34,773 nt of DNA, taken from the NCBI GenBank assembly GCA_026398235.1, contig JAPLTE010000075.1, positions 1-34,773 on the forward strand, written 5' to 3'. Source of the stretch: Verrucomicrobiota bacterium (lineage in GTDB: Bacteria; Verrucomicrobiota; Verrucomicrobiia; Chthoniobacterales; Chthoniobacteraceae). This document shows positions 1-34,773 of the stretch, one piece after another. How positions within the stretch are numbered: position 1 is the stretch's first letter; the number at the start of each line of letters is the position of its first letter. Under the pieces are notes generated by a model, which did no database searches, was not told the DNA's origin, and saw only the letters and a list, made by a program, of their open reading frames with translations. A program made the translations under genes and the position numbers.

Positions 1-43
1 AAATGCCAAGAATCTTGAAAAAATAAACTAGTCGAGGAGTTCC

Positions 44-160
44 ATGAATTCTCGTCGTGCGTTTCATCATCTTGCCTTTCCCTTTCTGCGCTCATCATCC
101 CGGCTGCATTTGGAGCTCTTTGGATCAAGCCATCCTAGTGCTCGTATCGGAGAGCGCTAA
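44..160 (+). CDS. Possible 38-residue small ORF, or a frameshifted signal-peptide gene
   Basis: An ATG at 44 lies nine bases after a GAGGAG ribosome-binding site, one of the few good ones in this window. The reading frame begins MNSRRAFHHLAFPF and then turns basic and serine-rich until TAA at 158-160. If two bases are skipped near 86-87, the next frame reads ALIIPAAFGALWIK and stops at 136-138. Joined to the first part, that would look like a normal hydrophobic signal or membrane segment. It could be a decayed small exported protein, a short leader peptide or chance. No family was recognised. Confidence 0.3.
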   Translation: MNSRRAFHHLAFPFLRSSSRLHLELFGSSHPSARIGER

Positions 161-256
161 AAAAATGGACTGGCATGAAATGCATGGCTGCTCCGCTCGC
201 CGGATGAATGTTCAGGCGCGGCACGCCATCCGGGCCTGCAATCCGAAACCTTCTTA

Positions 257-571
257 ATGAAAACAACTGCATTGATAATCCCGTTGGTCCTGGCCGGATC
301 GGTTTTCGCCTTTGCACAAGAGTCTCCCTCGCCGACTCCTTCCTCTCCCGAGTGGCGCGCCAAAGGCGGGGCCTGGAAATCGCTGACCCCGGAAGAACGG
401 GAGAAGCTCAAAGCGGCTCACAGGGCCGTGAAAAATGACCCGAATGTGCTGCAAGCCAGAAAGACATTCCAGGAAACCCAGCAGGCGGCGATGCTCAAGG
501 TGGATCCGACGCTTGCACCGGTCCTTGAGAAGCTGAAGGCCGCAAAAGAACAGAAGGGGAATCGCCCATAA
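257..571 (+). CDS. Small exported protein of unknown function
   Basis: The 104-residue product starts with a clear signal peptide: two basic-side residues, a hydrophobic run (ALIIPLVLAGSVFAFA) and a likely cleavage site after AFA at about residue 20. A Ser/Pro-rich spacer follows. The mature part is a charged, probably helical domain beginning LTPEEREKLKAAHRAV and rich in Lys, Ala and Gln. This pattern resembles small periplasmic helical proteins often found in Verrucomicrobiota, but I cannot name a family. The ATG at 257 is chosen because it begins the signal peptide. A terminator-like hairpin lies about 30 bases after the stop, so the gene is probably transcribed alone. Confidence 0.7.
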   Translation: MKTTALIIPLVLAGSVFAFAQESPSPTPSSPEWRAKGGAWKSLTPEEREKLKAAHRAVKNDPNVLQARKTFQETQQAAMLKVDPTLAPVLEKLKAAKEQKGNRP

Positions 572-599
572 ATAAAATCGCCCCAGCAGGATTCAAAGC

Positions 600-643
600 G
601 ACGGCCCAGTGCCCCCCTCCGGGCCGTCGACTCTTCCTTTTTG
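600..643 (+). terminator. Intrinsic terminator after the small exported protein gene
   Basis: GACGGCCC at 600-607 pairs perfectly with GGGCCGTC at 621-628 across a 13-base loop. A pyrimidine run containing five consecutive T follows at 631-642. The geometry fits Rho-independent termination for the gene ending at 571. The rest of the gap to 804 holds no gene I can support. Confidence 0.6.
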
Positions 644-804
644 CAAAAGGCTGCTCTCGTAAGTTCCCGGTTGAACCGGAGCTGCGGCGCAGCAACGCGG
701 TTTGCGGTATTTTCCTGAGTTGCGTTTGCCCTGGAGGAGACCACAGCAAGGTTTGACACCGGGAACGGTTCCATTAAACTAAGGGAAGGTTATTAACCGA
801 TTCG

Positions 805-1776
805 ATGTCAGAAAGTCAGACTTTGCAGTTTGAGAATGCCCGAGCGCTCCAGGCTCTCTACGTGGGCGACTTGAAGCTGCTCAAAACGCTTGAAGAAGAA
901 CTCGCCGTGCGGCTCACCACACGGGAAGGCTGGTTACGCATTGAAGGCCCGGCCGACAATATCGAACGAGCCCGGCAGGTTTTTGATCAATTGGAGCGCG
1001 CCCGCCAAAGCGGGATGCCGATCCGCCGCCACGAGTTTGGGTATGCGCTGCGCGCAGTCACGGAACCCGAAGAGGGCGCCAAACTCCACGAACTTCTCGA
1101 CACCAAGCTCGTCACCTCCCCCCGCCGCGCCCCGATCATCCCCAAAACGGCCACCCAACGCTCCTACGTTCAGGAAATTCTTAAGCACGACCTTGTTTTT
1201 GGCGTTGGCCCTGCCGGGACGGGCAAAACCTATCTCGCAATGGCCATGGCGCTGGTCGCCCTCAAAAAGGAGCAGGTGAACCGCATCATTTTAACCCGGC
1301 CCGCAGTCGAAGCGGGGGAGGCGCTCGGGTTTTTGCCGGGCGACCTCAAAGAAAAAATCGCCCCCTACCTGCGTCCGCTCTACGATGCCCTTCAAGACAT
1401 GCTCGAAGACGAGGAGCGGGAGCGCTACATCGAACGCGGCATCATCGAGATCGCTCCCCTCGCCTTCATGCGAGGCCGCACCCTGAACCATGCGTTCATC
1501 ATTTTGGACGAGGCCCAAAACACCACCACCGAGCAGATGCTCATGTTTTTGACCCGGCTCGGCGTGGACAGCAAATGCGTCATCACCGGGGACACCACGC
1601 AAATTGATCTCCCCGGCAACAAACGCTCCGGGCTTATCGAAGGGCTGCAAGCGCTCAAGGACGTGGAAGGGATCTCCTTCTGCACGTTCAGCGAACGCGA
1701 TGTCGTCCGGCACGAACTCGTGCGTCAAATCGTCCGCGCCTACAAGCGCCACCGTTCCGGGGATGTACGTCCCTGA
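805..1776 (+). CDS. phoH: PhoH-family ATPase (PhoH/PhoL type)
   Basis: This 323-residue cytoplasmic P-loop ATPase is of the PhoH-like type, implicated in RNA metabolism and ribosome maturation. Residues 1 to about 110 form the small N-terminal region typical of PhoL proteins. Walker A (GPAGTGKT) is at about 135-142 and Walker B (IILDEAQN) at about 232-239, followed by the TGDTTQIDLP block and the C-terminal RQIVRAY segment. Length and motif order match intact family members. The HD phosphohydrolase gene starts 28 bases downstream, the usual phoH-pgpH order, but ybeY, which often completes this cluster, is not present. The ATG at 805 is preceded only by a distant purine-rich GGGAAGG. Confidence 0.93.
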   Translation: MSESQTLQFENARALQALYVGDLKLLKTLEEELAVRLTTREGWLRIEGPADNIERARQVFDQLERARQSGMPIRRHEFGYALRAVTEPEEGAKLHELLDTKLVTSPRRAPIIPKTATQRSYVQEILKHDLVFGVGPAGTGKTYLAMAMALVALKKEQVNRIILTRPAVEAGEALGFLPGDLKEKIAPYLRPLYDALQDMLEDEERERYIERGIIEIAPLAFMRGRTLNHAFIILDEAQNTTTEQMLMFLTRLGVDSKCVITGDTTQIDLPGNKRSGLIEGLQALKDVEGISFCTFSERDVVRHELVRQIVRAYKRHRSGDVRP

Positions 1777-1803
1777 GGCCCGGCCTTCCTCTGCTCATTC
1801 CAT

Positions 1804-3371
1804 ATGATTCCATTTTTTGAACGTCAACGCCTCGTCAAAAAAGGGTTGGCATCGCCCAAACAGCGCCGTCGCCGAAGTTCCAGCGAAATCGCGCATCATT
1901 TGGAAAGTGGTTTTCCGGCCAAACTGTTGATTTTTGCTGCATTCAGTCTCGGGATCGGGGTGTTGATCTTCGCCGGCGATGAAACGCAAGGAATGGAGAA
2001 ATTCTTACCTTCGCGCGCAATTCCCGCCTGCTCCTCGTATTCGGCATTTGCTTTGCCCACCTCGGTTTTATCAAAGGCATTCTCGCGCTCACCTGGAGCG
2101 GCACCATTGACCGCGATTACGGCCCGCTGCTGATCCCGTTCGCATTCGCCCCGTTGGTCCTTTCCGTGCTGCTGGGGCGCAATCTTGGCATTTTTGCCGC
2201 CATTTTTGTCAGTCTGTGGGGAGGCATCCTGGTCGACGGGTTGACGCCGGTCCTCACTCCGGCGGTCTTCATGGTGATGAGCCTCATCAGCGGCTTTGTC
2301 GCCGTGTTCGTCACGTTGGAAGTGCGCAAACGCAGCCGTTTAATCTGGGCTGGCGTTTTTGTGGGCCTGACCACATGGCTCCTGGCGCTGATGTTCGGGT
2401 TGATCGGACCGATCGTCCTGGAGCTATTCGGCAACATCCACTGGAACCTCGTGGCCCTGCAAAGTTTTGCCGCGATTGCCAGCGGCATCTTGACCGCAAT
2501 CCTGGTCAGTGGAACCCTGCCCATCCTGGAAAGCCTTTTCCGCATCACAACCGATATTTCCTGGCTTGAAGCGGCGGACTTGAACCATCCGCTCCTCAAG
2601 CGCATGACCATCGAAGCACCGGGCACCTACCACCACAGCCTCGTCGTGGCGAACCTGGCCGAGGCCGCTGCCGAAGCCATTGGCGCGAAACCGACGCGAG
2701 CCCGCGTATGCGCTTATTTCCATGATATCGGCAAGCTCGTAAAACCGGATTATTTTAACGAAAACATCGATCCTCACAACAATCCGCACAACGAACTCGC
2801 GCCCACCATGAGCGCGCTTATCATCATCGCGCATGTGAAGGAAGGGATCGATCTCGCCCTCAAACACAATCTCAAACAGGAGATCATTGATGTGATCGCC
2901 CAGCACCACGGGACCACGCTCGTCTGGTATTTCTACAAACGGGCGCTCCAGCAGCAGGAAGATGCGCGCCAAGGCGGCAAAATCATGAATATCCGCGAGG
3001 ATGATATTCCTGAGGTGAGCGAAGAGAGCTTCCGCTATAGCGGGCCGCTCCCGCAAACCAAGGAATGCGCCATCATTTCGCTGGCCGACTCGGTGGAAAG
3101 CGCCTCGCGCAGCCTGGAAAAAGTGACCCCGCAGCGGGTGAACCAGATGATTCGCGATATTTTTGAACAGCGGATCAGCGACGGGCAACTCGACGAGTGT
3201 GAACTGAATTTACGCGAACTCAAGACGATCGCCGCGAGCTTCAAATCGACCCTCCTGAGCATGTTGCACAGCCGGATCGCCTACCCCAAGGAACCGCGCG
3301 GCGGACAGGTGGCTGAAGGGCGCGCAGAGCGGACTGTGACAACAGCATTGCCGCCTGTTTCGGCTGCGTAG
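1804..3371 (+). pseudogene. pgpH: PgpH/YqfF-type membrane HD phosphohydrolase gene, read in two frames
   Basis: Family members are membrane c-di-AMP phosphodiesterases. The N-terminal part (1804 to about 1990) reads in one frame: a basic cytoplasmic tail, then a transmembrane helix around LLIFAAFSLGIGVLIFAG. The continuation lies one base out of phase, open from 1983 (TGA at 1980-1982 closes it upstream). It gives NSRLLLVFGICFAHLGF and then runs into the downstream membrane helices and HD domain. One missing base, or two extra ones, around 1984-2015 would restore a single protein of about 520 residues. The large extracellular domain usual between the first helix and the seven-helix unit is absent. 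Either the gene is broken, the sequence has an error, or the downstream part is expressed separately. Confidence 0.7.
2154..3371 (+). CDS. Catalytic portion: seven-helix membrane unit plus HD domain
   Basis: This is the longest stretch of the PgpH-like gene in one frame, 405 residues from a TTG at 2154. Because the same frame is open from 1983, the TTG is probably not a real start. Residues 1-130 form several membrane helices. The HD domain follows: YHH at 159-161, the catalytic HD pair at 190-191 (YFHDIGKL), and further His residues at 227 and 251 that complete the metal-binding set. All expected metal ligands are present, so the enzyme domain looks intact even though the gene is split. The C-terminus after about residue 380 is a short unstructured tail. 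Confidence 0.75.
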   Translation: MVLSVLLGRNLGIFAAIFVSLWGGILVDGLTPVLTPAVFMVMSLISGFVAVFVTLEVRKRSRLIWAGVFVGLTTWLLALMFGLIGPIVLELFGNIHWNLVALQSFAAIASGILTAILVSGTLPILESLFRITTDISWLEAADLNHPLLKRMTIEAPGTYHHSLVVANLAEAAAEAIGAKPTRARVCAYFHDIGKLVKPDYFNENIDPHNNPHNELAPTMSALIIIAHVKEGIDLALKHNLKQEIIDVIAQHHGTTLVWYFYKRALQQQEDARQGGKIMNIREDDIPEVSEESFRYSGPLPQTKECAIISLADSVESASRSLEKVTPQRVNQMIRDIFEQRISDGQLDECELNLRELKTIAASFKSTLLSMLHSRIAYPKEPRGGQVAEGRAERTVTTALPPVSAA

Positions 3372-3687
3372 CGATAGACACCGGACGCAGAAAAGGTCTC
3401 GCGCAAAGAACGCCAAGGACGCAAAGGTTTTTCGTGTGGCTGAGGAGAGTTGATACACGCCCTGCCCTGAAGCTGCGTAAGTGGTATCGCCCTGAAAGGG
3501 CGGCGGAGTAAACCAGCCCAGGGCGGCGCTGCGCTCTGCCCTGGGCTGATTTTCTCTGCGCTTTCAGCGCGCAGGAGATGCTCCAACGTCAATCGCAATA
3601 TTCTATTTAACGAACCCTCCTACTTACCAAATCCCCTTTGCGTCCTTGGCGTCCTTTGCGCGAGACAATCAGCAGGCTCAGCGTTTC
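3372..3687. repeat. Intergenic composite repeat with inverted 9-bp-unit arms and internal hairpins
   Basis: No gene is seen in this gap. Arms at 3401-3427 and 3635-3661 are inverted copies (26 of 27 positions match). Each is made of three 9-bp units of the CGCAAAGAA type. Between them are perfect hairpins: GCCCTGAAAGGGC at 3489-3501, GCCCAGGGC/GCCCTGGGC at 3516-3524 and 3538-3546, and GCGC/GCGC at 3558-3570. A partial copy of the same arm sequence recurs at 8789-8807. From memory, similar sequences are dispersed in Verrucomicrobiota genomes. Confidence 0.75.
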
Positions 3688-6117
3688 TTACGCTTCAACC
3701 GCGGGCGATTCCCCCTTTTTCTTCACCGTTTTGGCGAGGTTTTCGCCGGTGCCGCGGCTCCACCAGAGAACGATGGGCGAGGCGATGAAGATGGAAGAGT
3801 AGGTGCCGACGATGATGCCGATCAAGATGGCAAACGCGAAGTCATTTAGCGTCGCACCGCCAAAGAAGAAGAGCGCCGCCACCGAAAGGAACGTCAGCCC
3901 GGAGGTGAGCAAGGTTCGCGAAAGCGTCTCATTGATGGACGCGTTCATGATGTCCTGAATGCTCCCCTTACGGCCGCTGTGCAGCCCTTCACGGATCCGG
4001 TCATAGACCACGATGGTGTCGTTGATGGAATAGCCCGCGATGGTTAAAATCGCGCCCACCATCACCAGCGAAAGCTCGCGGCCCGCCAGTGCGAACACGC
4101 CGACCGTAATGATCACGTCGTGCAGCAACGCGACGACCGCTCCGACTGCAAACGACAGCTCAAAGCGAACCGTCACATAGATCAAGATCCCGAGAATGCC
4201 CAGCCCGAGTGCGATGGCGGAGTTGCGGGCAAGCTCGCCGCCCACCAACGTGCCAACGTGGTCGTATTTGTGCTGCTGAAAGCCCGCCTGCGGCAACGCG
4301 GAAACAAGCTGTTTCTCAATGGTCTCCGCCGTGCCGTTGCGGCTGCGGATGGAAATGTAGTCGTTGCCACTGGCTTCATGCTCCTTCTGGACGACCGAAT
4401 CGGCCAGGCCGATCTTGCCAAGCTCGTTGCGCACTTGTGCTTCGGTCACGTTGCTTTTGGCCTGGAGCACGAGCATATCGCCGCCTTTGAAATCAATGCC
4501 GAAGTTCTTTTCACCGCGATAAATGAAGCAGGCGATGCTAATGATCATTACGGAAAGGGAGAGGCCTATCCAAAGGCGGCGTTTGCCCAGGAAATCGATG
4601 TTCATCTTATCGGAAATAAGATGGTGCATCTTGACCCCTTTCAAACCGAGGCTGCTGATACCCCAGTCGAAGCAGTTGCGCCCGACGATCATCGCAGTGA
4701 AGACCGAGGCAATCACACCCACGATCAGCGTAATGGAGAACCCTTTCACAGGGCCCGCTGCGTACCAGAAGAGAATGCCCGCGGTGATGAGCGTGGTGGC
4801 GTTGGCGTCAAAGATCACGGTGAACGCCTTCGCATACGCTCCCTGAATGGCCGCCGGGAATGATTTACCCGCGGCAAGCTCTTCGCGCAGACGCTCGAAG
4901 ATGAGGACGTTGGCATCCACAGCCAAGCCAATGGTGAGAATGATACCGGCAATACCCGGCAGGGTGAGCACGAAGTGAAACATCCCCATGATCCCGAGGA
5001 GGATGGCGACGTTGACCACCAAAGCGAGAATCGCGATCAAACCGGCCAGCCGATAATAAAGCGCAACCACGATCAAAACCGCCGCAAGCCCGAAGAGCCC
5101 GGCGTAGATGCCGCTGCGAATGGCGTCGTCCCCGAGCGTGCTCGAAGCGCTCCGCTCCTCTTCGACCACGACCGGCACCGCCAGCGGGTTTTCCAGGACG
5201 CTCGCGAGGTTGTGCGCTTCCTGTTGGGTAAACCGCCCTGTAATGGAAGCATTTCCGCCCCAAATCGCATCGCGGATCACCGGGGCGCTCTGAATTTTGC
5301 CGTCCAAAATAATTGCGAACCGTTCGCCGACATGTTTCGAGGTCAACTCGCCGAAGAGTTTGGCCCCTTCGGAGGTAAACTGGAGCGAGACCCCGTACCC
5401 TTGCTGGTCATACATGGGCGAACCGCTCTTCACATACTTGCCCTCGATATCGACCTTGCTGTGAACCAGCAGTTTGCTCTCCTCGGTTTTGCCGTTGCGG
5501 ATGGTTTCCTCTTTTTCAATCCGGTACCCGGGAGGGATGGGAGCCTGCCCCGCTTCAATCGCGGCAATGAGCTGTTCGCTTTGCGGGTGCACCAAACGGA
5601 ATTCCAGCTTGGCCACTTTCTTGAGCTGCTCGCGGGCTTCCGCGATCTTTTCCGCTTCAAGCCCGGGGATTTGCACCAGAATCCGGTCCTGCCCCTCGGG
5701 GGTAATCACCGGTTCGCCGATCCCATAAGCATCCACACGTTTGCGGATGACCTCCACGGCCTGATCCAGCACTTCCTTGGTGGGAACGCGCCCTTCTTCC
5801 TTCACCAACCGGATCAGGAACGAGGTGCCGCCTTTAAGGTCGAGGCCAAAGTTGATCTTCTGTTTATACTCGTATTTGAGCGGTTGAGCCGCGCTGGCCG
5901 CTTTGGCAGGATCCGAAATTTCAGGATGGATCGCCTGCTGTTTCTGCACCCGCTCGGGCCAGAAAGAGTCGATGCAGATGCCGAGAACAAGGAACGTCAG
6001 GACCGTGCCGAGGATGCGCCGACGCCTGGGAAAATCGGTGACGAAATACCAGAAGAAAACGATCAGGACCAAAAGGCCGACGAGGAAAGTCAGAGTGGGA
6101 TTGGAGCTCATGGACAA
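3688..6117 (-). CDS. secDF: Protein translocase subunit SecDF (SecD-SecF fusion)
   Basis: The 809-residue inner-membrane protein helps the Sec translocon pull exported proteins across the membrane using the proton gradient. The SecD half has an N-terminal helix, the FGLDLKGGTSF motif, a large periplasmic region and six helices with the GLAVDANVLIFERLREEL motif. The SecF half repeats this with FGIDFKGGDML and SINDTIVVYDRIREGL. The fused form is common outside Proteobacteria. The ATG at 6117 precedes a first membrane helix, and the C-terminus is a short Lys-rich tail. The gene is 33 bases downstream of yajC on the same strand, so the two are probably cotranscribed. Confidence 0.97.
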   Translation of the reverse strand: MSMSSNPTLTFLVGLLVLIVFFWYFVTDFPRRRRILGTVLTFLVLGICIDSFWPERVQKQQAIHPEISDPAKAASAAQPLKYEYKQKINFGLDLKGGTSFLIRLVKEEGRVPTKEVLDQAVEVIRKRVDAYGIGEPVITPEGQDRILVQIPGLEAEKIAEAREQLKKVAKLEFRLVHPQSEQLIAAIEAGQAPIPPGYRIEKEETIRNGKTEESKLLVHSKVDIEGKYVKSGSPMYDQQGYGVSLQFTSEGAKLFGELTSKHVGERFAIILDGKIQSAPVIRDAIWGGNASITGRFTQQEAHNLASVLENPLAVPVVVEEERSASSTLGDDAIRSGIYAGLFGLAAVLIVVALYYRLAGLIAILALVVNVAILLGIMGMFHFVLTLPGIAGIILTIGLAVDANVLIFERLREELAAGKSFPAAIQGAYAKAFTVIFDANATTLITAGILFWYAAGPVKGFSITLIVGVIASVFTAMIVGRNCFDWGISSLGLKGVKMHHLISDKMNIDFLGKRRLWIGLSLSVMIISIACFIYRGEKNFGIDFKGGDMLVLQAKSNVTEAQVRNELGKIGLADSVVQKEHEASGNDYISIRSRNGTAETIEKQLVSALPQAGFQQHKYDHVGTLVGGELARNSAIALGLGILGILIYVTVRFELSFAVGAVVALLHDVIITVGVFALAGRELSLVMVGAILTIAGYSINDTIVVYDRIREGLHSGRKGSIQDIMNASINETLSRTLLTSGLTFLSVAALFFFGGATLNDFAFAILIGIIVGTYSSIFIASPIVLWWSRGTGENLAKTVKKKGESPAVEA

Positions 6118-6150
6118 AAAACGGAGATTAAGACTGGGGGTGGCGAAAAA

Positions 6151-6471
6151 TTAAGACTCGGAAGAGGCCTTTACAACGGCTGCAATGGCGCCCTTGTCAA
6201 ATTCGAGTTTGACGTTGTCGGCCACCTTTACAAGGACGGTGGACTCTTTCACGTTCGCAACAATTCCGTGAATGCCGCTGCTCATGACCACTTTATCTCC
6301 GGTTTTTACGGCAGCGATCAGCGCGGCCTTTTCTTTGGCTTGCTTCTGTTGGGGCCGGATCAGGAGGAAATAGAAAACAACCCCCAAGGCGAGAAGCTGG
6401 ACAAAAAACCAAACGGAACTGGGTGCCTGCTGTTCGGCGGCGGCCAGGGGGACAAAAAGGTGGTAATTCAT
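6151..6471 (-). CDS. yajC: Preprotein translocase accessory subunit YajC
   Basis: This 106-residue single-pass membrane protein associates with SecDF. An N-terminal stretch precedes the membrane helix (FVQLLALGVVFYFLLIRP, about residues 22-39), which ends in the family signature RPQQKQAKE. The soluble domain GDKVVMSSGIHGIV follows. Length and layout are normal. The 200-base gap upstream (6472-6672) probably carries its promoter; the only structure I see there is a small CCGCAGGTGCGG hairpin around 6509-6520. Confidence 0.96.
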   Translation of the reverse strand: MNYHLFVPLAAAEQQAPSSVWFFVQLLALGVVFYFLLIRPQQKQAKEKAALIAAVKTGDKVVMSSGIHGIVANVKESTVLVKVADNVKLEFDKGAIAAVVKASSES

Positions 6472-6672
6472 AAAAGGTAACGCGGTTTGCTATTGCTCCA
6501 GTAAATCCGCAGGTGCGGAAAAAATGAGATGTAACTTATGCAGGGAATGCCCGGTTCGTCCACGGATTTCTTGAAATTGCGACCTCGCGACACTCCTCGT
6601 GAGGGCCCGAATGCCCCATTTCAGGCAAAAACCATCCTTGCTACTTCCATCGCGCAAGAAAGGCGACAACCA

Positions 6673-7263
6673 TCAACGCTCGAGAATTGATTGCGGCTGC
6701 AAGCGGTTCAGGGACTGGCAATTGAAGTCGGCGCTCAACAATCCGTATTCGACCACATCCTCGAATCCACGGCCTTCCTTAAAGAGCTGTTCCCGGCGAC
6801 AACCTTCATAGCGCATCCCGATCTTCTCCATCACCCGACCCGAGGCCGGGTTCGACCTAAAATAACTGCTCTTGATGCAGTGCAGCCCGAAATAGGCGAA
6901 CCCAAACGCGACCACCATCCGGGCTGCTTCCGTGGCGTATCCCCGGTTCCAATAGGGCACGCCAATCCAATAGCCGAGTTCCGCGTTCTGATTTTCGGGA
7001 TCGCACCCGAGCCCCACGCAGCCGATGAGCGCCGCCTCGCGCCGCAGTTCAATCGCAAACACCACCCCCTCCCCGGCTTTGAACATATCGGGGTGTTGCT
7101 GGATCCACAGGAGCGCCATTCCATCCGGATACGGGTGAGGGATATTCAAAGTGGTCGCCGCGACTTCCGGTGCGCTGGCAAGTTGCTGCAACCGCGGCGC
7201 GTCCGCGTGTTTGAATGGACGTAATACAAGCCGTTTCGTATGTAATGTCGGCTGGCATCCCAT
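6673..7263 (-). CDS. GNAT-family N-acetyltransferase, RimJ/RimL type
   Basis: This 196-residue cytoplasmic acetyl-CoA-dependent acetyltransferase resembles those acting on ribosomal proteins or small amines. It opens with the typical TKRLVLRPFKHADAPRL segment and continues through GCVGLGCD and ELGYWIGVPYWNRGYATEA, the acetyl-CoA-binding region. The NPASGRVMEKIGMRYEG signature follows near the end. I place the start at 7263 because AGGGGAGGGGG lies just upstream of it on the minus strand; an earlier in-frame ATG at 7293 lacks this. The gene follows a coiled-coil protein gene ending at 7294. The substrate cannot be read from sequence. Confidence 0.9.
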   Translation of the reverse strand: MGCQPTLHTKRLVLRPFKHADAPRLQQLASAPEVAATTLNIPHPYPDGMALLWIQQHPDMFKAGEGVVFAIELRREAALIGCVGLGCDPENQNAELGYWIGVPYWNRGYATEAARMVVAFGFAYFGLHCIKSSYFRSNPASGRVMEKIGMRYEGCRREQLFKEGRGFEDVVEYGLLSADFNCQSLNRLQPQSILER

Positions 7264-7293
7264 AAATCCCCCTCCCCTTGGTATGAGCTCCAA

Positions 7294-7761
7294 CTAGGTA
7301 TCGGTTGAGGGGGCGGGGAGCGCGTCTTTTGGGCCGCCGGAGCCAAATAAGCGTGAAAAGACCCGTTTGGGCAGGCTCTTTCCGGCATCTTCTTCCGCCA
7401 GTTCCGTTTGCGCCGCAGCCTTGGCGCTCTCCCACGCGGGCGCGAACCCAGGCACATTCACCATCATCCTCTTTTCGGCCCTGGCAAAGACCTCCAAATC
7501 CTGCTGCAAACGGCCTTCGGGCATTGCGTTGAAACCCGCCACGCGGATGCGCAATTGCTCGTTTTCGCGCCGAAGCGCCTCCGTTTCCTTTTTGATTTTA
7601 TGGGCCGAACTTGCGTCCAGTTCGAGCCGGTCGCTCAAATGCTGTTTGAAACGGCCTAGCTCCAGCTTGAGGCGAACCACCCGCCAGAGAACCAGCGCCA
7701 CGAGAAAAAGCCCGAGTTCAAGCCCAAGCGCAAACGGCTGAAAAAGAAGGTGGTAATCCAT
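7294..7761 (-). CDS. Membrane-anchored coiled-coil protein of unknown function
   Basis: The 155-residue protein has one N-terminal membrane helix (about residues 9-29, LALGLELGLFLVALVLWRVV). A heptad-like charged coiled coil follows (about 30-75, with KIKKETEALRRENEQLRIRV). The C-terminal half is less ordered, with a basic KSLPKRVFSRLFG patch and a Pro-rich end. The topology suggests a cytoplasmic domain tethered to the inner membrane. It lies between panD (16 bases upstream) and the acetyltransferase gene, so the three are probably one transcript. No family was recognised. Confidence 0.8.
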   Translation of the reverse strand: MDYHLLFQPFALGLELGLFLVALVLWRVVRLKLELGRFKQHLSDRLELDASSAHKIKKETEALRRENEQLRIRVAGFNAMPEGRLQQDLEVFARAEKRMMVNVPGFAPAWESAKAAAQTELAEEDAGKSLPKRVFSRLFGSGGPKDALPAPSTDT

Positions 7762-7776
7762 GGCGGGTAAAACCGG

Positions 7777-8145
7777 TTATTCCCCGGCGTCGGGTCCTTG
7801 GTAGCGGACCACGTTATTGCATTCGTCGAGGTGCAGAATCCGCGGGATGTGTTGGGCGGCTTCCTCGGGAGTGTATTGGCCGAAATTCATGATCGTCACC
7901 CGGTCCCCGATCTTGCCGAGGTGGGCCGTCGCGCCGTTAAGCTCAATGATTCCCGCGCCGCGTTTGCCATAGATGACATACGTCTCAAAACGTTCGCCGT
8001 TGCCCATGTTGCCGACCAGGATGCGTTCGTAGGGCAAGAGGCCCACCTTTTCCGCCAAATCCTCCGAAATAGTCATGCTGCCTTCGTAGTGCAGACTGGC
8101 CCCGGTCACGGCGGCGCGATGGATCTTGGACTTCAATATCGTCAT
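7777..8145 (-). CDS. panD: Aspartate 1-decarboxylase (pyruvoyl enzyme)
   Basis: PanD converts L-aspartate to beta-alanine for pantothenate and coenzyme A synthesis. The 122-residue protein shows the self-cleavage context HYEGS, with cleavage expected between Gly22 and Ser23; the serine becomes the pyruvoyl group. It also has KIHRAAVT near the N-terminus, IYGKRGAG in the middle and the NGATAHLGKIGDRVTIM block. The start at 8145 is set by AAGGAG six bases upstream. Two earlier in-frame ATGs (8151 and 8169) are less well placed. No other pan gene is in view. Confidence 0.97.
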   Translation of the reverse strand: MTILKSKIHRAAVTGASLHYEGSMTISEDLAEKVGLLPYERILVGNMGNGERFETYVIYGKRGAGIIELNGATAHLGKIGDRVTIMNFGQYTPEEAAQHIPRILHLDECNNVVRYQGPDAGE

Positions 8146-8169
8146 TTGCATCTCCTTACCATGAGCCAA

Positions 8170-8272
8170 ACCTCGGGAAATCGCAACCCTCAGTAATCAG
8201 GAATCCGCGAGGCACTCCTCTGAAGTGTTTTCCTGATCCTCCGTTCCTGATTTCCCACTCGCCTTCGCGCCT
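8170..8272. promoter_or_regulatory. Divergent intergenic region between panD and the HIT-family gene
   Basis: This 100-base gap separates two divergently transcribed genes and must hold both promoters. I could not pick convincing -35/-10 pairs. It contains the motif AATCAGGAA near 8196-8204 and, inverted, two TTCCTGAT copies around 8230-8253. This is the same 8-bp unit that forms arrays at 8971-9025, 9168-9207 and 20245-20276. Confidence 0.4.
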
Positions 8273-8785
8273 GTGGCGATGTTGAAATGCGGCATGGCCT
8301 TTCCCGAGTCTTTGCAAGCGGTCTGGGCGCCTTGGCGCGTGGACTATTTTTCGATCGATCAATCCCGCGACTTCCTCACAGAAGCCGCGCAATCCACCGA
8401 CGACCGTTCGCATCTGGTGGTGCGCCGCCTCAAGGAGACGTTTCTCATCATGAACCGGTTTCCCTATACGGTCGGCCACCTCATGGCGGTGCCTTACCGG
8501 AAGGTCGCGGAGATTGCGGACCTGACGCAGGGAGAACAGTTGGAACTCTGGGATCAAGCCGCCTTTGCGCAGAACCTCTTGCGCAAAGTGGTGCACGCCG
8601 AGGGGTTCAATGTAGGGCTCAACCTCGGGAAATCGGGCGGTGCCGGGGTGGCGGATCATTTACATCTGCACATCGTCCCGCGTTGGGAGGGAGACACGAA
8701 TTTCATGACTGTGCTCGGAAACGTCCGCGTGATGGCAGAGTCGCTGGACGCGCTCTATGGGAAACTGATCGCGGCGAATCGATAG
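8273..8785 (+). CDS. HIT-family nucleotide hydrolase or transferase
   Basis: The 170-residue cytoplasmic protein has a histidine-triad domain. The triad HLHLHIVPRW is near residues 131-140, preceded by the FNVGLNLGKSGGAGVADH loop, and VWAPWRVDYF lies near the N-terminus. The W-x-P-W-R start and this loop are characteristic of the Ap4A-phosphorylase-like HIT branch, which acts on dinucleoside polyphosphates or adenylyl compounds. The first in-frame start is GTG at 8273; ATG at 8279 or 8294 is equally possible and changes only a few residues. It is divergent from panD and followed by a repeat-rich gap. Confidence 0.92.
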   Translation: MAMLKCGMAFPESLQAVWAPWRVDYFSIDQSRDFLTEAAQSTDDRSHLVVRRLKETFLIMNRFPYTVGHLMAVPYRKVAEIADLTQGEQLELWDQAAFAQNLLRKVVHAEGFNVGLNLGKSGGAGVADHLHLHIVPRWEGDTNFMTVLGNVRVMAESLDALYGKLIAANR

Positions 8786-8891
8786 AGGTTTGCGTCCTTG
8801 GCGTTCTTTCCGCCGCCCCTCCGGGGCGAATCCGCGGGGCGGTTTTCCGGTGGCTTGCGCCACCGGCTGATTTCCAACGGCCCTCCGGGCC
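8786..8891. repeat. Partial 9-bp-unit arm followed by three perfect hairpins
   Basis: TTTGCGTCCTTGGCGTTCTTT at 8789-8809 (read in two parts: TTTGCGTCC, TTGGCGTTCTTT) matches the arm sequence at 3635-3661. Hairpins follow: GCCCCTCCGGGGC (8815-8827), CCGGTGGC/GCCACCGG with a TTGC loop (8847-8866) and GGCCCTCCGGGCC (8879-8891). The block may also terminate transcription of the HIT gene. No gene is seen. Confidence 0.65.
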
Positions 8892-8897
8892 TCATTC

Positions 8898-8950
8898 ATG
8901 CCAGCCTTATGCCAGCCTTATGCCAGCCTTATGCCAGCCTTATGCCAGCG
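8898..8950. repeat. 11-bp tandem repeat, four full units plus a partial one
   Basis: ATGCCAGCCTT is repeated exactly at 8898-8908, 8909-8919, 8920-8930 and 8931-8941. A truncated unit ends at 8950. Perfect identity suggests recent slippage expansion. Confidence 0.95.
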
Positions 8951-8951
8951 C

Positions 8952-9270
8952 ATTCGCCAATGCCTCTCTTTTCCTGATTTCCTGACTTCCTGATAAAATC
9001 CTTCCTGATTTCCTGAATTCCTGATTTTCTTTTTCGTTATGCTGCGTGTAAAACCGTTCCAGGGGCTCCGGCCCGCCGATGATCTCGCGGCCTCGTTGCA
9101 AGCGCATTTGCCCTCCGGGATCCATGCAAGCCGGATTCGCCAATCCCTTTGCTTTATCCTTGCTGAGTTCCTGATAAAAATCCTTCCTGATTTCCTGAAT
9201 TCCTGATTTTCTTTTTCGTTATGCTGCGTGTAAAACCGTTCCAGGGGCTCCGGCCCGCCGATGATCTCGC
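8952..9270 (+). repeat. 182-bp direct duplication of the upstream region and first codons of the DUF1015 gene
   Basis: The region from about 8987 to 9088 is repeated at 9168 to 9270 with one single-base indel in an A run. It includes ATG and the first 16 codons (MLRVKPFQGLRPADDL), present at 9039 and again at the real start 9221. Similarity continues more weakly upstream, from ATTCGCCAAT at 8952. Inside each copy, an array of the 8-bp unit TTCCTGAT sits directly before the start codon: 8971-9025 in copy one and 9168-9207 in copy two. The first copy leaves the coding frame after the repeat and is non-functional. Confidence 0.93.
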
Positions 9271-10453
9271 TCCCCAAGTTGCCTGCGTCCCGTACGATGT
9301 CGTGGACGCCAAAGAGGCCGCCGCACTCACGCAAGACAATCCATACAGCCTCATGCACGTGGACCGCGCGGAGATCGATCTGCCCGCCGGGACCGATCCG
9401 TATTCCGCCGCCGTTTATGAGAAGGCGCGGCAAACTTTCGAGACATTCCAGCAGCACGAAGTGCTCGTGCGCGAGAGCGAGCCGTGCATTTACCTCTACC
9501 AGCAGCGGATGGGGGAGCATGTGCAAACCGGCATCGCACTCACTTGCCACATCGAGGATTACGAGAACGACATCATCAAAAAGCACGAGAAAACCCGGCG
9601 CGACAAGGAAGACGACCGCACGCGGCTGATCGGCACACTACGCGCCAACACCGGCCCGGTATTCCTCACCTACCGCGACACGCCGGACCTGAATGCGCTC
9701 GTGGCTGAAGTGCTCAAAACCGCGCCGCTTTACGATTTCGTGGCTCCGGATGGGATCGGCCACATGGTTAGGCGCGTGCCCGGCCTGGAATTGGGCGCGT
9801 TTTTCGTGAAGGCGTTTGCACAGGTGCCGGTGGCGTATGTCGCCGATGGACACCACCGCACGGCGAGCGCCGTTCGCGTCGGCAAAGAACTTCGTGAAAA
9901 AAACCCCAACCACACCGGGGACGAACCTTACAACTGGTTCCTCTGTGTTCTTTTCCCAGGAAGCCAGTTGCGCATCCTCCCGTACAACCGGTGCGTGCAC
10001 GATTTGAACGGGCGCACGCCGGAAGCGTTTTTGGAAGCGGTGAAACAAGCCGGTTTTAGCATCAGCGAACACGCGGGAGACACGCCGGACAAACCGGGGG
10101 AAGTCCGCATGTTCCTGGGAAATCAATGGTACGGGCTCACGTGGGAGCCGCAGCCCAACGCCGACCCGATTGAACGTCTCGATGTCACGGTGCTTCAAGA
10201 CCGGCTGCTCGGCCCCATTTTAGGGATTGACGACCCACGCACCAGCCACCGGATTGATTTCATCGGCGGAATCCGGGGAACCGGAGAGCTTGTTTCTCGC
10301 GTCCAAGAAGGACGCGGAGCCGTCGCGTTCTCCATGTTCCCGACCACCGTCGATCAACTCATGGATATCGCCGATGCAAACCAGATCATGCCGCCTAAGA
10401 GCACCTGGTTTGAACCCAAACTCCGGTCCGGGCTTTTCATCCACACCTTTTAA
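9221..10453 (+). CDS. DUF1015 / COG4198 family protein
   Basis: The 410-residue, probably cytoplasmic protein belongs to the DUF1015 family. It opens with the family's typical LRVKPFQGLRPADDLA and VACVPYDVV. Other recognisable blocks are NPYSLMHVDRAEIDL, the acidic/basic IIKKHEKTRRDKEDDRTRL segment and the strongly conserved VADGHHRTASA motif near residue 208. That motif resembles the active-site region of ParB/SerK-like kinases, so a serine-kinase-like activity has been suggested for relatives; for this protein it is inference. Length is normal. The start at 9221 lies after an 8-bp-unit array rather than a Shine-Dalgarno sequence. Its stop at 10451-10453 abuts the stop of the next, convergent gene. 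Confidence 0.9.
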   Translation: MLRVKPFQGLRPADDLAPQVACVPYDVVDAKEAAALTQDNPYSLMHVDRAEIDLPAGTDPYSAAVYEKARQTFETFQQHEVLVRESEPCIYLYQQRMGEHVQTGIALTCHIEDYENDIIKKHEKTRRDKEDDRTRLIGTLRANTGPVFLTYRDTPDLNALVAEVLKTAPLYDFVAPDGIGHMVRRVPGLELGAFFVKAFAQVPVAYVADGHHRTASAVRVGKELREKNPNHTGDEPYNWFLCVLFPGSQLRILPYNRCVHDLNGRTPEAFLEAVKQAGFSISEHAGDTPDKPGEVRMFLGNQWYGLTWEPQPNADPIERLDVTVLQDRLLGPILGIDDPRTSHRIDFIGGIRGTGELVSRVQEGRGAVAFSMFPTTVDQLMDIADANQIMPPKSTWFEPKLRSGLFIHTF

Positions 10454-10786
10454 TTAGCGGTGATGATGGTGGTGGTGATGGTGCCCGCTCCGCACGATAA
10501 TCACCCTGCTTGTGTACGGGTAATAATATCTGGGGTAATCGTAGTAGCTATAATAGGGGTAGTAGCTTGGGTAATAGAACGGATCGTAGGCGTAGACCGG
10601 GGAAAGCGTGGGTGCGATGATGATGCGGGAATGATGGAATCCGCCATGATGCCATCCCCCTCCATGCCAACCGCCCCCATAACCATGCCATCCTCCTCCA
10701 TGCCAGCCATGAGCCCCTAAGGCCCAACTCCCCATGGTTCCCAATGAAACAACTCCCACCAGCATTATTTTGCTGAATGTTTTCAT
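10454..10786 (-). CDS. Secreted His/Tyr/Gly-rich protein with natural octahistidine C-terminus
   Basis: The 110-residue product starts with a signal peptide (MKTFSKIMLVGVVSLGTMGS, likely cleaved after ALGA). A Gly-His-Trp-rich section made of WHGGGWHG-like repeats follows, then a Tyr/Pro-rich section. The tail is SG followed by eight histidines and one arginine. Many His residues suggest metal binding at the cell surface or periplasm; that is inference. The start at 10786 is chosen because it begins the signal peptide; the frame stays open further upstream without such a feature. A possible minus-strand promoter with TATATT around 10849 precedes it. It converges with the DUF1015 gene with no bases between the stops. 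Confidence 0.82.
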   Translation of the reverse strand: MKTFSKIMLVGVVSLGTMGSWALGAHGWHGGGWHGYGGGWHGGGWHHGGFHHSRIIIAPTLSPVYAYDPFYYPSYYPYYSYYDYPRYYYPYTSRVIIVRSGHHHHHHHHR

Positions 10787-10913
10787 AACAAATACGGCAA
10801 GATTGCCGGGTTTAATTGTTAATCGGGGGAGAATTTCGGTGTCCTCAATATAACACGGATCCCACGCGCCGCAAAAAAGTGACCTCCGCCGCGTTTTATT
10901 TGCGCGGCTCCGT

Positions 10914-10941
10914 TTGACAACGGCCCGGCCTTGCGTATCGG
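10914..10941 (+). promoter_or_regulatory. Candidate sigma-70 promoter for the 77-residue protein gene
   Basis: TTGACA at 10914-10919 is followed after 16 bases by TATCGG at 10936-10941. The -35 is perfect, the -10 is weak. It lies about 34 bases upstream of the ATG at 10975. Confidence 0.4.
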
Positions 10942-10974
10942 TAAAAATCCCCACTTGCGGGTCCCCCTACTCCA

Positions 10975-11208
10975 ATGCGCCGATACCTCGTCTTCACCTA
11001 CTATGCCAACCGTCCCCTGGGCGGATACCACGATTTCCTGGACTCTTTTCCGAGCCTGCACGAGGCGTTGGAGAACCTCCACGATGAGCCGCAGCGCTTC
11101 TATCAAATTGTGGACCGCAACACCATGCGGGTGGTTCGACAAGGCCTCACCGCTTTTAAGGATTACAATCCCAAGGCGTTCCAACGCGAAGAGCCCGGTC
11201 CGGGGTAA
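10975..11208 (+). CDS. Small conserved-looking protein of unknown function
   Basis: The 77-residue soluble protein starts MRRYLVFTYYANRPLGGYHDFLDSF and includes LHEALENLHDEPQRFYQIVDRNTM. It has no signal peptide or membrane segment. The even mix of charged and aromatic residues and the absence of stops support coding. A candidate promoter lies just upstream and gyrB starts 167 bases downstream. I do not recognise the family. Confidence 0.7.
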   Translation: MRRYLVFTYYANRPLGGYHDFLDSFPSLHEALENLHDEPQRFYQIVDRNTMRVVRQGLTAFKDYNPKAFQREEPGPG

Positions 11209-11366
11209 AGCTCTTGCGGCCTTTAGAGGCGGCAGCCTAATTCCGGCGCCCACTCCCAACATATTGTGCCCGGCGCGCGGGCGCACCCCAACGGATTGCG
11301 CCAGGTGAAAAATAAGGTTGTTGTTTTTCCTATAAAGGGCTACTTTCAACCCCGTATTTTCCCTGA

Positions 11367-13991
<2,625 letters not shown>

Positions 13992-14011
13992 GAGACAAGA
14001 TTACTTTATAG

Positions 14012-14467
14012 ATGACCACAGAAACCCACGATGAGCTAACAGAACAAGTCATAGGGCTTGCAATGAAAGTTCATCGCGCCTTGGGACCGGGATTTGTGGA
14101 GTTTGTCTATCGCAACGCCTTGATCCATGAACTCCGGAAAGCACGGATATCCATAGAAGTTGAGAAAGCGATGAAAGTTAGCTACGAGAACGTGATTGTG
14201 GGAGAATTCAGTGCCGACTTATTCCTCGAAAACTGGCTGATCTGCGAACTCAAAGCCGTTCAGACATTGATTGCTGAGCATGAGGTCCAGCTTGTGAACT
14301 ATTTGACAGCATTGGGACAGGATTTTGGGCTCCTCTTAAATTTCGGAGCAAAGAGCCTGCAGGTGAAACGCAAATACCGCCGCGCTGTTTCAGGCAAGAC
14401 AGGATTGGAAGAAGTGCCGGATTTTAAACCAGGCAGAATTGCAGCGAAAACTAACGCCAAATCATAG
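14012..14467 (+). CDS. GxxExxY protein (PD-(D/E)XK nuclease-like)
   Basis: The 151-residue protein carries the family's naming motif at Gly27, Glu30 and Tyr33 (GFVEFVY). Downstream, Asp69 in FSADLF, Glu79 and Lys81 in CELKAV, then HEVQLVNYL, reproduce the D-(x9)-E-x-K pattern of the PD-(D/E)XK nuclease fold. The presumed active-site residues are therefore all present. Family members are often multicopy and their biological role is not established. The gene starts 21 bases after gyrB and is visibly AT-richer than both gyrase genes, suggesting a late insertion. Directly behind it lie inverted arrays of 9-bp units. The last 20 residues are a basic, probably disordered tail. Confidence 0.9.
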   Translation: MTTETHDELTEQVIGLAMKVHRALGPGFVEFVYRNALIHELRKARISIEVEKAMKVSYENVIVGEFSADLFLENWLICELKAVQTLIAEHEVQLVNYLTALGQDFGLLLNFGAKSLQVKRKYRRAVSGKTGLEEVPDFKPGRIAAKTNAKS

Positions 14468-14493
14468 TGCAGATTGGAAGCGAAGCGCTGACC

Positions 14494-14761
14494 TTTTTAG
14501 ACAGGATTAACATGATTTTCAGGATTAAGAGGATTACGTCGATAGACTGCGAAAACCCGTTCGCATCGGCACGCCTTTTTCCTAAGATTCTGGCGGAAAA
14601 AATTTTATCCTCACAGGACGTTCACCGCCTCGCTACAGCGTAATCCTGAAAATCATGTCAATCCTGTTAATCCTGTCTAAAAATGTTGTTGCCCCGCCGC
14701 GCTAACAAGCCCTGAACCACCCAGCCGCAAACCCCATTTCCTGATCCTGTTCATCCTGTCC
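14494..14761. repeat. Inverted arrays of 9-bp units (ACAGGATTA type) before gyrA
   Basis: The left arm has TTTTTAG at 14494-14500 and four 9-bp units at 14501-14536. The right arm is its inverted counterpart: four units at 14641-14676 followed by CTAAAAA at 14677-14683. Compared with the left arm, the right arm has one extra whole unit inserted (ACAGGATTG when read on the minus strand). The left arm instead has an extra unit (AGAGGATTA) at its inner end. The spacer is 104 bases. Two more inverted-orientation units lie at 14742-14759, just before gyrA. No gene is seen in 14468-14778. Confidence 0.9.
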
Positions 14762-14778
14762 AAGAACCCTTTCCCGCG

Positions 14779-17373
14779 ATGTATACCCTAAACGAAAAAG
14801 TCGAGCCGATCAATGTAGCCGAGGAGATGTCCAAGTCGTTCCTCGATTACTCGATGTCTGTCATCATTTCCCGCGCGCTGCCGGATGCGCGCGACGGTTT
14901 AAAACCGTCGCAGCGCCGCATCCTCTACGCGATGCACGATCTCTCGCTCTTCCCCAACCGCCAGCATCGTAAGTGCGCCAAGATTTGCGGCGACACCAGC
15001 GGCAACTACCATCCCCACGGCGAAGCGGTCATTTACCCGACGCTCGTTCACATGGCCCAATCCTGGGCGATGCGCGATTGTCTCGTGGACGGCCAGGGGA
15101 ACTTCGGCTCGGTCGAAGGCGATCCGCCCGCCGCCATGCGGTACACCGAGGCCAAGATGACCCATTTGGGCGCGGCTTTGATGGACGACATGGACAAGGA
15201 CACCGTCGATTTCGTCCCCAACTACGACGAAACCCGCACGGAACCGACCGTGCTGCCCGCCGCATGGCCCAACCTGCTCGTCAACGGCGGCACCGGTATC
15301 GCCGTCGGCATGGCCACCAACATGCCGCCGCACAATTTGATGGAAGTCGTGGACGGCATCTGCGCGCAGATCGATGACCCGGACATCACCGTGGAAGGAT
15401 TGCGCCAGTTCGTCAAAGGCCCCGACTTCCCCACCGGCTGCACCATCTGCGGCACCGCGGGGATCAAGAATTACACCGAGAAAGGCCGCGGCAGCATCAA
15501 GGTGCGCGGCAAGGCGGGCGTCGAGGAGATCAAGGGCGGACGCGAACAGATCGTCATCACCGAGATTCCTTACAACGTCAACCGCGCGACGCTCGTGGAG
15601 CGGATCGCGGAACTCGTGAACGAAAAAACGCTCACCGAGATCAGCGCCATCCGCGACGAATCCGACGAGAACACGCGCGTGGTGATCGAGCTCAAGCGCG
15701 ACGGCAATCCCAAGGTCGTCATCAACAATCTCTACAAGCATACCTCTCTCGAAAGCTCCTTCTCGGTGACGATGCTCGCCATCGACCACGGGCGGCCGAA
15801 GCTCCTCTCGATCAAGGACGCCAACACCGCCTACATCGAGCACCGCCGCGAGGTCGTTCTGCGCCGCACCCGCTTTGAACTCCGCAAGGCCGAGGACCGC
15901 GCCGAGACGCTCGAAGGCTACCTGCTCGCGTTGGCGAACATGGATGATTTCATCAAAATCATCCGTGGCTCTTCCAACCGCGACGAAGCCAAGGTGAAGC
16001 TGCTCGCCTACGAATTTTCCAAAAAGAACGTCGAGAAACTCGGCATCCTCATTCGCAACGAAGCACGCCTCACCGACGGCATTTACCGCTTCAGCGAACA
16101 GCAGATCAACGCGATCCTTGACCTGCGCCTGTATCAATTGACCGGCCTCGAACGGGACAAGATCGAAGCCGAATACGCGGCGCTCATCGAGAAGATCAAA
16201 GATTTGCTCGATATCCTGGCCCGCGAAGCCCGCGTGCTTCAGATCATCAAAGACGAACTGCGCACGATCCAAGCCAAGTACGGCACACCGCGCCTCACGC
16301 AGATCGTTCCCGACGAAGGGGAGATGTCCCTCGAAGACCTGATCTCCAACGAAGGCACCATCATCACGATCACCCACAAGGGGTTCATCAAACGCACCGC
16401 CGTCAGCTCCTATCGCGCTCAGCGCCGGGGAGGCAAGGGCGTGCGCGGGATGATCACGCGCGAAGGCTCGACCGAGGAGGAGGAAGACGATTTCGTCGAG
16501 CACCTCTTCACCGCCACCACGCACGATTATTTGATGTTCTTCACGCAAACCGGGCGCTGCTACATCGAGCGCGTATACGAGATTCCCGAAATGGGCCGCG
16601 CCGCCAAGGGCCGTTCCATCGCGAACCTCCTGGAACTGCGCTCCGAAGAGCAGATCGCCGCGACCATTCGCATCCAGGCCAAGAGCTCCGGCACCGGCCC
16701 CGCCGCCATCGACAACACCTGGGATGACCAGTTGCACATCGTCTTTGTCACGCAGTCGGGCATCGTCAAAAAATCCAACCTCGGCGGATTCCAGAACATC
16801 CGCAAAGGCGGGCTCATCGCGATCAAGATCGAGGAGGGCGACCGCCTCATCGACGCGAACCTGACCACCGGCCAGAACGAAGTCGTCCTCATCACCAAGG
16901 GCGGCATGAGCCTGCGCTTCCACGAGGAAGAGCTCCGCGACCAAGGCCGCGACACGGTCGGCGTCTGGGGCATTCGGCCTGAGAAGGGCGACATCATCAT
17001 CGGCATGGCCATCGTAAACCCCGACGCGCAACTGCTCGTCGCGGGCGAAAACGGCATCGGCAAACGCACGCCGTTCGACGATTACCGCATCCAGGCGCGC
17101 GGCGGCAAAGGGATCATCACCATGAAAACCGGCGACAAAACCGGCGACGTGGTGGGCGCGCTGACCGTCACCGACAAGGACGAGCTCATGCTCATCACCA
17201 ACAAGGGACAGATGGTGCGCACCCGCGTGAAGGAAATCCGCGAGACCAGCCGCAATACGATGGGGGTCAAGCTCATCAACCTGCGCGATGGCGAGAAGCT
17301 GCAATGCATCGCCCCGGTCGTCGCCGACGAAGAGGAAGGCGAAACCACACCCGAGTTGCCGCTGGCGGAGTAA
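14779..17373 (+). CDS. gyrA: DNA gyrase subunit A
   Basis: This is the DNA breakage-reunion subunit of gyrase, 864 residues. The catalytic Tyr is at 122 (AAMRYTE), the same number as in E. coli, and Arg121 precedes it. The N-terminal breakage domain is complete. The C-terminal beta-pinwheel carries the GyrA box QRRGGKG near residue 550, needed for DNA wrapping, so this is gyrase rather than topoisomerase IV. In the quinolone-determining region, HPHGEAVIYPT gives Ala at position 83 and Pro at 87, where E. coli has Ser and Asp. The C-terminus is acidic. No Shine-Dalgarno precedes the ATG; array units end about 20 bases upstream. Confidence 0.98.
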   Translation: MYTLNEKVEPINVAEEMSKSFLDYSMSVIISRALPDARDGLKPSQRRILYAMHDLSLFPNRQHRKCAKICGDTSGNYHPHGEAVIYPTLVHMAQSWAMRDCLVDGQGNFGSVEGDPPAAMRYTEAKMTHLGAALMDDMDKDTVDFVPNYDETRTEPTVLPAAWPNLLVNGGTGIAVGMATNMPPHNLMEVVDGICAQIDDPDITVEGLRQFVKGPDFPTGCTICGTAGIKNYTEKGRGSIKVRGKAGVEEIKGGREQIVITEIPYNVNRATLVERIAELVNEKTLTEISAIRDESDENTRVVIELKRDGNPKVVINNLYKHTSLESSFSVTMLAIDHGRPKLLSIKDANTAYIEHRREVVLRRTRFELRKAEDRAETLEGYLLALANMDDFIKIIRGSSNRDEAKVKLLAYEFSKKNVEKLGILIRNEARLTDGIYRFSEQQINAILDLRLYQLTGLERDKIEAEYAALIEKIKDLLDILAREARVLQIIKDELRTIQAKYGTPRLTQIVPDEGEMSLEDLISNEGTIITITHKGFIKRTAVSSYRAQRRGGKGVRGMITREGSTEEEEDDFVEHLFTATTHDYLMFFTQTGRCYIERVYEIPEMGRAAKGRSIANLLELRSEEQIAATIRIQAKSSGTGPAAIDNTWDDQLHIVFVTQSGIVKKSNLGGFQNIRKGGLIAIKIEEGDRLIDANLTTGQNEVVLITKGGMSLRFHEEELRDQGRDTVGVWGIRPEKGDIIIGMAIVNPDAQLLVAGENGIGKRTPFDDYRIQARGGKGIITMKTGDKTGDVVGALTVTDKDELMLITNKGQMVRTRVKEIRETSRNTMGVKLINLRDGEKLQCIAPVVADEEEGETTPELPLAE

Positions 17374-17378
17374 GGTTC

Positions 17379-17590
17379 CTCGTTCCCAAACTCCATTTGG
17401 GACTGCCCTGCTGCGTAGCAGCTTCTCCTACGCGAAGCGCATTTTGCAGAGCCCCGCAGGGGATAACGCACTTGTCCCGGCAACTCTATTGCCGGGAACG
17501 GGGCGTGCAAACACAGCGAAGCGCAATCCCCCACCGCCGCAATGGAGTTGCGCCCAGCAATTGCGTTCCCAAATAGAATTTGGGAACGAG
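17379..17590. repeat. Palindromic repeat element with 12-bp terminal inverted repeats
   Basis: CTCGTTCCCAAA at 17379-17390 and TTTGGGAACGAG at 17579-17590 are perfect inverted termini. Each end folds on itself: TCCCAAA/TTTGGGA with a CTCCA loop on the left, TTCCCAAA/TTTGGGAA with a TAGAA loop on the right. In the middle, CCCGGCAA/TTGCCGGG pair around a CTCTA loop (17476-17496). The element begins six bases after the gyrA stop codon. It encodes nothing I can support and resembles non-autonomous miniature elements seen in several phyla. Confidence 0.85.
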
Positions 17591-17618
17591 AAAGTTTTGT
17601 GAATTCGTTGCGAGACTA

Positions 17619-17651
17619 GAAACCACGCCGGAACTGCCGCTGGCGGAGTAA
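17619..17651 (+). pseudogene. Second copy of the last ten gyrA codons plus stop
   Basis: These 33 bases translate to ETTPELPLAE followed by TAA, identical in protein sequence to the end of gyrA at 17341-17373. The DNA differs only at synonymous positions in four codons (Thr, Pro, Glu, Leu). It lies 278 bases downstream, just after the palindromic element. It has no start codon and is presumably a remnant. Confidence 0.8.
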
Positions 17652-18076
17652 GCGCAGAAAGGCACTGAGAACACTCGGCGGCCCCAAGGGGAAGGGGCCG
17701 CCGGTGCCCTCTTTGGTGAGCTGCGCCTGCCGGAGGGGAAAAGCGCAAGCGCCGCTCAAATCCGAAAGCAGCGTCGGAAGGGCTCCAGCCAACAACCTCT
17801 GAAAACTGGAGCCCTTCCTGCCGCCCAGGCCAGGAACAAACCAACGGGCCTGGCATCCTTGCCAAACACCGCATCCAAATTCGCAGGAACCGCTGCCCCA
17901 TGCGCCCGCCGGTTGTCCCCTTCGGGTGCAAAAACTGCCGCGCCTCCTTCTTCCATGGGCAAAATCGTAGCGGTTTGGGCAAACAATGAAAATCAGGTAA
18001 GCACGGTTGTTCCTATGAAGGGAAACCTGAAGGGGGGGGAAGCCCTTTTCTGCCAAAGAGCCCCTGGAAACGTGCG
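17652..18076. other. Gene-free stretch with two strong hairpins
   Basis: GGCGGCCCC/GGGGCCGCC at 17677-17702 (9-bp stem, 8-base loop) could act as a terminator after gyrA, although no T run follows. GGAAGGGCTCCAG at 17776-17788 pairs perfectly over 13 bp with 17806-17818, loop 17 bases. Minus-strand open frames here lack coding character. Confidence 0.5.
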
Positions 18077-18139
18077 TACGTAGATTGCCTAAACCGGAGG
18101 GCAAATTGTGTTGACCTAATTCGTTGAATTGCGTATTAA
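18077..18139 (+). promoter_or_regulatory. Promoter of the first PEP-CTERM gene, with upstream TACGTA palindrome
   Basis: TTGACC at 18111-18116, a 17-base spacer and TATTAA at 18134-18139 form a good sigma-70 promoter. The palindrome TACGTA lies at 18077-18082, 34 bases before the -35. The same arrangement with identical spacing precedes the second PEP-CTERM gene, which supports a functional operator or a conserved duplication. Confidence 0.65.
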
Positions 18140-18171
18140 AATCGTCATTAACAAGTAAAAGAAAGCGTCGT

Positions 18172-18933
18172 ATGTTCCAAAAAACCTTTATTGCCGCTCT
18201 CGCGCTTGCCTCTGCGGCTTTGGTGAGCACAGCTTCTGCGAATCTAATCGTCGCCATCGACAACACCGGAGCCAACGATCCGGTGAACATCAATAATCCG
18301 CGCGCCTGGAACTTCGGCGTGACTCAAGCGGGAGCAGATTATCTCGTCGCCAACGGCATCACCTTTGATTCCGCCTTGTTCGATGCCAAGCTCCATAAAG
18401 ACACCACGGCTCCGCTCGTGTTTTCGATCTACTCCGGGCTCGGCGGCAACGTGAACGGGAACCAACTATTGGCAAGCGTTAGCGCGCCTGCCAGCGAATT
18501 CAACCAGCAATACCTCGGTGGCCAAGGCAAACTCTTCTTGTTCGATCCCCAAACTTTTACCGAGGGCTACTACTCGGTGACGCTGACCAGCACCGCCCCG
18601 GACAAAGCGACGCAGGACTATTTCCTCAAGCAAGGCAAAATGGTGCTGGAGAACGCCGATGGCACAGCTTGGGGTTCCTCCTACTGGTTGCAAGACAGCG
18701 GCACAGGGAACGCTGGAGCCACCTTTAACGGCACTCCAATCAGCGGCGGCGGGGATGGCACCGGCATTATACACCATGCAGGGGATGGCAGCGGCGGCGG
18801 CGGAGCCTTCGGCGGTGGAGGCGGAATTGCACTCGCCCCCGAACCCAGTTCGATGTTGGGGATGGCCGCCTTTGCAGGAATTTCACTCGGAGGAGCGCTT
18901 GTGCGCCGCATCCGCAAGCAATGGGCCGCCTAA
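18172..18933 (+). CDS. PEP-CTERM sorting domain protein, paralogue 1
   Basis: The 253-residue exported protein has a signal peptide cleaved probably after residue 23 (ASA). A beta-rich mature domain begins NLIVAIDNTGANDPVN, with PLVFSIYSGLGG and a YYSVTLTSTAPDKAT block. A Gly-rich linker leads to the C-terminal sorting signal: APEPSS at about 222, a hydrophobic helix and the basic end RRIRKQ. Such tails are recognised and cut by exosortase, delivering the protein to the surface or extracellular matrix; no exosortase is in this window. The start at 18172 begins the signal peptide. About 1.1 kb downstream is a close paralogue. The function of the mature domain is unknown. Confidence 0.9.
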   Translation: MFQKTFIAALALASAALVSTASANLIVAIDNTGANDPVNINNPRAWNFGVTQAGADYLVANGITFDSALFDAKLHKDTTAPLVFSIYSGLGGNVNGNQLLASVSAPASEFNQQYLGGQGKLFLFDPQTFTEGYYSVTLTSTAPDKATQDYFLKQGKMVLENADGTAWGSSYWLQDSGTGNAGATFNGTPISGGGDGTGIIHHAGDGSGGGGAFGGGGGIALAPEPSSMLGMAAFAGISLGGALVRRIRKQWAA

Positions 18934-18957
18934 AGGCCCCCGTCAGCAAAAGCAGCC

Positions 18958-18990
18958 GAGAGCACGCTCGCAGGACTTGAACCTGCGAGC
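18958..18990 (-). pseudogene. Truncated tRNA-Arg 3' half (T arm and acceptor strand)
   Basis: Bases 18958-18990 match the T arm and 3' flank of the intact tRNA-Arg at 20035-20108, in the same orientation, including the CAGGACTTGAACCTG core. The D and anticodon arms are missing. Changes outside the original stem lengthen the T-arm hairpin to 9 bp (GCTCGCAGG/CCTGCGAGC, 18966-18990), so it may now serve as a terminator for the PEP-CTERM gene ending at 18933. Confidence 0.75.
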
Positions 18991-19193
18991 GGCTTCATTT
19001 TCGGTCCAGACGCCTCGATTTTGACTTGGCCAGGTTCAGGGAATCGCCAAGGCCATCGACTGCTCCCTAAATCGCGCCCGAAAGTCGCGATTCACCTCTA
19101 TCGGAAAACGCTCCCGAGAGCTTCCTCGCTGAGCAAAAAAACCGTCATCCATCCACGAAAAGGCACCTTTCCCTGCCTGATTTACCCCAAACC
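18991..19193. other. Gene-free spacer between PEP-CTERM paralogues
   Basis: Between the tRNA remnant and the second promoter there is no open frame with coding character and no strong hairpin. I see nothing supportable here. Confidence 0.4.
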
Positions 19194-19256
19194 TACGTAT
19201 AATTGAGTAGGTTAAATAAAAATATTGTTGACGCGGTTCGCCGTTTTGCGTATTTT
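19194..19256 (+). promoter_or_regulatory. Promoter of the second PEP-CTERM gene, with upstream TACGTA palindrome
   Basis: TTGACG at 19228-19233, a 17-base spacer and TATTTT at 19251-19256. TACGTA is at 19194-19199, exactly 34 bases before the -35 as in the first copy. Bases between the two elements are poorly conserved, whereas the TTGCGTATT around the -10 is kept. Confidence 0.65.
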
Positions 19257-19289
19257 CCTCCCATCAACCAGCAAAAAGAAAGAAATCGT

Positions 19290-19991
19290 ATGTTCAAAAA
19301 AACCTTTTTCGCCGCTCTAGCCGTCGCCTCATTGGCTTTGGTCAGCACAGCTTCTGCGAATCTGATCGTCGCCATCGACAACACCGGAGCCAACGATCCG
19401 GTGAACATCGATAATCCGCGCGCCTGGAACTTCGGAGTGACTCAAGCCGGTGCCGATTATTTCACCACCAACGGGATTTCCTTCGACTCCGCGATGTTCG
19501 ACGCGAAGCTCCATAACGACACCACCGCACCTCTCGTTTTCTCGATCTACTCCGGGCTCGGCGGTGACGTGAACGGCAACACGCTGCTGAGGCAGGTTAC
19601 GGTGGGAGCCGACCAATTCAACCAACAATACCTGGGCGGCCAAGGCAGAATTTTCACCTACACCCCGGGCCTTGTTTTCGACGCAGGCTACTACTCGGTG
19701 ACGCTGACCAGCACCGCGCCCGACAAAGCCACGGAAGATTACTTCCTCAAGCAAGGAAAACTCACGCTGGAAGATGCGGATGGGACTGCACTGGATTCTT
19801 CCTACTGGTTGCAAGACCAAGGCACCGGCCACGCTGGTTCCACCTTCAACGGCAGCGGCGACATTGGTGGTGGCGGAGGCACAATGGCGCTGGCTCCCGA
19901 GCCCAGCTCGATGTTGGGCATGGCCGCCTTTGCGGGAGTTTCCTTCGGAGGAGCGCTCATGCGCCGCATCCGCAAGCAAGTCGCCGCCTAA
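19290..19991 (+). CDS. PEP-CTERM sorting domain protein, paralogue 2
   Basis: The 233-residue protein is a tandem paralogue of the preceding gene. The signal peptide (cleavage after ASA near 23) and NLIVAIDNTGANDPVN start are nearly identical. The middle diverges (QVTVGADQFNQQYLGG, FTYTPGLVFDAGYYS) and the Gly-rich linker is about 20 residues shorter. The C-terminus has the exosortase signal APEPSS, a hydrophobic helix and RRIRKQ. The start at 19290 begins the signal peptide and is preceded by a weak AAAGAAAG. Both copies are intact with preserved promoters, which argues that both are expressed. Function is unknown beyond surface sorting. Confidence 0.9.
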   Translation: MFKKTFFAALAVASLALVSTASANLIVAIDNTGANDPVNIDNPRAWNFGVTQAGADYFTTNGISFDSAMFDAKLHNDTTAPLVFSIYSGLGGDVNGNTLLRQVTVGADQFNQQYLGGQGRIFTYTPGLVFDAGYYSVTLTSTAPDKATEDYFLKQGKLTLEDADGTALDSSYWLQDQGTGHAGSTFNGSGDIGGGGGTMALAPEPSSMLGMAAFAGVSFGGALMRRIRKQVAA

Positions 19992-20034
19992 AGCGCAGCG
20001 CAGCACAGCCGCAGCAGCCAAGAGCGAAAGAGAG

Positions 20035-20108
20035 CACGCCCGGCAGGACTTGAACCTGCGACCCACGGATTAGAAATCCGTTGCTCTATCCAGCTGAGCT
20101 ACGGGCGC
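20035..20108 (-). tRNA. tRNA-Arg, anticodon TCT
   Basis: On the minus strand the sequence begins GCGCCCGTAGCTCAGC and folds into a complete cloverleaf. The acceptor GCGCCCG pairs with CGGGCGT (one G-U), the D arm has GCTC/GAGC, the anticodon stem ACGGA/TCCGT encloses loop TTTCTAA, and the T arm holds TTCAAGT. The anticodon TCT reads AGA (Arg). CCA is not encoded. It lies convergent to the upstream PEP-CTERM gene, and partial copies occur at 18958-18990 and 22800-22831. Confidence 0.96.
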
Positions 20109-20132
20109 GTTGGAAAAAATTTTGGAAAGGAT

Positions 20133-20154
20133 GAGCCCGTCCCCGGACGGGCTC
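20133..20154. terminator. Near-perfect palindrome, possible bidirectional terminator
   Basis: GAGCCCGTCC at 20133-20142 pairs with GGACGGGCTC at 20145-20154. The stem is strong, but neither side has a clear T run. It could end transcription from the PEP-CTERM gene side, or insulate the tRNA. Confidence 0.45.
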
Positions 20155-20634
20155 AATTACTTTGCCAGCCCCTTCGCCCACAGCAAGCACGATTTGAGGG
20201 GAGCAAACAGGAGACGGTTCTTCGGGAACTCGGAAAGATTTTTTATCAGGAAATCAGGAAACCAAGAAACCAGGAAATGAAATGCCGGACGGGTGGCCGG
20301 GGGGCGTCAGCTCTGGCGAACCACGGACTGTGCCGATCAATGGTTGCGGGTGTTGGAATGGGCGGAACGGATGCCAACTCCGGGTCGGGCTCTGCTGGTG
20401 GAACGTCCGTTTTGACAGCCATGCCGAAATCTAAGCAGAGGCAAAGGCAATACCCGGAATAGCTAGGTGATAGCCGCGGCGAGGATCGGAAGTGGTGGAG
20501 GAATAGGGCTTGGGCCTAGCTATACCTCGAGTTCGTTCACGGATCCATCAAACAGAAATATAGTGACGGTTTATCTTGAAAACGCTCAGCCGCCAAGTCA
20601 CTATGTTACTCCTAAGTCTTTAGAAGACCGGATT
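20155..20634. repeat. Gap with an 8-bp-unit array (ATCAGGAA type) before the RelA/SpoT-domain gene
   Basis: Four contiguous 8-bp units lie at 20245-20276: ATCAGGAA twice, then ACCAAGAA and ACCAGGAA. They are the reverse complement of the TTCCTGAT units near 9000. The rest of the gap has no credible gene. A GTG-initiated extension of the next gene (from 20467) is open but has unusual composition and no ribosome-binding site. Confidence 0.7.
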
Positions 20635-21690
20635 ATGGCTTTTGCGAAAATTCAATATTCAAAACAAAAAGTGAACCGAGCTGGTGAAATCATAGCAAAC
20701 CAGTCGATGTTTTCACCGCAGGAGCATGCGTGGGCAAATGAAGTACTTGCAAACTGGCGGGCGTGCCATGGTTATCCGATTAACACTTTTCAAGCAACTT
20801 TGCGTGATAGACTTAAATCTGCCGGCCTCCAGGCTATTGTAGCGCAACGCCTCAAACGAACACCGTCCATCATTTTGAAGTTGCAACGTTTCGAAGGAAT
20901 GAAGCTAGCACGAATGCAAGATATAGGCGGCCTAAGGGCGGTGCTTAAAAATGTTGCCGCTGTCAGAATAATCGAATCAACCTATCGCAACAAGCCTTTA
21001 AAACACATACTCCGTGATTCAGATGATTATATTACTTCCCCCAAGGAAGATGGTTACCGTGGGATTCATTTGATTTATCATTACAAAAACGAAAGAGTTC
21101 CTGATTACGATGGATTATCTTTGGAATTACAGATCAGAACCCTACTACAGCATGCTTGGGCCACTGCCGTCGAAACCATGGGAACATTTCTCGGCCAAGC
21201 CCTGAAATCAGGCCGAGGAGATTATGAATGGCGTAGTTTTTTCGCAAAAGCAGGCGCGGCTCTCGCTGTTGTGGAAAAGACGGCATCCGTGCCTGGCTTT
21301 GAAAAAAAGTCTAAGGATGAAGTCTTTGCAGAGGTAGCAGATGCAGAACAGGAACTTCGAGTATTGGAGAAGTTGCGAGGGTTTGCTATTGCAGCAGACA
21401 AAATTACAACATTCCGAGGCCAAGGAGCTTATCATTTGGTTGTATTAGATTCCAGAGAGCGCACGGTTTCAATTCGACCGTTTCCCAAGTCCCGCTTGGA
21501 ACAAGCCAACTTAGAATACAGTGAAATTGAGGAACGCACCAAATCTGGAGAACTCATAGAGGCTGTTTTGGTTTCGGCCGGACCAGTGGACGCCTTGAGA
21601 AAGGCTTATCCAAACTACTTTTTGGACACACAAGGGTTTGTGGCAGAAATTGAGCGTGTTATTAAAATTGCCCGAAAGAGCAACGGATAG
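20635..21690 (+). CDS. RelA/SpoT synthetase-domain protein (small alarmone synthetase-like)
   Basis: The 351-residue protein carries a (p)ppGpp-synthetase-type nucleotidyl domain: RMQDIGGLRAVL, the substrate-loop region DDYITSPKEDGYRGIHLIYHY and LELQIRTLLQHAWATAVE. There is no HD hydrolase or TGS/ACT domain, so it is a single-function synthetase-like enzyme. It could make alarmones or, like some toxic relatives, pyrophosphorylate tRNA; sequence alone does not decide. A C-terminal domain ends with ALRKAYPNYFLDTQGF. I choose ATG 20635 because MAFAKIQYSKQKVNRAG resembles the usual start of this family; an open extension reaches GTG 20467. The gene is clearly AT-richer than its neighbours and stands alone beside a tRNA, suggesting transfer. 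Confidence 0.87.
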   Translation: MAFAKIQYSKQKVNRAGEIIANQSMFSPQEHAWANEVLANWRACHGYPINTFQATLRDRLKSAGLQAIVAQRLKRTPSIILKLQRFEGMKLARMQDIGGLRAVLKNVAAVRIIESTYRNKPLKHILRDSDDYITSPKEDGYRGIHLIYHYKNERVPDYDGLSLELQIRTLLQHAWATAVETMGTFLGQALKSGRGDYEWRSFFAKAGAALAVVEKTASVPGFEKKSKDEVFAEVADAEQELRVLEKLRGFAIAADKITTFRGQGAYHLVVLDSRERTVSIRPFPKSRLEQANLEYSEIEERTKSGELIEAVLVSAGPVDALRKAYPNYFLDTQGFVAEIERVIKIARKSNG

Positions 21691-21714
21691 GTGATCCGTT
21701 TTCGGTCAAAAAAG

Positions 21715-21820
21715 TAACCCGGTTTGTATTTTGGCTATCTGAAAAAAGGGTGGAGCAACGCCGCCGAATCCATTGCCTATTGGCTCCGAAAAATAGCAAC
21801 CCGGTTTAGTAACCCGGTTG
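21715..21820 (+). repeat. Three short direct repeats of AACCCGGTT
   Basis: TAACCCGGTTT at 21715-21725, CAACCCGGTTT at 21797-21807 and TAACCCGGTTG at 21810-21820 share the core AACCCGGTT in the same orientation. The gap between the RelA/SpoT gene and the convergent PEP-CTERM gene holds no credible coding region. Confidence 0.7.
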
Positions 21821-21881
21821 CAAAATTTGGGCTGATTCGTGATTACTCAGGAGGACAACCGATTTGCTGCAAACGCCCGTT

Positions 21882-22625
21882 TTATGCGGTTTGCGGAGCG
21901 GTGACGGCCCGGGAGGATTTGAACACAAAGCGTTGGCGCAACGTGCTGAACGCCATCGGGATGCTCAGCGCAAGGAGCGCCCAAATACTGCCCGGCTCGG
22001 GAGCCAGGGCCAGGTTCCCTGTTCTGCCGAAAGCCACATCATCGAACTCGAAAGCCACGGCGCCAGAGCTTGCGACCACTTTCGTAAATGCCGTGGGCGA
22101 CGTGACGTTCACATAGGTGGTGCCGTTCAATCCCTGGTTGCCCATGCTGACCGACTCGGCAAAGTTCGAACCCGTAACCGTGCCGAGGTTATTATTTGCC
22201 GCGTCATAAAATGTCAGAGAGTTGTAGGAATCCACCGAACCCCAAAGGAGTCCAAAATAGTTCTGCGGAGTTGCAAAGTTGAATGTCGCAGAACCCCCGC
22301 CATTGAGAGCCAAGTAACGGGTGGCATCGGGGCCATTGTTCGGCGTTTCCCCAAAAAAAGCCGCAGTCGCGCCGGAGTAGTAAGGGGGCGCCCCGCTATT
22401 GAGGAAGGCGTTATTAGCAGAAAGGGTGACATAGGAGGGCAGACCTGCATTAAAATTCACCAGCGTAGCGCCGCTTAGTGTGGGGATGCCGCCGATCTGA
22501 CTGGTCACAATCAGGGTGGCGCGCGCAGAGGAACTGAAGCTGCAAACACCCAAAAAAGCAGCGCCGATCCCAGCAAGGAGATGCAGCGATGCGTATTTGC
22601 GCGTAGTAAAAGCGGATGTTTTCAT
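21882..22625 (-). CDS. PEP-CTERM sorting domain protein, unrelated mature domain
   Basis: The 247-residue exported protein has an N-terminal signal with a long n-region, likely cleaved after SARA near residue 36. A beta-rich, Asn/Gly-rich mature domain follows (GGGSATFNFATPQNYFGLLWGS, then VAFEFDDVAFG). The C-terminal exosortase signal APEPGS precedes a hydrophobic helix and the basic LRQRF. The mature region resembles cyanobacterial and verrucomicrobial exosortase-dependent surface proteins in general style and is not similar to the two tandem paralogues. On the minus strand TTGACA (22684-22689) lies upstream, and TACGTA (22653-22658) also occurs here, closer to the start codon. The ATG at 22625 begins the signal peptide. 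Confidence 0.87.
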   Translation of the reverse strand: MKTSAFTTRKYASLHLLAGIGAAFLGVCSFSSSARATLIVTSQIGGIPTLSGATLVNFNAGLPSYVTLSANNAFLNSGAPPYYSGATAAFFGETPNNGPDATRYLALNGGGSATFNFATPQNYFGLLWGSVDSYNSLTFYDAANNNLGTVTGSNFAESVSMGNQGLNGTTYVNVTSPTAFTKVVASSGAVAFEFDDVAFGRTGNLALAPEPGSIWALLALSIPMAFSTLRQRFVFKSSRAVTAPQTA

Positions 22626-22799
22626 GATTTTGGCTCTTTTTTTAATATTTTCTACGTATAAAAAAGTATATTTTCACGCGGTTTGTCAAGGGTTTATCAG
22701 AAAATATGCGCAACCACGCCCGTTCCGAATGCCGAAAAGCAAAAAGGCTGACGGTAAAAGTGCAAAATTCCGGGTCGTAATCATGGTTTGTTCGAGGGA

Positions 22800-22831
22800 T
22801 TGCTCTATCCAGGCGAGCCTCCTGCGGGCGC
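22800..22831 (-). pseudogene. tRNA-Arg-like 5' fragment (acceptor strand and D arm)
   Basis: Read on the minus strand, the fragment begins with the exact acceptor strand GCGCCCG of the tRNA-Arg at 20108. After a few extra bases it has a D arm (GCTCGCCTGGATAGAGCAA) matching the intact gene in 17 of 19 positions. The anticodon and T arms are missing. It lies in the same orientation as the intact tRNA, 2.7 kb away. Confidence 0.5.
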
Positions 22832-22899
22832 ACATACTTCACCTACGCAGCGTTTTTTTCGCTTGCGTTCACCTTTTTTTGCTCTTTTATAGCCCTATT

Positions 22900-23229
22900 A
22901 TGTCATCACCTACTATTACTGCCTACCTCAAGACTCAATGCGGATGGAGCCGCGGCGTCCGCGCCGCTCTCGATAAATACAGGCTGCTTTATACCGAAAA
23001 AGATGTGGTCCAATCCCCGGAGTTCCGCGTGGAGATGGAGCAAATCAGCGGCCAATCGCTCACCCCCTGCGTGCTGGTGAACGGCGTGCTGCTCGCGGAT
23101 GTGAGCGGCGCGGAACTGGAAGCGTATCTGCTCCAGGAGAAACTCGTGCAGCCGACCGACCGCGCCGCCGCGGTGCCGCTCCACGGTTGTTGCTCGGATA
23201 TCGAGCACGCCGCCAAGGGACTCGCTTAA
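22900..23229 (+). CDS. Glutaredoxin-like protein with CGWS active site
   Basis: The 109-residue thioredoxin-fold protein begins ITAYLKTQCGWSRGVRAAL. The active site is Cys14-Gly-Trp-Ser17, a monothiol form instead of the dithiol C-x-x-C. The later block SLTPCVLVNGVLLADVSGAEL contains the glutathione-binding TPCV region, where TVP is the usual form, and a C-terminal GCCSD cysteine pair. Monothiol glutaredoxins often handle iron-sulfur clusters or reduce glutathione-protein mixed disulfides; which applies is not shown. I use ATG 22900 because the fold begins there; the frame is open further upstream across the tRNA-like fragment, which is not credible coding. The DUF4202 gene follows after 45 bases. 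Confidence 0.85.
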   Translation: MSSPTITAYLKTQCGWSRGVRAALDKYRLLYTEKDVVQSPEFRVEMEQISGQSLTPCVLVNGVLLADVSGAELEAYLLQEKLVQPTDRAAAVPLHGCCSDIEHAAKGLA

Positions 23230-23274
23230 GGCGCCCTTTTCCGTGGAATTTGGCCAACCCCCTTTCCCGAACCG

Positions 23275-23895
23275 ATGACGCACCTTACGCATCCCGGCTC
23301 TCTCTCGGATCCCGCCCGGTTTGAGGCGGCGATCCTCCGGTTCGACGCGGAGAATGCCGCTGATCCCAACTCCGATCTGGAGGACGGAATTCCCCAGCCC
23401 CGGGAGCTGCTTTACGCGCGGCGTTTGACGGAATGGGTGGTGCGCCTGCGGCCCGACGCTTCCGAAAAGCTGCGCCTCGCCGCCCGCTGCCAACATATCT
23501 GCCGCTGGGCCATTCCGCGCAGCGACTACCCGATGGATCGTCCGGGTTATTTGAAATGGCGCGCGGATTTGAAAAAATTCCATGCGCAAAAAGCGGGCGA
23601 GATCCTGCGCGAAACGGGCTACGACGAGGCGCTGGTGGAAGAAGTGCAGGCGCTCAATTTGAAAAAGCATTTTCCGCGCGATGCAGACAGCCGCGTGCTC
23701 GAAGATGCGCTCTGCCTGATGTTCCTGGAGTTCCAATGCGCGGAACTTGCCACCCGCACCGACGAAGAGAAGATGGTCAACGCATTGCGCAAATCGTGGA
23801 ACAAGATGAGCGAGCAAGGGCGTGCCGAGGCGTTGAAGCTCCCGCTTGCGCCTCCTTTGCCGGAGCTTGTCCAGCGCGCCATCGCCGGAGCATAA
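23275..23895 (+). CDS. DUF4202 family protein
   Basis: The 206-residue, probably cytoplasmic and mainly helical protein shows the features I associate with DUF4202. These are FEAAILRFDAENAADPN near the start, then ELLYARRLTEWV, AARCQHICRWAIPRSDYP, GYLKWRADLKKFHA and the C-terminal RVLEDALCLMFLEFQ. Conserved His, Cys and Asp residues in the second block would suit metal binding, but no activity is established. Length is typical. It probably shares a transcript with the glutaredoxin gene. Confidence 0.85.
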   Translation: MTHLTHPGSLSDPARFEAAILRFDAENAADPNSDLEDGIPQPRELLYARRLTEWVVRLRPDASEKLRLAARCQHICRWAIPRSDYPMDRPGYLKWRADLKKFHAQKAGEILRETGYDEALVEEVQALNLKKHFPRDADSRVLEDALCLMFLEFQCAELATRTDEEKMVNALRKSWNKMSEQGRAEALKLPLAPPLPELVQRAIAGA

Positions 23896-24131
23896 TCAAA
23901 AAAGTCCCCCACGGGGAACACGAAGAGGACGAAGAAAAATGGAAGGAAAGAGAATAGGTGGATCGACCGCTCCGCGGGCGATTCCCCAAGCAGATAGCGC
24001 GGCGAGCTGATTTTTGCGGGAGAGTTGCTGCGGGCGCCCTCGCAATCGCGCTCGGAGCGCGCGATCCACCCTTGAAGCTTGCACCGGAGCCGCTTCTCGT
24101 TGAGAATGTTGGGTTCAAGTCTGTTTAACCT
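23896..24131. repeat. Intergenic repeat bounded by inverted GGTGGATCG
   Basis: GGTGGATCG at 23957-23965 and CGATCCACC at 24062-24070 are perfect inverted ends around a GC-rich segment. From memory, the segment's minus-strand translation (RAPSAIARAPAATLPQ) appears in many spurious verrucomicrobial proteins, suggesting a dispersed repeat. No gene is seen. Confidence 0.6.
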
Positions 24132-27095
24132 GTGGGCAATCCAACCAAATTCTCTCTTTTCCTGCGCGTGCGTATCGCGGTGATCTGCACCGTAGGCCTG
24201 CTCCTCCTCATTCTGGTCGAACCGCATCTGTTTCGCTTCGCGATCTGGGAAGGGGTGACCTTCCAGGCGGCACGGCACGGAGTGCATCTGGAGATTGGTT
24301 CCGTCGAGGGAAGCCTTTATGAACCGGTGGTATTCCATGATATTTGGCTCATCTCCTCGCACTCTGCGGTGGTGTCCAAAACGAGCATCAACTCGGCAGA
24401 AGTGGCGTTTTCGTGGCGCTCGCTGCTCATGCAAAAAGGCCGGGGATTTTTTGATCGACTGAGCCTGGAAGGTGTCCACGCCGACGTTGCATTGCAGCCT
24501 TATGCCGAGACCGGCCCTGAACCGATCCCGGCCCAAGTGCAGAGCGAGTTCGAGCCATGGCTGCCTGCACCGACCCTCACCGAAGTTTCCAACTCCAGCT
24601 TCCGGTTTCATTTGGGCAATCGGACGATTGATTATTCCGATGCCCGCTTCACCGTCCACTCGTCCAAGCCGGGGGTGATCGCCATCGAAAGGCTCACGCT
24701 GGAACAGGGCAGCATCGCCCGCACCTTTACCAAGTTGCGCGGCACCACCGCCCTCCAAGGCACGCGGCTGCGGGTGGCAGACATCACCTTGAGCGAAGGG
24801 GTCGTCTTAAAGAGCCTCTCGTGCGATCTCGAAGATCTGACACGCGGGCAATTGCAGGTTGATTTTGAATTCGCGGCATTTGGCGGTTCGCTCGGTGGCG
24901 AACTGCTCAACACGTCGCTCGGCCGGTTGCCGATTTACGACATCGTCGGCTATTTCTCGAACATATCCGTGGAAGCACTGGGCCAATTTTTGAACGCGCC
25001 GGAGAAAGCCGGCGGCCTCATCACGGAAGGGCGCTTCACGTTCCGGGGATCGCCGCAAGATCTGGAAAACGCGACGGTCTCGACGCGTTTTGAGGCGCGC
25101 GATTTCCGCTGGGGAGCGCGCCAGTGGAATTCCCTGGTGCTCGGCGTAACCGTGGTGAACCACCGGGTGCAGATCCCGGAACTGGAGCTTCAGCAGGCGC
25201 ACAATACCCTGCGCTTAAAGGGCGAACTCGCTCTGCCCGGCGAGGAAACGCCGTGGTGGCTTTCGGCCTTCAGCTTCGACATCACCGCCAAGTTTGACAA
25301 CCTCACCGAACTTTCCGCCCTCGTCGGCCCGCGCTTCGCGGATGCCGCCGGGAAACTGACCGTGGATGGCTCGATCCGGGGGGACAAAAAAGCGTACTCG
25401 GGCCAGTTGCTGATCGCCGGTTCCAAGCTGGCCTGGCGCGGCGTTCCCTTCGACCTGTTCAACGCAGGGATCAAGCTCGACGGCAACGAACTGCAAATCC
25501 TCAATCTGGAGGCCACCCACGGCACTGATTTCGTGCGCGGCAAAGGGGTGGTGAGCATCCTCGGCGAACGGCGCTACCAGGGCGAACTCAATGCCTCGAT
25601 TGAAGAACTCGCCGCCTACAGCCCGCTGCTTCAAAAGCCGATCGTCCCTGCGCCTCCCGGCGGCGGATTGGTGGTCAACTGGTCCGGCGACGGCACCGCC
25701 ACCACCCATTCCGGCGCGTTTACCGCCCATTTCCGCAAGCTGCGCACGCTCAATACCCCGGAGGTTCCCGCCACCCTACCGGTGGATGCGGACCTGGTGG
25801 GCACCTATGCTCCCGGCGGCCTCTCGTTGAGCAAATGCGTGCTCGCCAACGACGAGATCCGGCTCGAAGGACAGCTCGCGGCGAACGAGAAGACCCTCAA
25901 ATTGGAAGGGATCAAGCTCACCCAAAACAAAGTGCCCTGGCTGGAAGGCGACGCCACGCTGCCCTTCAACCTGTTCCAATGGTGGGTGAACCCGAGCCTC
26001 GCCGCCCTTTCCCCGGACGCTCCTTTTGTGGCGCGTTTGAGCGCCAAAGGAATCCAGCTCGAAGAAGTCGCCCATTTGACGGGACGCCAAATCCCCGTGC
26101 GCGGGCTGCTCACCGGGACAGTCAAAACCGAAAGCACTTTGCGGAATTTGCGCGTCACGGGGGCGGTGAGACTCACGAAGGGGCAGCTTCCCGCCACCGA
26201 ATGGGTCCCGGCGCTGGATAAACTGGAGGCCGAGGCGGAAATCGACGGCAATGTGCTGCGGCTCTCCAAATTTTCCGCCAGCCATCCCTGGGGCAATTTC
26301 TCCGCCACTGGTTCCCTGGATTTCTCCAAGTTCGACGCCACCGCCTTTGATCTTCTCGTTCACGGCGAAAAAGTGCGCTTCAACGCCGGTCCCGACTGGG
26401 CAGGCAGCGCGAATCTGGACGTGACCGTCACCGGCACCCGGGACGCGGCGAACGTCACCGGGGCGGCGGAAATTGCCACGCTGGAAACAACGCCACGGCC
26501 CCATTTTGGTGCGCTCATAACCAGCGGCAATCCCGAAACGATTCGTGTGCCCGCACCCGCGATCAACTTCAAAGCGCCCTTCGACCGCTGGAACTACAAC
26601 GTGGGGGTCACCACGTCCGAGCCGGTTTCCATTAAAGAAGGCAGCGTGAGCGCCGCGCTCCGGTTTGCCGGCACCGGCTCACCCCTCACCGCCACCGGCA
26701 GCGTGACCTTTGCCGGGTTGCCCGCGGGAACTTCCTACACGATCGGGAAACTGGAAAGCGGCACCTGGCAATTGGGCGAAAACCCGTTTGTCGTGGCCCA
26801 CCTTTCCGGGAAATTCATCTGCGAAAACTCGATCCAGAAATTTGACGGCTACTTTATTGGGCCACCCGACCACCTCGCATCCACCTTCTCCGGCCAGCGC
26901 CCTGAGGACGATGAGTTGATCCGCATCGGCTTTACCCCGGGTGCCAAGCCGCTCCCTCCGGAGATCGCCACGCTCCCTCTCGATGTAAAGCCGCTCGTTT
27001 CCATCCCGCTTTTGCCCATTGAGACCGGCAGCACAAAAGAGGCCCAAGCCGTGTCGCAACCGATTCCGCCCCCGCCACCCAAACCGATGCCATGA
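24132..27095 (+). CDS. AsmA/TamB-like large membrane-anchored protein
   Basis: The 987-residue protein has one N-terminal membrane helix (about 12-32, VRIAVICTVGLLLLILV). A long region of repeating short beta-strands follows, with motifs such as SVEGSLYEPVVFHDI, RLKGELALPGEE and KFSASHPWGNFSATGSLDFSKF. This is the look of AsmA/TamB-type proteins that bridge the periplasm in envelope or lipid transport. The C-terminus is a short hydrophobic/proline stretch ending PIPPPPPKP. Assignment is by overall pattern only. The start is GTG at 24132, needed to keep the membrane helix; no Shine-Dalgarno is seen. Its stop overlaps the ATG of the protease gene by ATGA, so the two are translationally coupled. 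Confidence 0.75.
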   Translation: MGNPTKFSLFLRVRIAVICTVGLLLLILVEPHLFRFAIWEGVTFQAARHGVHLEIGSVEGSLYEPVVFHDIWLISSHSAVVSKTSINSAEVAFSWRSLLMQKGRGFFDRLSLEGVHADVALQPYAETGPEPIPAQVQSEFEPWLPAPTLTEVSNSSFRFHLGNRTIDYSDARFTVHSSKPGVIAIERLTLEQGSIARTFTKLRGTTALQGTRLRVADITLSEGVVLKSLSCDLEDLTRGQLQVDFEFAAFGGSLGGELLNTSLGRLPIYDIVGYFSNISVEALGQFLNAPEKAGGLITEGRFTFRGSPQDLENATVSTRFEARDFRWGARQWNSLVLGVTVVNHRVQIPELELQQAHNTLRLKGELALPGEETPWWLSAFSFDITAKFDNLTELSALVGPRFADAAGKLTVDGSIRGDKKAYSGQLLIAGSKLAWRGVPFDLFNAGIKLDGNELQILNLEATHGTDFVRGKGVVSILGERRYQGELNASIEELAAYSPLLQKPIVPAPPGGGLVVNWSGDGTATTHSGAFTAHFRKLRTLNTPEVPATLPVDADLVGTYAPGGLSLSKCVLANDEIRLEGQLAANEKTLKLEGIKLTQNKVPWLEGDATLPFNLFQWWVNPSLAALSPDAPFVARLSAKGIQLEEVAHLTGRQIPVRGLLTGTVKTESTLRNLRVTGAVRLTKGQLPATEWVPALDKLEAEAEIDGNVLRLSKFSASHPWGNFSATGSLDFSKFDATAFDLLVHGEKVRFNAGPDWAGSANLDVTVTGTRDAANVTGAAEIATLETTPRPHFGALITSGNPETIRVPAPAINFKAPFDRWNYNVGVTTSEPVSIKEGSVSAALRFAGTGSPLTATGSVTFAGLPAGTSYTIGKLESGTWQLGENPFVVAHLSGKFICENSIQKFDGYFIGPPDHLASTFSGQRPEDDELIRIGFTPGAKPLPPEIATLPLDVKPLVSIPLLPIETGSTKEAQAVSQPIPPPPPKPMP

Positions 27096-28288
27096 ACCCA
27101 GAGAGCATGCGATCCCCTGAGCCGCCCGAGGCGAACCCGCCCGGCCCCCAGGAAAATCGCACGCGATCGGGCGTTTTTTTGGGAACCTTTCTCAACATCC
27201 GGTTTTACCTCGACTACTCCTGGTTCTTTATCGTCGCGCTGGTCATCTACACCCTCTCCAGCTTTTTTTTCCCGCACGAACTGGCTGGGCGTGATCCGGC
27301 GGTTTACATCACGATGGGGGTCTTTGCCGCCCTGCTCTTTTTTGTTTCGATCCTCCTGCACGAGCTGGGCCACAGTGTCGTAAGCCAGCGGTGTGGCATC
27401 CCGGTGCCGAGCATCACGCTGCTTTTCATCGGGGGGCTGGCGGAGATTTCGCGCGAACCGGATGATCCCAAGACCGAACTGAAAATCGCGATTGCCGGGC
27501 CCGCCGTCTCGTTGGTCCTGGTCGTGGTCTACCACGCCGTCGCCTGGGGGTTCGAGGCAGTGGGTATTCCGGAAGGCACCGCCGTTTTCAGATGGCTTTC
27601 GGCTGTCAATTTGATGCTGGTGCTTTTCAACGCCATCCCCGGTTATCCGTTGGACGGCGGGCGCATCCTGCGGGCGCTCCTCTGGCTCTACAGCGGCGGA
27701 TTCCGCCGGGCCACCTTCATCACCTCGCGTATTGGGGTGGCTTTCAGTTGGCTGCTCATGGCTCTGGGCGTGCTCCTCATCTTCGGGGGCCAATGGGGCC
27801 AGGGGCTGCTTTTCCTGATTATCGGCAGCTTTCTCAAAAGTGCCGCCGAAAGCGGTTACGCGCAGGCGCTTTCCAGGGAATTCCTCGACGGAGTTCGCGT
27901 CCGGGATCTGATGACGCACGACCCCGTCTGCGTCCCGGCCCAGCTCCCGCTCAACCTCGCCGTGGACGACTATTTCCTCACAAACCACCACATGGCGTTT
28001 CCGGTGGTCGATGCTGACCGGCGCTTCCGGGGATTGCTGCGCCTGGATTCCCTCAAAAATGTCCCTCGCGAACGGTGGCCCTACACCCTGGCGGGCGAAC
28101 TGGCCGACACCCACAACGCGCATCTCGGCATCCCGGCCGAAACAAGCGCCGCCAGCGCCCTGCGGTTGCTGTTGATCCCCGGCCAAGGGCACCTCGGGGT
28201 GCTCGACGAAGCCGAGCGGCTCATCGGCATTATTACCCGACACGATTTGCTGCACTTCATCCGCATCCACACGGAACTGGAAGACTGA
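27092..28288 (+). CDS. Site-2-type (M50) intramembrane metalloprotease with CBS domains
   Basis: The 398-residue polytopic membrane protein has the zinc-binding HELGH at residues 90-94. The third metal ligand motif GYPLDGGRIL (Asp188) lies in a later helix. After the membrane part, residues from about 269 onward form a CBS pair: VRVRDLMTHDPVCVPAQLPL and a second unit ending LIGIITRHDLLHFI. This architecture marks the CBS-containing S2P family, in which CBS domains may sense adenine nucleotides. Substrates are unknown; coupling with the AsmA/TamB-like gene suggests a cell-envelope role. The N-terminus is a Pro-rich cytoplasmic tail. Confidence 0.92.
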   Translation: MNPESMRSPEPPEANPPGPQENRTRSGVFLGTFLNIRFYLDYSWFFIVALVIYTLSSFFFPHELAGRDPAVYITMGVFAALLFFVSILLHELGHSVVSQRCGIPVPSITLLFIGGLAEISREPDDPKTELKIAIAGPAVSLVLVVVYHAVAWGFEAVGIPEGTAVFRWLSAVNLMLVLFNAIPGYPLDGGRILRALLWLYSGGFRRATFITSRIGVAFSWLLMALGVLLIFGGQWGQGLLFLIIGSFLKSAAESGYAQALSREFLDGVRVRDLMTHDPVCVPAQLPLNLAVDDYFLTNHHMAFPVVDADRRFRGLLRLDSLKNVPRERWPYTLAGELADTHNAHLGIPAETSAASALRLLLIPGQGHLGVLDEAERLIGIITRHDLLHFIRIHTELED

Positions 28289-28327
28289 CGCTCCTTTCGT
28301 GCACGGGGGACTCCAGAGCGAAGCGCA

Positions 28328-29143
28328 TTACGAAAACCGCACGAAATCGCGCAAAAACTGCACCCAGACGAAGAGCAATCCCCGCCAGGAATAGCGCACC
28401 GTCCCCTCTTCCTCCGGCAACAGGAGCCCCACTGCGATGTTATGGGCGATCTGATGCTCCAAATCCCGCTGCATGGAAAGCTGCATCTCCTCGGGATCCG
28501 AGAACGCAAGCCCTTCTGTGGAGACCCCTGCCTTATCCAAATAGTCCCTATGGCTGCCCACCATTTCCAGGACCCCGCGATCCCCCCGCAGGCGGTTGGT
28601 CCGAAATTGCGGCGCGAATTCCATCGCATACGAAAATGGATAATTCCATGTCGTCCAGGAAGTTCCGTCCTTGCCCCGCGATGAAAAGCTCAGGTAATAA
28701 AACGCGAAATCTTCCTGGTTCACCAGGCAGATGGCCGCCTGCAGCCGTTCGTCGCTCTTGTAAAAGAGGCGGAAGAACTGCCGATGCCCATCCCAATCCC
28801 AGCCCGTATCGTCGATCTGCTCAAAACCTTCCTCCTCCAACTCCTGCGTCAGCGCCCCAAGATCGGGGAAAAGATCGCGCGAGGGGGGATATTGATGGCG
28901 CAATGGTTTCACGACGGGAAGTCGCACCTTGCGCACGCGGGTCAAGATTTCCAGCCAGGGGAGCATCAACCAACTCGCAGCGAAGAGCGCCCCTATTTCC
29001 CAATGGCCCGTGACGAAATACCCGACCAAAAACGAGGTCCCCAGGATGCAAAAGGACCCGAGTTTGAATAAAACCGGGTGGGCAAAACTGCGCAATCCCA
29101 AGCTGAAGAGCGCCGCGGCAAAAATGAATAGAAAATCGGTCAT
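28328..29143 (-). CDS. Membrane protein of unknown function
   Basis: The 271-residue protein has two or three N-terminal membrane helices within residues 1-65 (FLFIFAAALFSLGLRSF, FCILGTSFLVGYFV, ALFAASWLMLPWLEIL). A roughly 200-residue soluble domain rich in aromatic and charged residues follows, including GWDWDGHRQFFRLFYKSD and FAFYYLSFSSRGKDG. Good codon structure and lack of repeats support a real gene. It is convergent with the protease gene and divergent from nuoB. I do not recognise the family. Confidence 0.8.
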   Translation of the reverse strand: MTDFLFIFAAALFSLGLRSFAHPVLFKLGSFCILGTSFLVGYFVTGHWEIGALFAASWLMLPWLEILTRVRKVRLPVVKPLRHQYPPSRDLFPDLGALTQELEEEGFEQIDDTGWDWDGHRQFFRLFYKSDERLQAAICLVNQEDFAFYYLSFSSRGKDGTSWTTWNYPFSYAMEFAPQFRTNRLRGDRGVLEMVGSHRDYLDKAGVSTEGLAFSDPEEMQLSMQRDLEHQIAHNIAVGLLLPEEEGTVRYSWRGLLFVWVQFLRDFVRFS

Positions 29144-29293
29144 CGAAGGTTCCCCTGAAAAGAGAAAAGGGCAAAACCCGAGAAAATCCAGCAGAACTTA
29201 TAGTAAAATCCGGCAAAAATAGACAATTTGTGGGCTGGACTTGGCAAAAGTGGCCTTGCTGAGAGGCCATATTCGCGCCAGAGTGGCTGACTC
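29144..29293. promoter_or_regulatory. Divergent region upstream of nuoB
   Basis: This 150-base gap must hold the start of nuo transcription and of the opposite gene. It is AT-rich in its left half, with a TATAGT around 29200 and a small GGCC/GGCC hairpin near 29250. No promoter can be assigned confidently. Neither nuoA nor any other open frame is present. Confidence 0.35.
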
Positions 29294-29905
29294 ATGATCG
29301 ACCACGCGCTCAGAGCGGATTTACAAAAACGCGGCATCTTCATCGCCTCGTTTGAGGATTTGTACAATTGGGGCCGCAAAAACTCCCTCTGGCCGCTCCA
29401 GTTCGGCCTCGCCTGCTGCGCCATTGAGATGATTGCCGCAGCGGCAGCCCGCTTTGACCTGGCCCGGTTTGGCGCGGAAGTCTTTCGCCCCTCGCCCCGT
29501 CAGGCCGACCTCATGATTATCGCCGGAACGGTGACCAAGAAGATGGCCCCGCTGGTGGTGCGCCTCTATAACCAGATGCCCGAGCCGAAATACGTGATCG
29601 CCATGGGCGCTTGCGCGATTTCCGGCGGCCCGTTCAAGGAAGGGTATAATGTTCTCAAAGGAATCGATCGGTATATCCCCGTCGATGTCTACATCCCCGG
29701 CTGCCCGCCACGCCCGGAAGCGCTTCTTCAAGGGTTGATCACGTTACAAGAAAAAATCGAAACCCAGCGCCTTTTTGGGAAAGACCTTCCCCGCCATGCT
29801 GATCCGGATGCTCCCGCCGGGTATCCCGTGCCCGTTTACGGAGAGCACGATTTGATTCCTCCGGCCAACCCTGAAGTTTTCTGCCCTCAACGCTCACCCG
29901 AATGA
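29294..29905 (+). CDS. nuoB: NADH-quinone oxidoreductase subunit B
   Basis: NuoB is the peripheral-arm subunit of respiratory complex I that carries iron-sulfur cluster N2, the last relay before quinone. The 203-residue protein has the tandem cysteines at 41-42 ([10 protein letters not shown]), Cys107 ([10 protein letters not shown]) and Cys137 (IPGCPPRPE), so all four ligands are present. The C-terminal 40 residues form a Pro-rich extension. The start at 29294 is the first ATG of the frame. It is the first gene of the cluster here; nuoA, its usual upstream partner, is absent. The nuoC start overlaps its stop. Confidence 0.97.
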
Positions 29906-30471
29906 CCGCCTTGACACCTGAATTTGTCCTTTCACGAATCCAGGCGGCGCTTCCCGAAGCCCGCGTAGAGCTCGTGCCCAACCCCAGTCCGTCGGGGCAG
30001 CACGCGCTTGTCGTGGATCGCCAGGACGCGCTCCAAGTCGCGCAGTTCCTGAAACGCGACCCGGAACTGCTCCTCGATTACGCCTCCAATGTGAGCGGAG
30101 TCGATTACGCAGACCACCTGGAAGCGGTCTACCACCTCTTCTCCATCGCGAAAAAGCAGGGGCCGATCACGTTGAAAATGCGCACGGGGGACCGGGCCAG
30201 GGAAATCACGGTTCCCTCGCTCACGCCCGTTTGGAAAAGCGCCGACTTCCAGGAGCGCGAAGCCTTCGACCTTTTCGGCATCCGTTTTGAAGGCCACCCG
30301 GACCTGCGCCGACTGCTCATGTGGGATGAATTCACCGATTTCCCCCTGCGCAAAGATTACATCGCCCCCGACGACTACGCATACGAGCCGACCCCGCACG
30401 GTGCCGTCATCCAAAAAGCCCAAGCCCATCTTTCTTCGGTCGCCCATCCGGCTTCCTCTCCCAACGCATGA
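29902..30471 (+). CDS. nuoC: NADH-quinone oxidoreductase subunit C
   Basis: NuoC is a peripheral-arm subunit of complex I with no cofactor. The 189-residue protein has a typical fold order ending in the signature [27 protein letters not shown] and FPLRKDY. It is a separate gene, not fused to nuoD. It overlaps nuoB by four bases (ATGA) and nuoD by four bases, indicating tight translational coupling. Confidence 0.96.
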
Positions 30472-31610
30472 GTTTCCACCCGCACAATTCTTCCTTAAAC
30501 GAGGTAAACGGTGCGGGAGCACTGGACGTTTCGCTCGGGCCGCAACACCCCTCCACACACGGCGTATTCCGCATGAACGTGCGGATGGAAGGCGAGACGA
30601 TCACCAAATTGCAGCCGGTCTTTGGCTACCTGCACCGCAACCACGAGAAAATCGCGGAAGCCAATAGCTGGCTTGGCTCGATGCCTTACACGGACCGGCT
30701 CGATTACATCTGCCCGATCACCAACAACTGGGCGTATGCGAGAGCGGTGGAGCAACTCGCGGGCATCGAAGTTCCCGAACGCGCGGAATACATCCGGGTG
30801 ATCGTCGGCGAATTGACCCGCCTCCAGAATCACACCGCGTTCCTCGGGTTCATCCTCGGCGACATGGGCGCTTGGGGCTCCGCGCTCATGTATGCGTTCC
30901 GCGAGCGGGAAAAAATCCTCGACCTCTTTGAATGGCTCACCGGCGCGCGCATGATGGTCAATTACATGCGTTTTGGCGGCGTCCGCTGCGATTTGCCCGT
31001 CGGCTGGCTGGAAAAAGCGCGTGCGTACGTGGAAACCTACCCGGCGTTCCTCGACGAAATGGAGCAACTGCTCACCGGCAACGAAATTTTGCTCGCCCGG
31101 TTGCAGGGGGTCGGCGTCCTCAGCGGCGAACGGGCCATCAACGGCGGCCTCTCCGGCCCGGTGCTGCGCGCAAGCGGCGTCGATTACGACATCCGCAAAG
31201 TGGATGCCTACGGCGTCTATCCCCGCCTCTCCTTCCGCATCCCGCGGGGGACGGTCGGCGACTGCTACGACCGGTTCATGATTCGCCTGCTCGAAGCGCG
31301 CGAATCGATCCAGATTCTCCAGCAAGCGTTCGCGCAAATCCCCGCAGGCCCGACGCTCAACCCAGCCGTCAAACAACGCGGCTTCAAGCCCCCGGTCGGC
31401 GAAGCGTACGGGCGCATCGAAGGTCCCAAGGGTGAACTCGGCTTCCACCTCATCAGCCAAGGCGGCGACAAACCGTATCGCTACCATGTGCGCCCTCCAA
31501 GTCTCATCAACCTCACCCTGCTCGAAGAAATGTGCCTGGGCACGAAGATCGCCGACGTCATGGTCATCCTCGGTTCCATCGACATCGTTCTGGGCGAAGT
31601 AGACCGTTAA
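30468..31610 (+). CDS. nuoD: NADH-quinone oxidoreductase subunit D
   Basis: NuoD is the 49-kDa-type complex I subunit that forms the quinone pocket with NuoB. The 380-residue protein has [15 protein letters not shown] near residue 24, the [12 protein letters not shown] block, [11 protein letters not shown], and the C-terminal end DIVLGEVDR. The quinone-site His in HPSTHG is present. Length is slightly below 400 because it lacks an N-terminal extension. It is followed by a 119-base gap carrying two facing repeat arrays before nuoI. Confidence 0.97.
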
Positions 31611-31636
31611 ACCAAACACGCTTTGAAAACGACTCA

Positions 31637-31717
31637 CGCAAAGACGCAAAGACGCAAAGGAAATGAGAGGCTCAACGAGTCCCTCTCCGCGTCTCCCCGT
31701 CCCCGTGTCTCCGCGTC
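31637..31717. repeat. Two facing arrays of 8-bp units between nuoD and nuoI
   Basis: The left array has three CGCAAAGA-type units at 31637-31660. The right array has four units of TCCGCGTC type at 31686-31717 (TCCGCGTC, TCCCCGTC, CCCGTGTC, TCCGCGTC). On the opposite strand the right units read GACGCGGA. Both arrays share the core ACGC-two purines-AG, so they form a diverged inverted pair with a 25-base spacer. Confidence 0.88.
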
Positions 31718-31729
31718 TTTTCCTCTTTC

Positions 31730-32350
31730 ATGAACTTACCCGGCTCAGGCATTCTCAAAGGCATGGCGGTCACTGCTGTGAATTTCATCGGCAGCTTCTT
31801 GGACCGCGCCCACGCCAAACGCCTCATCACCGAACAATATCCCGAGGAGCGGCCCACGCTCGTCGAGACTTCCCGCAGTTTTCCGTTCCTTGTGTTCGAT
31901 GGCGACCCCGAAAAAGGGATCCGTTGCACGGCATGCAAGATTTGCGAAAAGGAATGCCCGCCGCAGTGCATCTTTATTGTCAAAGACAAGGACGCCAACG
32001 GCAAACCGATCCTGCGTCCTCAAATCTTCGACATCGACATCTCCGTCTGCATGGGCTGCCAGATTTGCGTCGAGGTCTGCCCGTTCGAGTCGATCCGCAT
32101 GGATAATATTTATGAAGTGAGCGCCTACGACCGATTTGAGACGCTGGTGCTCCACAAGGAGCAACTCTTGAAGTCGAACGTATATTACCGCCAGATTCAC
32201 CCGACCGAAGCGGCGCAAACCGACGCCCGCATCGAAGCGGCCCGCGTCAAGAAAGCCGCCGCAGCCAAGGCCGCCGCCGAGAAAGCAGCCGCTGCAAAAG
32301 CCGCCGCAGCCGCCAAGGCCGCTGAAACCCAACCGGAGCCCACCGCGTAA
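31730..32350 (+). CDS. nuoI: NADH-quinone oxidoreductase subunit I
   Basis: NuoI is the ferredoxin-like complex I subunit holding clusters N6a and N6b. The 206-residue protein has two 4Fe-4S motifs: Cys66, 69, 72, 76 (CTACKICEKEC) and Cys107, 110, 113, 117 (CMGCQICVEVC). Both sets are complete. After residue 170 it has an unusual Ala/Lys-rich tail of about 30 residues built from KAAA-type repeats, then a short acidic/proline end. The stop TAA shares its last base with the nuoH start (TAATG). Confidence 0.96.
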   Translation: MNLPGSGILKGMAVTAVNFIGSFLDRAHAKRLITEQYPEERPTLVETSRSFPFLVFDGDPEKGIRCTACKICEKECPPQCIFIVKDKDANGKPILRPQIFDIDISVCMGCQICVEVCPFESIRMDNIYEVSAYDRFETLVLHKEQLLKSNVYYRQIHPTEAAQTDARIEAARVKKAAAAKAAAEKAAAAKAAAAAKAAETQPEPTA

Positions 32351-33585
32351 TGCATTTTCTGGAGAATCTCCCCCTCGCAACCAAAAAGTTCATCCTCGAC
32401 CTCGTCAAAGGGGCGTGCGGATGGCTCTGCACCAAGCTGGGAATCGCCTTGCCCCCCTGGGCGATGCCGCTGCTGTTGACGCTCGTCTCCATTTTGGTCG
32501 TCATCGTCGCGATCATCGCCGTGTACATGGTAATGTTCGCCCTCATGTCGGTCGCCGAGCGCAAAATTCTCGCGCGCATGCAGAACCGTTACGGCCCCAA
32601 CCGCGCCGGCTGGTTCGGGATCCTGCAACCGGTCGCCGACGGCATCAAGATGCTCACCAAGGAAGACCTCGTGCCGCGTGGCGCGGATAAGATCGTCCAC
32701 TTCCTGGCTCCCATCGCGATGGTCGCCCCGGCGCTCATGCTCCCTGCCATTATTCCCTACGGAACCGGCATGGTTCCGGTCGAGCTTTCGGCGGGCATCC
32801 TCTACTTTTTCGCGTTGGGCGCGGGCACCGAACTGGCGGTCTTCATGGCCGGTTGGTCCAGCAACAACAAATATTCGGTGATGGGAGCCATGCGCGCCAT
32901 CGCCCAGATGATCAGCTACGAACTGCCGCTCGTCATGTCGGCGGTGATCGCGGCGCTGGTCGCCGGAACCCTCTCGCCCACCGGGATCGTCGAAGCGCAG
33001 GGTGGCTACAGCTTGGGCTTCATTCCCAACTGGTTTGTTTTTACGCCCTGGGGTTTCGTGGCGTGCCTGCTCTTCTACATCGGCGCGCTGGCCGAGTCCA
33101 ACCGCTGTCCGTTCGACCTCCCCGAAGGCGAAAGCGAACTCGTTGCGGGCCATCTTACCGAGTATTCCGGCTTCAAATACGCCATTTTCTTCATGGCCGA
33201 ATACGTCGGGATGTTCGCCATCAACGGTTTGCTGGTGACCCTCTTTTTGGGCGGGTACAAAGCCCCCTGCCCGTTCCTGGAATGGATTCCCTCCTGGTGC
33301 TGGTTCTTTGCGAAACTGGCGCTCCTGGCGTTCTCGATGGTTTGGGTGCGCGCGACGCTGCCCCGTTTCCGCATCGACCAGATGATGCAGTTCGCCTGGA
33401 AGTTCATGCTCCCGATGAGCTTTGCGGCGTTGATCGCCGCCGCCGTCTGGTATTACGCCGGGCGTGGGCCGCTCGCGTGGGGCCTTTCCGCGCTGATCGT
33501 CGGCATCCCCTACCTCGCCCTGGGCCATTTCTGCTTTACCCGGCACCACACCGCCGACAACCGCCGTTACCTCTACTCCGAGTAG
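32350..33585 (+). CDS. nuoH: NADH-quinone oxidoreductase subunit H
   Basis: NuoH is the membrane subunit that links the quinone site to the proton-pumping arm. The 411-residue protein has about eight to nine membrane helices. Signatures are SVAERKILARMQNRYGPNRAG, QPVADGIKMLTKEDLVP, SYELPLVMS and AESNRCPFDLPEGESELV with its conserved acidic loop residues. N-terminal residues 1-50 include an extra hydrophobic segment relative to short homologues. nuoJ starts one base after its stop codon. Confidence 0.97.
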   Translation: MHFLENLPLATKKFILDLVKGACGWLCTKLGIALPPWAMPLLLTLVSILVVIVAIIAVYMVMFALMSVAERKILARMQNRYGPNRAGWFGILQPVADGIKMLTKEDLVPRGADKIVHFLAPIAMVAPALMLPAIIPYGTGMVPVELSAGILYFFALGAGTELAVFMAGWSSNNKYSVMGAMRAIAQMISYELPLVMSAVIAALVAGTLSPTGIVEAQGGYSLGFIPNWFVFTPWGFVACLLFYIGALAESNRCPFDLPEGESELVAGHLTEYSGFKYAIFFMAEYVGMFAINGLLVTLFLGGYKAPCPFLEWIPSWCWFFAKLALLAFSMVWVRATLPRFRIDQMMQFAWKFMLPMSFAALIAAAVWYYAGRGPLAWGLSALIVGIPYLALGHFCFTRHHTADNRRYLYSE

Positions 33586-33586
33586 C

Positions 33587-34159
33587 ATGCACGATCTCTT
33601 CCAACGCCTCATTTCGCTGCCGTGGGACCAGGCCCCGCAATGGTTCTTCCTCTTCCCCGCGCTGCTCATGCTGCTCGCAGCCGCCGCGGCGGTGATGCTG
33701 CGCAACCTGATCCATTGCGCCCTCTGCCTTACGCTCTCCTTCATTGCGCTGGGTGTCCTCTTCATCGCGCTCGGCGCGGAATTCGTCGGCTTTGTCCAAC
33801 TCCTTGTCTATGTCGGCGCGGTGACGATGCTGATCCTTTTCGCCATCCTGCTTACGCCCGCAAGCGAAGTCGCCGCCAGCAACAACCCGTTCCGCTCGTT
33901 CCAACTCTCCAAGGCATTGAACGCCGTGGCCGGTGGAGCCGTTGCGATGCTGGTGCTGGCAGGGCTGCTCGCCGCGATTTTCTTCAGCCCGCACGCGCAA
34001 GCCGCCGTAAACCCCGCCAAAGCCGCAACCGCACCCGCCGCTGCTATTGGCGAGAACCTTTTAAACCACACCCTGCTCCCGCTCCAAGGCACGGCCATCT
34101 TGCTGACTGCGGCCCTCATCGGAGCCGCTTTGCTCGCCAAGGAGGACAAACGTTCATGA
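33587..34159 (+). CDS. nuoJ: NADH-quinone oxidoreductase subunit J
   Basis: NuoJ is a membrane subunit of complex I with five helices. The 190-residue protein has AVMLRNLIHCALCLTLSFIALGVLFIALGAEFVG and the conserved LLVYVGAVTMLILFAILLT, which contains the pi-bulge Tyr/Gly region. An Ala-rich loop (about residues 140-160) precedes the last helix. nuoK begins inside its stop codon (ATGA overlap). Confidence 0.95.
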   Translation: MHDLFQRLISLPWDQAPQWFFLFPALLMLLAAAAAVMLRNLIHCALCLTLSFIALGVLFIALGAEFVGFVQLLVYVGAVTMLILFAILLTPASEVAASNNPFRSFQLSKALNAVAGGAVAMLVLAGLLAAIFFSPHAQAAVNPAKAATAPAAAIGENLLNHTLLPLQGTAILLTAALIGAALLAKEDKRS

Positions 34160-34464
34160 TGCTGCAACTGCTTCTCGCCATCTCCGCCGTGCTCTTCTGC
34201 TTCGGCCTGCTCGCCGCTCTCACGCGCAGCAACGCCATCATGGTCCTCATCGGCATCGAAATGATGCTCGGCGCGGGCAACCTGAATTTCATCGCGTTCT
34301 GGAAATTCAGCGCGCACCCCGAACTGCTCACCGGCGTGATGTTCGCCATTTTCTCCATCGCGCTCGCCGCCGCCGAAGCCGCCGTTGGGCTGGCCATCAT
34401 CATCCAGGTCCACCGCCGCCTGCGCAGCGTCAACATCAACCAAGCTGACCAACTGAAAGGGTGA
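34156..34464 (+). CDS. nuoK: NADH-quinone oxidoreductase subunit K
   Basis: NuoK is a small membrane subunit of complex I, 102 residues with three helices. It has LLAALTRSNAIMVLIGIEMMLGAGNLNFIAF, whose Glu in IGIEMML is the conserved proton-path residue, and FAIFSIALAAAEAAVGLAI with the second conserved Glu. The start at 34156 is supported by AGGAGG about ten bases upstream and the ATGA overlap with nuoJ. A longer in-frame opening extends far upstream but only overlaps nuoJ. Confidence 0.96.
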   Translation: MMLQLLLAISAVLFCFGLLAALTRSNAIMVLIGIEMMLGAGNLNFIAFWKFSAHPELLTGVMFAIFSIALAAAEAAVGLAIIIQVHRRLRSVNINQADQLKG

Positions 34465-34474
34465 AGAGTTTTAT

Positions 34475-34502
34475 CCGCAGATTGCGCAGATTTCCGCAGA
34501 TT
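34475..34502 (+). repeat. Array of three CCGCAGATT-type units before nuoL
   Basis: CCGCAGATT (34475-34483), GCGCAGATTT (34484-34493) and CCGCAGATT (34494-34502) are contiguous and fill most of the nuoK-nuoL gap. The array ends nine bases before the nuoL ATG, where a ribosome-binding site would be expected. Confidence 0.85.
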
Positions 34503-34510
34503 AAAAAAGC

Positions 34511-34773
34511 ATGAACATTTTCCTACTCATCGCGCTCGTTCCGCTGCTGCCGTTCCTGGCGGCGGGGATCACTGCGCTTTTGAAACGCGAACAACGCGGG
34601 CTTTCGGCGACGCTGGTCATCGCGGCACAAACGATTTCCTGTGCGATCAGCTTGTTTTTGTTCGTGGGTGCGGTGAGCGGGAACGAGGAACGGTTTTTCC
34701 AAAACTTCACCTGGCTCACCTTCGGCCACGAAACGCTTCGGCTCGGGCTGATTATTGACCCTCTCAGCGCCGG
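34511..34773 (+). CDS. nuoL: NADH-quinone oxidoreductase subunit L, 5' part, cut by the window end
   Basis: An open frame from ATG 34511 runs off the window after 87 codons. It starts MNIFLLIALVPLLPFLAAGITALL, a first membrane helix, then has a second helix (LVIAAQTISCAISLFLFVGAV). It reaches the family signature LRLGLIIDPLSA at the edge. NuoL is the distal antiporter-like proton-pumping subunit and follows nuoK in most clusters, which agrees with the position. Confidence 0.92.
   Translation, partial: MNIFLLIALVPLLPFLAAGITALLKREQRGLSATLVIAAQTISCAISLFLFVGAVSGNEERFFQNFTWLTFGHETLRLGLIIDPLSA

Follow-up and report, generated by a model that had tools for sequence, protein, structure and literature searches.

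A Duplicated PEP-CTERM-Type Gene and a Fragment of tRNA-Arg in a Member of the Chthoniobacteraceae: A Probable Tandem Duplication with Its Break Inside the tRNA Gene and a Candidate Terminator

Introduction

In the account given in PMC9897764, the usual cause of partial tRNA genes is the integration of mobile elements. Tandem duplications that include tRNA genes are reported for Pseudomonas fluorescens SBW25 in PMC7661048. A narrow literature search returned no close match for a tRNA fragment serving as a terminator, which does not prove its absence from print.

The locus presented here occupies positions 18077–20108 of a stretch of 34,773 nt (hereafter, the window), contig JAPLTE010000075.1 of assembly GCA_026398235.1 (Verrucomicrobiota bacterium, Chthoniobacteraceae), a 2.58-Mb assembly that is 94.95% complete. 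It contains two paralogous genes, A and B, the second converging with an intact tRNA-Arg gene and the first followed by a piece of the same tRNA. On balance, the sequence makes it probable that the locus arose by a tandem duplication that broke off within the T arm of tRNA-Arg, and that copy A thereby gained a candidate terminator.

The Two Paralogous Genes

Copy A (18172..18933, plus strand) is an open reading frame for a PEP-CTERM-type protein of 253 aa, and copy B (19290..19991, plus strand) encodes a similar protein of 233 aa; the separation of 1118 bases given in the preliminary description was borne out. Both are secreted-type proteins with a PEP-CTERM-like end, in which APEPSSMLG...RRIRK is visible. 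Against the TIGR02595 profile, whose cut-off is 16 bits, copy A scores 15.6 bits, just below it, and copy B 16.1 bits, just above. Exosortase (PF09721) is found above its cut-off at three places in the same genome and in all five genomes of the genus; one of the 14 control genomes, an archaeon, matched as well. Another exosortase-dependent surface protein is encoded on the minus strand at 21882-22625 (NF050191, Npun_F0296 family, 62.4 bits with a cut-off of 29), and it belongs to a different family than A and B. Beyond the tRNA-Arg gene, at 20467-21690, lies the gene of a RelA/SpoT-domain protein (PF04607, 58.8 bits).

The two copies show 79% identity across 232 aligned codons, with dS of 0.66 and dN of 0.15, and differ at 43 of 110 four-fold sites. 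Because of this number of silent differences the repeated assembly of one sequence was rejected, and an assembly error was set aside by inference. The best window of 100 bases contains 97 identities, a value reached in none of 5000 codon-column permutations, and the longest identical run, 45 bases at 18247-18291, was equalled in 50 of 5000. When only the codons of unchanged residues were considered, 45 of 5000 permutations gave a run of identical codons as long as the longest one observed. Gene conversion therefore seems to have acted between A and B, so dS is not usable as a clock. In a tree of six sequences the two copies group together against the homologues of genome G004 and a third homologue, C102, in the window's own genome, with a support of 98, to which gene conversion could have added.

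The tRNA-Arg Remnant and the Extent of the Repeat

The intact tRNA-Arg(TCT) gene, convergent with copy B, lies on the minus strand at 20034..20108 (ARAGORN; Rfam RF00005, 69.9 bits), and between 17300 and 20500 tRNA was the only known RNA family to exceed its gathering score. Behind copy A, a remnant of this gene at 18958..18988, also on the minus strand and thus in direct orientation to the intact one, comprises the T arm, the 3' acceptor strand and about four flanking bases. Aligned to 20030-20061 it is identical in 30 of 31 ungapped columns, with one gap; a sequence search also recovered it (18962-18988, 93%, E 3.1e-4). The preliminary description was thus right that copy A is followed by the T arm and 3' flank of this tRNA, and what it called the 3' half is indeed a 3' piece of the tRNA, albeit well short of a half, with only bases 48-75, or 28 of 75. 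The exact 17-mer core of the T arm, GCAGGACTTGAACCTGC, occurs at two places in the entire assembly, the remnant and the intact gene. With up to two mismatches allowed it occurs at five places including these two (the reversed pattern, used as a control, at none); of the other three, one lies in a tRNA-Pro gene (L008) and two (L007, L009) lie outside any tRNA found by ARAGORN.

The similarity of the two copies is collinear and extends to both sides of the genes. It sets in about 70 bases upstream of each ATG, where the region before copy A (18103..18171, plus strand) resembles that before copy B (19220..19289, plus strand) with z of 5.7 and none of 1000 shuffles as good. Further upstream, 18053-18102 and 19170-19219 are alike only at the level of chance (of 1000 shuffles, 519 scored as well in global alignment and 142 in local alignment), so that matching upstream regions, as noted earlier, are confirmed from 18103, whereas a start at 18077 is not supported. 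The region before copy B contains a promoter-like TTGACG-17-TATTTT at 19228-19256. Before copy A, TTGACC and TATTAA separated by 17 bases can be read by eye, and the promoter scan gave another site, 18148-18176; in all, the scan returned two promoter-like sites, with 1.1 expected from shuffles. Downstream, the stretches from stop codon to T arm match with z of 7.5 and none of 1000 shuffles as good, a signal that stems from the remnant itself, as the stretches between stop codon and remnant (24 bases in A, 38 in B) give z of 1.1 with 286 of 1000 shuffles as good. The T arm begins 36 bases behind the stop codon of A and 51 behind that of B, in the same order in both copies, and past it the similarity stops at once (z 0.1).

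The spacer that leads from the remnant to the region before copy B (18989..19219) is unlike the DNA upstream of copy A: its 231 bases, compared with 17864-18102 in search of a novel joint, gave no match (z 0.4, 382 of 1000 shuffles as good). A third remnant to the left of copy A was not found at up to two mismatches, and by local alignment the best candidate in 17374-18102 lies on the other strand, with 34 of 300 shuffles as good. Thus, of the proposal that the duplicated unit ended inside the tRNA gene, the sharp end in the T arm and the collinear copies hold, whereas the left end was not located. Pieces of the flanks on both sides match dispersed repeats, which makes later insertions or losses there credible. 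Within the spacer, at about 19070-19097, is a short dispersed hairpin repeat, AATCGCG...CGCGATT, with similar copies at several sites in the window's genome, G002 and G004. On the other side, pieces of 17374-18171 have many matches in all five genomes of the genus, at least 23 to 68 in each, the arms of the element described below being counted apart.

The Hairpin on the T Arm

The remnant forms a hairpin of 10 perfect pairs at 18965..18991 (plus strand), detected by scan and by folding and followed by GCTTCATTTT, in place of the 5-pair T stem of the tRNA; the gain in pairing noticed earlier is therefore real. Eight of the 10 pairs are G-C, and the 7-base T loop is retained. The fold of 18953-19006 reaches -30.8 kcal/mol (z -6.2, none of 200 shuffles as good), a wider one, 18934-19010, gives z of -2.95 (2 of 200), and the hairpin by itself amounts to -18.7 kcal/mol. 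Relative to tRNA-Arg, the left arm has undergone one deletion and one substitution, and the longer stem requires both. With the right arm of the remnant, the left arm as it stands in the tRNA pairs at -10.1 kcal/mol and the observed one at -18.7. When one deletion was combined with one substitution in the left arm, a single version of the 108 tried gained five further pairs, and random flanks do so in 0.7% of draws, or 2.1% with one base skippable. Such figures speak against chance as the source of the longer stem.

The GCTTCATTTT tail has six T in 10 bases, broken and beginning after GC, and is a weaker T stretch than the seven consecutive T behind one of the G004 homologues. The listing of the hairpin in the terminator scan, which asks for at least five T within an 8-base window, means little by itself, because the 6 sites found in 17380-20470 compare with 5.3 in shuffles. 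The position and structure of the hairpin nevertheless make it a plausible candidate terminator of copy A. Between copy B and tRNA-Arg no hairpin was found. Beyond the tRNA gene, in its 5' flank, another 10-pair hairpin is given by the scan at 20132..20155 (plus strand), a possible read-through end for copy B, whose transcript might run antisense through tRNA-Arg up to it.

Related Loci

The copy B protein was searched in overlapping sets of 97, 40 and 213 genomes, the last made up of members of the order. At E <= 1e-15, three of the 213 contain matches, namely the window's own genome, G004 and, distantly, G093, the last seen in the searches of 97 and 213 genomes; a scan of the contigs of named genomes with the same protein gave no relative. 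In the comparison with one-copy relatives advised by the preliminary description, no single gene beside tRNA-Arg was found among the 213 genomes of the order, and G002, the nearest relative in the analysis, carries the tRNA but shows neither the gene nor the remnant. In G002 the C-terminal part of gyrA is 98% identical to that of the window, and about 140 bases behind it the same tRNA recurs, flank included, at 94% over 175 bases; no homologue of A or B at E <= 1e-10 and no remnant were found there. The 5' flank of the tRNA, which bears the hairpin of 20132-20155, sits in G002 between gyrA and the tRNA. The G002 tRNA reads in the direction of gyrA, opposite to its orientation in the window (20032-20206), and this difference in the orientation of tRNA-Arg and its 5' flank corresponds to an inversion or relocation in the lineage of either G002 or the window. 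Matches to gyrA were found in 36 genomes, and in the 30 loci scanned with up to 1.5 kb of flank a tRNA was seen at that of G002 only; the window's own locus in this set stops short of its tRNA. In the window, the last 34 bases of gyrA (17341-17374) are repeated at 17619-17652 (88%), past an element (17376-17593) whose inverted arms measure 27 bases, and by eye the second gyrA tail is nearer to the G002 gyrA end just past the stop codon.

The two homologues of G004 lie away from tRNA-Arg; in the stretches fetched, ARAGORN gave a tRNA-Pro about 3.8 kb from one of them and none near the other. Both are followed by hairpin-plus-T terminators, of -24.7 and -22.7 kcal/mol. The latter value, for locus L013, comes from a shifted fold window (z -3.85), the first one having bisected the hairpin (z 0.6). 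Past the stop codon of the third homologue, C102, no hairpin above shuffles was found (z -0.6 and -0.9).

Origin of the Locus

Tandem duplication is preferred because the copies are collinear, the repeat ends in the T arm, no outer remnant was found, and in G002 the tRNA comes with no such gene and no remnant. Taken by itself it appears quite likely from these data, and it is the best explanation in that it would account by one event for more than the others do, yet a second is needed for the 231 unmatched bases of the spacer. A unit starting upstream of 18103 would predict a match in these bases, and one starting at about 18103 would imply a later insertion. From the arrangement we infer the following order. 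At the start, a PEP-CTERM-type gene would have faced the 3' end of tRNA-Arg(UCU), the two being convergent. Duplication in tandem would then have taken in the gene, its promoter, its short 3' UTR and, next to these, 28 bases from the 3' end of the tRNA gene, with the break on the right falling within the T arm, which is by nature a hairpin. The tRNA would have stayed whole at the outer copy, and the inner end would have retained the remnant alone, now between A and B. In its left arm the remnant has one base lost and another changed relative to the tRNA, so that it forms 10 base pairs with the right arm. Presumably the copy A message ends, most likely, at the remnant hairpin, and the copy B transcript would run into the tRNA antisense, perhaps stopping at the hairpin beyond.

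As to the hairpin, it is possible, and put forward here tentatively, that the T arm, read antisense, became a working terminator through the break of the duplication, and that selection lengthened its stem from 5 to 10 pairs. Within the duplication reading it is likewise conceivable, though short of probable, that the longer hairpin came about as a by-product of mutation, through a template switch that copied the right arm of the T-arm palindrome into the left in one step with no selection involved. The deletion and the substitution both fall in the left arm and both match the right arm, and a process of template switching by which imperfect inverted repeats become even is described (PMC7202029, PMC8604942); on the other hand, the hairpin stands at the place expected of a terminator with a short T-containing stretch behind it, and the two G004 homologues carry terminators at the equivalent place. 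Selection for a terminator and a one-step template-switch correction predict the same stem pattern, and one sequence cannot separate them. The by-product explanation bears on the hairpin alone and is compatible with a tandem duplication; the terminator role would then perhaps be absent. A duplication with an idle remnant has against it that the remnant is better kept than the synonymous sites. Under a model, the chance that 25 or more of the 26 tRNA columns are identical is 0.003 at dS of 0.66, 0.015 at 0.51 and 0.08 at 0.34, with 5 columns taken as outside and 26 as inside the tRNA (ARAGORN's ends would give 4 and 27). Any one of selection, conversion and a younger age of the remnant can explain this preservation.

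Two other histories concern the fragment itself. It could be the scar of an attachment site, site-specific integration at the 3' end of the tRNA having, once or twice, brought in the gene and left the fragment, and a partial tRNA copy at the far end of an element is the usual mark of integration as presented in PMC9897764. The 31-base island is better preserved than its surroundings, and the similarity to G002 stops at the tRNA 3' end. Nevertheless, such a scar is improbable here: only about 1 kb separates the repeats, with copy B, which has no Pfam match, as the sole plausible gene; no integrase or transposase was found among nine other proteins of the window, the part of its proteins that was scanned; the repeat is placed alike with respect to both genes, which would call for two integrations; and the outer repeat expected to the left of copy A was not found, although an old one could have decayed. 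The genes could also have been duplicated earlier by another route, the tRNA end being copied to A later by conversion from the tail of B. This would fit the signs of conversion on the pair, that is, the 97-of-100 window (0/5000) and the 45-base run (50/5000), as well as a remnant better preserved than synonymous sites, but it takes two events, and the conversion must stop in the T arm and yet leave unaltered the weakly similar bases that separate stop codon and remnant, and we consider it unlikely.

Comparison with Known Systems

The overall event, a neat one, would be fairly ordinary. As in the quasipalindrome template-switch mutations described in PMC7202029, an imperfect inverted repeat has been perfected by linked changes in one arm, the difference from the cases given there being that the event is deduced from one locus. 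With intrinsic (rho-independent) terminators the locus shares a G+C-rich 10-pair hairpin soon after the stop codon and a T-containing tail, and it differs from them in having a tRNA T arm as its base, a 7-base loop and a weak T tail. If true, the reading offers a readable case of how a structured part of an adjacent gene can yield a terminator in a single step. The large tandem duplications of P. fluorescens SBW25, in the description of PMC7661048, also involve a tRNA gene; here the unit measures about 0.9 kb and is old, and since its end lies within the tRNA gene, no extra tRNA was made. With the integration-derived partial tRNA genes, as PMC9897764 describes them, the locus has in common a 3' tRNA piece in direct repeat with the intact gene, whereas here it is a host gene that is duplicated, and no mobile gene or outer repeat was found. 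Should the duplication reading be true, it calls for caution, as a 3' tRNA fragment near an intact tRNA gene is not necessarily the scar of an integration.
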